The notes under the pieces were generated by a model. The model saw only the letters and a list, made by a program, of their open reading frames with translations. It did no database searches and was not told the origin of the DNA. Made by a program: the position numbers and the translations under genes. DNA of 64,000 bases from Deltaproteobacteria bacterium (lineage in GTDB: Bacteria; Myxococcota; Myxococcia; Myxococcales; 40CM-4-68-19). Shown piece by piece: positions 1 to 64,000 of the stretch (position 1 is its first letter; each line of letters begins with the position of its first letter). The stretch spans positions 1 to 64,000 of the forward strand of contig VBLC01000061.1 in the NCBI GenBank assembly GCA_005879315.1, read 5' to 3'.

Positions 1-39
1 CGGTTGCCTTCTGCGCGGGCCAAAGGTAGAGGTGCGCGC

Positions 40-216
40 ATGGGCCCGCTGGCCAACTTCTGGGCGATCGTCTCCGTGCCTGACAACATCCCCATCGTCT
101 TCATGCTGGTGCTGGTCGGGTACTTCACCTTCGTCAGCTTCAACGAGGGGCGGAAGAACGACCGGCTCATCCGCGAGGGGCGCAAGGAACAGATCCTGCG
201 GCGCATGCAGGACTGA
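40..216 (+). CDS. Small single-span membrane protein, 58 aa
   Basis: The ATG at 40 is preferred over an in-frame TTG at 4 because the leader it removes is basic and low in complexity. The product has one hydrophobic segment (about residues 13-29) followed by a highly charged tail rich in Arg, Lys and Glu, so it is probably an inner-membrane protein with a cytoplasmic tail. Tiny proteins of this shape occur beside respiratory complexes in deltaproteobacteria, but the upstream genes lie outside the window, so no function is assigned. It ends 2 bp before the next start, suggesting co-transcription. Confidence 0.6.
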   Translation: MGPLANFWAIVSVPDNIPIVFMLVLVGYFTFVSFNEGRKNDRLIREGRKEQILRRMQD

Positions 217-218
217 GC

Positions 219-704
219 TTGGACGAGACCGGGTACATCCCCGGCGACATCTTCCACGCGCAGCTGCGCAAGGTCTACTTCGGCGAGCTGGACTGGGCCG
301 TCAACAAGAAGGGCGGCCTGATGGCGCATGTGCTCTACCTCGCGCCGCATGAGAATGCGGCGGAGAGCGGCGAACGGCGCGGCCGCGGCAAGGATTTCGC
401 CAAGTGGATCTTCGCGGAGGAGCCGGGCCTCGAAGAGAAGCTCTTCTCCACCCGATTCGAGCTGGCCATCGACGCGCGGCTCGAGCCCGGCGCGGCCATC
501 GGCCTGCATTTCCACGACCGGACCGAGGAGATCTATTACCTGCTCGAGGGCGAGCTGACGATGACCACCGTGGAGCGCGGCGGGCGCGAGCTGTCGGCCG
601 TGCTCCGCGGCGGGGACGCGCATCTGGTCAAGCTCGGGCAGGGGCACTTCGGGGTGGCCGGCCCGAAAGGCGCGCGCTTCGTTGCCTTCGCCGTGCGCGT
701 GTAG
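219..704 (+). CDS. Cupin-domain protein
   Basis: The product is 161 aa with a single cupin barrel. Cupin motif 1 is visible as HFH, then a Glu, then a Gly in the stretch reading GLHFHDRTEEIYYLLEG, and a weaker motif 2 follows around the HFGVAG segment. These His/Glu residues normally bind a metal. The N-terminal half contains no domain I recognise. The start is TTG, 2 bp after the preceding stop, so the two genes are probably one transcript. The substrate cannot be told; cupins range from dioxygenases and isomerases to small-molecule sensors. Confidence 0.75.
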   Translation: MDETGYIPGDIFHAQLRKVYFGELDWAVNKKGGLMAHVLYLAPHENAAESGERRGRGKDFAKWIFAEEPGLEEKLFSTRFELAIDARLEPGAAIGLHFHDRTEEIYYLLEGELTMTTVERGGRELSAVLRGGDAHLVKLGQGHFGVAGPKGARFVAFAVRV

Positions 705-705
705 G

Positions 706-973
706 TCAGCCGAAGACTCGGAGGCTAACGAGCAGCAGCGTTGCCGCATCCACCTGCGGGCTGATCGCGATCTGCCCCTTCACTTGGAACAATGGCACCA
801 CCAGCTGGGCGGCGGCGGCGACGCGCCCGAGTCGTAGATGTCGAAAGAAGAGGACTCCGCTTCCGCGATCACGACGGGAACTTCGGCTGCTGCCCGGCAG
901 TGCGATCATCAACAGTGCAGCGGCTGCGCGCACGGTTCGTCGACTGCGCGCCGCTCGGCGCAGCCACAAAGCC
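706..973 (-). pseudogene. C-terminal remnant of a beta-barrel-like paralogue
   Basis: The last ~50 codons (VLFFRHLRLGRV through a terminal LRVFG) match the C-terminus of the intact paralogue at 1452-2036 (VLFFRNLAVGRM through LRIYG). Upstream of about 865 the better family match lies in another frame (AEVPVVIAEAG), so the reading frame is broken. The N-terminal part is missing: at 973/974 the sequence switches to the tandem-duplicated unit. It is read as a dead fragment of a former array of small outer-membrane-type proteins. An open frame does run through to the start at 1350, but only by joining unrelated frames. Confidence 0.6.
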
Positions 974-992
974 AGATCTTCCGCCTGCAGGA

Positions 993-1350
993 TTAGAGAA
1001 AGACGCGCAGGCCCAGCCAGCCGAGGGGTGCACGGTCCCCGCTGATTGCGGAAGAGCAACAGGTCCGCCTCGCCGATCAACGCTGCGCCGCGCCCCATCA
1101 GCGGGTCGCACCGCGGGCAGTTGTCGAAGTAAGTGATCAGGCCGCTCTCGTTCAGCTGCCCGAAGCCAGCCGCAAGGTACGGAGCGATGATCCCTGAGCC
1201 GAAAATCACGCCCCCGCGAAGGGAACGCGCCGTGGGAATAACCCAGAAGCCGCCCACTCCGAAGTGGACGCTACTGCCAGACTCTTGGGCCACAGCGCGC
1301 GCTGTGATGAGCGAAGCCGTAAGAAGCGTCAGGATGCCGATCGTCCTCAC
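993..1350 (-). pseudogene. Truncated, frameshifted beta-barrel-like protein (copy 1)
   Basis: The ATG at 1350 begins a good signal peptide (MRTIGILTLLTASLITARAV, cleavage near AQE), followed by VHFGVGGFWVIPTARSLRGG, which parallels VYFGLGGSWMVPLASSDMRG in the neighbouring gene. After LLLFR the family-like C-terminus (GDRAPLGWLGLRVFL, stop at 993) continues only in the +1 frame, and about 35 residues of barrel strands are absent. An internal deletion with frameshift is the simplest reading. The same lesion is present in copy 2, so it predates the duplication. Confidence 0.6.
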
Positions 1351-1451
1351 CGACGAGAGTGGCGCGAGCGTTGAAGCGACACGCTACGGCAGACGCAGGC
1401 CGCATCCCTTTGGTCACACAAACTTGATTCGGGACTTATGCTCCCGAACAC

Positions 1452-2036
1452 TCATCCATAGATCCGCAGGGTGAAAAGCAGAAGCGGCAGGTGGTCGCTG
1501 CCGCTCAAGTAGACATACGAAGGCCCGGACTGCGGCCGTACTTCGAAGAAGGGCTCGACGAGCCGCGCTGCAAGCACCATCCGCCCCACGGCCAAGTTGC
1601 GGAAGAAAAGTACGCCTGCCTCGAGGCTCAGCGCGCCGCCGTTGCCCTCCGCCGATGCAACCGCGCATCCTCCGCCGACGCAGTCGTAACGGAGCTGGAC
1701 GCTCTCTCTCAGGAGGCCCATGCCTGCCGAGAGATAAGGTGCAGTCGGGCCTTCTCCGAGGATCCAGCCGGCGCGGAGCGAGACCAACCCGAATTCGGGC
1801 TGGAAAGCCGTCAGCCCGCCGTACTCGATCCCCACCGCGACCAGCGCGTGCTGCGTTTCGTAGGCGAGCTCCACGGAGAGCGCGACTGCCTGGTGGAGCG
1901 GCCCCCGGAAGCCTCGCATGTCGCTGGACGCGAGCGGCACCATCCACGAGCCGCCCAGTCCGAAATAGACGTGCCCGCCCGGGACCTCCGCGAGGGCGGG
2001 AAGCGAGACGAGCAGCGAGGCGAGCGCAGCACGCAC
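1452..2036 (-). CDS. Secreted beta-barrel-like protein, 194 aa
   Basis: The likely start is the GTG at 2036, because it begins a clean signal peptide (RAALASLLVSLPALA). The mature part has alternating hydrophobic and polar residues with many Gly and aromatic residues and ends in an aromatic-Gly pair, as in small outer-membrane beta-barrels. It contains a two-Cys segment (DCVGGGC) that could form a disulfide. It is the only intact member of the local paralogue group; the others at 706-973, 993-1350, 2101-2458 and 2560-3167 are broken. No named family is recognised. Confidence 0.6.
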   Translation of the reverse strand: MRAALASLLVSLPALAEVPGGHVYFGLGGSWMVPLASSDMRGFRGPLHQAVALSVELAYETQHALVAVGIEYGGLTAFQPEFGLVSLRAGWILGEGPTAPYLSAGMGLLRESVQLRYDCVGGGCAVASAEGNGGALSLEAGVLFFRNLAVGRMVLAARLVEPFFEVRPQSGPSYVYLSGSDHLPLLLFTLRIYG

Positions 2037-2100
2037 CCTCGACGGACCGCACTCGTGCGGCGCGCGGCCACGCGAAGTATCAGATCTTCCGCCTGCAGGA

Positions 2101-2458
2101 TTAGAGAAAGACGCGCAGGCCCAGCCAGCCGAGGGGTGCACGGTCCCCGCTGATTGCGGAAGAGCAACAGGTCCGCCTCGCCGATCAACGCTGCGCCGCG
2201 CCCCATCAGCGGGTCGCACCGCGGGCAGTTGTCGAAGTAAGTGATCAGGCCGCTCTCGTTCAGCTGCCCGAAGCCAGCCGCAAGGTACGGAGCGATGATC
2301 CCTGAGCCGAAAATCACGCCCCCGCGAAGGGAACGCGCCGTGGGAATAACCCAGAAGCCGCCCACTCCGAAGTGGACGCTACTGCCAGACTCTTGGGCCA
2401 CAGCGCGCGCTGTGATGAGCGAAGCCGTAAGAAGCGTCAGGATGCCGATCGTCCTCAC
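2101..2458 (-). pseudogene. Truncated, frameshifted beta-barrel-like protein (copy 2)
   Basis: Duplicate of 993-1350 with the same signal peptide, the same barrel start and the same frameshifted, shortened C-terminus (stop in the shifted frame at 2101). In the original frame translation would run on into meaningless sequence to 1811. Confidence 0.6.
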
Positions 2459-2559
2459 CGACGAGAGTGGCGCGAGCGTTGAAGCGACACGCTACGGCAG
2501 ACGCAGGCCGCATCCCTTTGGTCACACAAACTTGATTCGGGACTTATGCTCCCGAACAC

Positions 2560-3167
2560 TCATCCATAGATCCGCAGGGTGAAAAGCAGAAGCGGCAGGT
2601 GGTCGCTGCCGCTCAAGTAGACATACGAAGGCCCGGACTGCGGCCGTACTTCGAAGAAGGGCTCGACGAGCCGCGCTGCAAGCACCATCCGCCCCACGGC
2701 CAAGTTGCGGAAGAAAAGTACGCCTGCCTCGAGGCTCAGCGCGCCGCCGTTGCCCTCCGCCGATGCAACCGCGCATCCTCCGCCGACGCAACCGCGCATC
2801 CTCCGCCGACGCAGTCGTAACGGAGCTGGACGCTCTCTCTCAGGAGGCCCATGCCTGCCGAGAGATAAGGTGCAGTCGGGCCTTCTCCGAGGATCCAGCC
2901 GGCGCGGAGCGAGACCAACCCGAATTCGGGCTGGAAAGCCGTCAGCCCGCCGTACTCGATCCCCACCGCGACCAGCGCGTGCTGCGTTTCGTAGGCGAGC
3001 TCCACGGAGAGCGCGACTGCCTGGTGGAGCGGCCCCCGGAAGCCTCGCATGTCGCTGGACGCGAGCGGCACCATCCACGAGCCGCCCAGTCCGAAATAGA
3101 CGTGCCCGCCCGGGACCTCCGCGAGGGCGGGAAGCGAGACGAGCAGCGAGGCGAGCGCAGCACGCAC
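2560..3167 (-). pseudogene. Duplicate of the secreted barrel protein, frameshifted
   Basis: Copy 2 of 1452-2036. The start and signal peptide are intact (GTG at 3167), but the 23 bp insertion at 2766-2811 shifts the frame after GGGCAVASAE, giving a truncated product of about 143 aa with a basic, non-barrel tail. The C-terminal barrel codons survive downstream in the original frame. The intact sister copy may therefore be the only functional one. Confidence 0.75.
2766..2811. repeat. 23 bp tandem duplication
   Basis: Two adjacent copies of a 23-base unit beginning CAACCGCGCATCC (2766-2788 and 2789-2811); only one copy is present at the equivalent place in the first 1.1 kb repeat. 23 is not a multiple of three, so it inactivates the host gene copy. 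Confidence 0.95.
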
Positions 3168-3210
3168 CCTCGACGGACCGCACTCGTGCGGCGCGCGGCC
3201 ACGCGAAGTA

Positions 3211-3732
3211 TCAGATCTTCCGCTGCGCGAAGGCCTGCGGCATGTGCTTGCGCACCAACCGGCTGAGATCGTCGCCGTCGATCAGATCGATCGGGTTTCC
3301 TCGCGCAGCGTCGCGCGCGTCGGTGGTGAAGGTGCCGAGCACGACCAGCACCGCCTTGCCGACGAATTCGGCGCGCGCCGATTCGATCATGTTGCGGACC
3401 TCGTCGGCGTCGGTGGGCACACCGGGCGCGCCGAGCACTCCGTGCACGTAGAGACGGCCGCCGCGGATGGGGGTCGGGTCGTTGGCGAAGAGATCGACCG
3501 AGGCCGCGCCTCGCTCGCTCCGCTCAGCGTTGAAGCCCATTTCGGTGAAGAGCATCAATAGGAGCCGCTGCAATCCTTCGATGCCGTACGCTCTGACCCA
3601 GGCCATCTCGCCGTGCCCTTCGCGCGCGAGGTTGGTGGGCGAGGCGGGAGAGATCGGCTGCCCCTTGCCGATGAGCAGGATGAGCAGAAAACCGATCGCC
3701 GTCGCGACTGCCGCGACGATGAGGATCCCCAT
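3211..3732 (-). CDS. Membrane-anchored Mrr/restriction-endonuclease-like protein, probably inactive
   Basis: The product is 173 aa. Residues 3-22 form one transmembrane helix, followed by a soluble domain of the Mrr_cat/PD-(D/E)xK kind: a helical LLLMLFTEMGF segment, the first acidic position D80 (ASVDL), then a strand, and a typical C-terminal FTTDARDAARGNPIDLIDGDDL segment. Where active members carry (Q/E)xK, this protein reads Y95-VHGV, so the catalytic Lys is missing. That suggests a nucleic-acid-binding or structural role rather than cleavage. The last codons overlap the end of the tandem duplication. Transcription runs away from the tRNA. Confidence 0.65.
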   Translation of the reverse strand: MGILIVAAVATAIGFLLILLIGKGQPISPASPTNLAREGHGEMAWVRAYGIEGLQRLLLMLFTEMGFNAERSERGAASVDLFANDPTPIRGGRLYVHGVLGAPGVPTDADEVRNMIESARAEFVGKAVLVVLGTFTTDARDAARGNPIDLIDGDDLSRLVRKHMPQAFAQRKI

Positions 3733-3798
3733 GGCCGCCTCTTCCTACCATGCTTGACTTCGCCGGGATCCGACGGTTACATCCGCGTCCCCCGAAGT

Positions 3799-3874
3799 GG
3801 GCCTGTAGCTCAGCTGGGAGAGCGCTAGAATCGCACTCTAGAGGTCACCGGTTCGATCCCGGTCAGGTCCACCA
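3799..3874 (+). tRNA. tRNA-Ala (CGC)
   Basis: A 76-nt cloverleaf can be drawn: acceptor GGGCCTG pairs with CAGGTCC including a G3-U70 wobble, the universal alanine identity element. The anticodon stem CTAGA/TCTAG encloses loop ATCGCAC, giving anticodon CGC, which reads GCG. The T arm contains GGTTCGATCCC and the 3' CCA is encoded. GCG is an expected frequent codon in this GC-rich genome. Confidence 0.95.
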
Positions 3875-3973
3875 TTTCTTCCGGGAAATCCTGCGCACAC
3901 TTGCTGGACGCGCGATCGACTCCTCGGTCAGTCGATGAACGAGCTGTAAAACAGCGCATTATGCCTTGCTTTT

Positions 3974-5081
3974 TTGTCAGGAGCGTCTGAAGGTCAACCT
4001 TGCCTTTCTCAGCCTGCGCAGCGATCGGCTTCGCATCAGGTGAAAGCCGTGGAAACCCATCTTCGCTCACTTCGATTCGGCCACGGACGCAGTCCGCACG
4101 AGAAGCGAGAGATGGAAGCAGCGCTGCTGCAGTCCGTGCTCGATGCGCTGCCGGAAGGCGTGCTCCTGGTCTCGCCGAAGTGCCGGATCCGGCTGGCCAG
4201 CAGGACCGCAGAGCGGATTCTCGGTTTCGGCCCCGGCCAGCTCAGCGGCCGCTACTACGACGACCAAGGCTGGCGGAGCCCCGACGACAAGATCGCTGCG
4301 GGACTCGAACCGTGCTGTCTACGAGGTCGTCGTCTCGCTACGCGACGTGACCCTGCAAGAAGAGCAGGCGGAAGCGATCCGCTCCAGCCTCGAGCTCCAG
4401 GAGCAGGTCATCGGCATCGTCGGTCATGATCTCCGTAATCCGCTCGCCGCCATTCTCGGCTCCGCGGGCTTGCTCGAGAAGCTCGCCGATGTCGACGGTC
4501 TGCGGAGCTCGCTGGGGGTTCGCACACTCGCCCGGATCGTCCACAGCGCGCAGAGAATGGAGCGCCTGATCCGCGACCTTCTCGACTACACCCGCCTGCG
4601 GGCGGGGAAAGGGCTCCCGCTCTTCCTCGCGCCAGCGAACCTTCACGACATCTGCAGGGATGCCGCCGAAGAGGCGACGAGCGCGAACCCGGAGCAGAGG
4701 GTCCGCCTCGATTTCGAGGGAGACGGCGCCGGAATCTGGGACGCCGACCGTATCCAACAGGTCGTGTCGAATCTGATTGGGAACGCGGTGCAGCACGGCC
4801 GCCCTGGAGATCCAGTCGACCTGTCCGTCCATCCCCTCGCCGACGGACGGTTGAGCATCGAGGTGCGCAATCAAGGGGATCCAATCGCCGGGCGCTCCAT
4901 CCCTCACCTCTTCGAGGCCTTTCGCCGCGGCAACCGTGGGCCGTCGGAGCGCAGAGGGATCGGCCTCGGTCTCTACATCGTCGCTCAGATCACGGCGGCG
5001 CATGGGGGCAGCGTGGAGGCCCGCTCGACCACGGATGGAACTGTCTTCCAGGTCCTCTTGCCTCGCCGAGCCGGAGCCTGA
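3974..5081 (+). pseudogene. PAS-domain sensor histidine kinase, frameshifted
   Basis: The PAS N-terminus reads from TTG 3974 (or GTG 4040): LLQSVLDALPEGVLLVSPKCRIRLASRTAERILGF, continuing to about 4300. The remaining PAS end (AVYEVVVSLRDVT), the HisKA box (GIVGHDLRNPLAAILGS) and HATPase_c (N box VSNLIGNAVQHG; G boxes near the end, RRGIGLGLYIV) continue in the +1 frame to 5081. The PAS domain is also shorter than usual at the junction, so a small frameshifting deletion is likely. No intact upstream sensor segment exists in the second frame. The gene lies just before a receiver-domain gene and was presumably its partner. A sequencing error remains possible. Confidence 0.7.
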
Positions 5082-5173
5082 TTACCTACTCGCCATCCTT
5101 CTGCTAAGTTGACCCGTGCGCCGGGTGCCGCTGGCTCGCCGACTCTTCGGGTGCGAGCGACAAGCGCCGCAGC

Positions 5174-5515
5174 TTGCTCGTCATCGATGGCGATCCGGAC
5201 GTGTCGGAACTGCTGCGGGACGCCCTCGAGCGGGAGGGGTTTCACGTCTTCTGCGCTGCGACCGGGCGCGAGGCGCTGGACCTGTTGCAGAGGATGCAAC
5301 GGCCATCGTTTCTGCTGCTGGACCCGGTGACGTCCCGGACGGATGGCGAGGACCTGTTCGGCTTTCTCCAAGCCGACGCGGCGCTCGCGACGATCCCCGT
5401 CGTCGTCGTTTCGACGGTGGGACGGGATCTGGTTCCGCCCACTGTGAAGAGAATCATCCGGAAGCCTTTTACTCTCGACGAATTGCTGGAAACCGTCCGC
5501 AGCCTGACGCGCTAG
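5174..5515 (+). CDS. Single-domain response regulator
   Basis: This 113 aa receiver domain has no output domain. It shows the N-terminal acidic cluster (VIDGDPD), the phosphoacceptor Asp in LLLDP, the Thr/Ser switch (VVVSTV) and the conserved Lys in IIRKPF. No ATG or GTG occurs in frame upstream before a stop, so the TTG at 5174 is used although it leaves beta strand 1 very short. It is probably the stand-alone partner of the adjacent histidine kinase; if that kinase is truly broken, this regulator may be orphaned or served by another kinase. Confidence 0.75.
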   Translation: MLVIDGDPDVSELLRDALEREGFHVFCAATGREALDLLQRMQRPSFLLLDPVTSRTDGEDLFGFLQADAALATIPVVVVSTVGRDLVPPTVKRIIRKPFTLDELLETVRSLTR

Positions 5516-5524
5516 GAGGCCGCG

Positions 5525-6079
5525 TCACCCTTCCTTGGCCGCCGTCCTTCCTTCGAAGTAGTCGAGCGCGCCGGGATGGAAGGGGATGGGCGCCGGGCCC
5601 TGCAGCGAGCGCTTCTTCGCCAGCGGTCCTTTCTCGCGAGACTCGACCAGGGCCTGTGCGATGTCGTACGCCCGCTGCCGCGCGCAGCCCTCGAGCACGA
5701 CGAGCAGATCGCCGCCCAGCACCGCCAGCGCGCGCAGCGGCACCTTGTCTTCCTCGGCGAATCTGCCGCGCCCCTCGAGCGCCTCGAGGGCTTCGGCCGC
5801 GGGGAGCAGCCCCACCTGGAGCTGGCCGGTGCTCAAGAGCTTCACGACCTCGACCGGCGACCTCGCCGCCGCCGGGACCGCCTTGGTCTGCGGCCAGCGC
5901 GCCGCGATGGCCGAGGCGACGGCGGAGGCGATCGCGAGCGCCCCCGGCCGCGCCTCGTCGGTGACGACGACCAGGTGCGTCGCCCGATACACGTACCACT
6001 GACGGTATGGTGAATGGCCGGGCAAGAGCGCGGCGGCCGCTCCCAGAAGCGAGAGCGCGAGAAGCCTGCGTTTACTCAC
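5525..6079 (-). CDS. TAXI-type solute-binding-like protein, short
   Basis: The product is 184 aa with an N-terminal hydrophobic export signal (LLALSLLGAAAALL). The region VEVVKLLSTGQLQVGLLPA and the C-terminal IPFHPGALDYFEG resemble TAXI-family TRAP transporter binding proteins, but the protein is roughly half the usual ~320 aa. The GTG start overlaps the end of the acetamidase gene by 8 bp, so the two are translationally coupled. No TRAP membrane subunits are nearby. It may be a degenerate binding protein or an accessory factor for the exported amidase. Confidence 0.5.
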   Translation of the reverse strand: MSKRRLLALSLLGAAAALLPGHSPYRQWYVYRATHLVVVTDEARPGALAIASAVASAIAARWPQTKAVPAAARSPVEVVKLLSTGQLQVGLLPAAEALEALEGRGRFAEEDKVPLRALAVLGGDLLVVLEGCARQRAYDIAQALVESREKGPLAKKRSLQGPAPIPFHPGALDYFEGRTAAKEG

Positions 6080-7388
6080 CGGGCCCCCGGAAGACGTCGA
6101 GCTGGAGGAAGTTCGACACCACGTAGTTGGGCACGTCCACCAGGTTGCTGATGTGGAGATCGCAGGCGACGCTGCAGAGGAGGTACGCCTGCTCCGCGGT
6201 CAAGGGCGATGGCGCCGGCGAAGTCGGTCCGGTCAGGAGGGCGATCATCTTGAGCAGCGCGTCGCGCGCGGCCAGCGTCACGTCCTCCGACTCGTTCCTC
6301 AGCGGGGGCAGCAGGAGGAAGGCGGAGTTCACGTCGATCCAGTGCTCCGGCGCCATGACGACGCCGGCGGGCTTTACCGGAATGCCCATGGTGGCGACGA
6401 AGTTGTCCGGCGCGAGCTCCCGGAGGACGCCGGCGCGGTTGCTCTCGAACCGGGGCCAGTTGTTCAAGGCCGCAGCCTGGCCTTTGCGGACCTCGACCTT
6501 CACCGTGACGATCGCGTTCATCTCGATGGCGGTGCCGGAGACCTCGCCGTCCCCTTGAGCCCAGTGCACGTCGCCGATGGACAGCCCGCAACCCTCCTCG
6601 ATGAAGCAGGGGAAGAGCAGCGTCGTCCCCTTCACCATCTGCTTCACGTCCGTATTCCCGCCGTTCTCGCGCGGAGGAATGGTGCGCAGGCAGCGGTCTT
6701 TCGCGGAGCCATGAGGGCCGCAGAGGTTAGAGGGCACCGCGTCTCTGGGCTCCGGAGGGAGAACGAAACCTTGCTTGGCTCGAAGCTCCTCCTCTCGAGT
6801 GAAGGCGGTTTCGATCTCGGGCCCGCCCAGCTCCACGCCGATGGTGCCGGCGAATCCATGCAGCGGCAGCCGGACGCCAGGGAGATCGCGCGAGGTCGCA
6901 AAGCGCGTCTTGCCGTCGCTCTCCAGAGGGCCAAGCTCCCAGTGCACGATGGCGGGGTCGGTGAAGACGTCGCGGAGGAAGCCGAACCCCGGGACCGCCA
7001 CGGTGTAGCCGAAGTGATCGGGCCCGGGGCCGACGTCGATCATTGTCACGGCGAGCACGTCGCCGCGCTTCGCGCCTCTGACGTACAGAGGGCCAGTGAG
7101 CGGATGGATGAGGTTCAGGTTGGCGGCCGCGACGGTGGCCGGCGTGGACCTGCGGTTGAAGGGATTGTCGAACGCGTCGCGGGTTTCGAAGATCACCGTG
7201 TCGCCGGAGTTGACTTCGGCGGCCGCGGGGATGTCGGGGTGCCAGCGGTTGTGACAGGTGCGAAGCCGATCATCCGCACAAGGCACCGGCACATCGTTGG
7301 CGTAGGTGATGGGGATCCGGACCTGCTTCGCAAACGACGGCCCGGCGGCTGCGAGCAGCGCAGCGGCCGTGATCAGGAGGCTCTTCAT
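6072..7388 (-). CDS. Exported acetamidase/formamidase family protein
   Basis: This FmdA/AmdA-type hydrolase acts on short amides to give ammonia and a carboxylate. The start at 7388 gives a clear signal peptide (MKSLLITAAALLAAAGPSFA) and a good ribosome site (GGAAAGG). Family landmarks include the HPLTGPLYVRGAKRGD segment, the GDVHWAQGDGEVSGTAIE motif and a Cys-containing NLCGPHG region. Most family members are cytoplasmic, so periplasmic export is notable. Mature length fits the family. It is followed, with overlap, by the TAXI-like gene. Substrate is not predictable. Confidence 0.8.
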   Translation of the reverse strand: MKSLLITAAALLAAAGPSFAKQVRIPITYANDVPVPCADDRLRTCHNRWHPDIPAAAEVNSGDTVIFETRDAFDNPFNRRSTPATVAAANLNLIHPLTGPLYVRGAKRGDVLAVTMIDVGPGPDHFGYTVAVPGFGFLRDVFTDPAIVHWELGPLESDGKTRFATSRDLPGVRLPLHGFAGTIGVELGGPEIETAFTREEELRAKQGFVLPPEPRDAVPSNLCGPHGSAKDRCLRTIPPRENGGNTDVKQMVKGTTLLFPCFIEEGCGLSIGDVHWAQGDGEVSGTAIEMNAIVTVKVEVRKGQAAALNNWPRFESNRAGVLRELAPDNFVATMGIPVKPAGVVMAPEHWIDVNSAFLLLPPLRNESEDVTLAARDALLKMIALLTGPTSPAPSPLTAEQAYLLCSVACDLHISNLVDVPNYVVSNFLQLDVFRGPGE

Positions 7389-7814
7389 AGGTCGCCTTTC
7401 CCCGCGCGAAATCGCGCGGACGGGCGGTGTCGGCGACGGAAGGCACGCGGAGAACCTTCGCCCCCGCCCCAAAAGGCGAAGCTGGGCGCCCCCATACGCC
7501 GTCACGACGAAGGTTGTCAACGGCGGAGGAGCTCGCGCTCAGTTGCCCGCCTTCCAATACTCCAGCTTGCACTGTACTTCCTCCATCGACGCGGCACGTG
7601 CCGGCGGCAGTTGAGCTCGGAATGCTCGATAAGTGCGGGTGGCAAACCGACGCACAGCAGTCTCTATATCTCCCAATCAAGTCAGGCGCACGGTACGGAC
7701 ACGTGGCAGCTTGATATGGGCGAAGTACGCTTGCGCGCGTCGCCCCGGCTGGAAATCGGCCAACTTGAAAAGGCGGACATCCTGCAAACGCTTCGCGACG
7801 GAAACTGCCGGCCT
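7389..7814. other. Intergenic gap, no gene seen
   Basis: These 426 bp separate two minus-strand genes. I see no convincing ORF, RNA fold or strong repeat. The segment upstream of 7388 should hold the acetamidase promoter, but no clear -35/-10 pair stands out. Confidence 0.4.
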
Positions 7815-9098
7815 TTATTTCCACCCCACGCGGATCCGGCCGTAGAACGGAAAAGGCTGGTCGTCGGCTGCGGAATCGATGGCGATGGGAGAATCCTGGT
7901 CCGCGCCTGCGCGGGTCTGCAGCGCCGGATAAGCATCCACCAGCGGCGGATGATCGGCCTGCAGCGCCCGTGCGTTCGGAGCATTGAACTGATTGATGAG
8001 CGTCTGCCGCACGTCGATGGAACGTCCCAGCTGCGCCGAAGCGCTCGCGCTCAGCTGGTCCCAGGGCCAGTCCGCTCCCGCCCAGGCAAGCGGCATCGGC
8101 GAGTAGCTCGCGTCCATCGTCGCGACGAATCGCACGCAGCCGCTCGTCTCGTAGCGGCTCGCCTGCACGCGCACGCCGGTGCGCGCGGTGAATCGCCAGC
8201 TCGCATCCATCGTCGCGCCGGCCGGCCGCGGCAAGGGCGCGCAGACGAGCCAGTCGAGCCGGTCGAAGCGGTTGGGCACCATCAGCCCGTGCGTGCTCAG
8301 GCGATCGTCGTTGTAGAGCAACGCGTGCAGGACCGCGCCCGCGAGCGCATTGGAGAACGGCACGCTGGCAGAGTCGCCCAGCCGCTGGGTGTTGCCGAAG
8401 TCGGTCGCCAGCGCGACGTTGGGCTGGAAGAGCAGCGCGGAGCGGTACGGCACCACCACCGCCGCCGCCACCGTGCTGCGCGCGTCCGGCGAGCGCGCGT
8501 AATGAAGGAAGGTGGGCGGGTGCATCTCCGCTCCGTACGGCGGATGGCCGCAGTCGAGCACCCAGACCCCTTTCATCAGGACGCGGTCGCCAGGCAGCGG
8601 CGAGAAGCCGAGCGCGTCGCGCGGAAAGATCCGCCGCTCCACCTCGGTGTGCAGCGGCGTCCCCTGCGCGCCGCTCCCCTCGAAGGAAAGGAAGGCGTAC
8701 GGCGCATCGAGCTGCACGTCGCCGTCGACGTCGAGGCCGAAGGGATGGTCGCCGAGCACGTCGTCGGTGGAGTCGTCGGCGCCCACCAGCGCGCCGGCGA
8801 GGAAGAACTCCGGCTGGCTCAAGGTCGGCCGCGACGCGAAGGGCCCTGAGACGATGGGCGCCCAGTGCCACGGCACCTGGACGTCGCTGATGCCGTAGAA
8901 GAAAAGCTCGCCGATGTAGACGCGCGTCGGATCCTGCGCGCAGGAGTGCACGTCGGGACCGGCGAAGCCGTGAAGAAGCGAACGATTCGCATCGGAGGCA
9001 GCCGAGCCGGACCAGGAAAGGACAGGCCGGTCGGCCGGGATGGAAAGCCCGCTCGAACAACCGCAGGCGAGAAGGAGGAAGAGCGACTGCCCCCGCAT
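7815..9098 (-). CDS. Lipoprotein of unknown function, 427 aa
   Basis: The ATG at 9098 is chosen because it begins a lipoprotein signal: MRGQSLFLLLACGCSSG, with lipobox LLAC and the lipidated Cys near residue 12. The mature protein is rich in aromatic residues and Asp, has several isolated Cys, and shows no domain I recognise. There are repeated W/Y-containing segments and a long Ala/Ser stretch, compatible with a beta-rich secreted protein. It is divergent from the cyclase genes, with about 107 bp between starts. Confidence 0.6.
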   Translation of the reverse strand: MRGQSLFLLLACGCSSGLSIPADRPVLSWSGSAASDANRSLLHGFAGPDVHSCAQDPTRVYIGELFFYGISDVQVPWHWAPIVSGPFASRPTLSQPEFFLAGALVGADDSTDDVLGDHPFGLDVDGDVQLDAPYAFLSFEGSGAQGTPLHTEVERRIFPRDALGFSPLPGDRVLMKGVWVLDCGHPPYGAEMHPPTFLHYARSPDARSTVAAAVVVPYRSALLFQPNVALATDFGNTQRLGDSASVPFSNALAGAVLHALLYNDDRLSTHGLMVPNRFDRLDWLVCAPLPRPAGATMDASWRFTARTGVRVQASRYETSGCVRFVATMDASYSPMPLAWAGADWPWDQLSASASAQLGRSIDVRQTLINQFNAPNARALQADHPPLVDAYPALQTRAGADQDSPIAIDSAADDQPFPFYGRIRVGWK

Positions 9099-9205
9099 CG
9101 CCGCAGGATACCGCAGGACCCGTATGTTGCACTCATGTCGAAACGTTGATAGCTGCACGCCGCGGGGGATGGGCGCCAGCCCGCGCCCGCCCCTACCTTT
9201 GCCCA

Positions 9206-9946
9206 GTGCGGACGCGCAATCTCGCAGTGGTCTTCGCCGGCATCTGCGGCTACGCCGAGCGGCTCGGCGCGCAGAGCTGGGAGCAGAGCCAGCGCATGCT
9301 GCGCGTCCACGAGGCGCTGGTCGATCCGGTCTTCCGCGCTTTCGGCGGCCGGCGCATCAAGCAGATCGGCGGCACGCTCCTCTTCGTTTTCGACTCGCCC
9401 ACCGACGCCGTCCTCTGCGCGGCCGCGCTGCTCGAGCGGGTGGCGCGCTACGACGCCGAGGTCCCCGAGGCGGAGCGCCTCGACATCCGCGCCGGAATCC
9501 ATCTCGGCGAAGTGCGGCTGGAGAAGGGCGACGTCTTCGGAGAGCCGGTCAACATCGCGGCGCGCATCGAGGCGCTGGCCGGCCCGGGCGAGGCGCTCTT
9601 CGGCGAAGCCGTCTGGCTCTCGATGAACCGCGCCGAGGTGCGCGCCGAGGACAGAGGGGAGCGCAGACTGAAGGGCGTCCCCGAGGCGGTGCGCATCTTC
9701 CGGCTGGTGGAATCGCTGCGGCTACTGCCCGACGCGGGGCCGCTGCCCGATCCGGCCAAGCTGGAGGAGAGCAGCGAAGTCCTCCGCCACCTGCGCGAGG
9801 CGTACCGCGCCGCCTGCCGCTCTCTCGAGGAGGCGTGGCCCTACGTCCCCGACCGCGCGCGCGTCTTCGTCGGCGCCGGCCTCGCCGCGATGGTGGCGGT
9901 GGCGGCGGCCTTCTTCGCGCTGGCGCGCCTGGGAGCGCTGCCGTGA
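9206..9946 (+). CDS. Class III nucleotide cyclase subunit, C2-like, lacks metal aspartates
   Basis: The product is 246 aa from GTG 9206: a cytoplasmic cyclase homology domain (about 5-175), a linker, and one C-terminal membrane helix (about 223-245). Both metal-binding aspartates are replaced (FAGI, G12; IGG, G56). In contrast K52 (IKQIG), D109 (GDVFGEPVN), N116 and R120 (VNIAAR) are kept; these correspond to the adenine-specifying Lys/Asp and the transition-state Asn/Arg supplied by the C2 half of mammalian adenylyl cyclase. Alone it should be inactive as a homodimer. It overlaps the next gene by 4 bp (GTGA), and that gene has the reciprocal pattern. Confidence 0.85.
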   Translation: MRTRNLAVVFAGICGYAERLGAQSWEQSQRMLRVHEALVDPVFRAFGGRRIKQIGGTLLFVFDSPTDAVLCAAALLERVARYDAEVPEAERLDIRAGIHLGEVRLEKGDVFGEPVNIAARIEALAGPGEALFGEAVWLSMNRAEVRAEDRGERRLKGVPEAVRIFRLVESLRLLPDAGPLPDPAKLEESSEVLRHLREAYRAACRSLEEAWPYVPDRARVFVGAGLAAMVAVAAAFFALARLGALP

Positions 9947-11253
9947 GCACCGCTCGCAATCTCGTCTTGCTGCTTTCCGACATGAAGGGCTTCACCGCCC
10001 GCACCAGCAGGCAGACGCGCGAGGAGAACGAGCGGATGCTTGCGCTCCACGATGCCCTGCTCTTGCCCGTCGTGCGCGGCTTCGGCGGGCGCAAGGTGAA
10101 GGCCATCGGCGATGCGCTGCTCGCCGCCTTCGAATCGCCGACCGACGCCGTGCTCTGTGCCATGGCGCTGCAGGACCGGCTCGCCGCCTTCAACGACGCC
10201 GCCGAGGAGAAGGAGCGCATCGAGGTGCGCGTCTCGCTCAGCCAGGGCGAAGTGCGCCTGCAGAAGGGCGACGTGCACGGCGAGGCGGTCCAGCTCGCGC
10301 TTCAGGCGGGCGCCCTCGCCGACGCTGGCGAGGTGGTGCTGACCGACGCCGTCTACCTCTCGATGAACAAGAGCGAGGCCCCCACCGAGATCCTCTGCGA
10401 GCGGCCGTTGCAGGGCGGCGGCGCGACCAAGCTCCGGCGCGCGCTCAGGAGCAGCGACGCGCGTGTGCCTTACGGCGGCCGGGCGCTGGCCCGGCTGGGG
10501 CGGCTGCCCGATCCGTCGCGGCGTGTGCAGCTCGCCCGGCTGATCGATCGCGTCGCTTCCTTCGCGCGCCGTCGGATCGTCTGGGCGGCGGCCGGCCTCT
10601 TGCTGGTGGCGGCCGCGGCGGGCGATCGCGGCTCTCGGGCGCAGCAGGAGCCGCTCCGGCGCGCGGCCGAGCTGCTCGAGTTGCGACAGCCTCTCGCCGC
10701 GCTGGCCGAGCTCGATCGGCTGGCCGACACGCCGCGCTCGCATGACCCCAGGGTGCAAGTCGTCCGCGGCCGGGCGGAACATGCGCTGGGACAGCTGGGA
10801 ATGGCTTTCTCCGATTTCGCCGCGGCTGCCGAGCAGGACCCGCGCGCGCTCGACCCGCAGGCCATCGCCGCGCTGGCCGACGAGCTCGACGCCGAGAGCT
10901 TCCCCTCCGTCTGGCGGCCCGCGCTGGTCCGGCTGCTCGGCGAGACGGTCGGCCGCGAATCCGCCACGGCGGTGCGGCCCCTGCTCGGCTCGCCTCTCGC
11001 CCGCACCCGCGATGACGCGCTCGAGATCCTGGAGCTTTCGGGGGCGGCCACGAGCGACGATCGCATCAAGGTGGCGGCGCGGGACCTCGCCGATGAACGC
11101 GCCTCCTGCGCGAGCCATCGCGATGCGGTCCGGCGGCTGGCCGCGGCCGGCGGCACAGAGGCGGAGCGGATGCTCGAGCAGACCGCGTGGAAAGGCGGCT
11201 GCGGCGGCGCGCAGGCGCGCGATGCCCTGCGCCGGCTGCGCCGCAAGGAGTGA
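9943..11253 (+). CDS. Class III nucleotide cyclase subunit, C1-like, with periplasmic helical-repeat domain
   Basis: The product is 436 aa. The N-terminal cyclase domain keeps both metal aspartates, D13 (LLSDMKGFT) and D57 (KAIGDALL), but the catalytic Asn and Arg are both Gln (Q117 and Q121 in AVQLALQAG), and the LKG lysine seen in its partner is LQG. This is the C1-like counterpart of the preceding gene. One membrane helix (about 206-220) is followed by a ~210 aa domain of helical pairs resembling TPR/HEAT repeats, which would lie in the periplasm and could sense a ligand or protein. The GTG start overlaps the upstream stop, suggesting coupled, roughly equimolar synthesis. Confidence 0.85.
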   Translation: MSTARNLVLLLSDMKGFTARTSRQTREENERMLALHDALLLPVVRGFGGRKVKAIGDALLAAFESPTDAVLCAMALQDRLAAFNDAAEEKERIEVRVSLSQGEVRLQKGDVHGEAVQLALQAGALADAGEVVLTDAVYLSMNKSEAPTEILCERPLQGGGATKLRRALRSSDARVPYGGRALARLGRLPDPSRRVQLARLIDRVASFARRRIVWAAAGLLLVAAAAGDRGSRAQQEPLRRAAELLELRQPLAALAELDRLADTPRSHDPRVQVVRGRAEHALGQLGMAFSDFAAAAEQDPRALDPQAIAALADELDAESFPSVWRPALVRLLGETVGRESATAVRPLLGSPLARTRDDALEILELSGAATSDDRIKVAARDLADERASCASHRDAVRRLAAAGGTEAERMLEQTAWKGGCGGAQARDALRRLRRKE

Positions 11254-11342
11254 GCGCCCTCAGGAAGGCGGCCGCCGAGGTGGCCTCGATGCTTCCCCCG
11301 AAGTCGCTTTCCTGTTAGAGCGCACCGCTTCGGAGAGGAGAA

Positions 11343-12371
11343 ATGCTCAAAGGCGCCATCGTCGGCTTCGGTTTCATCTCGTCCAAGGGCCACTTCCCTG
11401 CCTACCTGCAGCGCAACGACGTCGAGATTGCCGCCGTCGCCGACCTCTGCCCCGCGCGGCTGGAAGCGGCCCGCGCCGCGATCCCCGGGGCGCGCCTCTA
11501 TTCGAGCTGGGCCGAGCTGCTGGAGAAAGAGCGGCAGCTCGACTTCATCGACATCGCCACGCCGCCGACCTCGCACAGCGAGATCGCGCTGGCGGCTCTC
11601 GCCAAGGGCTTGCACGTCCTCTGCGAGAAGCCGATCACGGCAAATCTCGCGCAGGCGAAGCGCCTGACTGAAGCGGCCCGCGAGCACCGCCGCGTCGTCT
11701 TTCCCGCCCACAACTACAAGCATGCGCCGGTGGTGAAATTCTCGCGCGAGGTGATCGAGAGCGGCCGCATCGGCCAGGTCCGCAGCGTCACGCTGAACAC
11801 CTTCCGCACCACGCACGCCAAGGGCGTGCCGGAGTGGAACACCGACTGGCGCCGCGAGAAGAAGATCTCCGGCGGCGGCATCGCCATGGACCACGGCTCG
11901 CACAGCTTCTATCTGACCTTCGCCTGGCTGGGATCCTTGCCCAGCGCGGTGACCGCCAAGGCGCTGACGCTGGATAGGAACTGGGACACCGAAGACAACC
12001 TGAACTGCATCCTCACCTTCCCCACCGGCTACGCGCACGCCTATCTGAGCTGGACTGCGGGAGTGCGCAAAGTGATCTACACGCTGCAGGGAACGAAAGG
12101 CGCCTTGGTCATCGACGACGACGACTGGGAGCTGACGGGCGGCGGCAAGATCGAAAGAGGGATCATCGAGAGCGACTGGATGGACGCCTCGCATACCCGC
12201 TGGTTCAGCTCGCTCTTCGACCAGTTCAAGGCGGCCATCGAGCAGGGAGACTTCGTCAACCACGAGCTGCGCGAGGCGGTGGCCTGCATGCAGATCATCG
12301 AGACCTGTTATCGATCGAATGCGGAGGGCTCGCGCGAGCTGCCGCTTTCGCTCGACGTGATGGCGCTGTGA
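11343..12371 (+). CDS. Gfo/Idh/MocA-family oxidoreductase
   Basis: This 342 aa NAD(P)-dependent dehydrogenase has a Rossmann start (GAIVGFGFIS), the conserved CEKP motif with Lys96, and a C-terminal alpha/beta domain with a DHGSH segment carrying the probable catalytic His. The ribosome site GGAGAGG precedes the ATG. The family usually oxidises sugars, inositols or related polyols. It starts a three-gene operon with 4 bp overlaps; the partners (SDR, metallo-hydrolase) suggest catabolism of a hydroxylated compound, with the substrate unknown. Confidence 0.85.
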   Translation: MLKGAIVGFGFISSKGHFPAYLQRNDVEIAAVADLCPARLEAARAAIPGARLYSSWAELLEKERQLDFIDIATPPTSHSEIALAALAKGLHVLCEKPITANLAQAKRLTEAAREHRRVVFPAHNYKHAPVVKFSREVIESGRIGQVRSVTLNTFRTTHAKGVPEWNTDWRREKKISGGGIAMDHGSHSFYLTFAWLGSLPSAVTAKALTLDRNWDTEDNLNCILTFPTGYAHAYLSWTAGVRKVIYTLQGTKGALVIDDDDWELTGGGKIERGIIESDWMDASHTRWFSSLFDQFKAAIEQGDFVNHELREAVACMQIIETCYRSNAEGSRELPLSLDVMAL

Positions 12372-13117
12372 AGGGGCTGGTCGTCATCACCGGCGCAAGC
12401 TCAGGCTTCGGCGCGGCGGCTGCGCGCGCCTATGCCCGGCTCGGACATCCGCTCTTTCTCGGCGCGCGGCGGATGGAGCGGCTGCGCGAAGTGGCCGCCG
12501 AGTGCGAGAAGCTGGGCTCGCCCAGGGCGGTGGCGCATCCGCTCGACGTGCGGGACAAAGAGAGCATCGACGCCTTCTGCCAGGCGGGCGGAACGCCCGA
12601 GATCCTCCTCAACAACGCCGGCGGCGCGCTGGGCCGCGACCGGGTCGACAAGCTGCGCGACGAGGACCTGATCGGGATGATCGAGGCCAACGTGATCGGC
12701 CTCGTGCGCGTCACGCGCGCGCTCCTCCCCGCGATGATCGCGGCGAAGAAGGGCCACATCGTCAACCTCGGCTCCTACGCGGCGCACGGCACCTACGAGG
12801 GCGGGAGCGTCTACGCGGCGAGCAAGACCGCGGTGCGCGTCATCTCCGAGACGCTGCGGCTCGAGCTCAGCGGCACCAACATCCGCGTGACTGAAATGGA
12901 CCCGGGGCTCGCCGAGACGGAGTTCTCCGTCGTGCGCCTGGGCGACGTGGAGAAGGCCAAGGCCGTCTACGCCGGATTCCAGCCGCTCACCGCGGAGGAC
13001 GTGGCCGAAGCGATCGTCTGGTGCACCACCCGGCCGCCGCACGTGAACATCAACCTGATGGTGCTCACGCCCACGGCGCAGGCGTCGCTGACCAAGGTAC
13101 ACCGGGAGCAGAAGTGA
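12368..13117 (+). CDS. Short-chain dehydrogenase/reductase
   Basis: This 249 aa classical SDR has the cofactor motif TGASSGFG, the structural NNAGG, and the catalytic Ser with YAASK (Tyr-x-x-x-Lys). The PGLAETEFSVVRL tail resembles YdfG-type enzymes that oxidise 3-hydroxy acids such as serine or 3-hydroxypropionate, but substrate assignment is tentative. The GTG start overlaps the upstream stop by 4 bp. Confidence 0.85.
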   Translation: MKGLVVITGASSGFGAAAARAYARLGHPLFLGARRMERLREVAAECEKLGSPRAVAHPLDVRDKESIDAFCQAGGTPEILLNNAGGALGRDRVDKLRDEDLIGMIEANVIGLVRVTRALLPAMIAAKKGHIVNLGSYAAHGTYEGGSVYAASKTAVRVISETLRLELSGTNIRVTEMDPGLAETEFSVVRLGDVEKAKAVYAGFQPLTAEDVAEAIVWCTTRPPHVNINLMVLTPTAQASLTKVHREQK

Positions 13118-13770
13118 TCTTCGAGGAGCTGAACGGGATCGCCTCCGAATGCCGCAGCTATCTGTGCGGCTCGCGCGGAGAGGCGCTCATCCTCGATCCC
13201 CTGCTCGAGCGCGTCGAGAGCCATCTGGCGCGGCTGCGCGCGCTCGGGCTGCGGCTCGCGATCGCCGCCGATACCCACACGCATGCCGACCATCTTTCCG
13301 GCACGAAGGAGCTGGTGCGGCGAACCGGCGCGAAGAGCGCGGGTGCGCCGCGCAGCGTGGTACAGATCCCGCTCCGCGACGGCGATGAGCTGGAGCTCGG
13401 CGAGCTGCGCTTCGCCGTCTGGAGCACGCCCGGGCACACGTCGGACTCGCTCGTCTTCCTCTTGCCCGACCGCGCGCTGACGGGCGACACGCTGCTCATC
13501 GGCGCGACCGGCCGCACCGATCTGCCGACGGGCGATCCCGAAGCGCAGTGGGAGTCGGTGCAGCGGCTGCTCGAGCTCCCCGACGAGATGCTGGTCTTTC
13601 CCGGGCACGACTACGATCAGAAGTCGCACTCGACCATCGGGGAGGAGCGGCGCAGTAACAAACGTCTGCTCGCGGGCCGGGAGAAATTCCTCCAGCTGAT
13701 GCGCGAGCCGCGGCCGACGAAGCCCAAGCTGCTCGAGCAAGCGCTGGCCTACAACACCCAGCCGCTTTGA
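13114..13770 (+). CDS. Metallo-beta-lactamase fold hydrolase, ETHE1/persulfide dioxygenase-like
   Basis: The product is 218 aa. Metal ligands are visible: THTHADH (HxHxDH), the His in PGHTSD, the Asp in LTGDTLL and the His in FPGHDYD. The short domain, the GRTDLPTGD segment and the PGHDYD motif are closer to ETHE1-like sulfur (persulfide) dioxygenases than to glyoxalase II. ETHE1 enzymes oxidise glutathione persulfide with a single iron. The GTG start overlaps the SDR stop by 4 bp. Its sulfur role in this operon is not otherwise supported, so another MBL hydrolase activity is possible. Confidence 0.75.
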   Translation: MIFEELNGIASECRSYLCGSRGEALILDPLLERVESHLARLRALGLRLAIAADTHTHADHLSGTKELVRRTGAKSAGAPRSVVQIPLRDGDELELGELRFAVWSTPGHTSDSLVFLLPDRALTGDTLLIGATGRTDLPTGDPEAQWESVQRLLELPDEMLVFPGHDYDQKSHSTIGEERRSNKRLLAGREKFLQLMREPRPTKPKLLEQALAYNTQPL

Positions 13771-14099
13771 CAAGTCGCGGCCGCCGCAGGCGGCTTAGCG
13801 ACTTCGCCTGTGGGCTGCACCTCGAGATTGTCAGATGCGCTCTAGCCGCAAGGCCAGTCGATTAGCGTTGAGGTTGACGTGGGCGGGATCGTTGTCGTTG
13901 AGGTTGACGGCGACGGCGACGGCGACGGCGACGTGGCCGTGCGCGAGGAGCCCATGGCCGATGGCTCGCGACCACGGTGACCGTGACGAGCCGTTCGTTG
14001 TGCGCCCACGGCCAAGTTCACGTCGCCGTCGCCGTCAACCCTCACGTCAACGTGAACGTCAACGCCCAGGTCAACGCGCGAACTGATGAGCGTTGGGGA
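13771..14099. repeat. Low-complexity imperfect inverted repeat between convergent genes
   Basis: The left arm contains TTGAGGTTGACGGCGACGGC repeats (about 13870-13935). The right arm (about 14005-14085) carries the reverse complement of the same GACGGC/GTTGAC pattern, each arm also bearing a GGCCGTG block, with a loop around 13950-14000. The whole could fold into a long imperfect hairpin. It lies between the ends of two convergent genes, where it may act as a transcriptional barrier. No gene is supported here. Confidence 0.6.
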
Positions 14100-15020
14100 T
14101 TAAGACTTCGGGGGAGCTCCGCCCGGCTTCGGACCGCGCCCTCCGCCCGGACGGCCGCGACCTCCTCCGGGCTTGCCGCCGCCGCGGCCACCGCCGCCGC
14201 CCTGCCGCTCGGAGCGTCGGTCCTGCATCAGCGACTCCATCGAGAAGCCGCCCTCGAGCGAGGCGGAATCCTTGCCCTTGCCCGACGGACGCCGCGGCCC
14301 GCGCCGCTTGTCCCGCTCGTCGCGCTCGAAGTTCTGCTTCATCGATTGCGGCATCAGATCGACCACGTACTGGAACTCGCCGATCTTCATCGCGCCCGAA
14401 ACTTCCTCCTCGGAGCCGAAGACGCGCACCAGCCGCACCCGCTCGACCTGTCGTCCGGCAGCCTCGAGCGCTTCGCGCAGCCGCGCCAGCCGATCCCCGC
14501 TCATGCCGGTCGCCTCGGCGACGGCCTTGTCGAGGATCTCCTTCACGGCGCTGGTCTCCTCCGTGGGCTCGGCCCCGAGCGGGCCTTCTTCATCGGCGTT
14601 CACCTCGGAAGGCTTCGCTCCGCCCTCGGTGGCCTTCTGCGCATCGCCGCTCCCTGCCAGATCCTGTCCCGCGACGGCTTCCTCGCGCTGCTCCTCTTCC
14701 ACGGCGCCCGGCTGCATCTCGTCGTCGGCGGTGCCGGCCTCCCCCGGCTTCGCCTCGCGCTCGCCCGCGCCTTCCACATCGGAGCCTCCCGCTGCCTGCT
14801 CGGCGAGCGCCTGGTCGGCCGCATCGGTGACGCTGTCCGGGCCTTCCGCCGGAAGAGCCGAGGCATCCGCGTTCTCGTTCGGCTTGGCGGTCACGCCCTC
14901 GGCCGGCCCAGGCGCGGCTTTCACCGCGAGCACCTCTTTGGGGATCTTCTTGCGGGCCTCCGCTTCCGCCTTGGCGGCCATGCGGATCATCGTCCCGCTG
15001 AACTCGGTCAGGGTCTTCAT
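14100..15020 (-). CDS. Low-complexity, probably disordered protein with Gly/Arg-rich tail
   Basis: The product is 306 aa. An N-terminal helical, basic segment (about 1-35) is followed by a ~110 aa acidic Glu/Ala/Gly stretch, a compact predicted domain (about 150-230, including DRLARLREALEAAGRQVERV and GEFQYVVDLMP), then a basic tail ending in GGG/RGG repeats. RGG-type tails commonly bind nucleic acid. I recognise no named family. The reading frame has the codon bias of its neighbours and no competing frame, which supports it being real. Confidence 0.55.
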   Translation of the reverse strand: MKTLTEFSGTMIRMAAKAEAEARKKIPKEVLAVKAAPGPAEGVTAKPNENADASALPAEGPDSVTDAADQALAEQAAGGSDVEGAGEREAKPGEAGTADDEMQPGAVEEEQREEAVAGQDLAGSGDAQKATEGGAKPSEVNADEEGPLGAEPTEETSAVKEILDKAVAEATGMSGDRLARLREALEAAGRQVERVRLVRVFGSEEEVSGAMKIGEFQYVVDLMPQSMKQNFERDERDKRRGPRRPSGKGKDSASLEGGFSMESLMQDRRSERQGGGGGRGGGKPGGGRGRPGGGRGPKPGGAPPKS

Positions 15021-15161
15021 CTGGACACCGCGCTTTCCGCGAGGCGTCGCTTCCTATCACAACCTGCGCACAAGAAAAGCGCAGTGAGCGAGCTGTGAGC
15101 AGCGAGCCAAAAAGCGCCTACATCCCATTCTTTGGGGCTGTGCACGGCCATATCCACAAGC

Positions 15162-15172
15162 TGTGTGACACA
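15162..15172. promoter_or_regulatory. Palindrome upstream of nrdJ
   Basis: TGTGTGACACA is an 11-base perfect inverted repeat 126 bp before the nrdJ start, in a 277 bp gap between divergent genes. It could be an operator. The gap shows no recognisable cobalamin riboswitch and no good NrdR box. The nrdJ ribosome site GGAGGG lies about 10 bp before the ATG at 15298. Confidence 0.25.
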
Positions 15173-15297
15173 TACCATGCTTAGCGTATAGCGCGTGGCG
15201 TCACCACAAGGAATGGTAGATCCTGTTTGACAGCGGCGGCGCGTTCAGGCACTCTGCCGCGGAAGTCCTGGGCGCGTCCTCGGAGGGAATCAGCGCG

Positions 15298-18200
15298 ATG
15301 GCAAAGACGAACAAGCCAGAATCCCCTGTGATGTCCGCAGCCTCTGCGACCACCGTCAGCTCCGGCCGGATCGCGCCGGAGGCCAAGCCCACCCGCCGCG
15401 GACTCTCGGTTCCCCGCCGGGCGACCCGGCCGGGCCTGACCGCGCAGGAGATCCTCGATCAGGTCGAATGGACCCGCAGGCCCGCCAAGATCTCCGGCGC
15501 CGACGGCGAAGTGATCTTCAAGATGGACGACGCGGAGGTGCCCTCCGAGTGGTCGCAGCTCGCCACCGATGTCGCTGTCTCCAAGTACTTTCGCAAGGCG
15601 GGCGTGCCGACCAAGAGCGGCGCGGAGGAATCGGTGCGCCAGCTGGTGCGCCGGGTGGCCTGCACTCTGCGCACCGCCGGCGAGGATCTGGGCGGCTACT
15701 TCGCCACGCCCGCCGACGCCGAGACGTTCGAGGCGGAGCTGACGTACATGCTCGTCCATCAGATCGGCGCCTTCAACAGCCCGGTCTGGTTCAACTGCGG
15801 GCTCTGGCACGAGTACAAGATCCAGGGCTCGGGCGGAAACTTCGCGGTCGACCTCGCCACCGGCAAGGCGCACTCGACGCAGAACGCGTACAGCCGGCCG
15901 CAAGTGTCCGCCTGCTTCATCCAGAGCTGCAGCGACGACCTCGACTCGATCTTCAACCTCGTCCACGACGAGGCGCGCGTCTTCAAGTACGGCTCGGGCA
16001 GCGGCACGAACTTCTCCAAGCTGCGGGGAAAGATGGAGCGTCTCTCCGGCGGCGGGACCTCGAGCGGATTGATGAGCTTCCTCGAGGTGCTCGACAAGGC
16101 CGCCGGCGCGACCAAGTCGGGCGGCATCACCAGGCGTGCCGCCAAGATGGTCGTGCTGGACGTCGACCACCCCGAGATCCGCGAGTTCATCCAGTGGAAG
16201 GCGCGCGAGGAAAAGAAGGTCGCGGCGCTGATCGCGGCTGGCTACTCGAACGACTTCAACGGCGACGCCTACCGGACCGTCTCGGGGCAGAACGCCAACA
16301 ACTCGGTGCGCATCTCAGATCGCTTCCTCGAGGCGGTGATGAAGGACCAGGTCTGGGAGACGACCACGCGCACCAGCGCGGAAGTGGTCGACAAGATCTC
16401 CGCGCGCCAGCTCTGGCGGGAGATGGCCGAGGCGGCCTGGAAGTGCGCCGACCCGGGCCTGCAGTTCGACGACACCATCAACAAATGGCACACCTGCAAG
16501 GCGACCGACCGGATCTACGCATCGAATCCCTGCAGCGAGTTCGTCTTCCTCGACGACACCGCCTGCAACCTCGCTTCCTTGAACCTGCTCAAGTTCCTCA
16601 CCGAGGGCGACGGCTTCGACGTCGAGGGCTACAAGCACGCCTGCCGGATCTTCTTCCTCGCGCAGGAGATCGCCGTCGATCTGGCCAGCTATCCGACCCG
16701 GCGCATCGCCGAGCGCAGCCACCAGTTCCGCCCGCTCGGGCTCGGCTACGCCAACCTCGGCACGCTCTTGATGGTGGAGAGCCTGCCCTACGACTCGGAG
16801 GCGGGCCGGGCGATGGCCGCCTCGATCACCGCCATCATGACCGGCGAGGCGTACGCGCTTTCCGCCGAGCTGGCCCAGGCCAAAGGCGCCTTCCAGGGCT
16901 ACGCGCTCAACCGCGAGAGCATGCTGGAAGTGATGCGCATGCACAAAGGCAGCGTGAACAACATCGACCATGCGCTCGCGCCGGCTGGATTGATCGGAGC
17001 GGCGCACGAGTGCTGGGAGCGCGCCGTCCGGCTGGGTGAGCAGCACGGCTATCGCAACGCGCAGGCCACCGTGCTCGCGCCCACCGGGACCATCGGCCTT
17101 CTCATGGACTGCGACACGACGGGTGTCGAGCCCGACTTCGCTTTGATCAAATTCAAGAAGCTGGCCGGCGGGGGCAGCTTCAAGATCGTCAACCAATCGG
17201 TGCCGCGGGCGTTGAAAAAACTCGGCTACCCCCCAGCCGAGGTGCAGGCGATCGTCGACTACGTCCGCGGCACCGCCACCCTGAGAAGCGTCCCGGAGTT
17301 CGCGCCGGAGGAGCTGGAGGCGCGCGGGCTCTTGCCCGCCGAGATCGGCAAGATCGAGAAGAGCCTCGAGTCGGTGTTCGATCTGCGCTCGGCGTTTGCG
17401 CCGCACATCCTCGGCAGCGCCTGCCTGCAGCGGCTGGAACTACCTGCCGACGCCAAGGGTCGTCAGATCCTGGCGAAGCTCGGCTACGACGACGAGCAGA
17501 TCGACAAGGCCACGCTGGTCGTCTGCGGCCGGCAGACGGTGGAGAGCGCGCCCTTCCTCAAGCCGGAGCACTATCCGGTCTTCGACTGCGCCAACCGCTG
17601 CGGTCCGCTCGGCACCCGCTACATCGAGCCGATGGGCCACGTCCGGATGATGGCGGCGACGCAGCCCTTCCTCTCCGGCGCCATCAGCAAGACCATCAAC
17701 CTGCCCACCGACTCGACCGTCGAGGACGTCGAGAAGATCCACTGGGAGTCGTGGCGGCTGGGACTCAAGGCCATCGCGCTCTACCGCGACGGCTCCAAGC
17801 TCTCGCAGCCGCTCAGCGCCGGCGACCAGGCCGTGAAGGTTCCCTTGCCCAAGGATGCGCGGGAGATGGCCGAAGCGCTGCGCAACCTCTTCCCCGAGCT
17901 GTCCGCGGAGAAGGCGGAGCGCATGGCCGAGGCCGCCTTTGCCGCGAAGGCGGCGCGGTTGCCGCTCGACACCCGCCGGCGGCTGCCCTCCAAGCGGCAC
18001 GGGATCACGCAGGAAGCGAAGGTGGGCGGCAACAAAGTCTTCCTCCGCACCGGCGAATACGAGGACGGCACGCTCGGTGAAATCTTCATCGACATGCACA
18101 AGGAGGGCGCGGCGCTCCGCTCGGTGATGAACTGCTTCGCCATGCTCGTCTCGATGGCGCTGCAGTACGGCGTTCCGCTCGATGTGCTGGTGGAGCAGTT

Positions 18201-18597
18201 CGTCTTCACCCGCTTCGAGCCGCAGGGGCCGGTCCAGGGCCACGACCGGGTGAAGTTCGCCACCTCGATCATCGACTACGTCTTCCGCGCGCTGGGCGTC
18301 GAGTACCTCCGGCGCGACGACCTCGCCCACGTCTCGCCCGAGGAGGCCGCGGCCACGCCGATGAGCGCGCAGACCGCGGACCCGCTGGTCGGGGCGAGCC
18401 CCGCGGCGGCGGTCAAGGCTGCGCAGAAGTCGGGGCCGCCTCTCAACCCAGAGCGGCGCGCGGCCAGCGCGCAGGATCAATTGCTCGGAAAGCTCTCCGG
18501 CGACGCGCCCTTCTGCGATACCTGCGGGCACATCACCGTGCGCAACGGCGCCTGCTACAAGTGCCTCAACTGCGGAACTTCGATGGGCTGCTCGTAA
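15298..18597 (+). CDS. nrdJ: Adenosylcobalamin-dependent ribonucleotide reductase (class II)
   Basis: This enzyme reduces ribonucleotides to deoxyribonucleotides with a B12-generated thiyl radical and works with or without oxygen. At 1099 aa it fits the long bacterial NrdJ type. Visible features: the N-terminal FNSPVWFN segment, the first redox Cys in VSACFIQSC, the NPCSE active-site motif (near residue 410), a barrel ending in NLP, an additional ~200 aa C-terminal region and a terminal pair of CxxC motifs (CDTCG and CLNCG) for regeneration or zinc binding. There is a long, disordered N-terminal leader. It is the only reductase in the window and stands alone between divergent and downstream genes. 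Confidence 0.95.
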   Translation: MAKTNKPESPVMSAASATTVSSGRIAPEAKPTRRGLSVPRRATRPGLTAQEILDQVEWTRRPAKISGADGEVIFKMDDAEVPSEWSQLATDVAVSKYFRKAGVPTKSGAEESVRQLVRRVACTLRTAGEDLGGYFATPADAETFEAELTYMLVHQIGAFNSPVWFNCGLWHEYKIQGSGGNFAVDLATGKAHSTQNAYSRPQVSACFIQSCSDDLDSIFNLVHDEARVFKYGSGSGTNFSKLRGKMERLSGGGTSSGLMSFLEVLDKAAGATKSGGITRRAAKMVVLDVDHPEIREFIQWKAREEKKVAALIAAGYSNDFNGDAYRTVSGQNANNSVRISDRFLEAVMKDQVWETTTRTSAEVVDKISARQLWREMAEAAWKCADPGLQFDDTINKWHTCKATDRIYASNPCSEFVFLDDTACNLASLNLLKFLTEGDGFDVEGYKHACRIFFLAQEIAVDLASYPTRRIAERSHQFRPLGLGYANLGTLLMVESLPYDSEAGRAMAASITAIMTGEAYALSAELAQAKGAFQGYALNRESMLEVMRMHKGSVNNIDHALAPAGLIGAAHECWERAVRLGEQHGYRNAQATVLAPTGTIGLLMDCDTTGVEPDFALIKFKKLAGGGSFKIVNQSVPRALKKLGYPPAEVQAIVDYVRGTATLRSVPEFAPEELEARGLLPAEIGKIEKSLESVFDLRSAFAPHILGSACLQRLELPADAKGRQILAKLGYDDEQIDKATLVVCGRQTVESAPFLKPEHYPVFDCANRCGPLGTRYIEPMGHVRMMAATQPFLSGAISKTINLPTDSTVEDVEKIHWESWRLGLKAIALYRDGSKLSQPLSAGDQAVKVPLPKDAREMAEALRNLFPELSAEKAERMAEAAFAAKAARLPLDTRRRLPSKRHGITQEAKVGGNKVFLRTGEYEDGTLGEIFIDMHKEGAALRSVMNCFAMLVSMALQYGVPLDVLVEQFVFTRFEPQGPVQGHDRVKFATSIIDYVFRALGVEYLRRDDLAHVSPEEAAATPMSAQTADPLVGASPAAAVKAAQKSGPPLNPERRAASAQDQLLGKLSGDAPFCDTCGHITVRNGACYKCLNCGTSMGCS

Positions 18598-18792
18598 CCG
18601 CGCGGTGACGGCCCGGTTTCGATCCCACGACAGAGCGCCTTTTGCGCAATGCGGCGTGAGCGATCGCGACGCGCCCTGTTGCAATCTCAACTTCACTGTG
18701 CAAGTAGCACAGCGTAAGTCGCTGCTGCATCTGCCCTCTTTCCTTTTTTGTTGCCGCCGCCCTCTTCCACGCCCCGATTGAAGGAGGCCTCA

Positions 18793-20118
18793 ATGAAGGG
18801 TTCTGCCAGACTGCTGCTCGCTGCCATTCTCCTCTCAACCGGCGCTTACGCGACCAAGGTGCCGATCCCCGTCGAGGGCGCATCCCTGAACATCAGCGTG
18901 CAGGTTCAACCGCAATTCTTGATCAACGAGGCGAGCACACCCGATGGATTGAATCCGAGCTTCGACACCTTCGTCCGCCGTACGCGGCTCCTCGTCAACG
19001 GCGACATCAACCAGAACTTCAGCTACCTCTTCCAGGTCGACAACGCGAACTTCGGCAAGTTCGGCAACTACACGACCCCCCGCGCCATCGTCCAGGACGC
19101 GTGGATCGGCTGGGCGCCCACCGGTGTCACCGGGGGGACCGTTTTCTACATCGACGCGGGCATCCTGCTCATCCCCATTTCCAGGCACATGCTGACCAGC
19201 ACCACCAACTTCATCACCGCCGACGCGCAGACCGACGCGTTCCGCTTCCCCGGCGCGGCCTTCCAGGCGTTCCGCGACACCGGCGTGCAGATCCGCGGCT
19301 GGGCGCTCGACAAGAAGCTCGGCTGGCGCGGCGGCGTCTTCGAAGGTTACACGCCCTTCCTGCAGCCGGCCGCTGCAGCCGCGACCGCCACGAACCCGGC
19401 GTGCGTGGCCGCGACCCCGGGCACCTGCATCACGCCCAAGCGCTACCCGGCCTTCCGCGGGTTCGTCAATTTCCAGGTCATCGGCTCCGAGGAAGGCGTC
19501 TGGGTCTATGGCGACTACAAATGGGGCAAGAGCCCCGTCGTCAGCGTCAACGTCGCCGGCAACTACCAGGCGCAGGCGGTGCGCAACGGCTTCGGCAACC
19601 TCGCCGACCAGCGGCTGCTGGCCTTCGGCGCGTACGTAAACCTGCCCATGAGCGAGGCCGCCGAGTTCGTCGGCGAAGGCACGCTCTACCTGAACGGCAA
19701 CGGCTCGAGCTCGGCCAACAGCGGGACCGGCATCTCCGCCTCCGCCGGGTATCGCTTCGGCTTCATCGCGCCCTATGTCGCGTATGACTACTTCCAATCG
19801 ACCAACTGCGACGACCCGGGGCTGACGAACACGGGAGGGGCGATCTCGCAGGCGACCTGCGACGGGTCGAACAGCCGGAACATCAAGGGCGGGTTGAACT
19901 TCTTCTTCAACAAGAACGCCAACCATCTCAATATCGAGTTCGGGGTCAACCACGGCCAGTCAGCGTATGGACCCTCCAGCGTTACTGTTGCGAGCGCCGG
20001 CTATGTGCCGCTCTCGCTCGATCCGGCGCCGCCGGCGACGACGCGCCGGGCGTTCAGCAACGCCCTGGCCAATCCGGTCTTCAAGTCGCTGCTCATCCAC
20101 TGGAACGTGCTGTTCTAA
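18793..20118 (+). CDS. OprO/OprP-like outer-membrane porin
   Basis: The product is 441 aa from ATG 18793, which has a strong AAGGAGG ribosome site; an upstream in-frame start at 18748 is disfavoured. The signal peptide is MKGSARLLLAAILLSTGAYA. The mature protein is a beta-barrel in the phosphate-selective porin O/P style: RRTRLLVNGDINQNFSYLFQ, NIKGGLNFFFNKNANHL, and a terminal Phe for BAM-mediated assembly. Two internal Cys lie in an Ala/Thr-rich loop. It forms a tandem pair with the next gene. Anion or phosphate uptake is only a family-based guess. Confidence 0.8.
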   Translation: MKGSARLLLAAILLSTGAYATKVPIPVEGASLNISVQVQPQFLINEASTPDGLNPSFDTFVRRTRLLVNGDINQNFSYLFQVDNANFGKFGNYTTPRAIVQDAWIGWAPTGVTGGTVFYIDAGILLIPISRHMLTSTTNFITADAQTDAFRFPGAAFQAFRDTGVQIRGWALDKKLGWRGGVFEGYTPFLQPAAAAATATNPACVAATPGTCITPKRYPAFRGFVNFQVIGSEEGVWVYGDYKWGKSPVVSVNVAGNYQAQAVRNGFGNLADQRLLAFGAYVNLPMSEAAEFVGEGTLYLNGNGSSSANSGTGISASAGYRFGFIAPYVAYDYFQSTNCDDPGLTNTGGAISQATCDGSNSRNIKGGLNFFFNKNANHLNIEFGVNHGQSAYGPSSVTVASAGYVPLSLDPAPPATTRRAFSNALANPVFKSLLIHWNVLF

Positions 20119-20128
20119 GGGGGGCGAC

Positions 20129-21433
20129 ATGAGAGCTCTGCGCAGACTGCTGGCCGCGCTCGCGCTGCTCCTCGCGCCCGCGGCGGCCCGGGCGATCAGG
20201 GTCCCGCTGCCGATCGAGGGGGCGACGATGAATATCAGCGTCATCGTCCAGTCGCAGGCCATGCTCACCGAGGCCGGCACGCCCGACGGGACCGGCTGGG
20301 CCACCGACATCTTCGCCCGTCGCACACGCTTGCTCGTCAACGGCGACATCAACCAGAACTGGAGCTATTACTTCCAGACCGACAACGCGAACTTCGGCAA
20401 GTTCGGCAACTACACCCTCCGCATGATCGTGCAGGACGCCTTCGCCAGCTGGGCGCCCACCGGCAGCACCGGCGGGACGGTCTTGTTCGTCGACGGCGGG
20501 CTCATGTTCTTTCCCTTCACCAGAGAGGTGATGACCAGCATCGGCAACAAGGCCACGGTGGAGGGGCATGTAGATCTCTATCGCGGGTTCCCGGCCGGAT
20601 TCTTCCCCGCCAGCCGCAGCCTCGGTCTGCAGCTGCGCGGCTGGGCGCTGGACAAGAAGATCGGCTTCCGCGGCGGCATCTTCGAAGGCCAGCGGGCTTC
20701 TGCGGGTTCTGCGACGACCCTCGCCGTCAACCCGAAGAGCAACCCGGCCTTTGCCGGCCTGGTCACGCTCCACATCCTCGGCACGCAGGAGGGCTCGTAC
20801 GTCTACCAGGCGATCTACTTCTCCAAGGACCCGCTGCTCAGCATCACCATCTCGGGCGCGTACCAGGCGCAGGCCTTGGTGGTGCCGAAGGGACTCACCG
20901 ACCAGAAGATGGCCGGCGCGCAGCTGTTCTTCGAGTACCCGTTCTCCGAGGATGTGGAGGTGATCGCCGGCCTCTGGGGCTACGGCTACGGCAACGGCTC
21001 GGGATCGAGGGACACCGGCAAGGCCTGGGCTGCGGATCTGGCCTTCCGCTACAAGTCGATCAAGCCCTACGCCTCGATCGAGCAGTTCACCTCCGACGAC
21101 TGCCCGAGCGACCTCGTCGGCGCCGCCCTGACGACCTGCCAGACCCTCCTCGTCGGCGCCGTCGCCACGGGTGCCCACAGCGCCGACACGCGCAATTTCC
21201 GCGGAGGGCTCGACTTGCTCTTCAACAGGACGGCGAACCACCTGATCATCGAGTTCTCGGTGAACCACGGCCAGTCTGGCTTCGGGCCGCAGAGCATCAC
21301 CGCCGCGGCCGCGGGGTACGTGCCGCTCTCGATCGATCCGGCCACGGCGGGCGGACCGCGCCAGGCCATCAACACGACGCTGGCGGCGCCGGCCTTCAAG
21401 TCGGTGCTCTTGAACTGGTACGCGACCTTCTAG
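20129..21433 (+). CDS. OprO/OprP-like outer-membrane porin, paralogue
   Basis: The product is 434 aa with signal peptide MRALRRLLAALALLLAPAAARA. It matches the preceding porin along its whole length (for example RRTRLLVNGDINQNWSYYFQ and NFRGGLDLLFNRTANHL) and also ends in Phe. It starts 10 bp after the first porin with its own GGGGGG ribosome site, so the pair arose by gene duplication and is probably co-transcribed. The loop following FEGQ is shorter than in the first copy, which may alter pore selectivity. Confidence 0.8.
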   Translation: MRALRRLLAALALLLAPAAARAIRVPLPIEGATMNISVIVQSQAMLTEAGTPDGTGWATDIFARRTRLLVNGDINQNWSYYFQTDNANFGKFGNYTLRMIVQDAFASWAPTGSTGGTVLFVDGGLMFFPFTREVMTSIGNKATVEGHVDLYRGFPAGFFPASRSLGLQLRGWALDKKIGFRGGIFEGQRASAGSATTLAVNPKSNPAFAGLVTLHILGTQEGSYVYQAIYFSKDPLLSITISGAYQAQALVVPKGLTDQKMAGAQLFFEYPFSEDVEVIAGLWGYGYGNGSGSRDTGKAWAADLAFRYKSIKPYASIEQFTSDDCPSDLVGAALTTCQTLLVGAVATGAHSADTRNFRGGLDLLFNRTANHLIIEFSVNHGQSGFGPQSITAAAAGYVPLSIDPATAGGPRQAINTTLAAPAFKSVLLNWYATF

Positions 21434-21438
21434 CCCCG

Positions 21439-21453
21439 GCGCCCGTAGGGCGC
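21439..21453. terminator. Hairpin between convergent genes
   Basis: GCGCCC-GTA-GGGCGC forms a 6 bp stem with a 3-base loop just after the second porin, facing the convergent ABC permease gene. There is no clear T-tract, so its terminator role is tentative. Confidence 0.4.
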
Positions 21454-21497
21454 TCAGGGGCTACCTTGCTGCGTGTTGCCGTGAATACGGCACACGA

Positions 21498-22262
21498 TCA
21501 CCGCCTGTCCTCGCCGGGCCGGTGCCAGCGCAGGTACCGGCCGGTGAGCCAGGCGATGAGGGCGTCGATGGCCAGGGCGAAGGCCCCGAGCAGTAGCACG
21601 GCCACGAACGCCTGGTTGTGGTGAAACGTCCTTGACTGGAAGAGGACATAGAAGCCAAGGCCATCGACGGAGACGAAGAACTCGGCCACCACCGCCCCCA
21701 CCAGGGCGCGCCCCACCGCGAGGCGCACGCCGGCGAGCAGATAAGGGAGCGAGGAAGGCAGCGTGACCCCGAACCAGAGGTGGTGCGGCCGCGCCCGGCA
21801 GGAGCGGGCCACCTCGAGATACTCGGCCGGCACCGAGCGCGCGCCGTCGGCCACGTTCATGGCGATGGGAAAGAAAGAGGCGAACACCACCGTGGCCAGG
21901 CGTGTCTTGCTGGTGTAGCCGAACCAGATGGTCAAGAGCGGCAGGATGGCGATCATCGGCATCGCGTAGAGGCCGTTCACGTAGAGGCCCAGGAGACGCT
22001 CCACCAGCTTGAGCGAGCCCATCAAAAGCCCGACCGCCGTTCCCAGGATGACCGCGATGATCAGTCCTTGCGTCACGCCCCAGAGAGTGATCGCCGTCCC
22101 GCGCAGAACCGCCTCGCTGCCGAGGGTCTGCGGGAGGACGCGCAGGATTCCGCTCGGCCGGGCCACATAGGCGGCGGCGAAGCCGCGGGCGACCATCTCC
22201 CAGAGAGCCAGGATGGAGAGGCCTCCGGCGATCTTGACCAGCACGGCGCGCGCCGGGCTCAT
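21498..22262 (-). CDS. ABC transporter permease, nitrate/taurine type (second)
   Basis: The product is 254 aa with about six transmembrane helices and the EAA-like coupling motif (EYLEVARSCRARPHHLWFGVTLPSSLPYLLAGVRLAVG) of SsuC/TauC-type permeases. The ATG at 22262 overlaps the previous stop (ATGA). It is the last gene of a five-gene importer (ATPase, two binding proteins, two permeases). Two different permeases imply a heterodimeric membrane unit. Confidence 0.85.
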   Translation of the reverse strand: MSPARAVLVKIAGGLSILALWEMVARGFAAAYVARPSGILRVLPQTLGSEAVLRGTAITLWGVTQGLIIAVILGTAVGLLMGSLKLVERLLGLYVNGLYAMPMIAILPLLTIWFGYTSKTRLATVVFASFFPIAMNVADGARSVPAEYLEVARSCRARPHHLWFGVTLPSSLPYLLAGVRLAVGRALVGAVVAEFFVSVDGLGFYVLFQSRTFHHNQAFVAVLLLGAFALAIDALIAWLTGRYLRWHRPGEDRR

Positions 22263-23026
22263 CGCCCACCCCCGCGCCAGAGGGTGAAGCGATCCTCCAG
22301 GGCGCGGCCCAGCGCCATGAGCGCGCTGCCCAAAAGCGCGATGATGAGCACGGTGGCGAAGAGGCCGGCGGTGTCGAAGTTCCGCGCCGAGGTCATGATC
22401 AGCTGGCCGATGCCGCTGGCGCTGAGGAAGAACTCGGCCGCCACCATCCCCACCAGGCCGCGGCCGATGGCCTGCCGCACGCCGGTCATGGCGTAGGGGA
22501 ACGCGCCCGGGACCATGATGTCGCGCCAGATGGCCCACTCGCTGGAGCGGAAGGCGCGGGCCACCTCGATGAGCTCGGGCTTGATGCTGCGCGCTCCCTC
22601 GACGGTGTTGTAGAGGATGGGAAAGAAGCAGAAGAGGAAGACCACGATCACCTTGGCGCCGAAGTCGACACCCATGAGGGAGAGGATGAAGGGGATCAGC
22701 GCCACCATCGGCATGGCGTAGAGGAGGAGAATGGCGTCGGACACCGCCGCGCGGACCAGCGGCGCGCGCGCGAGCAAGAGGCCGAAGGGCAGCGCCGTGA
22801 CCAGCGCCAGGCCGAGCCCGGCGAAGAAGAGCGCCAGGGAGCCCGCGAGGCCGGCACCCAACTCGCCGGTCCGGAGCATCTCGACGAGCCGCTCCATCGA
22901 GGCGGAGAACGGCGAGAAGATGGCGGGGCTCGCGCCGCGACCGCCCAGCTCCCAGAGGACTGCGCCTCCCAGCGCGCTGAGCGCGTAGGTGGCCCAGCGC
23001 ACCCAGCGCGCGTCGGAGCGGAGCAT
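22259..23026 (-). CDS. ABC transporter permease, nitrate/taurine type (first)
   Basis: The product is 255 aa. The multi-span BPD_transp_1 fold has the EAA loop ELIEVARAFRSSEWAIWRDIMVPGAFPYAMTGVRQAIG. It is clearly related to the next permease (21498-22262) but only moderately similar. The ATG at 23026 overlaps the upstream stop by 1 bp (TGATG). It pairs with the second permease to form the channel. Confidence 0.85.
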   Translation of the reverse strand: MLRSDARWVRWATYALSALGGAVLWELGGRGASPAIFSPFSASMERLVEMLRTGELGAGLAGSLALFFAGLGLALVTALPFGLLLARAPLVRAAVSDAILLLYAMPMVALIPFILSLMGVDFGAKVIVVFLFCFFPILYNTVEGARSIKPELIEVARAFRSSEWAIWRDIMVPGAFPYAMTGVRQAIGRGLVGMVAAEFFLSASGIGQLIMTSARNFDTAGLFATVLIIALLGSALMALGRALEDRFTLWRGGGR

Positions 23027-23982
23027 CACTTCGCCAAGGCCGCGGCGTCCTTCCACAACGTGCGGTCCACCAGGCGGTCGTACGCCACGGAGGTCTTGCC
23101 GGGCTTGATGGCGTCTTTCTCCGCCGCGATGGCCGCCTCGACGTTCGCCTTGGCCATCCCGTCGGTCCGCACCGGCCAGAAGCCGATTTGATAGAAGTGC
23201 GGCAGCGCCTCCCGCGCCACCTTGGCGGTCCGGCCGGTGGCGGAGGCGATCTGCGCCACCCGCTCGGCGTTCCTGGGATCGATCATGAACCGCGTCGCCT
23301 CGATGAGGGCGGCGATCGCGCGCACGTAAGCGTCGCGCTTCTGCGCCAGGCTCTCCCTCTTCACGACGAGGAGGTTGTAGTGCGTGAGCGGGCTCGCCTT
23401 CTTGAACGAGTCGATCACCAGCAGCGGCCGGCCCATCTGCTCCTCCAGCACCGGGACGTCGTCGGTGTGCAGCACGCCGACCTTGATCTGCCCGGCCACC
23501 ATGGCCGCGCCCACGTTGGAGCTGAGGCTCACCAGCTTGAGCTGCGTGATGTTGAGGCCGCAGGGCTTGAGGAACTGCGTCAGGGCGACCGCGCGCGCGC
23601 CGCCCAGCGCATCGACACCCACCGCCTGGTTCTGCAGCTGCGCACACTTGCCCAGCGCCGGATCGGTGGAGGCGAGCAGCCAGTCAGGGTGCTCCATCCC
23701 GTAGATGCCCACCAGGTCCACGCCGCCGTTGGAGATCATCCGCACGATGGCCCCGGTGGGCGAGAGCGAGAGATCGACGCCAGACGCGACCACCGCCTGC
23801 GCGGCGGCGGCGCCCGAATCGAAGGGGCGCACCTCGACGTCGAGGCCCTGCTTCTTGAAGAAGCCCTCCTCTTTGGCGACGATGGCGAAGAGCCCGGAGA
23901 AGACCGGAGGGATGCCGGGCACGGCGAGACTCAGATGTTGCGGCTCAGGCGCCGCGAGCAAGAGCGCGAGAAGGGCGATCAC
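23026..23982 (-). CDS. NMT1/SsuA-like substrate-binding protein (second of a tandem pair)
   Basis: The product is 318 aa. The GTG start at 23982 overlaps the upstream stop by 4 bp and begins a hydrophobic signal (VIALLALLLAAPEPQ). The fold is that of THI5/NMT1-type binding proteins (EEGFFKKQGLDVEVRPFDSG, VGVDALGGARA). Two Cys are conserved with the upstream paralogue and may form a disulfide. These proteins bind small organic ions such as sulfonates, nitrate or pyrimidine precursors. Confidence 0.8.
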   Translation of the reverse strand: MIALLALLLAAPEPQHLSLAVPGIPPVFSGLFAIVAKEEGFFKKQGLDVEVRPFDSGAAAAQAVVASGVDLSLSPTGAIVRMISNGGVDLVGIYGMEHPDWLLASTDPALGKCAQLQNQAVGVDALGGARAVALTQFLKPCGLNITQLKLVSLSSNVGAAMVAGQIKVGVLHTDDVPVLEEQMGRPLLVIDSFKKASPLTHYNLLVVKRESLAQKRDAYVRAIAALIEATRFMIDPRNAERVAQIASATGRTAKVAREALPHFYQIGFWPVRTDGMAKANVEAAIAAEKDAIKPGKTSVAYDRLVDRTLWKDAAALAK

Positions 23983-24953
23983 TTCATCACCAGCGCGCTG
24001 GCGTCCTTCCACACGGTCCGATCGACGAGCTTCTCGTAGCTCACCGGGGTCTTGCCGGGCTTGATGCCGCCCAGCTCCTTCTCCACGGCGATCACCGCGT
24101 CGAGATTCGCCTTGGCGAGGCCGTCCTGGCCAACCGGCCAGAGCCCGATCTTCACCATCCGCGGGAGGATCTCCTTGGCCTGCTTGGGCGTGCGGCCGGT
24201 GACGGTGGCGGCGACCTGCGCCACCTTGTCGGCGTTTCCGGGATCGAGCACGAAACTGGTGGCGTCGATGAGACCGGCGAGCATGCGCACGTACGCCTCG
24301 CGCTTCTGCTTGACCCGCTCGCGCAGGGCGACGATGACCAGATAATGGCTGAGCGGATTGACCTCCTGGAACGAGGTCACTACCGCCAGCGGCCGTCGCA
24401 ACTGCTCGTCGAGCACCGGCAGGTCGTCGAGGTGCAGCACGCCGTACCTGAGCTGGCCGGCGACCATCGCCGCTCCCACGTTGGTGCTCAGGCTCACCAG
24501 CTTGACGTCATCGAGCTTGAGCCCGCAGGGCCGGATGAGCTGCTCCAGCGCGGCGGAGCGCGCCCCTCCGACCGAGTCCACGCCCACCGCCTGCCCGTTC
24601 ACGTCCTGGCACTTGGCCGCCTTGGCGTCGGTCGAGACGAGCAGCCAGTCGGGATGCTCCATGCCGTAGAGGGCGACCAGGTCGACGCCGGCGTTGGAGA
24701 TCATCCGCACCACCACCGGCGTGGGCGAGAGCGAGGCGTCGAGGCTGCCGGCCACGACCGCTTGCGCCGCGGCCGCGCCGGAATCGAAGGCGCGCACCTC
24801 CACTTCCACGCCGCGCTTCTTGAAGAAGCCCTGCTCCCTGGCGGCATAGGTCACCACGCTGCCGAAGACGGGCGGCACGCCGGGCATGGCGATGGTCAGC
24901 TCATCGGCCGCAGCACCGGCGGCGAGCAAGGCAACCGCGAGAGTGCTCGTCAT
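23979..24953 (-). CDS. NMT1/SsuA-like substrate-binding protein (first of a tandem pair)
   Basis: The product is 324 aa with signal peptide MTSTLAVALLAAGAAA. It matches the next gene over the full length (GFFKKRGVEVEVRAFDSGAAAAQAVV; GMEHPDWLL; KLVSLS.NVGAAMVAGQ), so the pair is a tandem duplication that has diverged. Binding-pocket differences would let one importer take two related substrates. It sits 14 bp after the ATPase gene. Confidence 0.8.
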   Translation of the reverse strand: MTSTLAVALLAAGAAADELTIAMPGVPPVFGSVVTYAAREQGFFKKRGVEVEVRAFDSGAAAAQAVVAGSLDASLSPTPVVVRMISNAGVDLVALYGMEHPDWLLVSTDAKAAKCQDVNGQAVGVDSVGGARSAALEQLIRPCGLKLDDVKLVSLSTNVGAAMVAGQLRYGVLHLDDLPVLDEQLRRPLAVVTSFQEVNPLSHYLVIVALRERVKQKREAYVRMLAGLIDATSFVLDPGNADKVAQVAATVTGRTPKQAKEILPRMVKIGLWPVGQDGLAKANLDAVIAVEKELGGIKPGKTPVSYEKLVDRTVWKDASALVMK

Positions 24954-24967
24954 TCTCGAATCCTCCG

Positions 24968-25777
24968 CTATCGCTCCAGCTCGAACTCCGCGCGCCTCGC
25001 CTCGTCCATGAGGATGTTCCAGACGTGCTCGCGAAGCTGGGCAAAGCGCGGGGACGCCAGAGTTGCGCGAGTGCGCGGCCGCGGCAAGTCCACCTCGACG
25101 ATCTCGGCCACTCCGCTAGGCCGGCCCTTGAGCACGATCACCCGATCGCCCATCAGGACCGCCTCCTCGATGGAGTGGGTGACGAAGATCATCGAGGTGG
25201 GCCGCATCCGCCAGATGCGCAGCAGCTCGAACTGGAGGATCTCGCGCGTCTGCGCGTCGACGGAGGCGAAGGGCTCGTCCATCAAGAGCAGGTCGGGCTC
25301 GACGGCCAGCGCGCGCGCCAAGCCGCAGCGCTGCTGCATGCCGCCGGAGAGCTGATAGGGGTAGGCGTCCTCGAAGCCGGCGAGGCCGACGAGCTGGATG
25401 AAGTGCGGCACGCGCTCGCGGATCTCCGCTTTCGATGCGCCGGCGAGGTCGAGCCCGTAGGCGACGTTGCCGCGCACCGTCTTCCAGGGGAGGAGGCCGA
25501 AGTGCTGGAAGACCATCGCCGTCCTCGGCAGAGGGCCGTTGATCGGCTTGCCGTCCACCACGATCTCGCCCTCGCTCATGGGGATGAGTCCGTCGAGGCA
25601 GCGCAGGAAAGTGGTCTTGCCGCAGCCGCTGGGCCCGACCAGCGCTACGATTTCGCGCTGGCCGACGGAGAGATCGAGGCCGCGAAAGACCTGCAGCTCT
25701 CCGTAGCGCTTTCCCGCGCCCCTGACGGCGATGCGCGGCATCTCCCGGGGCTGGGTCACACCATCCGCGTCACTCAC
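24968..25777 (-). CDS. ABC transporter ATP-binding protein, SsuB/TauB type
   Basis: This 269 aa product contains Walker A GPSGCGKTT, a Q-loop (VFQHFGLLPW), signature LSGGMQQR, Walker B LLLMDEPF and the H-loop His (VTHSIEEA). It powers the two-permease, two-binding-protein importer. The start at GTG 25777 is preferred, but the ATG at 25741 is also possible. It begins 9 bp after the CMD-domain gene, so all six genes are likely one operon. Confidence 0.85.
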   Translation of the reverse strand: MSDADGVTQPREMPRIAVRGAGKRYGELQVFRGLDLSVGQREIVALVGPSGCGKTTFLRCLDGLIPMSEGEIVVDGKPINGPLPRTAMVFQHFGLLPWKTVRGNVAYGLDLAGASKAEIRERVPHFIQLVGLAGFEDAYPYQLSGGMQQRCGLARALAVEPDLLLMDEPFASVDAQTREILQFELLRIWRMRPTSMIFVTHSIEEAVLMGDRVIVLKGRPSGVAEIVEVDLPRPRTRATLASPRFAQLREHVWNILMDEARRAEFELER

Positions 25778-25785
25778 CCGCTCTC

Positions 25786-26427
25786 TCACTTGGCGACGGT
25801 CTGGCGCGCCCAGTAATCGGCGGATGCCTTGGTCCTGGCCAGGGACTCGGGGGTCTCGGTTCCCGGGGCCATCGAGGCCGACGTGCCGGCCAAAACCTGA
25901 TGATGCTCGATGTTGAGGGTCCGGAGCCACTTCTGCTGCCCTAGCGTGATGGCGACGAAGTAGCCCAACTCGACCAGCTCCGGCTCGCTGAAGTGCTGGT
26001 GCAGCCTCTCCCAGAGGGCGTCGTCGGTGTCCAGGCCCCAGACGATGGCGTCGGTGTAGGCGAGCGCTGCCTTCTCGCGCGGGCCGTAGCGCGGCGACTT
26101 CTCGAACTCGAGCAGCGCCAGGTAGTCCTCTTCCTTGAGCCCCGCCTTGGCCGACTTGATGGAGCGCTGGTTGCCGCAGTAGTCGCACTTCACCGACCGC
26201 GACACGTAGACCCGGCACAGTTCCTTGACGCTGTGGTCGAGCACGCCGTTGTGGAACACGTCGCGCCAGGTGTTGGCGAACGACCAGAAGACCGCGGGCA
26301 CCTGGGCTCGGATGGCCTGGCTCTCGGGGCGCGGGGTGCCCTCGCGGCGGCAGCGATCGAGCTCCTCCTTCATCTTCGGATCCTGGATCGTGTCCGGATC
26401 GACGTAGCGGATGCGCTGGTTGGGCAT
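25786..26427 (-). CDS. Carboxymuconolactone decarboxylase/AhpD-like protein
   Basis: This 213 aa all-helical protein contains the CMD core ending in VKCDYCGNQ (CxxC), though the usual downstream His is replaced by Asn-Gln. Such proteins act in alkylhydroperoxide reduction or protocatechuate breakdown. The start is set by the GGAGGG ribosome site 8 bp before ATG 26427. It heads the ABC importer operon and is divergent from the M24-family gene, with two LacI-type operator-like sites between them. Confidence 0.75.
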   Translation of the reverse strand: MPNQRIRYVDPDTIQDPKMKEELDRCRREGTPRPESQAIRAQVPAVFWSFANTWRDVFHNGVLDHSVKELCRVYVSRSVKCDYCGNQRSIKSAKAGLKEEDYLALLEFEKSPRYGPREKAALAYTDAIVWGLDTDDALWERLHQHFSEPELVELGYFVAITLGQQKWLRTLNIEHHQVLAGTSASMAPGTETPESLARTKASADYWARQTVAK

Positions 26428-26447
26428 GAAAACACCCTCCGAGAATT

Positions 26448-26459
26448 GCCAACGTTTGC
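26448..26459. promoter_or_regulatory. LacI-type operator-like site 1
   Basis: GCCAACGTTTGC is a near-palindrome around CG, one base from the ideal GCAAACGTTTGC. It lies in the divergent promoter region 21 bp upstream of the CMD gene start. See the related sites at 26525 and 32094. Confidence 0.45.
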
Positions 26460-26524
26460 GCCAAGAATCAGATCGAGTCAACAGCGTTTGACCCCGGCGT
26501 GCCGCCTGTGGAATGAGAAAGCGT

Positions 26525-26536
26525 GCAATCGTTTGC
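26525..26536. promoter_or_regulatory. LacI-type operator-like site 2
   Basis: GCAATCGTTTGC differs by one base from the perfect palindrome GCAATCGATTGC found beside the LacI-family gene (32094-32105). It sits 24 bp upstream of the M24-family start. Confidence 0.55.
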
Positions 26537-26560
26537 CGAGACGCGACCAGGGAGCTGAAC

Positions 26561-27871
26561 ATGGCCAGCGAGCCAAAGGCCATCACGCGCGACATGGTGC
26601 TGGAGAGCGAGGCGCTCAAGCCCGGCTACAACTGGAGCCGGCAGATCCCGGCGCCGGGCCATTCCAGCGTGGACTTCGAGGAGCGGGTCAATTTCCCCCG
26701 CCTGCACGACTACCGACTCGCCCGCGCGCGCAAGGCGCTGCAGGGCTCGGGGCTGGGCGCGATCCTCTGCTTCGACAACAACAACATCCGCTATCTCACC
26801 AGCACTGTGATCGGCGAGTGGTCGCGCGACAAGATGTGCCGTTTCGCGCTCCTCACTGGCAACGGCGAGCCCTGGCTGTGGGACTTCGGGTCCGCCGCCG
26901 TGCATCACCGTTTCTACGCGCCCTGGCTGCCCAAGGACCATTGCCTGGCGGGGATGGTGGGCCTGCGCGGCTCGGTGGCCCCAGAAGTGGGGCTGTTCAA
27001 GCGCGCTGCCGGCGAGATCAAAGCCATCCTCAAGGAGCAGGGCGTGGCCGGCATGCCCATCGGCCTGGACATCGCGGAATTGCCGCTCGTCTTCGCGCTG
27101 CAGGAGGCGGGACTGGAAGTGCGCGACGGCCAACAGACCATGCTCGACGCGAGGCAGATCAAGAACGTCGACGAGATCGTCCTGCTCAACATGTCGGCGG
27201 CGATGGTGGACGGCGTCTACCAGGTGATCGCCGAGGCGCTCAAGCCGGGAGTGCGCGAGTGCGACATCGTCGCGCTCGCCAACAAGACGCTCTACCAGAT
27301 GGGCTCCGACGACGTGGAGGGCATCAACGCCATCGCCGGCGAGCGCTGCATGCCCCACCCGCACAACTTCACCGACCGCATCATCCGGCCCGGCGACCAG
27401 GCCTTCTTCGACATCATCCAGTCGTTCACCGGCTACCGCACCTGCTACTACCGGACCTTCAACGTGGGCCGCGCGACGTCCGCGCAAAGAGACGCCTACA
27501 AGAAGGCGCGCGAGTGGATGGACGCCGCCATCGCGCTCGTCAAGCCTGGAGTCACCACCGACAGGATCGCCAAGGTCTGGCCGAAGGCGGAGGAGTTCGG
27601 CTTCGCCAGCGAGATGGAGGCGTTCGCGCTCCAGTTCGGCCACGGCCTCGGCCTCGCGCTGCACGAGCGGCCGATCATCAGCAGGCTGGTCTCCTTCGAG
27701 AAGCCGATGGCCATCGAGGAGGGCATGGTGTTCGCGCTGGAGACCTACTGCCCGGCCAAGGACGGCCACTCCGCCGCGCGCATCGAGGAGGAAGTGGTGG
27801 TCACTGGGAACGGCTGCCGGGTGATCACGCTCTTTCCCGCCGAGGAGTTGTTCGTGACAAACCCTTATTAA
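26561..27871 (+). CDS. M24-family (creatinase/Xaa-Pro dipeptidase fold), DddP-like enzyme
   Basis: The product is 436 aa. An N-terminal creatinase domain (about 40-190) precedes the pita-bread M24 domain. Metal-site residues are seen at FFDIIQSF (first Asp), GHGLGLALHE (His), ALETYCPAKDGHS (Glu) and the final EEEVVV (Glu). The second Asp of the usual SDxTRTF motif is Cys (YRTCYYRTF). The overall arrangement resembles DddP (DMSP lyase) and related non-peptidase members more than true prolidases. The ATG at 26561 has an AGGGAG ribosome site. Context (2-oxo-acid dehydrogenase, importer) suggests small-molecule cleavage. Confidence 0.7.
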   Translation: MASEPKAITRDMVLESEALKPGYNWSRQIPAPGHSSVDFEERVNFPRLHDYRLARARKALQGSGLGAILCFDNNNIRYLTSTVIGEWSRDKMCRFALLTGNGEPWLWDFGSAAVHHRFYAPWLPKDHCLAGMVGLRGSVAPEVGLFKRAAGEIKAILKEQGVAGMPIGLDIAELPLVFALQEAGLEVRDGQQTMLDARQIKNVDEIVLLNMSAAMVDGVYQVIAEALKPGVRECDIVALANKTLYQMGSDDVEGINAIAGERCMPHPHNFTDRIIRPGDQAFFDIIQSFTGYRTCYYRTFNVGRATSAQRDAYKKAREWMDAAIALVKPGVTTDRIAKVWPKAEEFGFASEMEAFALQFGHGLGLALHERPIISRLVSFEKPMAIEEGMVFALETYCPAKDGHSAARIEEEVVVTGNGCRVITLFPAEELFVTNPY

Positions 27872-27926
27872 CCCCACTGCCAGGTCAAATTGATCCTTGT
27901 ACCTTCGATGTGAAGTTCTTCGATCC

Positions 27927-27970
27927 GGCGCCTTTCGGCGCCTCCACCAAGGGGGGAGCTCGCTCCCCCC
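27927..27970. terminator. Double hairpin spacer
   Basis: GGCGCC-TTTC-GGCGCC (27927-27942) is followed by a 9 bp stem GGGGGGAGC-TC-GCTCCCCCC (27951-27970). It lies in the 156 bp gap between the M24 gene and the E1 alpha gene. It may terminate or attenuate transcription, or be a dispersed extragenic palindrome. Confidence 0.5.
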
Positions 27971-28027
27971 TGGACCCCCCAAAATCCCACGGTCAGCAGA
28001 GTTGAGCGCTGTGAGTAGAGGAGCTTG

Positions 28028-29020
28028 ATGGCGTCCGACGATATCGACCGCTCCACGCGGCTCGCGCTCTACCGATCGCAGATCGAGATCCGGCTGCTGG
28101 AGAAGCGGGCTTACGAACTCTTCCTGCAGAACCTGATCAAGGGCACCAGCCACCTGTCGCTCGGGCAGGAGGCGGTGGCGGCGGGCTTCGCGGTCGCCAT
28201 GCGGCCCGACGACTATACCTACTGCACGTACCGCGGACACTCGCACACGCTGGCGCGCGGCGCGCCGATGCTCGGCGTGCTCGGGGAATTGATGGGCCGC
28301 CGCTGCGGGCTGATGGGCGGCAAGGGCGGCTCGATGCACCTGACCAGCGTGGCGCACGGCGTGATGGGCTCCTACGCCATCGTCGGCGCGCACCTGCCCG
28401 TCGCCGCCGGCGCCGCCTGGTCGGCGCAGCTGCGCGGCAGCGGGCAGGTCTCGCTGTGCTTCTTCGGCGATGGGACCTGCAACATCGGCGCTTTTCACGA
28501 GGCTCTCAACTTCGCCGCGGTCTGGAAGCTGCCGGTGATCTTCGTCTGCGAGAACAACCAGTACATGGAATACACGCCCATCCGCAGCGTGACCGCGGTC
28601 GAGCATCCCGCTGCCGATCGGGCCGCCGCTTACGGCCTCGAGCGCATCGTCGTCGACGGCAACGACGCCGACGCGGTCTACCGCAAGGCGCGCGAGTCGA
28701 TCGACAAGGCGCGCGGCGGAGGCGGGCCTTCGTTGATCGAGGCCATGACCTATCGCACCAGCGGCCATTCCCGCGCCGATCCCGCCAAGTACCGGCCGCC
28801 GGGAGAGCTGGAGGAGTGGACCAAGCGCGACCCGATCGCCCTCTACCGCGCCCGCCTGCTCGAGCTGGGCTTCGAGGAAAGCGAGCTGCGCGCCATGGAC
28901 TCTGCCGTGCAGCGGGCAGTAGACGAAGCGACCGAAGGAGCAAAGGCCTCGCCGACTCCGCCCCTGGAGGTCATCGACAAGGACGTCTGGGCCGACGGAG
29001 GCTCGTCGTGGCGGAACTGA
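28028..29020 (+). CDS. 2-oxo-acid/acetoin dehydrogenase E1 alpha subunit
   Basis: This 330 aa thiamine-diphosphate enzyme subunit has the TPP motif GDGTCNIGAFHEALNFAAVWKLP and the phosphorylation-loop-like YRTSGHSRADP. GHSHTLARG and the GGKGGSMH segment are typical of AcoA/PdhA. With E1 beta it decarboxylates a 2-oxo acid (or cleaves acetoin) and passes the acyl group to E2 lipoate. It overlaps the E1 beta gene by 13 bp. No E3 gene is present here. Confidence 0.9.
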   Translation: MASDDIDRSTRLALYRSQIEIRLLEKRAYELFLQNLIKGTSHLSLGQEAVAAGFAVAMRPDDYTYCTYRGHSHTLARGAPMLGVLGELMGRRCGLMGGKGGSMHLTSVAHGVMGSYAIVGAHLPVAAGAAWSAQLRGSGQVSLCFFGDGTCNIGAFHEALNFAAVWKLPVIFVCENNQYMEYTPIRSVTAVEHPAADRAAAYGLERIVVDGNDADAVYRKARESIDKARGGGGPSLIEAMTYRTSGHSRADPAKYRPPGELEEWTKRDPIALYRARLLELGFEESELRAMDSAVQRAVDEATEGAKASPTPPLEVIDKDVWADGGSSWRN

Positions 29021-29982
29021 CCTACCGCGAGGCGGTGGCGGCGGGCATCGCGCAGGAGATGGAGCGCGACGAGCGCGTCGTCTTCCTCGGCGAGGACGTG
29101 GCCGCGGCGGGCGGGGTCTTCAAGACCACCGTCGGGCTGCTGGAGAAATTCGGTCCCTGCCGCGTGCGCGACACGCCCATCTCCGAGCAGGCCATCGTCG
29201 GCGCCGCCATGGGTGCGGCGATGACGGGCCTCAGGCCCATCGCCGAGATCATGTTCTCCGACTTCTTCGGCGTCTCCTGGGACATGATCGCGAACGAGAT
29301 CGCCAAGGCGCGCTACATGTGCGCCGGGCAGTTGGCGCTGCCGCTCGTCATCCGCACCGCCAACGGGTCGGGCTCGCGCTTCGGCGCGCAGCATTCGCAG
29401 AGCGTGGAGAACTGGGTCATGGCGGTGCCGGGCCTGAAAGTAGTGGCGCCTTCCAATCCCGCCGACGTGAAGGGCCTGCTCGCCGCGGCCGTGCGCGATC
29501 CGGACCCGGTCATCTTTTTCGAGCACAAGGGGCTCTACGCCACCAAGGGCGAAGTGCCCGACGGCGAGCACGTCGATCGGCTGGGCACCGCCAAAGTCCT
29601 GCGCCAGGGCAGCGACGTCACCATCGTCGCGCTCGCCGCCATGGTTCCGCGCGCGCTGCAGGCCGCACAGCGGCTGGAGAAGGAGGGCATCTCGGCGACG
29701 GTCGTCGATCTGCGCTCGCTCGTGCCGCTCGACACGAAGACGCTCCTCGTTGAGACGAAGAAGACCGGGCGCCTCTACACGGTGGAGGAGAACCCGCGCC
29801 TCTGCGGCTGGGGGGCGGAGATCGCTTCCATCGTCGCGGAGGAGGCCTTCTACGATCTGGACGGGCCCATCGTGCGCATCACCACGCCGCACGTGCCCCT
29901 GCCGGCGGCGGACGAGCTGGAGGACAACACGGTGCCCACCGTCGAGCGCATCGTCGAGACGGTGCGGAGGACCGCCGGCTGA
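29008..29982 (+). CDS. 2-oxo-acid/acetoin dehydrogenase E1 beta subunit
   Basis: The product is 324 aa from GTG 29008, with the transketolase pyrimidine-binding domain (FLGEDVAAAGGVFKTTVGL; DTPISEQAIVGAAMGAA) and the C-terminal transketolase domain (VVDLRSLVPLDTKTLL). The H of the SGSRFGAQHSQS segment is the usual catalytic region. It forms the alpha2-beta2 E1 with the preceding gene. Its stop shares a base with the E2 start (TGATG). Confidence 0.9.
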   Translation: MAELTYREAVAAGIAQEMERDERVVFLGEDVAAAGGVFKTTVGLLEKFGPCRVRDTPISEQAIVGAAMGAAMTGLRPIAEIMFSDFFGVSWDMIANEIAKARYMCAGQLALPLVIRTANGSGSRFGAQHSQSVENWVMAVPGLKVVAPSNPADVKGLLAAAVRDPDPVIFFEHKGLYATKGEVPDGEHVDRLGTAKVLRQGSDVTIVALAAMVPRALQAAQRLEKEGISATVVDLRSLVPLDTKTLLVETKKTGRLYTVEENPRLCGWGAEIASIVAEEAFYDLDGPIVRITTPHVPLPAADELEDNTVPTVERIVETVRRTAG

Positions 29983-31043
29983 TGGACGTGGTGATGCCCC
30001 AACTGGGCGAGACGGTGAAGGAAGGGACCGTCACTGCCTGGCACAAGAAAGCCGGCGACAAGGTGCAGGCCGGCGAGCGGCTCTTCGAGGTGACCACCGA
30101 CAAAGTGGACACCGAGATTCCCGCGGCGGCCTCGGGGGTGCTGGCGCAGATTCTCGTCGCCGAGGGCGAGACGGTCCCCGTCGGCGCGCGGCTGGCGGTC
30201 ATCGAGGAGGCAGGCGGCGCGGCGGCGGAAGAGCCGAGGCTCTCCCCGGTCGTGCGGAAGCTGCTCGACGAGCACGGGCTCGAGCCGGCGCAGATCCGCG
30301 GCACCGGAACGGACGGGCGCATCACCCGCCGCGACGTGCTCGAACACGTCGGGCGGCAACAGGCGCCTGCGACGGACGAGCCCCGCGGCGTGGCGCTGAG
30401 CAGGATCCGCAAGCGCACCGCCGAGCAGATGGCGCTCTCCTGGCGGACCATCCCGCACGTGCTCCAGGCGATCGAGGTGGACTTTCACGCCGTGGAGCAG
30501 GCGCGCGGGACGCTCACTTACCTGCCCTTCGTCGCCAGCGCGGTGTGCAAGGCCCTGGTGGAGTTTCCCGCCGTCAACGCCAGTTTCGCAGGCGATTCGC
30601 TGCTCCTCTACCGGCGGGTGAACCTCGGCATCGCCGTCGACCTGGGCGAGGAGGGGCTCATCGTCCCGGTGGTGAAGGACGCGGCGCAGAAGAAGCTGCC
30701 CGAGCTCGCGCGTGCGATACAGGCGCTCTCCGAGAAGGCCCGCGCCGGCCGCCTGCTGCCCGACGACGTCACCGAGGGGACCTACACGATTTCCAACCCG
30801 GGAAGATTCGGCACGCTGCTGACCGCCCCCATCATCAACCCGCCGCAGGTCGCCATTCTCTCCACGGATGCGGTGGTGAGGAAGCCCGTCGTCGTGGGCG
30901 ATGCCGTCGTTGTCCGCCCGGTGGGCGTGCTGGCGCAGTCGTTCGATCACCGCGCCTTCGACGGCGCCTACTCGGCCGCCTTCCTCCGGCGGGTCAAGCA
31001 GATCCTCGAGAGCGAGAACTGGTCCGCGGCGCTCGCCCGGTAG
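29982..31043 (+). CDS. Dihydrolipoyl acyltransferase E2
   Basis: The product is 353 aa. A single lipoyl domain (1-75) has Lys41 in TTDKVDTE, followed by a peripheral-subunit-binding domain (SPVVRKLLDEHGLEPAQIRGTGTDGRITRRDV) and a catalytic domain ending in SFDHRAFDGAYSAAF with the DHRxxDG active site. It is shorter than most E2 proteins because linkers are brief. The 3' end overlaps the convergent LacI gene by 50 bp. Substrate (pyruvate, branched-chain or acetoin-derived) cannot be fixed from sequence. Confidence 0.9.
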   Translation: MDVVMPQLGETVKEGTVTAWHKKAGDKVQAGERLFEVTTDKVDTEIPAAASGVLAQILVAEGETVPVGARLAVIEEAGGAAAEEPRLSPVVRKLLDEHGLEPAQIRGTGTDGRITRRDVLEHVGRQQAPATDEPRGVALSRIRKRTAEQMALSWRTIPHVLQAIEVDFHAVEQARGTLTYLPFVASAVCKALVEFPAVNASFAGDSLLLYRRVNLGIAVDLGEEGLIVPVVKDAAQKKLPELARAIQALSEKARAGRLLPDDVTEGTYTISNPGRFGTLLTAPIINPPQVAILSTDAVVRKPVVVGDAVVVRPVGVLAQSFDHRAFDGAYSAAFLRRVKQILESENWSAALAR

Positions 31044-32046
31044 AGTCGCGCACCACCAGCTCTGGCCGAAGCGTGACGTGCTCGATGGGCGCGTGCGGAT
31101 CGCGCAGCCGCGCCAGCAGCATGCGCGCCGCCTGTGCGCCCATCTGGTAGTGGGGAATGCGGACGGTGGTGAGGGGCGGCCGGAGCTTGTCGACGAACGG
31201 CATGTCGTTGAAGCCGGTCACCGCCACCTCCCGTCCGGCGCGCAGGCCCAGCTCGTGGAGCGCATCGTAGCAGCCGACCGCAAGCAGGTCGTTCGCCGCC
31301 ACCACCGCCGTGAAGCGCCGGTTGCCCGCCCGCAGCCCGAGGAAGACGCGGCGGCCCTCGGTCTCGTTGAAGGAAGAGCAGAGACCGATCAACCGCGGGT
31401 CGGCCTTGAGCCCCACCTCCTTCATCGCTTTGATGAAGCCGCGGTGGCGGGTGAAGCCGGTGGAGAGGTCGAGCGGTCCCGCCAGATGGGCGATGCGGGC
31501 GTGCCCGCAGCGGGCCATGTGCGCCACCGCCAGCTCCATGCCGAACTCGTCGTCGTTGACCACCGAGGAGACCTCGCCGCTGGCCACGGTGCGGTTGATG
31601 AGCACCAGGGGGATCTCCTCGGCGAGACAGCGCTGCACCAGCGGATCGCGCCGCCGGGCAGTGGCCATGATCAGCCCGTCCACGCGCCGGCCGATCATGT
31701 TCTCCAGAATCACGCGCTCGCGCTGCTCGTCGTTGTCGGTGTTGGCGAGAACCGCCGTGTAGCCGGCCGCGCCGAGCGCATCCTCGATGCCGCGGATGAT
31801 GGGCGGAAAGACCGGGTTCGTGATGTCGGGGATCAGCACGCCGATGATGCGCGAGCGGTTCGTCTTCAGGAGGTAGGCGATGGGATTGGGCTGATAGCCG
31901 AGCGCACGCGCGGTTCGGGCCACGCGCCGGGCGATGTCCTCGGTGATCATCTCCCGCGTCTGCGGATTGAGCGCGCGCGAAGCAGTCGAAGGATGGACGC
32001 CCGCCCGCCGGGCCACGTCGCGGAGCGTGACACGCCGGGTGGCCAT
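30994..32046 (-). CDS. LacI-family transcriptional regulator
   Basis: The product is 350 aa. The N-terminal helix-turn-helix is TLRDVARRAGVHPSTASRALN with a hinge helix (ARALGYQPNPIAYLLKT), followed by a periplasmic-binding-like effector domain (IIGVLIPDITNPVFPPIIRG, ending PELVVRDSTG). The start is ATG 32046; an upstream in-frame ATG at 32097 is disfavoured. A perfect palindromic operator lies 47 bp upstream and similar sites lie at 26448 and 26525, so it probably represses itself, the 32124 operon and the M24/CMD divergon. Confidence 0.9.
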   Translation of the reverse strand: MATRRVTLRDVARRAGVHPSTASRALNPQTREMITEDIARRVARTARALGYQPNPIAYLLKTNRSRIIGVLIPDITNPVFPPIIRGIEDALGAAGYTAVLANTDNDEQRERVILENMIGRRVDGLIMATARRRDPLVQRCLAEEIPLVLINRTVASGEVSSVVNDDEFGMELAVAHMARCGHARIAHLAGPLDLSTGFTRHRGFIKAMKEVGLKADPRLIGLCSSFNETEGRRVFLGLRAGNRRFTAVVAANDLLAVGCYDALHELGLRAGREVAVTGFNDMPFVDKLRPPLTTVRIPHYQMGAQAARMLLARLRDPHAPIEHVTLRPELVVRDSTGRAPRTSSRSRGSA

Positions 32047-32093
32047 GCATCCATCTTGCCCGATCCAGAAGCGCCGGCTATAAGCTTTTTTAT

Positions 32094-32105
32094 GCAATCG
32101 ATTGC
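32094..32105. promoter_or_regulatory. LacI-family operator, perfect palindrome
   Basis: GCAATCGATTGC, with a central CG as in most LacI-family operators, lies between the divergent lacI-type gene (start 32046) and the dehydrogenase gene (start 32124). Close matches occur at 26525-26536 and 26448-26459. Confidence 0.65.
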
Positions 32106-32123
32106 GCCACTCGGGAGAAGCGA

Positions 32124-33086
32124 ATGACGGGTGATCTGCGCCAGCACAAGATCGGCTGGATCGGTACCGGGCGCATGGGATTCTCCATGGCCGCGCGCCT
32201 GCTCAAACAGGGAGCGCAGGTCGCCGTGTACAACCGCACCCGAGCCAAGGCGGAGCCGCTCGCGCCGCTGGGCGCGCAGCTCGCCGACTCCCCGGCAGCG
32301 CTGGCGGACCGCGACATCGTCTTCACCATGGTGGCCGGTTCCGACGATCTGCTCGAGGTGGTGAGCGGGCCCCAGGGCCTGCTCTCCCGCACCGGGCGCG
32401 CGCCGAAAATCCTCATCGACTGCTCGACGGTCTCGCAGGAAGCATCGGCCCAAGCGCGCGGCGCTGCGGCGGTAGCGAGGTGCGCCATGCTGGCCGCTCC
32501 GGTGAGCGGCAACGCCAAGGTGGTCAAGGCGGGACGGCTCAGCCTGGTGGTGTCCGGCAGCAAGGATGCCTATGACGAGGCGCTGCCCTATCTCGAGTCG
32601 CTGGGCGAGGGCGTGAGCTACGTGGGCGAGGGCGAGCTCTCGCGCATCGTCAAGATCTGCCACAACGTCTTCCTCGGTGTGGTGACGCAATCGCTCGCCG
32701 AGATCACCGTGCTGGCGGAGAAGGCCGGCGTGCCCCGCCATGCCTTCCTCGACTTCATCAACAAGAGTGTGATGGGCTCTACCTTCAGCCGCTACAAAAC
32801 GCCTGCCTTCGTCAACCTGGATTTCGCGCCCACCTTCACGCCGGTGCTCCTGCGCAAGGACCTCGACCTGGGCCTGGCCGCCGCGCGCAAGCACGAGGTG
32901 CCGATGCCGCTCGCAGCCGCGGTTCGCGAGCTGGTGCAGGCGCTGATCGGCAACGGTTATGTCGATTGCGACTTCGGCGCGCTGCTGCAGCTGGAGGCCA
33001 AGGCGGCGCGGCTCGAGCTGCGGAGCGAGAACGTCGCGGTCAGCGATGGGCTCTCGGGCGCGGCCCTGCGCACGGACGCGGCCTGA
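32124..33086 (+). CDS. 3-hydroxyisobutyrate dehydrogenase-family enzyme
   Basis: This 320 aa beta-hydroxyacid dehydrogenase has the NAD(P) motif GWIGTGRMG, the substrate-binding segment AAPVSGNAKVVKAG (usually DAPVSGG) and the catalytic Lys in VKICHNVFLG. The family oxidises 3-hydroxyisobutyrate, tartronate semialdehyde or similar. A ~30 aa C-terminal extension is unusual. It is followed 3 bp later by an alcohol dehydrogenase, and the operator at 32094 puts both under LacI control. Confidence 0.85.
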   Translation: MTGDLRQHKIGWIGTGRMGFSMAARLLKQGAQVAVYNRTRAKAEPLAPLGAQLADSPAALADRDIVFTMVAGSDDLLEVVSGPQGLLSRTGRAPKILIDCSTVSQEASAQARGAAAVARCAMLAAPVSGNAKVVKAGRLSLVVSGSKDAYDEALPYLESLGEGVSYVGEGELSRIVKICHNVFLGVVTQSLAEITVLAEKAGVPRHAFLDFINKSVMGSTFSRYKTPAFVNLDFAPTFTPVLLRKDLDLGLAAARKHEVPMPLAAAVRELVQALIGNGYVDCDFGALLQLEAKAARLELRSENVAVSDGLSGAALRTDAA

Positions 33087-33089
33087 GCC

Positions 33090-34133
33090 ATGAGAGCGAT
33101 GGTCCTGCGAGAGCTGGGCGGGCCGCTGCGCCTCGAGGACTTCCCCGTACCAAAAATCGGCCCCAACGATGCGCTCTTGCGGGTGCGCGCCAGCGGAGCC
33201 GGACTGACCGTCGTGATCATGACAGCGAATCCGGGCATCGTGACTTCCTATCCGCGCATTCCCGGTCACGAAGTGGCGGGAGAAGTCGTCGAAGTCGGTC
33301 CGCAGGTGGAGAACGTCAAGAAAGGCGACCGCGTCGCCTGCCACTTCTATCTCACTTGCAAGGCCTGCCAGTTCTGCCGCAGCGGCCGGGAGACGCTCTG
33401 CCGCAACTTCGGCGGCTACCTGGGCATGGCCGCGGACGGCGGGTACGCCGAGTACATGGCGGTTCCCGCGCTCAATCTCTGCAGCATTCCCGAGGGAGTC
33501 AGCGATCTGGATGCGGCCATCGCCACCGACGCAATCGCCACGCCGCTACACGCCTGCAGGGAAGAAGCGAGGATCGGGCCCGGCGATCAGGTGCTGATCG
33601 TCGGCGCCGGCGGGGGCGTGGGAATCCATGCGGTGCAGATGGCGAAGCTGTGCGGCGGCTGGGTTCTGGGCGCCGACGTGACCGACGACAAGCTGGAGCT
33701 GATGGAGTCCGCCGGCGCCGACGAGGTGATCGACGCGCGCGGCGAGGAGCTGTCGCGGCAGGTGCTGGCGAAGACGGGCGGCAGAGGAGTGGATGCAGCC
33801 ATCGATCTGGTCGCGACCGCGAGCACGCTCGAGGTCTGCCTTCGCTCGCTGGCGCCGGCGGGCCGGCTGGTGATCCTCGGCAACCGGCCGCAGGCGGTCT
33901 TCGGCGCCGACCCGACTTTCCGCGTCGATCCCGGCCTCATGCTGCGCAAGATGCTCGAGATCCACGGCTCCCGTTACGTCTCCATGGCCGAGCTGATGCA
34001 GGCCCTCGAGCTCCTGCGGCAGAAGAAGATCCGCGCGCTGGTCACCCGCACGTTCCCGCTGGAGGAAGCCGAGGCCACGCACCAGCTGCTGCGCGAGAAC
34101 AAGATCCCCGGCCGCGCCGCGCTGTTGCCTTGA
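33090..34133 (+). CDS. Zinc-type alcohol dehydrogenase, catalytic Cys ligand absent
   Basis: This 347 aa MDR protein has a GroES-like N-domain with GHEVAGEVVEVG, four structural-zinc Cys (CKACQFCRSGRETLC), and a Rossmann domain (IVGAGGGVGIHAVQMAKLCG). At the usual first catalytic-zinc ligand (GxCxxD) it reads ASGAGLT, so that Cys is missing; the GHE and a TD pair (TDAIAT) remain. It may use an altered metal site or have changed function. It ends before a strong hairpin at 34195. Confidence 0.8.
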   Translation: MRAMVLRELGGPLRLEDFPVPKIGPNDALLRVRASGAGLTVVIMTANPGIVTSYPRIPGHEVAGEVVEVGPQVENVKKGDRVACHFYLTCKACQFCRSGRETLCRNFGGYLGMAADGGYAEYMAVPALNLCSIPEGVSDLDAAIATDAIATPLHACREEARIGPGDQVLIVGAGGGVGIHAVQMAKLCGGWVLGADVTDDKLELMESAGADEVIDARGEELSRQVLAKTGGRGVDAAIDLVATASTLEVCLRSLAPAGRLVILGNRPQAVFGADPTFRVDPGLMLRKMLEIHGSRYVSMAELMQALELLRQKKIRALVTRTFPLEEAEATHQLLRENKIPGRAALLP

Positions 34134-34194
34134 TCCAGCTTGAAATGCTGGTCAGATTAGGCGCCGCGGGAAAGGGCATGGGAAGGATGCAGGC

Positions 34195-34216
34195 GACAAC
34201 GCCTTCAGGCGTTGTC
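34195..34216. terminator. Bidirectional terminator hairpin
   Basis: GACAACGCC-TTCA-GGCGTTGTC is a perfect 9 bp stem with a 4-base loop, placed between the convergent dehydrogenase (ends 34133) and hydrolase (ends 34253) genes. Confidence 0.75.
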
Positions 34217-34252
34217 ACAGGCGCTTCCAGTTTGGGGAAGACGAGCTTGGCC

Positions 34253-35311
34253 CTAGCCGAGCTGGTCGCGCATCCAGTCCGCCATCGCCGGCCGGTATTT
34301 GTAGGCGATGTTGTTGCACACGTGGTTTCCGTCCGGATACATGAGCAGCGTCGCCTTGGGCGCCTCGCGCGCGATGCGCTCGGCCTGCTCCGGTGGAAAG
34401 AGCCGGTCGCGCGCGCCGTGGATGACGAGCAGCGGGCAGGTCACCTTGTCGAGCACGCCGCGCAGCGTGAGCGCCTTCGATTTCTCGAACGCCTCGGCCT
34501 CGTCGCGCGACTTGGTATAGAAGACATAGCCGCCCTTGGTGAGCGGATTGAGGGCCGCCCAGCATTCGGACAGGTCGTACGGCCCGGCCAGCGCTATCAC
34601 CGCGCGCAGCCGTTTCTCCTCCGCCGCCGCGCGCGGCCCGTAGATGCCGCCCATGCTGATGCCCATCAGGCCGACGCGATCGAGATCCACGTCCTTGCGC
34701 CCGCGCAGCCCGTCGAGGATCTGCGCCACCACCGGCGCCCAGCCGGGGCGGATGGGAAAGCGCGGCGCGTTCTCCGACTGGCCAGGGCCGTCTATCGAAA
34801 GCGTGGCCATCCCGCGGCGGAGGAAATCATTCTCGATGGTGTAGAGCTCCTCCTTGGAGGAGTCGAGCCCGGGCACGAGCAGCACCAGGGGCGGCCGCGA
34901 CCCACCGCGCGGGCGCCGCAGGATCCCGGGAATGATAGCGCCCTCGAAGGGGAGCTCGATCCGCTCGCCCGGCGGGTCGAGGTGCGGCAGCGCCTTCCGA
35001 TAGGTGGCGATGGTCAGCTCGCGCAGCTTGTCGTGCAGCGCGCGGTCCTCGAACCAGAGGAACTTGCCCAGGTGGTAGCACCAGGCGGCGCGCTGCCACG
35101 CCTCCGCCGCGGTGAGCATGCGCCGCGCGCGCGCCGCCTCCTCGGCGAGATTGCGGTGCACGTCGCCCACCCGCAGCCAGGCCGGTCCCCAGTCCTTCCA
35201 CTCCGACGTCGCGGCGAGCACACCGTCGAAATCGTTCATGTCGATGCCGTTGGCGACGAAGCGCGGCCGCCAATGGCTGGCTGCGAGCTGGACCTTGTTC
35301 TCACCGGCCAT
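34253..35311 (-). CDS. Alpha/beta hydrolase with helical N-terminal domain
   Basis: The product is 352 aa. An N-terminal helical region (about 1-125) precedes an alpha/beta hydrolase core (VLLVPGLDSSKEE oxyanion loop; nucleophile elbow GISMGG; Asp in HGARDRLFP; His in DGNHVC). The layout resembles C-C bond hydrolases such as 2,6-dihydroxypseudooxynicotine hydrolase. The start at 35311 overlaps the upstream nitrilase gene by 11 bp. The two probably act in one degradative pathway. Confidence 0.75.
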   Translation of the reverse strand: MAGENKVQLAASHWRPRFVANGIDMNDFDGVLAATSEWKDWGPAWLRVGDVHRNLAEEAARARRMLTAAEAWQRAAWCYHLGKFLWFEDRALHDKLRELTIATYRKALPHLDPPGERIELPFEGAIIPGILRRPRGGSRPPLVLLVPGLDSSKEELYTIENDFLRRGMATLSIDGPGQSENAPRFPIRPGWAPVVAQILDGLRGRKDVDLDRVGLMGISMGGIYGPRAAAEEKRLRAVIALAGPYDLSECWAALNPLTKGGYVFYTKSRDEAEAFEKSKALTLRGVLDKVTCPLLVIHGARDRLFPPEQAERIAREAPKATLLMYPDGNHVCNNIAYKYRPAMADWMRDQLG

Positions 35312-36242
35312 GCTTGATCCTCTCGTATTCCGCGCGCCAGCTGTCGAGGCTGCGCCGTTCGTAATGATAGGCGAAGGCGTCCTGCTGCGGCCGGCAGAGC
35401 TCGTCGTAGATCTCGGGGCGCCGGTCGTGTGACTGCCCGGGCCGACAGTAGAAGACCTGCTGCTCATCCGCAGGAGGCGAGAGAATCTCCTCATCGTAAT
35501 AATGAGAGCGAAGCTCGCCCAGCCGCGGCAGATCCAGGTCGGCGATGGCGATGCCGGGATCGTCGCGCTGCGCCAGCATGCGCTCGGGCGAAGCGATGCA
35601 GGTCCGGCCCTGCCGCGAGCTGCCGAGGAGGTTCTGGTTCGCCACCACGTAGACGAGATTCTCGGCCGCCCGCGCGCGCGCCACGGCGCGCCAGGTTTCT
35701 TGGAGGCGCGTGCGCGTGCGCGAATGCACTCCGCCTCCGGGCGCGACGATGAGATCGGCTCCGCGCAACATGAGGATGCGCGACAGCTCGGGGACGAAAA
35801 GCTCCGAGCAGATGAGCAGCCCGATGCGCCCGAAGGGCGTGTCCACGGTCATCAGCTCGTCGCCGGGCAGGACGTGGTGCCGCCCTCCCATGAGGTACGC
35901 ATTGAACAACGGATGATTCGGCTGTACGCGGCGGTAGCGGGCGCGAATCTCGCCGGCGTCGTCGATGAGCAGATGAGTGATGTGGAAAGTGTCCGGCAGC
36001 GCGCCGCGCTCGAGGCGACCGGCGCTCACCCACACGCGGCGGGCGCGCGCTTTCTCGCGCACGCGATCGAGAGCGTCGTTCTCCATCGGCCCCGAGTAGG
36101 GACCGGGATAGCCCTCGGGAAAGACGACGTACTGCACGCCGGCGTCGGCCGCCTCGTCGACGTACGCGCAGGCCTGCGCGGCGTTCCGGTGCTCCTCCGC
36201 GCCCGCGAACGAGGCGGGCTGGACTGCGCCGATCCGGCTCAT
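35301..36242 (-). CDS. Carbon-nitrogen hydrolase (nitrilase superfamily), catalytic Lys replaced
   Basis: The product is 313 aa. The Glu (VVFPEGYPG) and Cys (GLLICSELFVPE) of the Glu-Lys-Cys triad are present, but the Lys position in the YRK motif reads YRRVQPNHP, that is Arg. The active site may be altered or inactive. Nitrilase-family enzymes hydrolyse nitriles, amides or carbamoyl groups. The ATG at 36242 overlaps the upstream aldolase stop by 4 bp. Confidence 0.75.
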   Translation of the reverse strand: MSRIGAVQPASFAGAEEHRNAAQACAYVDEAADAGVQYVVFPEGYPGPYSGPMENDALDRVREKARARRVWVSAGRLERGALPDTFHITHLLIDDAGEIRARYRRVQPNHPLFNAYLMGGRHHVLPGDELMTVDTPFGRIGLLICSELFVPELSRILMLRGADLIVAPGGGVHSRTRTRLQETWRAVARARAAENLVYVVANQNLLGSSRQGRTCIASPERMLAQRDDPGIAIADLDLPRLGELRSHYYDEEILSPPADEQQVFYCRPGQSHDRRPEIYDELCRPQQDAFAYHYERRSLDSWRAEYERIKHGR

Positions 36243-37036
36243 TTCCCCGCCACCTTCCGCTTCCACAGCTCCCAGGGTCGCGACAGCGTTCCTTCCATCG
36301 CTGCCGCGGCCAGGCGCGCCTCCTCGGCGTCGAGATAGGTCACCTTGCGGCCCAGCGCCATCGCCTGCGCCTGCAGCCGCGCGTTGACCTCGGTGTAGAC
36401 GCTGCGGAACACGGCATGGGGAATGCTCGGGCCCACGACCGCCGCTCCGTGCCCGCGCATCAGCACGACCAGGTGCGAGCCGAGCGTCTTCGCCAGCGCG
36501 GCTCCGAGCTCGGGCGTCTTCACCAGCATGTCGGTGGCGCCCGCGGCAGTGCGGATGTCGAATACGGGCACGCCCGAGCCGAGGAAAGCACTCATATGGT
36601 ACAGGGGCCGCAGGGGCACGCCCGTGGCGCCGAAAGGGATGAGCGACGGCGCGTGGTTGTGCACCACGGCATTCACGTCCGCGCGCGCGCGGTAGATCCC
36701 TGCGTGGATGAAGCGCTCGAGGAACAGCTTGGCCTCCTTTGGCGTGTCCCTGGCGTTGCCGTCGAGGTCGTGCTCGAGCAGGTCGGCCACGGTGACCAGC
36801 TCCGGCGCCAGCGACCGCGACATCCAGAAGCGATCCGGAGCGGCGGGGGAGCGGACGCTCACGTGCCCATAGCCGTCCAGCACACCCTGATCGACGAGGA
36901 TCTTGTTCGCCGCCACCAAATCTTCGAGCAGCTTGACGGGCCGGTCGGGGGCCTGCGCCAGGAGCTTGTCGACCGACATCGACGCGGCTGCGAGCGCCGT
37001 CTGAAGCATCAGGCTGCGGCGTGCAAGGAGCGGCAT
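36239..37036 (-). CDS. Class II aldolase/adducin-domain protein
   Basis: The product is 265 aa. Zinc ligands are visible as HNH (VVHNHAPS) and the later His in RGHGAAVVG, with a Glu in the TPKEAKLFLERF segment. The family includes fuculose-phosphate aldolase and decarboxylases. The N-terminus (RRSLMLQTALAAASM) looks like an export or Tat-like leader, unusual for this family, though the true start could be downstream at Met20. It is the first gene of a three-gene overlapping operon ending in the hydrolase. Confidence 0.75.
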   Translation of the reverse strand: MPLLARRSLMLQTALAAASMSVDKLLAQAPDRPVKLLEDLVAANKILVDQGVLDGYGHVSVRSPAAPDRFWMSRSLAPELVTVADLLEHDLDGNARDTPKEAKLFLERFIHAGIYRARADVNAVVHNHAPSLIPFGATGVPLRPLYHMSAFLGSGVPVFDIRTAAGATDMLVKTPELGAALAKTLGSHLVVLMRGHGAAVVGPSIPHAVFRSVYTEVNARLQAQAMALGRKVTYLDAEEARLAAAAMEGTLSRPWELWKRKVAGK

Positions 37037-37148
37037 GATCGCCTCCGTGGGACGGAACGGGTGCGTTCCTTCGACTCCGGTTTCAGCATGCTACACGGGA
37101 GACCCATCGGCTTGACACGTCGCGCGCCCCGGTATGTAGTCCGCCCCG

Positions 37149-37160
37149 ATTTTGCAAAAT
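37149..37160. promoter_or_regulatory. Palindromic operator candidate before sugar importer
   Basis: ATTTTGCAAAAT is a perfect 12-base palindrome 63 bp before the binding-protein start; a related TTTGCAAATG half occurs near 37197. It differs from the LacI sites elsewhere in the window. Confidence 0.35.
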
Positions 37161-37223
37161 GCGGGAGCGTCCGCTTCCGTACGTCGTCGCATCTTTCTTT
37201 GCAAATGAGAAAGGAGCTGACGC

Positions 37224-38552
37224 ATGTCCAGACTCTCCAGGCGCACTCTCATCAAGACCGGCGCTGCCGGCGCCGCGACCCTGCTGCTCCCGAAGAAGTC
37301 GCGCGCCGCCGCCAAGACGTTGCGCATCATCCAGTGGAACCATTTCGTCCCCGGCTATGACAAATGGTTCAACAACACCTATGTGAAGGAATGGGGCCAG
37401 AAGAACGACACCGAAGTCATCGTCGACAACATCGGCATCCCCGCCATCAACTCGACCGCGGCCGCCGAAGTCGCGGCGCGCAAGGGCCACGACCTCTTCC
37501 TCTTCCTCTGGCCCAAGCCGGTCTACGAGGAAGACGTCATCGACCACGGCGAGATCTACCAGGAGTGCGAAAAGAAGTACGGCAAGCCGATCAACCTGGC
37601 GATCAAGAGCACCTACAACCCGAAGACGAAGAAGTACTTCGGCTTCTCCGACAGCTTCGTGCCCGACCCGATCAACTTCCGCACCGATCTCTGGGGCGAG
37701 GTCGGGGTGAAGCCCGACAGCTGGGATGAGATCCGCCGCGGCGGAAAGAAGATCAAGGACAAGACCGGCATCCCAGTGGGCATCGGCCTCTCCGCCGAGA
37801 TCGACACCTCGATGGCGATGCGGGCCATCATGTATGCCTTCGGCTCGCACGAGCAGGACGAGAGCGGCAATCTCACCCTCAACAGCAAGAACACGCTCGA
37901 GACGCTCAAGTTCGTCAAGGCGATGTACCAGGAGACGGAGATCGACGAGGTCCTCGCCTGGGACGCGTCCTCCAACAACCGCGCCATGCTCGCCGGCAAG
38001 AGCTCGCTGGTGCTCAACGCCATCTCCATCACCCGCGAGGCGGAGAACAAGAACCTCACCGTCGATGGCAAGCCCATCGGCGACGTCATCGGTCTCGCCA
38101 AGGCCGCCAAGGGCCCGGTGCGGCGGATGGGTCTCGAGCACGTGATGGACTGCTACGTGATCTGGAAGTTCGCGCAGAACATCGAGGGGGCGAAGAAGTT
38201 CCTCGTCGACTACGTGGGCAACTTCCACAAGGGCTTCGAGGCGAGCGAGTTCTACAACTTCCCCTGCTTCCCCAAGCAGGTGCCGGATCTCAAGCAGGCG
38301 CTGCAGAACGACCCCAAGGGCAAGCCCGCCGGCAAGTACGCGGTGCTCGCCGACGCCGAGGAGTGGGCCACCAACGTCGGCTATCCCGGCTACGCCAACG
38401 CCGCCATCGACGAGCTCTACTCGAGCTGGGTGCTCAACACCATGTTCGCCCAGGTGGCGACCGGAGCGGCGCAGCCGGAGGGCGCGCTCAAAGAGGCGGA
38501 GGAGAAGGCGAAGAGGATCTGGGCGAAGTGGAAGGAGCGCAAGCTGCTGTAG
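37224..38552 (+). CDS. ABC sugar-type substrate-binding protein, Tat-like signal
   Basis: This 442 aa extracellular-binding-protein family 1 member has a leader with twin arginines (SRRTLIKTGAAGAATLL), so Tat export is likely. The mature domain starts KTLRIIQWNHFVPGYDKWF. It is the first gene of an importer with ATPase (38562), permease (39608) and a second permease (41041). The ligand is probably a sugar, polyol or glycerol-phosphate-like molecule by family, not by direct evidence. The ribosome site is AAAGGAG. Confidence 0.85.
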   Translation: MSRLSRRTLIKTGAAGAATLLLPKKSRAAAKTLRIIQWNHFVPGYDKWFNNTYVKEWGQKNDTEVIVDNIGIPAINSTAAAEVAARKGHDLFLFLWPKPVYEEDVIDHGEIYQECEKKYGKPINLAIKSTYNPKTKKYFGFSDSFVPDPINFRTDLWGEVGVKPDSWDEIRRGGKKIKDKTGIPVGIGLSAEIDTSMAMRAIMYAFGSHEQDESGNLTLNSKNTLETLKFVKAMYQETEIDEVLAWDASSNNRAMLAGKSSLVLNAISITREAENKNLTVDGKPIGDVIGLAKAAKGPVRRMGLEHVMDCYVIWKFAQNIEGAKKFLVDYVGNFHKGFEASEFYNFPCFPKQVPDLKQALQNDPKGKPAGKYAVLADAEEWATNVGYPGYANAAIDELYSSWVLNTMFAQVATGAAQPEGALKEAEEKAKRIWAKWKERKLL

Positions 38553-38561
38553 CGCTCCCGA

Positions 38562-39611
38562 ATGGCCATCGTCGAGACGAAGGCGCTCCGCAAGGAGTGG
38601 GGGGACCACACCGCCGTCGATGGGGTCGACCTGGCGGTCCGGGAGGGCGAGTTCCTCGTCCTCCTCGGGCCGTCGGGATGTGGCAAGACCACCCTCTTGC
38701 GGATGATCGCCGGCCTGGAGAAGCAGACCGCCGGCGACATCGTCATCGGCAACCGCATCGTCAACGCGCTCCCTCCGCGCGAGCGCAAGATCGCCATGGT
38801 CTTCCAGAGCTACGCGCTCTACCCGCACCTGACGGTTGCGAAGAACATCTCCTTTCCGCTGCGCGCCCAGGGGATGCCCAGGGCGCAGATCGGCCCGGCC
38901 GTGGAGAAGGCGGCGGCGATGTTCGGCATCGAGCGTCTCTTGCATCGCAAGCCGCGGCAGCTCTCCGGCGGCGAGCGGCAGCGGGTCGCGCTGGCGCGCG
39001 CGATGGTGCGCGAGCCCGACGTCTTCCTGCTCGACGAGCCGCTCAGCAACCTCGACGCGAAGTTGCGCACCAGCGCGCGCGACGAGCTGCAGCAGTTCCA
39101 GCGCAAGCTCGGCACCACCACCATCTACGTCACCCACGACCAGATCGAGGCGATGGGGCTGGGCGACCGGATTGCGGTGATGAGCAAGGGCAAGATCCGC
39201 CAGCTCGGCCCGCCGCAAGAGGTCTACAACGAACCTGCCGATACTTTCGTGGCCGGATTCCTCGGCTCGCCACCGATGAACTTCTTCAAGCGCGGCGACC
39301 TCCTCATCGGCATGCGGCCGGAAGATCTCTTGCCCCGCTCCGCCTACTCCGGCGGCGGCGGTGACAAGCTGGTCACCGTCAAGTTCCGCGTCGGGCGCAT
39401 CGAGAACCTCGGGGCGGACAACCTGCTCTACGGCTCGCTCACCGACCTCGCGCCGAAGGAGCGCTTCATCATCGACGTGCCCTCGGCGATCAACTTTCCC
39501 GTCGAACCGGGCAAGGATTACGACTTCGTCATCAAGGCTTCCGACGTGAAATTCTTCGACGCGCAGAGCGGCGTGCGCACTTCCCCCAAGCCTTTCTGGG
39601 AGAAATCGTGA
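38562..39611 (+). CDS. ABC ATP-binding protein, MalK/UgpC type
   Basis: This 349 aa product contains Walker A GPSGCGKTT, Q-loop FQSYALYPH, signature LSGGERQR, Walker B VFLLDEPL, the H-loop (THDQIEAM) and a C-terminal OB-like domain (from about 235), as in carbohydrate importers. It lies 9 bp after the binding protein and overlaps the next permease by 4 bp (GTGA). Confidence 0.9.
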   Translation: MAIVETKALRKEWGDHTAVDGVDLAVREGEFLVLLGPSGCGKTTLLRMIAGLEKQTAGDIVIGNRIVNALPPRERKIAMVFQSYALYPHLTVAKNISFPLRAQGMPRAQIGPAVEKAAAMFGIERLLHRKPRQLSGGERQRVALARAMVREPDVFLLDEPLSNLDAKLRTSARDELQQFQRKLGTTTIYVTHDQIEAMGLGDRIAVMSKGKIRQLGPPQEVYNEPADTFVAGFLGSPPMNFFKRGDLLIGMRPEDLLPRSAYSGGGGDKLVTVKFRVGRIENLGADNLLYGSLTDLAPKERFIIDVPSAINFPVEPGKDYDFVIKASDVKFFDAQSGVRTSPKPFWEKS

Positions 39612-40540
39612 GCGCCGACGCGGTCGCCGCCGCGCCCCCGCCGGGTTTCTTTTCTCGCCTGGCCGACAGCGAGGAGTGGCTGCCGCGCATCCTGCTCGCG
39701 CCGGCCATCCTCTACATCGTCGCTTCGGTCGGCGGCCCCTTCATCGCCGCGCTGGTCTACGGCCTGACCGACGTCTCCATCTCCTCGACGGCGGTGCACT
39801 TCGTCGGCCTCGCCAACTTCCGCTCGGTGATCGAGGACCCCGGCTTCCACCGCGCTCTGCGCAACACCCTCTTTCTCGCCTTCGTCTCGCAAGGCCTGGT
39901 GATCGTCCTCGCCTCGACCCTGGCCATCGCCCTGCAGCGGGACTTCCGCGGCAAGTGGTGGGTCCGGCTGCTCATCCTCTTGCCTTGGGTCGCGCCGATC
40001 TCGCTGGGAAGCATCGGCTGGCTGTGGATGCTCGACTCCATCTACAGCGTGCTCACCTGGATGCTGCGCTGGGCGCACTTCCTCGGGCCGTGGGATCGCG
40101 TCGCCTGGCTTGGCCGGCCCAATCTGGCGATGGGGTCGATCATCGGCGTCCAGGTCTGGCGCACGCTGCCGCTCGCGACCGTCATCCTGCTCGGCGGGCT
40201 CTCCTCCATTCCGCAGGACATCCACGACCAGGCGGAGATCGACGGCGCCCGCTTCTGGCGGCACCTCTTGCAGATCACGGTGCCCTTGGTGCTGCCCATC
40301 CAGCTCGTCGCCATCCTCTTCGGCTTCGTCTTCGCCACCACCGACATGATCGTCGTCTGGGTGCTGACGCGCGGCGGGCCTTACGACACCACGCAGGTCT
40401 TGGCCAGCATGGCCTTCTTTCGCGGCATCGACGGAGGAGATCTCGCCGGAGGCGCTGCGATCGCGCTCTTCCTCTTTCCCGTGCTCGCCATCGCCGCGGT
40501 CGTGCTCTTGCGCGTGGCGCGGCGGACGGAGGTGACCTAG
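39608..40540 (+). CDS. Sugar ABC transporter permease, MalF-like
   Basis: This 310 aa product has about six membrane helices, and the EAA motif is present (DIHDQAEIDGARFWRHLLQITVPLVLP). The GTG start overlaps the ATPase stop. The stop TAG at 40538-40540 lies inside a CTAG that is duplicated at the far end of an inserted element; without that insert the stop would overlap the next permease's start by one base. Confidence 0.9.
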   Translation: MSADAVAAAPPPGFFSRLADSEEWLPRILLAPAILYIVASVGGPFIAALVYGLTDVSISSTAVHFVGLANFRSVIEDPGFHRALRNTLFLAFVSQGLVIVLASTLAIALQRDFRGKWWVRLLILLPWVAPISLGSIGWLWMLDSIYSVLTWMLRWAHFLGPWDRVAWLGRPNLAMGSIIGVQVWRTLPLATVILLGGLSSIPQDIHDQAEIDGARFWRHLLQITVPLVLPIQLVAILFGFVFATTDMIVVWVLTRGGPYDTTQVLASMAFFRGIDGGDLAGGAAIALFLFPVLAIAAVVLLRVARRTEVT

Positions 40541-41037
40541 TAAAGCTGCCCGGAAGTTCGTTCCGCACTCGTCGAGTATCAGGGGTCACTGGTAAGTCGT
40601 TCCCCATTGGGACCCGTCGAGTGCCAGGGGTCAGTGGTAAGTTGTTCCGCTTATGGAGCCCCCGGCTAAAGCCGGGGGCTAGAGAAGCACGAAGCCTCTT
40701 CGGAGGCTGGGCCGGGGCGATCGATGGGAAATCGGGTCATCGCTGCCAAGAGTCTCGAGTTGGGTTGGGCTCCCTGCGCCATCGGTGTGCCTTCAGCGTA
40801 TCCACCGAGGACGTGCCGGCCTTCGAGCGCTACGTTCTCGATCCAAAGCACTAGCGCGCGAATCGGGCTTTGCAGCCAAGCCTGGAGCTTGCCGGCGAGC
40901 GTCAAGCCTTGCCAGCTTTGCAGCCTCCGCAGGAGGCTTCGTGCCCTTCTAGCCCCCGGCTTCAGCCGGGGGCTCCAGAAAGCTGAGAAAGCACGCCCAA
41001 CGGTGGCGAGCGCGGAACGAACTTGCAGGCGGGTGTA
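40541..41037. mobile_element. 497 bp MITE-like element with 4 bp target duplication
   Basis: The ends are imperfect ~31 bp terminal inverted repeats (25 of 31 match; core AAGTTCGTTCCGC at both ends). The element is flanked by CTAG at 40537-40540 and 41038-41041. Inside lie a pair of diverged tandem repeats (about 40558-40650, sharing GTCGAGT and TGGTAAGT) and two inverted double hairpins. The left pair is AGCCCCCGGC-TAAA-GCCGGGGGCT at 40657-40680 and AGCCTC-TTCG-GAGGCT at 40693-40708; the right pair is 40922-40938 and 40951-40974. It encodes no transposase. A CTAG duplication fits the YTAR preference of IS5-group transposases. Confidence 0.8.
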
Positions 41038-41040
41038 CTA

Positions 41041-41883
41041 GTGCGCGGGCAAAAGGCGGCCGGCAGGGTCGTCAACTTCGGCGTGCTGGCGGCCTTCTGC
41101 GCTTTCGCCGCCTTTCCCTTCGCCTGGATGCTGGTGACGATGTTCAAGCAGACCAACGATCTCTTGAACCCCGAGCATAATCCCTTCCTCTATCACGCGC
41201 CTCCCACTCTCGATAACCTGCGCGTCCTCTTCTTCGACACGCTCTTTGGCCGCTGGGTGCTGAACACCCTCTTCGTCGGGACCGCGGTGGTGGTGATCAC
41301 CTTGATCCTGGCGGTGCCTGCAGGATATGCGCTCTCGCGGTTCGGGGGCGCGGCTGGCGAGCGGTTGGCGATCGCGATCTTCCTCACCTATCTGGTGCCG
41401 CCGACGATCTTGTTCATTCCTTTTTCCCGATTGATCGCCACCCTCGGCCTGCAGGACTCGCTCTGGAGCCTGGTCATCGTCTATCCCAGCTTCACCGTCC
41501 CTTTCTGCACCTGGTTGTTGGCGGGATTCTTCAAGGCCATTCCAAAGGAGCTGGAAGAAGCCGCGATGATCGACGGCCTCTCCCGCTTCCAGGCCTTTGC
41601 CCGCGTGGTGCTGCCCATCTCGGCCGCCGGACTGCTCACCGCCATCATCTTCAGCTTCACGCTGACGATGCAGGAGTTCGTCTATGGGCTCACCTTCATC
41701 ACCAGCTCGAACAGGCTCACCTTGAGCGTGGGCGTGCCCACTTTCCTGGTGCGCGGCGACGTCTATTTCTGGGGATCGCTGATGGCCGCTTGCTTCATCG
41801 CCAGCGTGCCCATCGCCATTCTCTACAATCTCTTCGTCGATCGCTTCATCGCCGGCTTCACGGCAGGCGCGGTCAAAGGCTGA
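41041..41883 (+). CDS. Sugar ABC transporter permease, MalG-like
   Basis: The product is 280 aa from GTG 41041 (an in-frame TTG at 41023 lies inside the inserted element and is disfavoured). It has about six membrane helices and the EAA motif (KELEEAAMIDGLSRFQAFARVVLPIS). It is the partner of the 39608 permease, from which it is now separated by about 500 bp of mobile DNA. The G of its start codon is also the last base of the duplicated CTAG, so the start was preserved by the insertion. Confidence 0.9.
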   Translation: MRGQKAAGRVVNFGVLAAFCAFAAFPFAWMLVTMFKQTNDLLNPEHNPFLYHAPPTLDNLRVLFFDTLFGRWVLNTLFVGTAVVVITLILAVPAGYALSRFGGAAGERLAIAIFLTYLVPPTILFIPFSRLIATLGLQDSLWSLVIVYPSFTVPFCTWLLAGFFKAIPKELEEAAMIDGLSRFQAFARVVLPISAAGLLTAIIFSFTLTMQEFVYGLTFITSSNRLTLSVGVPTFLVRGDVYFWGSLMAACFIASVPIAILYNLFVDRFIAGFTAGAVKG

Positions 41884-41886
41884 GCG

Positions 41887-42753
41887 GTGGCCTTCTTCCT
41901 CCAGTCCGTCCTCAGCGGCGTGCTCATCGGCGGCATCTATGCGCTGATCGGCATCGGCCTGACGCTCATCTTCGGCGTCATGCGCATCATCAATTTCGCC
42001 CAGGGCGAGCTGGTGATGGTGGGCATGTACGTCACCTTCTTTCTCTTCCGGCTGGCGGGGATCGATCCCTTCCTCTCGGTCTTGCTGACGATGCCCGCGC
42101 TCTTCGTCCTCGGCGCCATCCTGCAATCGACCTTGATCAACCGCGTGCTCGACGCGCTGCCGCAGAACCAGATCCTGCTCACCATCGGCATCGGCCTCGT
42201 CTTGTCGAATACCGCGATGCTGGTCTTCACCTCCGACTATCGGATCCTCTCGACCAGCTATTCCTCCTCCAGCGTGGCCATCTCGGGAGTCCACCTCTCC
42301 ACGCCTTTGCTCTATTGCTTCGCCATCACCGTCGTCATCACTGGCGCCTTGTACTGGTTCCTCATCCGCACCGACACCGGCTGCGCCATCCGGGCCACCG
42401 CGCAGGACCGCGAAGCTGCCCAGCTGATGGGCGTGGACGTGCGCCGGATGAGCGTTCTCGCCTTCGGTCTGGGCGCGGCCCTGGCGGGCGCGGCGGGCGC
42501 GCTGGTCTCGCCCACCTATTACATCTATCCGCAGGTCGGCGGCGCCTTCACCTTGAAAGCCTTCGTGGTGGTGGTGCTGGGCGGAATGGGCAGCATCGTC
42601 GGCGCGACGCTCGGCGGGGTCATCATCGGCACCGCCGAGTCGCTGGCCGCTGCCTATGTCTCCTCGGGCAACAAGGAGATGGTGGTCTACGTCCTTTTCT
42701 TGCTGGTGCTTCTCTTCAAACCTGCCGGGCTTCTCGGAAAGAGCCGGATGTGA
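41887..42753 (+). CDS. livH: Branched-chain amino acid-type ABC permease, system 1
   Basis: This 288 aa LivH-type permease has GLTLIFGVMRIINFAQGE near the N-terminus and the GGMGSIVGATLGGVIIG motif near the C-terminus. The GTG start lies 3 bp after the sugar permease, so the two importers may share a transcript. The system comprises livH, livM, livG and livF here but no binding protein of its own; one is encoded at 47276. Confidence 0.85.
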   Translation: MAFFLQSVLSGVLIGGIYALIGIGLTLIFGVMRIINFAQGELVMVGMYVTFFLFRLAGIDPFLSVLLTMPALFVLGAILQSTLINRVLDALPQNQILLTIGIGLVLSNTAMLVFTSDYRILSTSYSSSSVAISGVHLSTPLLYCFAITVVITGALYWFLIRTDTGCAIRATAQDREAAQLMGVDVRRMSVLAFGLGAALAGAAGALVSPTYYIYPQVGGAFTLKAFVVVVLGGMGSIVGATLGGVIIGTAESLAAAYVSSGNKEMVVYVLFLLVLLFKPAGLLGKSRM

Positions 42754-43769
42754 AGCGGTACCTGCCGCTCGCGGCCTTGCTCGCCGCCTCGCTGGTCATT
42801 CCGCTCTGGGTGCACAGCCCCTACGCCCTGCACATCTTCATCCTCCTCTTCATCGCCGTCGCGACCGGCGAGAGCTGGAACGTCATCGGCGGATATGCCG
42901 GACAATATTCGGTGGGGCACGCCGCCTATTATGGCCTCGGGGCCTATGGCGCATTCATTCTCTTGAACAAGCAGATTCCGCCCTGGTTCGGCGTCTGGGT
43001 GGCAGTCGCCATCTCGGTCGTGGTGGCGCTGATCATCGGTAGCATCACCTTCCGGTTGCGCGGCCCCTATTTCGTGCTCGCCTCGATCGCGGTGGCGGAG
43101 ATCATCCGCCTCGGGGCGCTCAGCTGGAAGGATCTGACCAACGGCGCCGAAGGAATTCTCGTCAGCGATCTGCCGCCCCTCAAGCTCGGCGCCCATGTCA
43201 TCACCGACTGGAACAGCAAGGTCCCCTATTACTACATGGGGCTTGCGATGGCGCTCCTCTGCATCCTGGTCAATGTCGCCGTCAAATATTCCAAGCTCGG
43301 CTATTACCTGCAGGCCATCCGCGAGGACCAGGACGCAGCTCATTCCCTGGGGATTCCACTCGCCCGAACCAAGAATGCCGGGCTGGTCATCTCCGCTGCG
43401 CTGACCGCATTGGCGGGAAGCTATGCCGCTTTCTATATCGGCTTCATCGAGCCGCAGTCGGCCTTCGGCCTCGACGTCTCCGTGCAGCTGGTCTTGATCT
43501 GCATCATCGGCGGCATCGGCACGGTCCTGGGACCGATGGTCGGCGCGGTCGTTCTCGTCCTGCTCAGCGAGGCGCTGCGCGCGAACCTCATCGCCCAGGG
43601 ACTCTTCAAGCTCGGCCTCGACGAGACTTCGCCCACCGGCCTCTTCCTCAAGGAGAACCTGGCGCACGCGCACGTGCTCATCTACGGAATCCTCGTGGTG
43701 GTGGTGATCCTCTTCATGCCCGACGGCTTGGTCGGCTTCGCCGCCGCCCGGCTGCGGAGGCGCAAGTGA
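42750..43769 (+). CDS. livM: Branched-chain amino acid-type ABC permease, system 1
   Basis: This 339 aa LivM-type permease has the GYAGQYSVGHAAYYGLGAYGAF motif and the coupling-loop sequence QAIREDQDAAHSLGI. The GTG start overlaps the livH stop by 4 bp. A periplasmic-facing insert before the last helix (LFKLGLDETSPTGLFLKEN) is longer than usual. Confidence 0.85.
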   Translation: MKRYLPLAALLAASLVIPLWVHSPYALHIFILLFIAVATGESWNVIGGYAGQYSVGHAAYYGLGAYGAFILLNKQIPPWFGVWVAVAISVVVALIIGSITFRLRGPYFVLASIAVAEIIRLGALSWKDLTNGAEGILVSDLPPLKLGAHVITDWNSKVPYYYMGLAMALLCILVNVAVKYSKLGYYLQAIREDQDAAHSLGIPLARTKNAGLVISAALTALAGSYAAFYIGFIEPQSAFGLDVSVQLVLICIIGGIGTVLGPMVGAVVLVLLSEALRANLIAQGLFKLGLDETSPTGLFLKENLAHAHVLIYGILVVVVILFMPDGLVGFAAARLRRRK

Positions 43770-44500
43770 GCGCGCCGCTCCTGGAGGTGCGCAAGGTGAG
43801 CCGCTTCTTCGGCGGCGTGAAGGCGAATCTCGACGTTTCCTTCCAGGTCGAGACGGGGATGGTGCTGGGGCTGATCGGCCCCAACGGCGCGGGCAAGACG
43901 ACTCTCTTCAATTGCATCACGGGCTTCTATCCCCCCTCGCGCGGCGAGATCCATTTCGCCGGCCAGCGCATCGACGGCAAGTCGCCCGACCAGGTGTGCA
44001 GGCTGGGCATGGCGCGCACCTGGCAGAAGGTGCGGCCGCTCGCCAAGCTCTCCGTCCTCGACAACGTCGTGGTCGGCGCGCTTTTGCACACCATCTCGGT
44101 GCGCCAGGCGCGCGAGGCGGCGCGCGAGCATCTGCGCGCCGTGGGACTGCAGGCCCGAGCCGACGTGCTCGCGGGCGGCCTGCCCATCGGCGAGCGCAAG
44201 AAGCTGGAAGTCGCGCGCGTGCTGGCGACGCGCCCGCGCCTCATCTTGCTCGACGAGGTGATGGGCGGCCTCAACGCGCGCGAGAGCGAGGACCTGATCG
44301 GCCTCATCCTCGAGATCAAGAAGCGCGGTCTCACGCAGATCGTCATCGAGCACGACATGAAAGCGATCGTGCGCATCTCCGACCGCATCGTCGTGCTCAA
44401 TTCGGGAGAGAAGCTGGCCGAGGGCACGCCCAAAGAGGTGACCAGCAACGCGGCCGTCATCTCCGCCTATCTCGGTGCCAGCGAGGGAGCGAAGGCGTGA
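43766..44500 (+). CDS. livG: Branched-chain amino acid-type ABC ATPase, system 1
   Basis: This 244 aa product contains Walker A GPNGAGKTT and the Walker B-like segment LILLDEVMGGL, where the usual Glu-Pro is Glu-Val. The family-typical RTWQKVRPLAKLSVLDNVVVG segment and H-loop (VIEHDMKAI) are present. The signature region is LPIGERKKLEVAR, as in LivG. The GTG start overlaps livM by 4 bp. Confidence 0.85.
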   Translation: MSAPLLEVRKVSRFFGGVKANLDVSFQVETGMVLGLIGPNGAGKTTLFNCITGFYPPSRGEIHFAGQRIDGKSPDQVCRLGMARTWQKVRPLAKLSVLDNVVVGALLHTISVRQAREAAREHLRAVGLQARADVLAGGLPIGERKKLEVARVLATRPRLILLDEVMGGLNARESEDLIGLILEIKKRGLTQIVIEHDMKAIVRISDRIVVLNSGEKLAEGTPKEVTSNAAVISAYLGASEGAKA

Positions 44501-45210
44501 GCCCGCTCCTCGAAATGAAGGATCTCGACTTCGCGTACGGCGACGTGCACGTCCTGCACGGCGTCTCCCTGACGGTCGACAAAGGCGAGATCGTCACGCT
44601 GGTGGGCAGCAACGGCGCCGGCAAGAGCACGACGTTGCGCAACATCTCCCGGCTCCTCAAGCCGCGTTCGGGGGCCATCGTCTTCGACGGGCACGATCTC
44701 ACGAGGCTCAGCCCTCACGCGGTCGTCGAGCTGGGAGTGGTGCAGGTGCCGGAGGGGCGGCGCGTCTTTCCCGAGATGACCGTTCTCGAGAATTTGCGGA
44801 TGGGCTCGTACATCAAGTCGGCGCGCCCCGATCGGGAGAAGAACATCGAGCGCGCCCTGGCGCTCTTCCCGCGCCTGCGCGAACGGCGCAATCAGCTGGC
44901 GGGAACGCTCTCGGGCGGCGAGCAGCAGATGCTCGCCATCGGCAGGGGGCTGATGACCAAGCCGCGGCTTCTCTTGCTCGACGAGCCGTCCTTGGGGCTC
45001 TCGCCGCTTCTGGTCAAGACCATCTTCGACACCATCGCGGAGATCAACGCGCAGGGCACGACCGTTCTGTTGGTGGAGCAGAACGTCTTCCAGTCGCTGC
45101 GCATCGCACACCGCGGGTACGTGCTCGAGACGGGGCGGATGGTGCTCTCCGGCAGCGGTCAGGACCTGCTCGGCAATGAGCAGGTCAAGGCCGCCTTCCT
45201 CGGCGTTTGA
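44497..45210 (+). CDS. livF: Branched-chain amino acid-type ABC ATPase, system 1
   Basis: This 237 aa product contains Walker A GSNGAGKST, signature LSGGEQQM, Walker B LLLLDEPS and LVEQNVFQ after the H-loop region, as in LivF. The GTG start overlaps livG by 4 bp. It is convergent with the OsmC-like gene, whose stop lies 5 bp away. Confidence 0.9.
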   Translation: MSPLLEMKDLDFAYGDVHVLHGVSLTVDKGEIVTLVGSNGAGKSTTLRNISRLLKPRSGAIVFDGHDLTRLSPHAVVELGVVQVPEGRRVFPEMTVLENLRMGSYIKSARPDREKNIERALALFPRLRERRNQLAGTLSGGEQQMLAIGRGLMTKPRLLLLDEPSLGLSPLLVKTIFDTIAEINAQGTTVLLVEQNVFQSLRIAHRGYVLETGRMVLSGSGQDLLGNEQVKAAFLGV

Positions 45211-45214
45211 AGCT

Positions 45215-45682
45215 TCACTGCTCGAGGACGAGCTCGGTGGTGATGGCGATGCTCCCCTTCAAGGATCGGTAGACGGGGCATTTGTCGGCGTAGAAGCCGT
45301 GCACGCGCTCGGCCGTCGCGCGCTGCTCCTCGCCGGCCTTGAGCCGCATCTTGACGTGGATGCGCTTGATCACCAGCACGCCGTCCTCGACTTCGACTTC
45401 GCCCTCGGCGTCCGCCGCCAGCCGCCCTTGCGACGCATCGATCTTGCGCGCCTCCAGCGCGCCCCCGAAGGTTCCGACCAGTCAACCCGCCGCTGCGGCG
45501 ACGACATAGTCGAGCGTCGTGGCGTGCTCCTCGAAAGTTCCCGGCACGGCTTTGTAGTGCACGGCCACCGGGCCGTGAGTCGAGAAGAGGATCGGCTCCT
45601 TCTCCACCGGCAGCCACGCCTTGCGCAAGGGACCCTTGACGCGCTCGATGCGGACCTTCGATCGATAAGCGACTTCGGCCAC
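45215..45682 (-). CDS. OsmC-family protein with in-frame UGA at the catalytic Cys (candidate selenoprotein)
   Basis: Reading through TGA at codon 67 (45482-45484) gives a 155 aa OsmC-like protein. The first half ends TTLDYVVAAAAG; after the TGA the frame continues LVGTFGGALEARKID and later ADKCPVYRSL, with the second redox Cys at C135. OsmC-type peroxidases carry a Cys exactly where the TGA falls. GTG 45682 has a GGAGG ribosome site 6 bp upstream. Codon use is normal on both sides of the TGA, and a short hairpin lies 25 nt downstream of it. OsmC-like selenoproteins have been reported in environmental sequence surveys. The alternative is a nonsense mutation. No sel genes are in the window. Confidence 0.75.
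45446..45481 (-). other. Bacterial SECIS-like hairpin after the UGA
   Basis: On the minus strand, 25 nt after the TGA a stem GCGCGC (45462-45457) with loop TGGAG (45456-45452) closes on GCGCGC (45451-45446). Spacing, loop size and a G in the first two loop positions fit loose bacterial SECIS rules, but GC-rich hairpins are common in this genome. Confidence 0.45.
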
Positions 45683-45805
45683 GGCAACCTCCGCGCCTGA
45701 GTGGAGCGAGTCTCATAACGGCCTCGCCCGGAGACCACAAGCGGGAGCGGCCAGGCGGCCTCGCGCTCGACTCAGGATCGTTAATCTGCTTTCTTAGCGC
45801 CCCTC

Positions 45806-46554
<749 letters not shown>

Positions 46555-46558
<4 letters not shown>

Positions 46559-47256
46559 CCGAGATGCTCCGGGTCAGCGACCTGCACTCTTTCTATGGAG
46601 AGTCGCACATCCTCCACGGAGTGGACTTCGTGGTCGAGCGCGGCGAGTTGGTCACCCTGCTCGGCCGCAACGGCGCGGGGCGCACCACCACGCTGAAATC
46701 GATCCTCGGCCTGGTCGACCGACGCAGCGGTTCGATCGTCCTCAACGGCCGCGAGGTGATCGATCTCGCGCCGCACCGGATCGCGCGCCTCGGCGTCGGC
46801 TGGTGTCCCGAGGAGCGCGGCATTTTCGCCAGCCTCTCCGCCGAAGAGAACCTGCTGCTCTTGCCGGAATTCTCCTCCGAAGGAATGAGCGTCGAGGAGA
46901 TCTACCGGATGTTCCCCAACCTCTACGAGCGGCGGAAGAGCCCGGGCATGCGCCTCTCCGGCGGCGAGCAGCAGATGCTGGCGATGGCCCGCATCCTCCG
47001 CACCGGCGCGCGCCTTTTGTTGCTCGACGAGATCACTGAGGGGCTCGCTCCGGTGATCGTCCAGGCGCTCGGGCGCGTGGTGCGCAAGCTCAAGGAGCTG
47101 GGCTACACCATCGTCATGGTCGAGCAGAATTTCCGCTTCGCGGCGCCGCTCGCCGACCGCCATCACGTCCTCGAGAACGGCCGGATCGTGCAGACCGTCG
47201 GCAAGGACGAGCTGCAAGCCAAGCAGGGTCTCTTGCACCAATACCTCGGAGTCTGA
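46555..47256 (+). CDS. livF: Branched-chain amino acid-type ABC ATPase, system 2, Walker A Lys to Arg
   Basis: This 233 aa LivF-type ATPase has Walker A GRNGAGRTTT: the invariant nucleotide-binding Lys is Arg (codon CGC). Signature LSGGEQQM, Walker B LLLLDEIT (the usual Glu-Pro is Glu-Ile) and VEQNFRFA are otherwise normal. With LivG2 it would form an asymmetric ATPase in which this site may bind or hydrolyse ATP weakly. It overlaps livG by 4 bp. Confidence 0.85.
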
Positions 47257-47275
47257 ACACCGGAGGAAATCCCCC

Positions 47276-48481
47276 ATGCGCACTCTCGCTCTTTTGCTGT
47301 GCATCGCTGCCTCTGCCGCCGCCGCCGAGAAGGAGTCGAAGATCTCCGACGGCGTGGTCAAGATCGGCGTCCTCACCGACATGAGCGGCTACTACTCGGA
47401 CATCGCCGGCTCCGGCTCGGTGACCGCGGCGAAGATGGCGGTCGAGGACTTCGGCGGCAAGATGCTGGGCAAGCCCATCGAGATCATCTCCGCCGACCAC
47501 CAGAACAAGGCGGACATCGCTTCCAACACCGCGCGCAAGTGGTTCGACGAGGAGAAGGTCGACGCCATCGCCGACCTGGTTTCCTCCTCGACCGCCGGCG
47601 CGGTGATGCCCGTGGCGGCGGAGAAGAAGCGGATCACCCTGCTCTCCGGCCCCGCGACGACCGCCTTCACTGGCGAGAAGTGCACGGCCTACAACGTCCA
47701 CTACACCTACGACAACTGGGCGCTGGCCAACGGCACCGGCCGCGAGGTGGTGCGGCAGGGAGGGGACAGCTGGTTCTTCGTCACCGCCGATTACATCTTC
47801 GGCAAGTCCTTGGAAGAGGACACGAGCAAGGTGGTGAAGGCGGCGGGCGGCAAGGTGCTCGGCGCGGCGCGGCACCCCTCGCCCGGCACGACCGATTTCT
47901 CCAGCTTCCTTCTCCAGGCGCAAGCCTCCGGCGCGAAGATCATCGGCCTCGCCAACGCCGGGCTCGACACCGTCAGCTGCATCAAGCAGGCGAAAGAATT
48001 CAACATCACTCCGAAGCAGTCGCTGGCCGGGCTCCTCGTCTTCATCTCGGACGTGCACGCGCTCGGCCTCGACGTCGCCAAGGGCATGTACCTCACCACC
48101 GCCTTCTACTGGGACTTGAACGACGAGACGCGCAAGTGGTCGAAGCGCTTCTTCGAGCGGCAAGGGAAGATGCCCACCATGGTGCAGGCGGGGGTGTACT
48201 CGGAAATCCGTCACTACCTGGAAGCGATCAAGGCGGCCGGCACCGACGACGCGGACGCGGTCATGGCCAAGATGAAGGCGACTCCGGTGAACGACTTCTT
48301 CGCCAAGAACGGCCGCATCGGGCCCGACGGCTTGCACCGGCACGAGATGTACCTCGCGCAGGTGAAGTCGCCCGAGGAGTCGAAACATCCCTGGGACTAC
48401 TACAAGATCCTCAAGACCATTCCCGCCGCCGAAGCCTTCCCCACCGTCGAGCAGCAGAACTGTCCGCTGGTGAAGAAGTAG
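47276..48481 (+). CDS. Branched-chain amino acid-type periplasmic binding protein
   Basis: The product is 401 aa with signal peptide MRTLALLLCIAASAAAA and a type 1 periplasmic fold (VVKIGVLTDMSGYYSDIAGSGSVTAAKMAVEDFGG). The GGAGGAAAT ribosome site precedes the ATG. Such proteins bind amino acids, amides or aromatic acids; the ligand is unknown. It is the only binding protein for the two Liv-type systems in the window and may serve both. Confidence 0.85.
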   Translation: MRTLALLLCIAASAAAAEKESKISDGVVKIGVLTDMSGYYSDIAGSGSVTAAKMAVEDFGGKMLGKPIEIISADHQNKADIASNTARKWFDEEKVDAIADLVSSSTAGAVMPVAAEKKRITLLSGPATTAFTGEKCTAYNVHYTYDNWALANGTGREVVRQGGDSWFFVTADYIFGKSLEEDTSKVVKAAGGKVLGAARHPSPGTTDFSSFLLQAQASGAKIIGLANAGLDTVSCIKQAKEFNITPKQSLAGLLVFISDVHALGLDVAKGMYLTTAFYWDLNDETRKWSKRFFERQGKMPTMVQAGVYSEIRHYLEAIKAAGTDDADAVMAKMKATPVNDFFAKNGRIGPDGLHRHEMYLAQVKSPEESKHPWDYYKILKTIPAAEAFPTVEQQNCPLVKK

Positions 48482-48491
48482 CCGCGCCTCG

Positions 48492-49355
48492 ATGAAGGCG
48501 CTGTTCGGCCAGCTGCTGCTGGGGCTCATCAACGGCTCGTTCTATGCGCTGTTGAGCCTCGGGCTCTCGATCATCTTCGGGCTGCTCAACGTCATCAATT
48601 TCGCCCACGGCGCGCTCTACATGCTGGGCGCCTTTGCGGCGTACGTCGGCCTCGTGCAGCTCGGGATCGGTTACTGGCCGGCGCTCGTGCTCTCGCCGCT
48701 CGTGGTGGGGGTGTTGGGCCTCCTCATCGAGGTTCTGCTCTTGCGGCGCCTCTACGGGCTCGACCCCCTCTACGGGCTGCTTCTCACCTTCGGGCTCACG
48801 CTCGTTCTCGAGGGAGCCTTCCAGCAGCTGTTCGGAGTCTCGGGAAATCCTTATCCGATGCCCGCGCAGCTGAGCGGCGGCGCCGACGTGCGCTTCATGT
48901 TCCTGCCCTGGTACCGCGGCTGGGCAGTCGTCGTCTCGCTCTTGGTTTGCTTCGCGAGTTGGTGGGTGATCGAGCGGACCCGCCTCGGCTCGTACCTCCG
49001 CGCCGGCACCGAGAATCCGAGGCTGCTGCAAGCCTTCGGCGTCAACGTGCCGCTCATGTTCACGCTCACCTACGCCTACGGCGTCGCGCTCGCCGCCTTC
49101 GCCGGCGTCATGGCCGCGCCCATCTACCAGGTCTCGCCCTCGATGGGCTCGAACCTGATCATGGTCGTCTTCGCGGTGGTGGTGATCGGCGGGATGGGAT
49201 CGATCGCCGGATCGATCATCACCGGCGTAGGACTCGGGCTCGTCGAGGGAATGACCAAGTATTTCTATCCGGAGTTCGCCTCGACGGTGGTGTTCATCAT
49301 CATGGCGATCGTTCTCTTGGTGCGGCCGGCGGGCCTTTTCGGGAGGGAGCGTTGA
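48492..49355 (+). CDS. livH: Branched-chain amino acid-type ABC permease, system 2
   Basis: This 287 aa product contains GLSIIFGLLNVINFAHGALYMLGAF and GGMGSIAGSIITGVGLGLVEG as in LivH. It starts 10 bp after the binding protein. The coupling-loop segment reads RAGTENPRLLQAFGVNV. Confidence 0.85.
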   Translation: MKALFGQLLLGLINGSFYALLSLGLSIIFGLLNVINFAHGALYMLGAFAAYVGLVQLGIGYWPALVLSPLVVGVLGLLIEVLLLRRLYGLDPLYGLLLTFGLTLVLEGAFQQLFGVSGNPYPMPAQLSGGADVRFMFLPWYRGWAVVVSLLVCFASWWVIERTRLGSYLRAGTENPRLLQAFGVNVPLMFTLTYAYGVALAAFAGVMAAPIYQVSPSMGSNLIMVVFAVVVIGGMGSIAGSIITGVGLGLVEGMTKYFYPEFASTVVFIIMAIVLLVRPAGLFGRER

Positions 49356-50284
49356 AGGCCGCGCCCTGGGTCGAGCGGTTGGGCTACGCGATCCTCGTCG
49401 TCGCCGGGCTGGTCGCGCCCTTCGTCGTCTATCCGGTCTTCGCCATGAATGTGCTCTGCTTTGCTCTCTTCGCCAGCGCCTTCAATCTGCTGCTCGGGTA
49501 CACCGGCCTGCTCTCCTTCGGGCACGCCGCGTATCTGGGCGCGGCGGGATACGTGACCGGCTATGCCTGCAAGGCCTGGGGCTGGCCGCCGCTCTTCGGC
49601 ATCGCCCTCGGCACGCTGGTCGCCACCGCGCTCGGCTACATCATCGGCAGCCTGGCCATCCGCCGCAGCGGCATCTACTTCGCGATGATCACCATGTCGT
49701 TCGCGCAGCTCATCTTCTTTCTCGCCGTGCAGTTCCCCTGGACGGGCGGCGAGGACGGCCTGCAGGGCGTGCCGCGCGGAACGCTCTTCGGCCTCGTCGA
49801 TCTGAGCCGCAACCTGCCTCTCTACTATTTCGTCTACGCGGTCTTTCTCTTCGGCTTCGCCGTCATCCACCGCACCATCCATTCGCCCTTCGGGCACGTG
49901 CTCCGCTCCATCCGCGAGAACGAGGCCCGCGCCCTCTCGCTCGGGTATGACGTGGCCCGCTACAAGCTGCTCGCCTTCGTGCTCTCGGCGGCCCTCTCGG
50001 GGCTGGCGGGAGCGACCAAGTCGCTCGTCTTCCAGCTCGCCTCGCTGACCGACGTGCACTGGCACATGAGCGGGCAGGTCGTGTTGATGACGCTCCTCGG
50101 CGGGATGGGGACGGTCTTGGGCCCTTCGGTCGGCGCGCTCCTGGTGGTAGCGCTGCAGAACGAGCTCGCCTCGCTGGGGTCCTGGGTTCCGGTGATCACA
50201 GGCGCCATCTTTGTCGTCTGCGTGCTCGCCTTCCGCCGCGGCATCGTCGGGGAGGTGCAGGCGCTGGTGAAGCGGAGTTTCTGA
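49352..50284 (+). CDS. livM: Branched-chain amino acid-type ABC permease, system 2
   Basis: The product is 310 aa from TTG 49352, which overlaps the livH stop by 4 bp. LivM motifs are GYTGLLSFGHAAYLGAAGYV and RSIRENEARALSLGYDV. It is the last transport gene of the operon; a 3-hydroxybutyrate-dehydrogenase-like gene follows 34 bp later and may be co-transcribed. Confidence 0.85.
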   Translation: MKAAPWVERLGYAILVVAGLVAPFVVYPVFAMNVLCFALFASAFNLLLGYTGLLSFGHAAYLGAAGYVTGYACKAWGWPPLFGIALGTLVATALGYIIGSLAIRRSGIYFAMITMSFAQLIFFLAVQFPWTGGEDGLQGVPRGTLFGLVDLSRNLPLYYFVYAVFLFGFAVIHRTIHSPFGHVLRSIRENEARALSLGYDVARYKLLAFVLSAALSGLAGATKSLVFQLASLTDVHWHMSGQVVLMTLLGGMGTVLGPSVGALLVVALQNELASLGSWVPVITGAIFVVCVLAFRRGIVGEVQALVKRSF

Positions 50285-50318
50285 GAATGAGAATCAATTC
50301 GAGCGGGAGAGCGTGATC

Positions 50319-51068
50319 ATGAGAGGCAGAATCAGTTTCGTCACCGGGGCGGCGAGCGGCATCGGCCTCGCCATCGCAGAGGAGTTCGCCAAAGCGGGTT
50401 CGCGCGTCGTCATCGCGGACCTCAACGCCGACGCAGCCAAGGCAGCGGCGGCGCGCATCGGCGGCGAGGGAGTCGGTTGCGACGTCACCAAGGAAGCCGA
50501 GCTCAACGCCGCTCTCGAAAGGGCCGGCGCGGTCGACGTGCTCGTCAACAACGCCGGCCTGCAGCACGTCGCGCCCATCGAGGAGTTCCCGGTGGCCAAG
50601 TTCGAATTCATGCTCCGGCTGATGGTCGTCGCCCCCTTCATGGCCATCAAGCGCGTCCTGCCGCACATGAAGAAGCAGCGCTGGGGGCGCATCATCAACA
50701 TGGCCTCGATCAACGGCCTCGTCGGCTTCGCCGGCAAGTCGGCCTACAACAGCGCCAAGCACGGCCTGATCGGCCTCACCAAGGTCGCGGCGCTGGAAGC
50801 GGCGCCTTTCGGCAGCGTCACCGTCAATGCGCTCTGCCCCGGCTACGTCGACACGCCGCTTGTCCGGAACCAGCTAGGGGACCTGGCCCGCACCCGCGGC
50901 GTCCCGATCGAGAAGGTGATCGACGAGGTCATCTTTCCCCTCGTGCCGATGAGGAAGCTTCTTACCGTCCAGGACATCGCCGACTACGCGCTCTTCCTCG
51001 CCAGCGACAAGGCGGGCTGCGTGACCGGACAGGCCGTGGTCGCCGACGGAGGGTATACGGCGCAGTAG
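50319..51068 (+). CDS. 3-hydroxybutyrate dehydrogenase (SDR)
   Basis: The product is 249 aa. The cofactor motif is TGAASGIG; NNAG, a Ser and the YNSAK active site are present. The C-terminal signature NALCPGYVDTPLVRNQL with MRKLLTVQDIADYALFL and VVADGGYTAQ is characteristic of D-3-hydroxybutyrate dehydrogenases, which interconvert 3-hydroxybutyrate and acetoacetate with NAD. The ATG at 50319 is chosen; a GTG two codons earlier is possible. Confidence 0.9.
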   Translation: MRGRISFVTGAASGIGLAIAEEFAKAGSRVVIADLNADAAKAAAARIGGEGVGCDVTKEAELNAALERAGAVDVLVNNAGLQHVAPIEEFPVAKFEFMLRLMVVAPFMAIKRVLPHMKKQRWGRIINMASINGLVGFAGKSAYNSAKHGLIGLTKVAALEAAPFGSVTVNALCPGYVDTPLVRNQLGDLARTRGVPIEKVIDEVIFPLVPMRKLLTVQDIADYALFLASDKAGCVTGQAVVADGGYTAQ

Positions 51069-51110
51069 CCGCCCGCCTGCCCGGCCGGAGGGCTGCAAGC
51101 CGCGGCCGCG

Positions 51111-51380
51111 ATGGCGAAGCTCCTTCCCAGGAGGGGGCAGATGGATGGGAAGGGTTGGCGGCCGGAGTACGGCATCTCTGCAGAGGGGATCGAGATTCTC
51201 GGATTCGTCGAAGCGCTGCCGCGCGAGGTGCGGCGCGAGCTGGTGGAGGCCATCGCCGCGACTTGCCGGCGGCAAGGCTATCTCTCGCTGCACGACGACG
51301 TGCGCGCGCGGCTGATGCGCGAGCGGGCGCGGCAGTCGGATGAGATGGCAAAGGTGATTCCGCTCTTCCGGCGCGGATAG
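51111..51380 (+). CDS. Small hypothetical protein, 89 aa
   Basis: The ATG at 51111 or the ATG at 51141 (MDGKGWRPEYG) could start translation; AGGAGGGG at 51129-51136 is a ribosome site for the latter. The protein is mostly helical and charged, with a central EIVEAIAATCRRQGYLSL-like helix pair and a basic C-terminus. No family is recognised. Confidence 0.45.
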   Translation: MAKLLPRRGQMDGKGWRPEYGISAEGIEILGFVEALPREVRRELVEAIAATCRRQGYLSLHDDVRARLMRERARQSDEMAKVIPLFRRG

Positions 51381-51450
51381 TCGAGCTCTTGCGATCCGCG
51401 TGCCGGACCAGCGCGCTCCACAAGCGCGCGCGGGCGAATTGATCAGAGCC

Positions 51451-51511
51451 TGTGGACAACGCTGGAACGCCCTTGCGTTCCGCGCTGCAGCACGCGCGCG
51501 GAGCTGTGGGC
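51451..51511. promoter_or_regulatory. DnaA-box-like pair flanking a hairpin
   Basis: TGTGGACAA (51451-51459, reverse of TTGTCCACA) and TGTGGGCAA (51503-51511) flank a 7 bp stem GGAACGC-CCTT-GCGTTCC (51464-51481). TTGTCCACA is the common DnaA-box form in some GC-rich bacteria. The pair sits 112-172 bp before a helicase-loader gene cluster and could regulate it. Confidence 0.35.
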
Positions 51512-51622
51512 AACCTGTGCCTCACCCGGCAAATTTTCCCAGTGTTGACGAGTGGTTAGAGATGGTGCTAGCGCAATCGACCGATCGGTTTGTCGGACCC
51601 TCATGGGAGGATCGGCCGCGGC

Positions 51623-52222
51623 ATGACTGCGCGAGAGTACATCGAGACCATCGCTCAGGAACTGAGCAAGGCCCGCGGGCGCGGCCTCTTGCTCTCGCCG
51701 GCTGACGCTCAGCTCGCGCTGCAGTGGCATGCCGCGCAGGTGCCCTTGCAAGCGGTGCTCACGCAGGTGCGCCGCGCTGCTCGGCTGCGGCCGCGCACGG
51801 AAGCTCGAGGCGCAACCGATCCGCTCCTCTCGCTGCAGCTCATCGCCTCCGCCATCAAGCTGCCGAAGGCCCGAGGCGACAAGCGGCCGGAGGCGAACCT
51901 TCGCGAAGAATTGCGCAGCGCAGCGCGATCGCCCGGCCTCGCCGCGCGCTCGGACTGGGAGACCTTGGCGGAGACGGCGGAGGAGCTGCTCGCCGAAGGC
52001 GGAGGCGAGGGCTACTGGACCGCCGCAGTGCGCGCTCTCCGGAGCGCGCTGCGCGAGTTGCCGCGCGAGTCGGTGCTGGAGGCTGGCTCCGAGCTGCGTT
52101 CGCGCCTCGCGCCGCGGCCCTCGGGCATGCCGCGCCGCCGCTACCAGCGCAGCCTGCAGCTGATGCTGCTCTCTGCCTGCAGCGAGCGGCTCGGCCTGCC
52201 GCCGCGCGCGTTCCTTCTCTAG
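51623..52222 (+). CDS. Hypothetical protein upstream of helicase loader, 199 aa
   Basis: Start ATG 51623, with a GGGAGG site 13 bp upstream. The protein is rich in Arg, Ala and Leu and predicted all-helical, with an N-terminal YIETIAQELSKARGRGLLLSPADAQLALQWHAAQVPL domain that resembles a small DNA- or protein-binding module. No known family is recognised. It ends 3 bp before the loader's AGGAG site, so a functional link to replication is inferred from context. Confidence 0.6.
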   Translation: MTAREYIETIAQELSKARGRGLLLSPADAQLALQWHAAQVPLQAVLTQVRRAARLRPRTEARGATDPLLSLQLIASAIKLPKARGDKRPEANLREELRSAARSPGLAARSDWETLAETAEELLAEGGGEGYWTAAVRALRSALRELPRESVLEAGSELRSRLAPRPSGMPRRRYQRSLQLMLLSACSERLGLPPRAFLL

Positions 52223-52231
52223 GAGATGAAG

Positions 52232-53107
52232 ATGGCTGAGCCTGCGCCCATCCCCAAGCCGTCCTGCGCGCTCTGCGGCGGCGAGGGATTCTCCTTCCAG
52301 CAGCGCGACGACAAGGCCGTGGCGGTCGTCTGCGAATGCGCGCGCGGCTGCCCGGAGTGCGGCGGGCAAGGCCGCGTCTACGCGCGTGACGGGCGCGGCT
52401 ACGAGATCTTGCGCGGCTGCGGCTGCGGCGCCGATCCGCGGCGGCTCTCGGCGCTCACCGGCCTGCAGCTTCCCTCCAAGTTCCTCGACCGGACGCTCGC
52501 CTCGTACCGCTGCTACCATCCGGCGCAGCAGCGGGCGCTGTTGCGCGCGCGCAGGTTCGTCGACGAGTTCGTCCCCGCTGCGGCCGGCCAGCGCGCGCTG
52601 CTCTTCTGCGGCCCGCCCGGCACCGGGAAGACCCATCTGCTCTGCGGCATGCTGCGCGAGCTGGCGGTGCACAAGAGCGTGCGCGGCCGGTACGAAGAAT
52701 TCTTTCTCTTGCTCTCCGACATTCGCGACGGCTTCTCCCGCGGGCTCTCCAGCCGCGAGTGGCTGGAGCCCCTGCGCCTGACCGACGTGCTCGCCATCGA
52801 CGAGCTCGGCAAAGGCGGCAAGAACCGCGAGTGGGAGCAAGGCGTCCTCGACGAGATCATCTCGGTCCGCTACAACGCCGGCCGCCCCACCTTGCTCGCG
52901 ACCAACTATCCGCGCGCCACCTCCGACTGGGAGTTCAAGGCCGACGGCGCCGCCGCCGAGACGCTCGAGCAGCGGGTCGGCCCGCGCATCTTCTCCCGCA
53001 TCCACGAGATGTGCGACGTCATCGACGTGATCGGACCCGACCAGCGAAAGGACCAGCACGATGCACGCAAAGCGCGCGACCCCTCAGATCATGGCCCGCG
53101 GTATTGA
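52232..53107 (+). CDS. DnaC/IstB-like AAA+ helicase loader with zinc-finger N-terminus
   Basis: The product is 291 aa from ATG 52232 (AGGAG 6 bp upstream; ATG 52226 also possible). The N-terminal ~75 residues contain many Cys (CALCGGEG, CECARGCPECGGQG, CGCG), suggesting zinc binding, as in DnaC/DnaI-type proteins. The AAA+ core has Walker A GPPGTGKTH, Walker B VLAIDELG, sensor 1 LLATNYPR and an Arg-rich end. Likely role: loading replicative DnaB helicase. It overlaps the DciA-like gene by 47 bp. Confidence 0.8.
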   Translation: MAEPAPIPKPSCALCGGEGFSFQQRDDKAVAVVCECARGCPECGGQGRVYARDGRGYEILRGCGCGADPRRLSALTGLQLPSKFLDRTLASYRCYHPAQQRALLRARRFVDEFVPAAAGQRALLFCGPPGTGKTHLLCGMLRELAVHKSVRGRYEEFFLLLSDIRDGFSRGLSSREWLEPLRLTDVLAIDELGKGGKNREWEQGVLDEIISVRYNAGRPTLLATNYPRATSDWEFKADGAAAETLEQRVGPRIFSRIHEMCDVIDVIGPDQRKDQHDARKARDPSDHGPRY

Positions 53108-53543
53108 GCGGCGAGGCGAGGCGGTGCGGCCCATCCTGCAGCGAGCGCTCCAGCAGCATCGGCTGCGGCTGCCGCGGCGGATCTCGCCGCATCTCTGGGC
53201 GGAGATCGTCGGGCCGTTTCTCGCTGCGCGGGCGCAGCCCACGGTGCTGTCGGGCCGGACGCTGCACATCCTGGTCGAGGACCACCGCTGGCGCGACCAG
53301 CTCGACGCGGCCCGCAAGTTCCTGCTGGCGAAGTTGAACAAGCGGCTCGGCGCGGACCTGGTGGGCGAGCTGCAGTTCGGCCTCGCGCACACGGGCGCGC
53401 TGCGGCCTTTGCCGCGCGAGGACCTGCCCGAAGCGCGCATCGAGCCCGGACAGGTGCTGGGCGGCGCCCGGCTCGAGCCGCTCTTGCGCGAAGCTCTTCT
53501 CCGCGCGGCGGAGGCGGCATCGCGGCGCGCCGCGCGAGCGTAA
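53061..53543 (+). CDS. DciA-like (DUF721) helicase-loading protein
   Basis: The product is 160 aa. The DUF721/DciA core is visible: WAEIVGPFLAARAQPTVLSGRTLHILVEDHRWRDQLDAARKFLLAKLNKRL, equivalent to the KH-like DciA domain. DciA assists DnaB loading in bacteria that lack DnaC or DnaI. Here it overlaps a DnaC-like gene (start 53061 with AAAGGA; an alternative ATG is 53091). The tail is basic and low in complexity. Confidence 0.75.
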   Translation: MHAKRATPQIMARGIERRGEAVRPILQRALQQHRLRLPRRISPHLWAEIVGPFLAARAQPTVLSGRTLHILVEDHRWRDQLDAARKFLLAKLNKRLGADLVGELQFGLAHTGALRPLPREDLPEARIEPGQVLGGARLEPLLREALLRAAEAASRRAARA

Positions 53544-53608
53544 GGCGGCTGCCTGCGCCGAGCGCGGCCGCGCTGCACGCGCTCGGCCCCTATGCCCGCG
53601 GGCGACTG

Positions 53609-54718
53609 ATGGTCAAGGCGCTCGGGCAGACGCTCGCGCTGGAAGTGCCGTGGGATGTCTTCTCCTCGCAGCGCATCGACGAGGGCACGCTGCTCTTGCT
53701 CCAGAACCTGCCCCAGGGTGAGCCGCGCTCGGTGCTCGACCTCGGCTGCGGCTACGGTGCTCTTGGCCTGCCGGTCGCGGCGCGCTGGCCGGAGGCGCGC
53801 TGCTTGCTCATCGATCGGGACCTCCTCGCTGTCCACGCCGCCAGCCTCAACGCGCGCGCTCTCGGTCTCGACAACGTCGAGGTGCGCGCCGGCCTCGGCT
53901 ATCGGGGAGTGCGCGAGAGGTTCGACTGGATCCTCTGCAACGTGCCGGCGCGCATCGGACCTCGCGCCATCCGCCATTTTTTCGAAGGCGGCCGCGCGCT
54001 CGGCGAGGAGGTGCGGACCGTGGTGATCCGCGATCTCGCTCCGGCCGTCGAGGCGCTTCGACTTGACGGACTCTCCCTCGTGGCGCGCGGACCGCGGCAT
54101 CAGGTCTTTGCGCGCGGACCCGGGCCGCGGCCCGCGGTCGATCTCGCCGACGAATCCATTTACCAGCGCGACGAGACCGAGCTCGAGGGCCTGCGGCTCT
54201 CGCGGCCGCAGGATGCATCGGAGGATCCGGGCCATCCGCGCGCGCTTGCGATTCTGGCCTCGGCGCTGCCTCGCTCGCCTCCTGCGCGCGCCCTGACCTT
54301 CCGCTCCGGCTATGGCGCGCTGCCGCTCCTCTTGAAGAAGCGCTTTCCTGCGGCGCAGGTGATCGCGCAGGAGCGCGACCTGCTCGACGCTGCCTTCCTG
54401 CGCCGGAACTCCGCGGCGCTCGGCCTTCCGGTCGAGGCGCGCGAGACGCTCTTCCCCGCGGAGGGCCTACCAGAGCGCTCCTTTGCTCTGGTAGCGGGCG
54501 AGCTGTCCGCTGCCGCAGGGCCAGCGGTCGCCGCCCGAGAGCTGCAGGAGGCGGCCGGCTTGCTCGCGAGCGGCGGCGAGGCGCTCATCCTCGCCTCGGA
54601 AAAACAGGAGCGGGAGTGGTTCCCGAAGGTTGCTCCGCACGGGGCCTCCTTGACAATTCTCTTGCGGCGGGAAGGCGCCTCCGTCCTGCGCCTCTCCGCC
54701 TCGGGGCGGGGGACTTGA
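53609..54718 (+). CDS. Class I SAM methyltransferase, two-domain RsmC/RlmG-like
   Basis: The product is 369 aa. The SAM-binding motif is VLDLGCGYGALGLPVAARWPEA, with the acidic strand end LLIDRD. The catalytic NPPF motif is altered to NVPA (ILCNVPARIG). A second, degenerate methyltransferase-like half follows (ALTFRSGYGALPLLLKKRFPAAQVIAQERD). This duplicated layout is typical of rRNA guanine-N2 methyltransferases, though the order of active and inactive halves and the NPPF change leave the target uncertain. The real start could be further upstream, since family-like sequence extends to about 53560. Confidence 0.65.
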   Translation: MVKALGQTLALEVPWDVFSSQRIDEGTLLLLQNLPQGEPRSVLDLGCGYGALGLPVAARWPEARCLLIDRDLLAVHAASLNARALGLDNVEVRAGLGYRGVRERFDWILCNVPARIGPRAIRHFFEGGRALGEEVRTVVIRDLAPAVEALRLDGLSLVARGPRHQVFARGPGPRPAVDLADESIYQRDETELEGLRLSRPQDASEDPGHPRALAILASALPRSPPARALTFRSGYGALPLLLKKRFPAAQVIAQERDLLDAAFLRRNSAALGLPVEARETLFPAEGLPERSFALVAGELSAAAGPAVAARELQEAAGLLASGGEALILASEKQEREWFPKVAPHGASLTILLRREGASVLRLSASGRGT

Positions 54719-54843
54719 CTGCTTCGCCAGAGGGGGATAGGGCGCTCGCCGAGGGAAAATTCGCTTTACTCCGAGGATTCCCCTCTGTCAGAGTGCGCCC
54801 TGTTTTCGCGGGGAGCGTCGACTCCCCCATGGGAGGAAATCGA

Positions 54844-55140
54844 ATGGCAGCCAAGAAGGCCAAGAAGGCCGCTGGAAAGAAGACCGCTCGCAAGCCCAAC
54901 GCCGCATTCATGAAGGCGATGCAGCCTTCTCCGGCGCTGGCCAAGGTCGTGGGGGACAGGCCACTGCCGCGCACCGAGGTGGTGAAGAAGATCTGGGCCT
55001 ACGTGAAGAAGAACGGCCTGCAGGACAAGAAGGAGAGGCGAAACATCAATGCGGACGACGCGCTCCGCGACGTCTTCGGCGGCAAGAGAACCGTCTCGAT
55101 GTTCGAGATGACCAAGCTGGTCAACGACAACCTCAGCTGA
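54844..55140 (+). CDS. SWIB/MDM2-domain protein
   Basis: The product is 98 aa. A Lys/Ala-rich N-terminal tail (about 1-18) resembles histone H1-like tails, followed by a SWIB domain (LAKVVGDRPLPRTEVVKKIWAYVKKNGLQDKKERRNINADDALRDVFGG). Bacterial SWIB proteins occur in Chlamydiae and Myxococcota and probably act in DNA organisation. A GGAGG site lies before ATG 54844. Confidence 0.9.
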   Translation: MAAKKAKKAAGKKTARKPNAAFMKAMQPSPALAKVVGDRPLPRTEVVKKIWAYVKKNGLQDKKERRNINADDALRDVFGGKRTVSMFEMTKLVNDNLS

Positions 55141-55471
55141 GTCTTCTCCAGTTGGGCCGCTGCAGGCGAGGGCGCAGGCCACCGGCCGGCGCCCTCCGCG
55201 TTTTCTGGCCCCGCCGGCCGGAGTCCAGAACCACAGCCATGTCCAGACCGTCCGGGGTGCCGGGAGTCTCCAGAGTGCCGGGAGTGTCCGGAGTGCGCGG
55301 AGTGTGAAGACTGTACAGTTTGTACATTTCGCTTCGCGATCCTGGGGAAATTCTCCCCGATCTGTACACTCTGCGCAGACCTCCGCTGGGGAGAATCTCC
55401 CCAAACTGTACACTCTGCGCAGAGTGGAGGGTCTGGAGGGAACGGGGACAGCGCCGCGCGGGCGCCTCCGG
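55141..55471. repeat. Repeat-rich spacer between convergent genes
   Basis: About 55251-55310 holds an 18 bp-period repeat (CCGGGAGT and GTCCGGAGTG words). Next come two 44 bp direct repeats (about 55341-55384 and 55385-55428), each with a near-palindrome GGGGAGAATCTCCCC-type hairpin and the segment CTGTACACTCTGCGCAGA (55362 and 55406). An inverted CTGTACAG lies near 55311. No gene is supported. It could terminate both flanking genes. Confidence 0.7.
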
Positions 55472-56809
55472 TCAGGAGCCTTTCGCTTCGACCATCGGGG
55501 AGGACGCGGCCGGCCCGGAAAGCTGGGCGCCGCGCTTGGGCAGAGTGTTCCAGAGCGAGGCGGCCAGGGCCGCGCCCAGAATGGCGAAGGGCAGGACTGC
55601 GTAAGGCCAGAGCCCCCAGCCATGCCGCTGGAGGAGGCGGCCCATGCCGTAGCCCACCACGCTGCCCGCGACGTACTGCATGCCGTCGAACAGGCCGGCT
55701 GCAGTGGCGGCGGCCTTCTTGCCGCCGAAGTCCATCGAGGCGGCCCCGCCGATCAGGGAATGGCCGCCGTTGATGAACAGCTGCAAGAGGGCCAGCGCCA
55801 GCGCCGCGGCGAGAGCCGTCTGCGTCTGGCCGAGCAGAAGAAGAGCCACCGTCTGCCCCGCGAAAGCGATGCAGATGACCGGGCCGCGGCGAGCGCCGAA
55901 GACGCGGTCCGAAAGGAACCCGGCTGCGAGGCCTGCGACCACCGAGACGATCGGGATCATCCACGCCTGCAGGAGTTGCACGACCGCCGCGCTGGGGGCG
56001 AGATTGTGCACTTCCTTGAAGTAGAGGATCGACCACTGATCGAGGATCCCCTGCCGGACGATGCCGGTGCAGAAGCTGGCGCCGGCGATGACCCAGGCGA
56101 CGGGCGTGGCGAAGACCTTGCGCAGAACGAATCCCAGCGTGGCCGGGCGGGCGGCGTCTTCGGCGGTCTCGTCGCCGGTGTCGTATTCGCCGAGGCCCGC
56201 CTTGGCCGGCGAGTCCTCGACCAGGAATGAATTGAGGATGAGAAGCAGCATCAACATCGCCGCCGGGACGAGGAACACGGAGGGCCAGGGAAGGTGCGCG
56301 AGCAGCTGCGCTCCCACCGCGAAGGGCAGAAGGCGTCCGAGCTGGATCATGATCCCGAAGATGCCGGCGAAGCCGCCGCGCTCGCGAACGCTGAACCAGG
56401 CCGCGTTGATCTTGACGATGCTGAGGGCGCCAAAAGACTGGAAGTAGTAGTTGGCGGCGGAGACGAAGGCGAGCGCCACCGCCGCGCTGCGACCGCCCCC
56501 GCTCTGGGCCAGGTGGGAGCCGACGAGAGCGAAAGTGACGTTGCACACCGCCGAGCCGAAGGCGCCGATCAGGATCGATCGCTTGCCCCCGATGCGGTCG
56601 GCGAGCGGTCCGTTGAGGAAGACCGAAATGCCGTAGGTGATGAGGCCGGCGCTCTTGAGAATGCCGAGATCTTCCTTGGTCCAGCCGAATGCCTCGAGCA
56701 GATAGGGATCGGCGACCGAGAGGTTGTAGCGCGCCATGTAGAACATGGCGTACATGAGCCCGAGGAAGACCCAGTTCTGCGCCCTGCGCGCGCGAAAGCG
56801 CCGATCCAA
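55472..56809 (-). CDS. MFS transporter, organophosphate:phosphate antiporter (OPA) type
   Basis: The product is 445 aa with about 12 transmembrane helices. GLMYAMFYMARYNLSVADPYL at helix 1 with Tyr/Arg and the LADRIGGKRSILIGAF loop resemble GlpT/UhpT/UhpC-type antiporters. The helix 5 region has FGIMIQLGRLLPF. Its start is TTG at 56809. It is divergent from the peroxide-stress operon across the palindromic operator at 56889. The substrate is unknown. Confidence 0.8.
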   Translation of the reverse strand: MDRRFRARRAQNWVFLGLMYAMFYMARYNLSVADPYLLEAFGWTKEDLGILKSAGLITYGISVFLNGPLADRIGGKRSILIGAFGSAVCNVTFALVGSHLAQSGGGRSAAVALAFVSAANYYFQSFGALSIVKINAAWFSVRERGGFAGIFGIMIQLGRLLPFAVGAQLLAHLPWPSVFLVPAAMLMLLLILNSFLVEDSPAKAGLGEYDTGDETAEDAARPATLGFVLRKVFATPVAWVIAGASFCTGIVRQGILDQWSILYFKEVHNLAPSAAVVQLLQAWMIPIVSVVAGLAAGFLSDRVFGARRGPVICIAFAGQTVALLLLGQTQTALAAALALALLQLFINGGHSLIGGAASMDFGGKKAAATAAGLFDGMQYVAGSVVGYGMGRLLQRHGWGLWPYAVLPFAILGAALAASLWNTLPKRGAQLSGPAASSPMVEAKGS

Positions 56810-56869
56810 GCTTCACCCGCCTTGCTGAGCAGCCGCTGCGGGAGCGTACGGCAACAGAGAAAAATCTGC

Positions 56870-56897
56870 TTGACCGGGCGAATCCATTTTGGAGAAT
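56870..56897 (+). promoter_or_regulatory. Promoter for the rubrerythrin operon
   Basis: TTGACC (56870-56875) and GAGAAT (56892-56897) are 16 bp apart; the -10 lies inside the 19 bp operator, consistent with repression by steric block. Confidence 0.5.
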
Positions 56898-56907
56898 CAT
56901 TCTCCAA
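56889..56907. promoter_or_regulatory. PerR/Fur-type 9-1-9 palindromic operator
   Basis: TTGGAGAATCATTCTCCAA is a perfect 19 bp palindrome (9-1-9), built like Fur and PerR boxes (A/T-rich AATCATT centre). It lies 50 bp before the rubrerythrin start, and the last gene of the operon encodes a Fur-family regulator. Confidence 0.7.
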
Positions 56908-56957
56908 GGAGACGGACCGCGCCAACTTCCGCAGCACGACCAGGAGGAATCACGAAC

Positions 56958-57383
56958 ATGGCAAAACTGAAGGGCAGCAAGACGCACGAGAACCTCAAGG
57001 CTGCTTTCGCAGGCGAGAGCCAGGCCAACCGCCGCTATCTCTATTTCGCCAAGCAGGCGGACGTGGAGGGCAGGCCCGACCTCGCCGGCCTCTTCCGCGA
57101 TACGGCGGAAGGCGAGACCGGCCACGCTCATGGCCACCTCGAGTACCTCGAGGAAGTGGGCGACCCGGCGACCGGCGAGCCCATCGGCGACACCGAAAAG
57201 AACCTGAAAGCGGCGGTGGCAGGCGAGACCTACGAGTACACGCAGATGTACCCGGGCTTCGCCAAGCAGGCGCGCGAGGACGGCTTCGTCGAGATCGCCG
57301 AGTGGTTCGAGACGCTCGCCAAGGCGGAAAAGTCGCACGCCGGCCGCTTCGCCAAGGGGCTCCAGACGCTCCAGCAACTCTAG
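56958..57383 (+). CDS. rbr: Rubrerythrin
   Basis: This 141 aa four-helix diiron protein has Glu/His ligands in [55 protein letters not shown] and [12 protein letters not shown]. The C-terminal rubredoxin domain is absent, so electrons must come from a separate partner. It reduces hydrogen peroxide. The ribosome site is AGGAGG. It is first in the operon with the GlpC-like, DUF3501 and Fur genes. Confidence 0.9.
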
Positions 57384-57411
57384 CGCCGACCACCGTCGCA
57401 CAGATGCCGCC

Positions 57412-58833
57412 GTGAAACTGCCGATCGTAGAGCAGCGCGACTGGTCTGCCGACAAGCACGGCATGGCCTACGACAACCCGCAATTCTGGAACGCGGAGCA
57501 TCTCGAGTCGGAGCTGCACCGCGTCTTCGAGATCTGCAACGGCTGCCGGCTCTGCTTCAACCTCTGCCCCTCGTTCGACGTCCTCTTCCGCCGCGTCGAT
57601 CAGCTCGACCCGCACCGCGAGGAGGCGGAGGGCAAGCATCTCGAGGCGGGAAAGATCGTCGAGGAGCACGAGGCGGCAGAGTTGCTCAAGCACGTCACGG
57701 TCTCCACGGAGAATCCCGTCGGCCTCTTGCAGGACGAGGACCGCGAGCGGGTCGTGGAGCTCTGTTACGAGTGCAAGCTCTGCTACCCCAAGTGTCCGTA
57801 CGTTCCGCCTCACGAGTTCGCCGTCGATTTCCCCAAGCTGATGCTGCGGGCGAAGATGATCGGAGCCAAGGAAGACGGCCTCGCTTTCCGCGAGCGCTTC
57901 CTCGGCGCCACCGACCTGGTCGGCAGCGTGATGACCAGGATCGCGCCTCTCGCCAACGCGGCGGCGCACAACTCCTTCAACCGGCTGCTGATGGAGAAGA
58001 CCCTCGGCATCCACAGAGACCGGCAGCTGCCGAATTACGCAGGTGAGACCTTCCTCTCCTGGTGGGATCGCCGCGCGCCCCTGCGAGACAACGGCGGCGC
58101 GGAAGTGGCGCTCTTCGCCACTTGCTTCGTCAACTACAACGACCCCGAGATCGGCAAGGCCGCCGTCGACGTGCTTACGCGGGCGGGCTGCAGCGTCGAA
58201 TGTCCCGAGCAGGTCTGCTGCGGCATGCCCAAGCTGGACGGCGGCGATCTCGAAGGCGCGCGCAAGCTCGCGCGCAAGAACGTCGAGTCGCTCTTGCCGG
58301 CAGTGCGCGCGGGAAAGAAGATCCTCTCGCCCGGCCCGAGCTGCACGCTCGTCTTGCGCAATGAACTTCCCGAGCTGTGCCCGACGCCGGAAGGGCGCGA
58401 GGTCTCGGCAGCGGTGATGGACCTGAGCGACTTCCTCTTGCAGCAGGCGCGGGCGAGGAAGCTGCCCAAACCTCCCGAGGGCGCGGTCGGCAAGGTGGCC
58501 TTCCACGTCGCCTGCCACAACCGCGTGCAGAATTTCGGCTATCGAGGCCGCGATCTCCTCAAGTGGGCGGGAGGCGACGTCACTCTCGTCGACCGCTGCT
58601 GCGGCATGGACGGCACCTGGGGAATGAAGTCGGAATTCTTCGAGGAGAGCTTGAAGGTCGCCGAGACCGCCGCGCGCAAGGTGGAGGCGGCGGAGCCCGA
58701 CACCGTCTCCAGCGACTGCCCGCTCGCCTGTCTCCAACTCCGGCAGAAAACGACCCGGCCCGCCTACCATCCGGTGCGCATTCTCAGCGCCGCCTATCAG
58801 GGCGAGCCTTTGCGCAGCCCGAGGAAGCCATGA
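57412..58833 (+). CDS. GlpC/heterodisulfide-reductase-like Fe-S oxidoreductase
   Basis: The product is 473 aa from GTG 57412. Two 4Fe-4S motifs are visible (CNGCRLCFNLCPSFD and CYECKLCYPKCPYVP), then two CCG domains (CPEQVCCGMPKLDGGD and RCCGMDGTWGM) as in GlpC/HdrB. It likely passes electrons to rubrerythrin for peroxide reduction; similar rbr-CCG-DUF3501 neighbours are known in other bacteria. Confidence 0.85.
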   Translation: MKLPIVEQRDWSADKHGMAYDNPQFWNAEHLESELHRVFEICNGCRLCFNLCPSFDVLFRRVDQLDPHREEAEGKHLEAGKIVEEHEAAELLKHVTVSTENPVGLLQDEDRERVVELCYECKLCYPKCPYVPPHEFAVDFPKLMLRAKMIGAKEDGLAFRERFLGATDLVGSVMTRIAPLANAAAHNSFNRLLMEKTLGIHRDRQLPNYAGETFLSWWDRRAPLRDNGGAEVALFATCFVNYNDPEIGKAAVDVLTRAGCSVECPEQVCCGMPKLDGGDLEGARKLARKNVESLLPAVRAGKKILSPGPSCTLVLRNELPELCPTPEGREVSAAVMDLSDFLLQQARARKLPKPPEGAVGKVAFHVACHNRVQNFGYRGRDLLKWAGGDVTLVDRCCGMDGTWGMKSEFFEESLKVAETAARKVEAAEPDTVSSDCPLACLQLRQKTTRPAYHPVRILSAAYQGEPLRSPRKP

Positions 58834-59399
58834 TGCAACCGCTGACCGCAAAAGATCTCTGGCCGCTGCCCGTCTACGAGGGCGTGCGCGACGACTTCCG
58901 CAAGCAGGTGATCGACGCCAAGCGCGACCGGCGCATCTCCGTCGGGCCGTACATGTCCTTCCTCTTCGAGAATCGGCTGACGGTGAAGTTCCAGGTGCAG
59001 GAGATCCTCCGCGTCGAGCGCATCACCGATCCCGCGCAGGTCGAAGAGGAGGTGGAGGGCTTCAACACCATGCTCCCGGGACCGGGCGAGCTATCGGCGA
59101 CGCTGATGATCGAGCTCTCCGGCCCCGACGCGGAGGTGAAGGAGCAGCTGGCGCGGCTCTACGGGCTGCGCGACCACCTCTTCCTCGAGATCGCGGGCAG
59201 GCGGATCAAGGGCGAGGTCGAGCCGGGCCGCGAGGAGCCCGGCAAGGTCTCCGCGGTGCAGTACGTGCGCTTCAAGGTGCCCGACGCGCAGGCGCTCTTG
59301 AAAGGCCCGGCGGCGCTGGCGATCGATCACCCGGCGTATTCGCACAGGGCGGAGATTCCCGAGGCGACGCGCCGCTCGCTGGCGCAGGATCTGACATGA
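58830..59399 (+). CDS. DUF3501 protein
   Basis: The product is 189 aa. The sequence DFRKQVIDAKRDRRISVGPYMSFLFENRLTVKFQVQEILRVERI is characteristic of DUF3501, which regularly lies next to rubrerythrin and GlpC-like genes. No biochemical function is established. It overlaps the upstream stop by 4 bp (ATGA) and the downstream Fur gene likewise. Confidence 0.85.
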   Translation: MMQPLTAKDLWPLPVYEGVRDDFRKQVIDAKRDRRISVGPYMSFLFENRLTVKFQVQEILRVERITDPAQVEEEVEGFNTMLPGPGELSATLMIELSGPDAEVKEQLARLYGLRDHLFLEIAGRRIKGEVEPGREEPGKVSAVQYVRFKVPDAQALLKGPAALAIDHPAYSHRAEIPEATRRSLAQDLT

Positions 59400-59851
59400 A
59401 GAAGCAGAAGAGCGACGTCGAGCGGTTCGCGCAGCACTGCCGGTCGCACGGCCTCTCGGTGACGCACCAGCGGCTGGCGATCTTCGAGGCGCTGGCGGCG
59501 TCTCGCGAGCATCCCAGCGCCGAGCAGCTCCACCGCGCCGTGCAGCGGCGCATCCCCACCCTCTCGCTCGCCACCGTCTACAAGAACCTGGAGGCGCTCA
59601 AGACCATCGGCGCGGTGATGGACGTCAATCCGCTGCACGAAGAGGGCCGCTACGAGGCCGCGCTCCCCGGCACCGGCGCGGGCAAGCCACATCACCATTT
59701 GGTCTGCATCTCCTGCAAGAAGGTGCGCGACCTCTACGACGGCGGCCTCGACCGGCTGCGCATCGCCGACGCGCAAGGATTCGACGTGCGCGCCGTCCGG
59801 GTCCAGGCGGAAGGCCTCTGCCCCGAGTGCCGCGCGCGCTCGCGCGTCTGA
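59396..59851 (+). CDS. Fur-family regulator, probably PerR-like
   Basis: The product is 151 aa. A winged-helix N-domain (HGLSVTHQRLAIFEALAASREHPSAEQLH, SLATVYKNLEALKTIG) is followed by the metal-binding segment HHHLVCISCKKV and a terminal CPEC, giving two CxxC structural-zinc motifs. Encoded at the end of the operon with the 19 bp palindrome at its promoter, it is the obvious repressor of that operon. Whether it senses peroxide or iron is inferred from the rubrerythrin context. Confidence 0.85.
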   Translation: MKKQKSDVERFAQHCRSHGLSVTHQRLAIFEALAASREHPSAEQLHRAVQRRIPTLSLATVYKNLEALKTIGAVMDVNPLHEEGRYEAALPGTGAGKPHHHLVCISCKKVRDLYDGGLDRLRIADAQGFDVRAVRVQAEGLCPECRARSRV

Positions 59852-59852
59852 C

Positions 59853-60560
59853 TCAGACGCCGGCGAACCACTCGTAGCCCTGGTCTTCCCAGTAGCCGCC
59901 GTTGGGCATCGGCTGGTAGACGACCTCGTCGACCCACTTGACCATCTTGTAGCCGAGCTTGACGGCCGAGTAGAGCCGCAGCGGCGCGCCTTCCTCGCGC
60001 GTGAGCGGCGAGCCGTTCTTGCCGTAGGCGACGATGGTCTGCGGGTGATCGACGCTCTCGCGGTCCCACGAAGAGGAATAGCGGACCAGCGGGCCGCCCT
60101 CCTCGGGCTGGCCCTGCTCGAAGCTGCGGAACTCGACGAAGCCGGCGCGCGGATCGGCGCCGCAGAGACGGCCGAGGTCGGAGAGACGGACTCCATGCCA
60201 GGAGGCCACCGCCGACCATCCTTCGACGCAGTGGTGGCGCACGCGGAAATCCGTGCGCGGCAGCTTGCGCAGCTCGGCCAGCGAGAGCACGAGCGGCTTC
60301 GCCACCAGGCCTTTCACGGACACCGTCCAACCCTGCGGCGCCTCGGGATAGTCCTCCGCCACTTTGTAGCTGGGGAAATGCTCCGGGTCGGTGAGAGCCT
60401 CGCGCGGCTCCTCGGGCGCGAGCTTGCTGCGGCGGAACATGCCTGCCTGCACCTGGGCATTGAAGCGCTCCATCAGCCCGAGAAATCCCTCGTGCGGCCG
60501 GCTCGGATTGCAGGCGGGAAGAAGAGCGAGCGCGAGCAGCCGGCGGCGCGAGAAGCTCAT
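59853..60560 (-). CDS. Molybdopterin-dependent oxidoreductase (sulfite-oxidase fold) lipoprotein
   Basis: The product is 235 aa. The N-terminus MSFSRRRLLALALLPAC has twin Arg plus a lipobox, so Tat export and lipidation are likely. The Mo-cofactor domain contains the Cys ligand in RHHCVEGWSAVASWHGVRL, with PRTDFRVRHHC and a later YSAVKLGYKMVKWV segment, as in MsrP/YedY-like proteins. It overlaps the cytochrome b gene by 4 bp and is convergent with the Fur gene. Confidence 0.8.
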   Translation of the reverse strand: MSFSRRRLLALALLPACNPSRPHEGFLGLMERFNAQVQAGMFRRSKLAPEEPREALTDPEHFPSYKVAEDYPEAPQGWTVSVKGLVAKPLVLSLAELRKLPRTDFRVRHHCVEGWSAVASWHGVRLSDLGRLCGADPRAGFVEFRSFEQGQPEEGGPLVRYSSSWDRESVDHPQTIVAYGKNGSPLTREEGAPLRLYSAVKLGYKMVKWVDEVVYQPMPNGGYWEDQGYEWFAGV

Positions 60561-61210
60561 GAGCGGCTGCCTCCGGTGAAGATGGAGAGAAGCGCGCGAG
60601 GATGGAGCAGCACCATCGCGATGTGGCCGACGGTGAAACCGGCCAGCGCGGCGAGGCCGAGCAGATGGATCGCGCGCGCGCCATCGTAGCCGCCGAAGAG
60701 CGCCGCCAGAGCCGAGAGCTGCACGGGCTTGTAAAGCGCCAACCCCGAGAGCACCTCGATGACGGCGAGGAAGATCACCGCCGTATAGGAAAGGCGCTGC
60801 AGGCCGTTGTAGAGACCCTGCTCCGGGGCAATCTTCCGGACGCGCAGGTAATACGCCATCGTCTGCAGCGCATTCATCGAGTCGCGCCGGGGAAGAAAAG
60901 CGCGCCGCCGCCACTCGCCGCTCGCCGCCATCCAGATCAGATAGACGAGTCCGTTGGCGACCAGGAACCATCCGAGCGCGAAATGGATGTGCCGCGCCCC
61001 CGCAAGCCATCCGCCGGCGCGCAGCCAGGAAGGCGGCACCCACTCTTGCAGCGGATACCAGGAGGCGGGCTCGCCCTGCGGCCCCATCTGGGGAAAAGCG
61101 GCGAGAATCTCCAGACCGCTCGCCGCCATCAGCAAGAGGAGCGGCACGTTCAGCCAGTGCGTCAGTCGCACGGCGAGAGGCTGTTCGGGAACTGCGCGAG
61201 CAGTCTGCAT
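60557..61210 (-). CDS. Cytochrome b561-like membrane subunit
   Basis: The product is 217 aa with about four transmembrane helices. Candidate heme His lie in RLTHWLN, GARHIHFALGWF, AIHLLGLAAL and VGHIAMVLLHP. It likely delivers quinol electrons to the following Mo lipoprotein, in the same role as YedZ/MsrQ though a different cytochrome family. It starts at ATG 61210. Confidence 0.8.
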   Translation of the reverse strand: MQTARAVPEQPLAVRLTHWLNVPLLLLMAASGLEILAAFPQMGPQGEPASWYPLQEWVPPSWLRAGGWLAGARHIHFALGWFLVANGLVYLIWMAASGEWRRRAFLPRRDSMNALQTMAYYLRVRKIAPEQGLYNGLQRLSYTAVIFLAVIEVLSGLALYKPVQLSALAALFGGYDGARAIHLLGLAALAGFTVGHIAMVLLHPRALLSIFTGGSRS

Positions 61211-61260
61211 GACGCGGTAGCAACGAGAATGCGCTGCTTCGACGATTTACGCCAGCGGGG

Positions 61261-61572
61261 TTACGCCAGCGCGACCTGCTGGCCTTGCCGCTTCGCCTTC
61301 ACGTCCACGCCGTGTCCGTCGCTGAAGACGACGATGGCGCGGCTCCACGGGCCGGCGGCGCGCGTGGTGGGATGCGCCTCAACGGCCCGGTTGATGAGCG
61401 TGAAGATCGCGTCGCAGGCGCCGCAGACGCGATAGTCCTCGGCGGGGATGAGCGGATACGGTTTCGACATCGCCGGCGCGAAGACCAGGATGACCGAGAC
61501 CGGCGCGGTGAACGTGCCGGTCTTGCGGCAGATGCCGCAGGTCAAGGTCTCCTCGTTCTCCACTTCCGACAT
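61261..61572 (-). CDS. Small protein with two CxxC motifs, 103 aa
   Basis: From ATG 61572, two CxxC motifs are present (CGIC near residue 12 and CGAC near residue 50) that may bind zinc. The rest is beta-rich with no known family. An in-frame start at 61656 gives a less likely basic extension. The last codons repeat TTACGCCAGCG at a 14 bp spacing. Confidence 0.5.
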   Translation of the reverse strand: MSEVENEETLTCGICRKTGTFTAPVSVILVFAPAMSKPYPLIPAEDYRVCGACDAIFTLINRAVEAHPTTRAAGPWSRAIVVFSDGHGVDVKAKRQGQQVALA

Positions 61573-61772
61573 GCCGCCGCTCCTGCCCCCAAAGGCCCCG
61601 CCGATGGGCCCCTCTCGAAAAACACCATAAGCATCCGCCCGCAAAGCTGCCCGCAACTGCCCTCAAGGTCAGGTAGTATCAGCTACTTCAGCAGGCGGGC
61701 AAACTCCTGGCCGCCCGCCTGGTCTTGCGCGCAGCTGTGAAATGAGGGATTCCGCGCGATCTGGAGCGTCCG

Positions 61773-64000
61773 ATGGCCAAGGTCCTCGACAAGCCGGAAT
61801 TGCTCGCGCCCGCCGGCGACGAGGAGAGCTTGCAGGCAGCGGTCGCGGCCGGCGCCGACGCGGTCTATTTCGGCCTGCGCGGCGGATTCAATGCCCGGGC
61901 GCGTGCCGACAATTTTTCCGCCGCCGAGCTGCCGCGCATCTTCGACTTCCTCCACCGCAGGGGAGTGCAGGGGTTCGTCACCTTCAACACCCTCGTCTTC
62001 GACAGCGAGCTCGCCGTGGCGGAGGAGGCGCTGGCGCAGATCGCGCGCGCGGGAGCGGACGCCATCATCGTCCAGGACCTGGGCGCGGCCCAGCTGGCGC
62101 GCGCCGTCTGCCCAGAGCTTCCGCTGCACGCCAGCACGCAGATGACGGTCTCGTCCGCCGAGGCGGCGCAGATCGCCAAGGCGCTGGGAGTGACGCGCGT
62201 GGTGTTGCCGCGCGAGCTGTCGATCGAGGAGATCCGGCTCTACGCCTCGCGCACGGATCTCGAGCTGGAATGCTTCGTCCACGGCGCCTTGTGCGTGAGC
62301 TGGTCGGGGCAATGCCTGACCAGCGAGGCGCTGCAGCACCGCAGCGCCAACCGCGGGCAGTGCGCGCAGAGCTGCCGGCTGCCGTACGATCTCGTCCTCG
62401 ACGGCAAGCGCGAGACGGCGCGCGGAGACGAGCAGCTCAAATATCTGCTCAGCCCGAAAGACCTGGCCGCTTACGATCTCTTTCCCGAGCTGCTCTCGGC
62501 CGGCGTCTGTTGCTTCAAGATCGAAGGCCGCATGAAAGGCCCCGAGTACGTCGCCAACGTGGTCGAGAAGTACCGGCGCGCGCTCGACGCTGCAGCGGAG
62601 CGCAAGCCGTATCCGCTCAGCGCCCGCGACGAGGAGGAGCTGCGCTACAGCTTCTCGCGCAGCTTCTCGCACGGCTTTCTCGAGGGCTCCGATCATCAGG
62701 AACTGGTGCACGGACTCTATCCCGGCCACCGCGGCGTATTGGTTGGCCGCGTCGAGGAAGTGCATGCGCGCGCCCATCACGTGCTGGTGCGCGCCGAGCC
62801 GGATGCGCCGGCGCTGAAAGCGGGCGACAGGATTCTTTTCGATCAGGGAAAGCCCGAGGACCAGGAGCCGCGCGGCGGGCTGCATGCCTGCGACGTGGTC
62901 GAGCCCGGACTGCTCGAGCTGGTCTTCGGCGGCGCCGACGAGAGCACGCTCGATCTGCGCCTGGTGAAGGCCGGCGACGTCGTCTGGAAAGCGAAGGACG
63001 CCGAGGTGACGCGCAAGATGAAGCGCATCGCGGCGCAGGAGCGAAAAGTGGGCGTCTCGCTCGTCGTGCGCGGGGCGGCGGGAGCGCAGCTCGAGGTCGA
63101 AGCGAGCGACGACCTGGGCCGCAAGGCGCGCGCGAGAAGCGCGATGCTCCTCCAGCCGGCGCTGGGCAAGCCGCTCCACGAAGGGCTCTTGCGCGAGAAG
63201 CTCTGTGCCTTCGGCGAGACGGAGTTCGTGCTGCGGCGGCTGACGCTCGAGCTGGAAGGAGCGCTCGCGCTCCCGCCCTCGGAGCTCAAGCGTCTGCGCC
63301 GCGCGATCGCCGACGGTCTCGCGGCGCAGAAGCCTGCTGCACCGGAGCGGCACGTCACCATCGGCCACGCTGCAGAGAGCATCGTCCCGCCCATCGCTTC
63401 CGCCGGCGCCGCGGCGAAGCCGCAGCTCATTCCGCTTCTGCGCACGCTCGAGCAGGTGGACGCAGCCCTGCGGCTCGGCTTCCCCGAGGTGGAGCTCGAC
63501 TTCATGGAGCTGGTCGGCCTCGGCATCGCGGTCGAGAAGGTGCGCGCCGCCGGAGCGCGCGTCATCGTCGCGACCCCCCGGGTGCAGAAGCCCGGCGAGG
63601 AGGGTTACGACAAGCGCTTCGAGCGCCTCCGGCCCGACGGCATTCTCGCCCGCCACCTGGGCGCCGTGGAGCACTTCCGGCGCAATCCGCACGCGGAATC
63701 CGTCCACGGCGATTTCTCGCTCAATGCCACCAACGCCCTCACCGCCCGCACGCTCCTCGGCCTCGGCCTGTCCACGCTGACGCCCGCCTACGATCTCGAT
63801 CTCGCCCAGCTGCTCGACCTCTGCAAAGGCGTGCCCGCCGAGCGGCTGGAGGTGACCCTCCACCAGCATCTGCCGCTCTTCCACAACGAGCACTGCGTCT
63901 ATTCACATCTCTTGAGCAACGGGCGCGACTTCCACGACTGCGGCCGGCCCTGCGAGAAGCACCTCATCCAGCTGCGCGACGCCCTGGGGATGGAGCATCC
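61773..64000 (+). CDS. U32 peptidase-family protein (partial at window end)
   Basis: At least 742 residues, running off the window. An N-terminal barrel domain has PELLAPAGDEESLQAAVAAGADAVYFGL, and the U32 signature is clear: ECFVHGALCVSWSGQCLTSEALQHRSANRGQCAQSCRLPYDL, with the Cys that bind an iron-sulfur cluster in RlhA/YhbU-like members. A second domain follows (about 270-560), then a repeated barrel-like region (from about 545), the layout of long DUF3656-containing forms. The family includes tRNA/rRNA hydroxylases rather than true proteases. Start ATG 61773. Confidence 0.9.
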   Translation, partial: MAKVLDKPELLAPAGDEESLQAAVAAGADAVYFGLRGGFNARARADNFSAAELPRIFDFLHRRGVQGFVTFNTLVFDSELAVAEEALAQIARAGADAIIVQDLGAAQLARAVCPELPLHASTQMTVSSAEAAQIAKALGVTRVVLPRELSIEEIRLYASRTDLELECFVHGALCVSWSGQCLTSEALQHRSANRGQCAQSCRLPYDLVLDGKRETARGDEQLKYLLSPKDLAAYDLFPELLSAGVCCFKIEGRMKGPEYVANVVEKYRRALDAAAERKPYPLSARDEEELRYSFSRSFSHGFLEGSDHQELVHGLYPGHRGVLVGRVEEVHARAHHVLVRAEPDAPALKAGDRILFDQGKPEDQEPRGGLHACDVVEPGLLELVFGGADESTLDLRLVKAGDVVWKAKDAEVTRKMKRIAAQERKVGVSLVVRGAAGAQLEVEASDDLGRKARARSAMLLQPALGKPLHEGLLREKLCAFGETEFVLRRLTLELEGALALPPSELKRLRRAIADGLAAQKPAAPERHVTIGHAAESIVPPIASAGAAAKPQLIPLLRTLEQVDAALRLGFPEVELDFMELVGLGIAVEKVRAAGARVIVATPRVQKPGEEGYDKRFERLRPDGILARHLGAVEHFRRNPHAESVHGDFSLNATNALTARTLLGLGLSTLTPAYDLDLAQLLDLCKGVPAERLEVTLHQHLPLFHNEHCVYSHLLSNGRDFHDCGRPCEKHLIQLRDALGMEH

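Follow-up and report, generated by a model that had tools for sequence, protein, structure and literature searches.

The two overlapping class III CHD genes at positions 9206–11253 on the forward strand of the window (the whole 64,000-nucleotide stretch of contig VBLC01000061.1 that was analysed) are likely to encode an obligate heterodimeric, membrane-anchored class III adenylyl cyclase with one active site. Gene 1 specifies a C2-like half and gene 2 a C1-like half, and the two reading frames share 4 bp. The features of the pair are as follows:

9206–9946, forward strand: gene 1, the C2-like half, with a CHD and a C-terminal membrane helix (246 aa, GTG start)
9206–9718, forward strand: CHD of gene 1, aa 1–171 (PF00211; profile match 1–171)
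9863–9919, forward strand: membrane helix of gene 1, aa 220–238 (hydropathy, KD 2.34)
9943–9946, forward strand: GTGA, the overlap of the gene 1 stop and the gene 2 start (sequence)
9943–11253, forward strand: gene 2, the C1-like half, with a CHD, a membrane helix and a C-terminal helical domain (436 aa, GTG start)
9949–10461, forward strand: CHD of gene 2, aa 3–173 (PF00211; profile match 3–173; Foldseek matches to Ma1120 and other CHDs)
10576–10626, forward strand: probable membrane helix of gene 2, aa 212–228, short and Ala-rich, with an Arg-rich cytoplasmic side
10648–11250, forward strand: C-terminal helical domain of gene 2, aa 236–436, probably periplasmic (all-helical AlphaFold model; HEAT/TPR-like scores in relatives)

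The initial annotation had described overlapping class III cyclase genes, and this holds: both proteins match Pfam PF00211 above the cut-off (E-values of 2.5e-13 for gene 1 and 6.8e-9 for gene 2), and thus belong to the class III CHDs by profile, and the GTGA overlap lies at 9943–9946. The start of gene 1 is kept in relatives. In terms of fold, the AlphaFold model of gene 2 (pLDDT 73.5) and both domains of a natural fusion of the two genes match CHD structures, with Foldseek aligning the CHD of gene 2 to Ma1120 and other cyclases. A single gene split by a frameshift or sequencing artefact was considered and ruled out, because the 4-bp overlap, in the general form NTGA, recurs in the split pairs of six other genomes (G001, G003, G004, G005, G008, and G010). 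The membrane helix that had been assigned to each protein is clear in gene 1 (KD 2.3), and weaker in gene 2, where it spans 17 residues with a KD of 1.86. The second protein had also been given a periplasmic helical-repeat domain, of which the helical character stands, the C-terminal part of the model being all-helical; as to repeats, a Pfam search of gene 2 itself returned no match, and the counterpart domain in its relatives scores as HEAT/TPR, mostly under the cut-offs. Arg residues ahead of the short hydrophobic segment suggest that the region downstream of it lies outside the cytoplasm. Identification of this domain with a known sensor was tried and abandoned, because the CHD dominates what the gene 2 model matches in the PDB.

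The positions that carry the catalytic residues were assigned by alignment:

9239–9241, forward strand: gene 1 Gly12, replacing metal Asp Me1 (FAGI)
9359–9361, forward strand: gene 1 Lys52, base-specifying, kept
9371–9373, forward strand: gene 1 Gly56, replacing metal Asp Me2 (IGGT); Gly in every readable homologue
9530–9532, forward strand: gene 1 Asp109, base-specifying, adenine type, kept
9551–9553, forward strand: gene 1 Asn116, transition state, kept
9563–9565, forward strand: gene 1 Arg120, transition state, kept
9979–9981, forward strand: gene 2 Asp13 (Me1), kept
10111–10113, forward strand: gene 2 Asp57 (Me2), kept
10291–10293, forward strand: gene 2 Gln117, replacing the catalytic Asn; Gln in 7 of 7 homologues
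10303–10305, forward strand: gene 2 Gln121, replacing the catalytic Arg; Glu in four homologues and Arg in two early-branching ones

In the order Me1-K-Me2-D-N-R, gene 1 reads G-K-G-D-N-R and gene 2 D-K-D-D-Q-Q, exactly as the initial annotation had proposed in stating that the first gene lacks both metal-binding Asp residues and keeps Lys, Asp, Asn, and Arg, while the second keeps both Asp and has Gln for Asn and Arg. The seventh position, the Lys of the LKG motif, is likewise retained in gene 1 and replaced in gene 2, where the predicted LQG was found; across homologues it is Lys in six and Arg in one of the gene 1 proteins, and variable among those of gene 2, with Lys in none of seven. Lys and Asp at the base positions of class III cyclases indicate ATP, and this adenylyl-type pair on the C2-like half (K52 and D109) is invariant among gene 1 homologues. 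According to the alignment, all six catalytic residues would come together at one interface only in a gene 1–gene 2 heterodimer, and in neither homodimer.

Class III active sites are formed at a dimer interface with residues from both subunits, and in mammalian adenylyl cyclases (AC) and sGC one site is complete while the other is degenerate and has been suggested to be regulatory; homodimers of sGC alpha or beta are inactive because the residues are divided between the subunits (PMC3591389). By the same logic, gene 1 and gene 2 together would build one complete site, which neither homodimer can. Gene 2 would supply the two metal-binding Asp residues at the interface, and gene 1 the adenine-specifying Lys and Asp as well as the transition-state Asn and Arg, so as to complete one ATP site. 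The mirror site, with a gene 1 share that lacks metal ligands and a gene 2 share that lacks Asn and Arg, would be dead, and may be a pocket for regulation, as the forskolin site is. The overlapping stop and start codons would favour co-translation of the subunits, and tuning of the dimer would fall to the probably periplasmic helical domain at the C-terminus of gene 2. We infer dimerisation, activity, cAMP as the product, and sensing from the sequences. The genome holds 20 matches to cNMP-binding domains in a profile search, and the corresponding proteins are possible candidate effectors.

A different assignment of roles would make gene 2 a homodimer of low activity, with the metals present and Gln as a substitute, and leave gene 1 a purely regulatory protein. 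Gene 2 does retain Lys53 and Asp110 beside both metal Asp residues, and non-canonical residues are tolerated by some bacterial cyclases (mycobacterial Rv0386/Rv1900c), but the loss of Asn in 7 of 7 and of Arg in 5 of 7 gene 2 homologues, together with the strict conservation of the Asn/Arg half of gene 1 that an active partner requires, makes a functional gene 2 homodimer highly improbable.

The case for the heterodimer gains from its conservation. Both genes were traced in 10 of the 12 genomes of their myxobacterial family, and neither was found in the two genus g4 genomes among these 12. Adjacent pairs are readable in G001, G003, G005, G008, and G010; in G002, G004, and G006 the genes are cut by contig ends, so only part of the residue pattern can be read there. 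Among the readable copies, which are few, related by descent, and mostly from MAGs, K, D, N, and R are kept in 8 of 8 gene 1 homologues and Me2 is Gly in all eight, with Me1 being Gly in six, Ser in one, and Asp in one. In the gene 2 homologues both metal Asp residues, Lys, and Asp are kept (7/7), Gln takes the place of Asn (7/7), and Glu or Gln that of Arg (5/7). The outcome that the initial annotation had named as refuting its claim, homologues without covariation, is therefore not seen, the halves being complementary wherever the residues are readable. Since the identical split recurs in relatives down to approximately 50% identity, it exceeds chance, and as judged from the aligned homologues the residue split is a conserved pattern rather than chance decay. 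In G008, gene 1 lacks its 5′ end, so that the Me1 strand is missing, through either a rearrangement or an assembly fault. Around position 2300 of L047 in this genome the truncated gene is joined to the apparent end of an ABC permease gene, by rearrangement or misassembly.

A contig scan for gene 2 returned close relatives only in deltaproteobacterial/myxobacterial MAGs. In the relatives, the pair is preceded by prfC (RF3) and followed by a Gfo/Idh/MocA oxidoreductase gene and by genes that we take, from their sequences, to encode an SDR and a B12-type ribonucleotide reductase. This conserved synteny supports vertical inheritance of the pair. In the window, unlike in the relatives, the pair does not have prfC as its immediate upstream neighbour. 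The position is instead occupied, at 6072–9158, by an acetamidase/formamidase-family gene and an ORF without a Pfam match, which is a local rearrangement in the window genome. The neighbours were also considered as operon partners that might hint at function; they point to vertical inheritance and suggest no pathway.

Selection on the two genes was assessed from rough counts with a simple method, which gave pairwise dN/dS values of 0.11–0.68 for gene 1 and 0.29–0.67 for gene 2; both clades are under purifying selection. The pattern of decay is reciprocal also at the level of half-domains. Relative to 32 canonical relatives, a reference set picked for carrying the full site, 39 columns are near-invariant. 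Of these, the metal-binding half holds 18, of which gene 1 has changed 9 and gene 2 has changed 4, and the Asn/Arg half holds 15, of which 2 are changed in gene 1 and 12 in gene 2. The contrast between the genes is significant (Fisher p = 0.006), and persists when the catalytic columns are removed (permutation p = 0.0013). This reciprocal decay would mean that each protein is conserved in the half that serves its share of the active site, and relaxed in the remaining half.

Trees of the CHDs place gene 1 and gene 2 in separate clades, each with 100/99 support. The earliest branch of the gene 2 clade is genus g3 (G008 and G010), and that of the gene 1 clade is G010, whose pair is in an intermediate state, DKGDNR with DKDDQR, in which each subunit has lost one residue and the two are still complementary. 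From these basal positions and intermediate residues, two steps are reconstructed: gene 1 lost Me2 and gene 2 lost Asn, and later gene 1 lost Me1 and gene 2 lost Arg. Gene 1 of G010 also retains the membrane helix and HEAT-like domain of complete cyclases, while gene 1 of the window genus stops after the membrane helix. A paralogue on contig C125 has the complete CHD-TM-repeat architecture, the residues DKDDNR, and 53% identity to gene 1. Most likely, a complete CHD-TM-repeat cyclase, of the kind still present as this paralogue, was duplicated, and reciprocal loss then gave rise to the pair. An AU test does not reject gene 1 and gene 2 as a single clade (p = 0.069), so that a simple tandem duplication is one possible origin.

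Could the pair be a duplicate caught early in relaxed decay, its complementarity a coincidence? By our own simple combinatorics, two losses in each gene would be complementary by chance with a probability of about 0.05, and the truncated gene 1 of G008 fits such decay. Against this, the genes are under purifying selection and the kept residues are invariant, the intermediate state in G010 is matched between the subunits, a second complementary pair exists in another family (G164), and reciprocal decay extends beyond the catalytic columns. We therefore regard coincidence as extremely improbable, and return to an obligate heterodimer as the preferred reading.

A natural fusion, known from the single MAG G007, bears on the partnership. 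Both CHDs lie in one open frame of 611 aa, with residues SKGDNR followed by DKDDQE; the membrane helix of gene 1 is gone and its CHD is joined in frame to gene 2, so that the C2-like domain comes first. The AlphaFold model of the fusion, built with alignment rows for the second domain alone, has well-modelled individual domains (pLDDT 84.8) and a pTM of 0.42. In the PDB it best matches soluble tandem C1-C2 chains of AC9, closely followed by human sAC, at an rmsd of 18–19 Å, which implies a placement of the domains that differs from the active dimer. The wreath dimer was not reproduced by this model, made from an alignment without first-domain rows.

With respect to partnership, the subunits might instead be active with other proteins, such as the complete C125 paralogue or another cyclase. 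That paralogue is present in the same genome, and kinase-linked half-domains coexist with complete cyclases in other families. The two genes, however, overlap and are inherited together, ten genomes having both and two neither, and the gene 1–gene 2 fusion and the matched stepwise losses point to each other as partners; activity with other partners is thus very unlikely. A further match of the fusion model, over both CHD regions, is PDB entry 6yii, a class III cyclase-like ATP-binding protein from P. aeruginosa. This match, and the fact that the phylum has many degenerate class III domains, could be taken to mean that both proteins are pseudo-cyclases whose heterodimer binds a nucleotide or a partner and makes no cyclic nucleotide. 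A dead pair is not expected to retain exactly the six residues of one site throughout a family and to lose those of the other site alone, nor to decay reciprocally by half-domain, and we consider pseudo-cyclases unlikely relative to a heterodimer that is catalytically active.

The initial annotation had compared the pair with the C1/C2 division of labour in animal adenylyl cyclases, and the comparison is sound at the level of residues, since metal-binding and transition-state residues are split, were lost reciprocally, and remain so in homologues. As in the mammalian membrane AC, the metal Asp residues and the Lys/Asp/Asn/Arg set reside on separate domains, giving one active and one degenerate site, and the G007 form shares the tandem fusion, AC9 tandem C1-C2 chains being its best PDB matches. 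In most members, however, the pair consists of two overlapping genes with one membrane helix per subunit rather than two sets of six; the fusion has the reversed order, C2-like first, and gene 2 adds a C-terminal helical domain. The two six-helix domains and the C1-before-C2 order of the mammalian family are thus absent, and the pair represents a different class III subfamily that has arisen within myxobacteria. In sGC alpha/beta, too, metal-binding and transition-state subunits are encoded by separate genes, and the homodimers are inactive (PMC3591389). Unlike sGC, the bacterial pair is membrane-anchored, has adenine-type Lys/Asp, and carries no H-NOX, PAS, or coiled coil, PF00211 being the sole domain found; the H-NOX, PAS, and guanine-type residues of the sGC family are lacking.

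The nearest solved relatives, Ma1120, Rv1900c, and S. pomeroyi 3mr7, have the same CHD fold, but they form homodimers in which every chain carries the full set of residues, whereas the pair divides that set. Among myxobacterial proteins, the CHD-TM-repeat cyclases (L054, L017, and the C125 paralogue) have the same architecture and are the nearest unsplit relatives; unlike the pair they carry a complete DKDDNR site on a single chain, and this type of cyclase is likely the ancestral form. Entry 6yii resembles the G007 fusion as a bacterial chain matched across both CHD regions, and differs from the pair in that its depositors describe a cyclase-like, ATP-binding protein.

A comparable arrangement is present in G164, from another family of the same class, where a CHD-TM-TPR/HEAT gene (DKDETA) overlaps by ATGA with a Ser/Thr kinase-CHD gene (SKEDNR). 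By its residues, this is a second adjacent complementary pair of a metal-only and a metal-less domain. It is located at L194 on contig C301 (ORFs 1413–2771 and 1–1470, both on the reverse strand); the kinase-CHD ORF is cut by the end of C301 and seems to continue on C289 (L227). In the tree, the DKDETA domain falls with gene 2 (95/86), and the C1-like lineage may therefore be older than the family; the kinase-linked half sits on a long branch and is not firmly placed.

Other half-site patterns were seen elsewhere. In Myxococcaceae, Ser/Thr kinase-CHD proteins (L130 1524–4082, forward strand; L131, L133, L137, L140, L142) keep both metal Asp residues and have lost Lys, Asp, Asn, and Arg, mostly as DQDxEA, with a complete unlinked cyclase alongside. 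Kinase genes with a degenerate CHD in G045 (L049, EREDDA), G053 (L051, ELEVGA), and G047 (L052, ELEVAA) adjoin or overlap a complete CHD cyclase gene. G012 has a kinase-CHD gene with GKGDNR (L139 3–3422, forward strand) and an unlinked, potentially complementary CHD gene with DKDDHR (L201 2250–3704, forward strand). The window genome contains another cyclase with Asn for the second metal Asp (L002, G000 contig C42; RIKTLGNSY, DKNDNR), and a 1048-aa protein in G155 (L192 2205–5348, reverse strand) has a DKGDNR CHD, in which the second metal Asp is lost.

According to a 2022 review, bacterial class III ACs homodimerise, fused dimeric bacterial species are ‘unknown’, and the advantage of such an arrangement was asked about; it places the origin of asymmetry in animal cyclases, attributed to duplication and fusion, at about 1.5 billion years ago (PMC9552081). 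A search of the open-access literature for a bacterial heterodimeric class III cyclase returned no precedent, and a bacterial C1/C2-type division of labour appears to be undescribed so far. Heterodimeric class III cyclases are already known in eukaryotes; what is new is a bacterial, two-gene, stepwise, and self-fusing version. Entry 6yii tempers the novelty of the fusion, though its title does not say cyclase.

The surviving series comprises complete homodimer-type cyclases, a half-asymmetric pair, fully split pairs, and a tandem fusion. Because intermediates and a fusion coexist in small bacterial proteins, the order of losses and the benefit of a single site become directly testable, as does a regulatory function for the pocket of the dead site, and the pair offers a compact split cyclase for engineering. 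The division of labour recurs in Myxococcota, often with kinase fusion, as in G164 and the Myxococcaceae, which suggests that it may be a general mode of signalling. On balance, we lean towards the broader reading that bacteria evolved a C1/C2 asymmetric cyclase independently, with the steps surviving, and that myxobacteria may signal quite generally through heterodimeric cAMP synthesis, coupled in some cases to a kinase.
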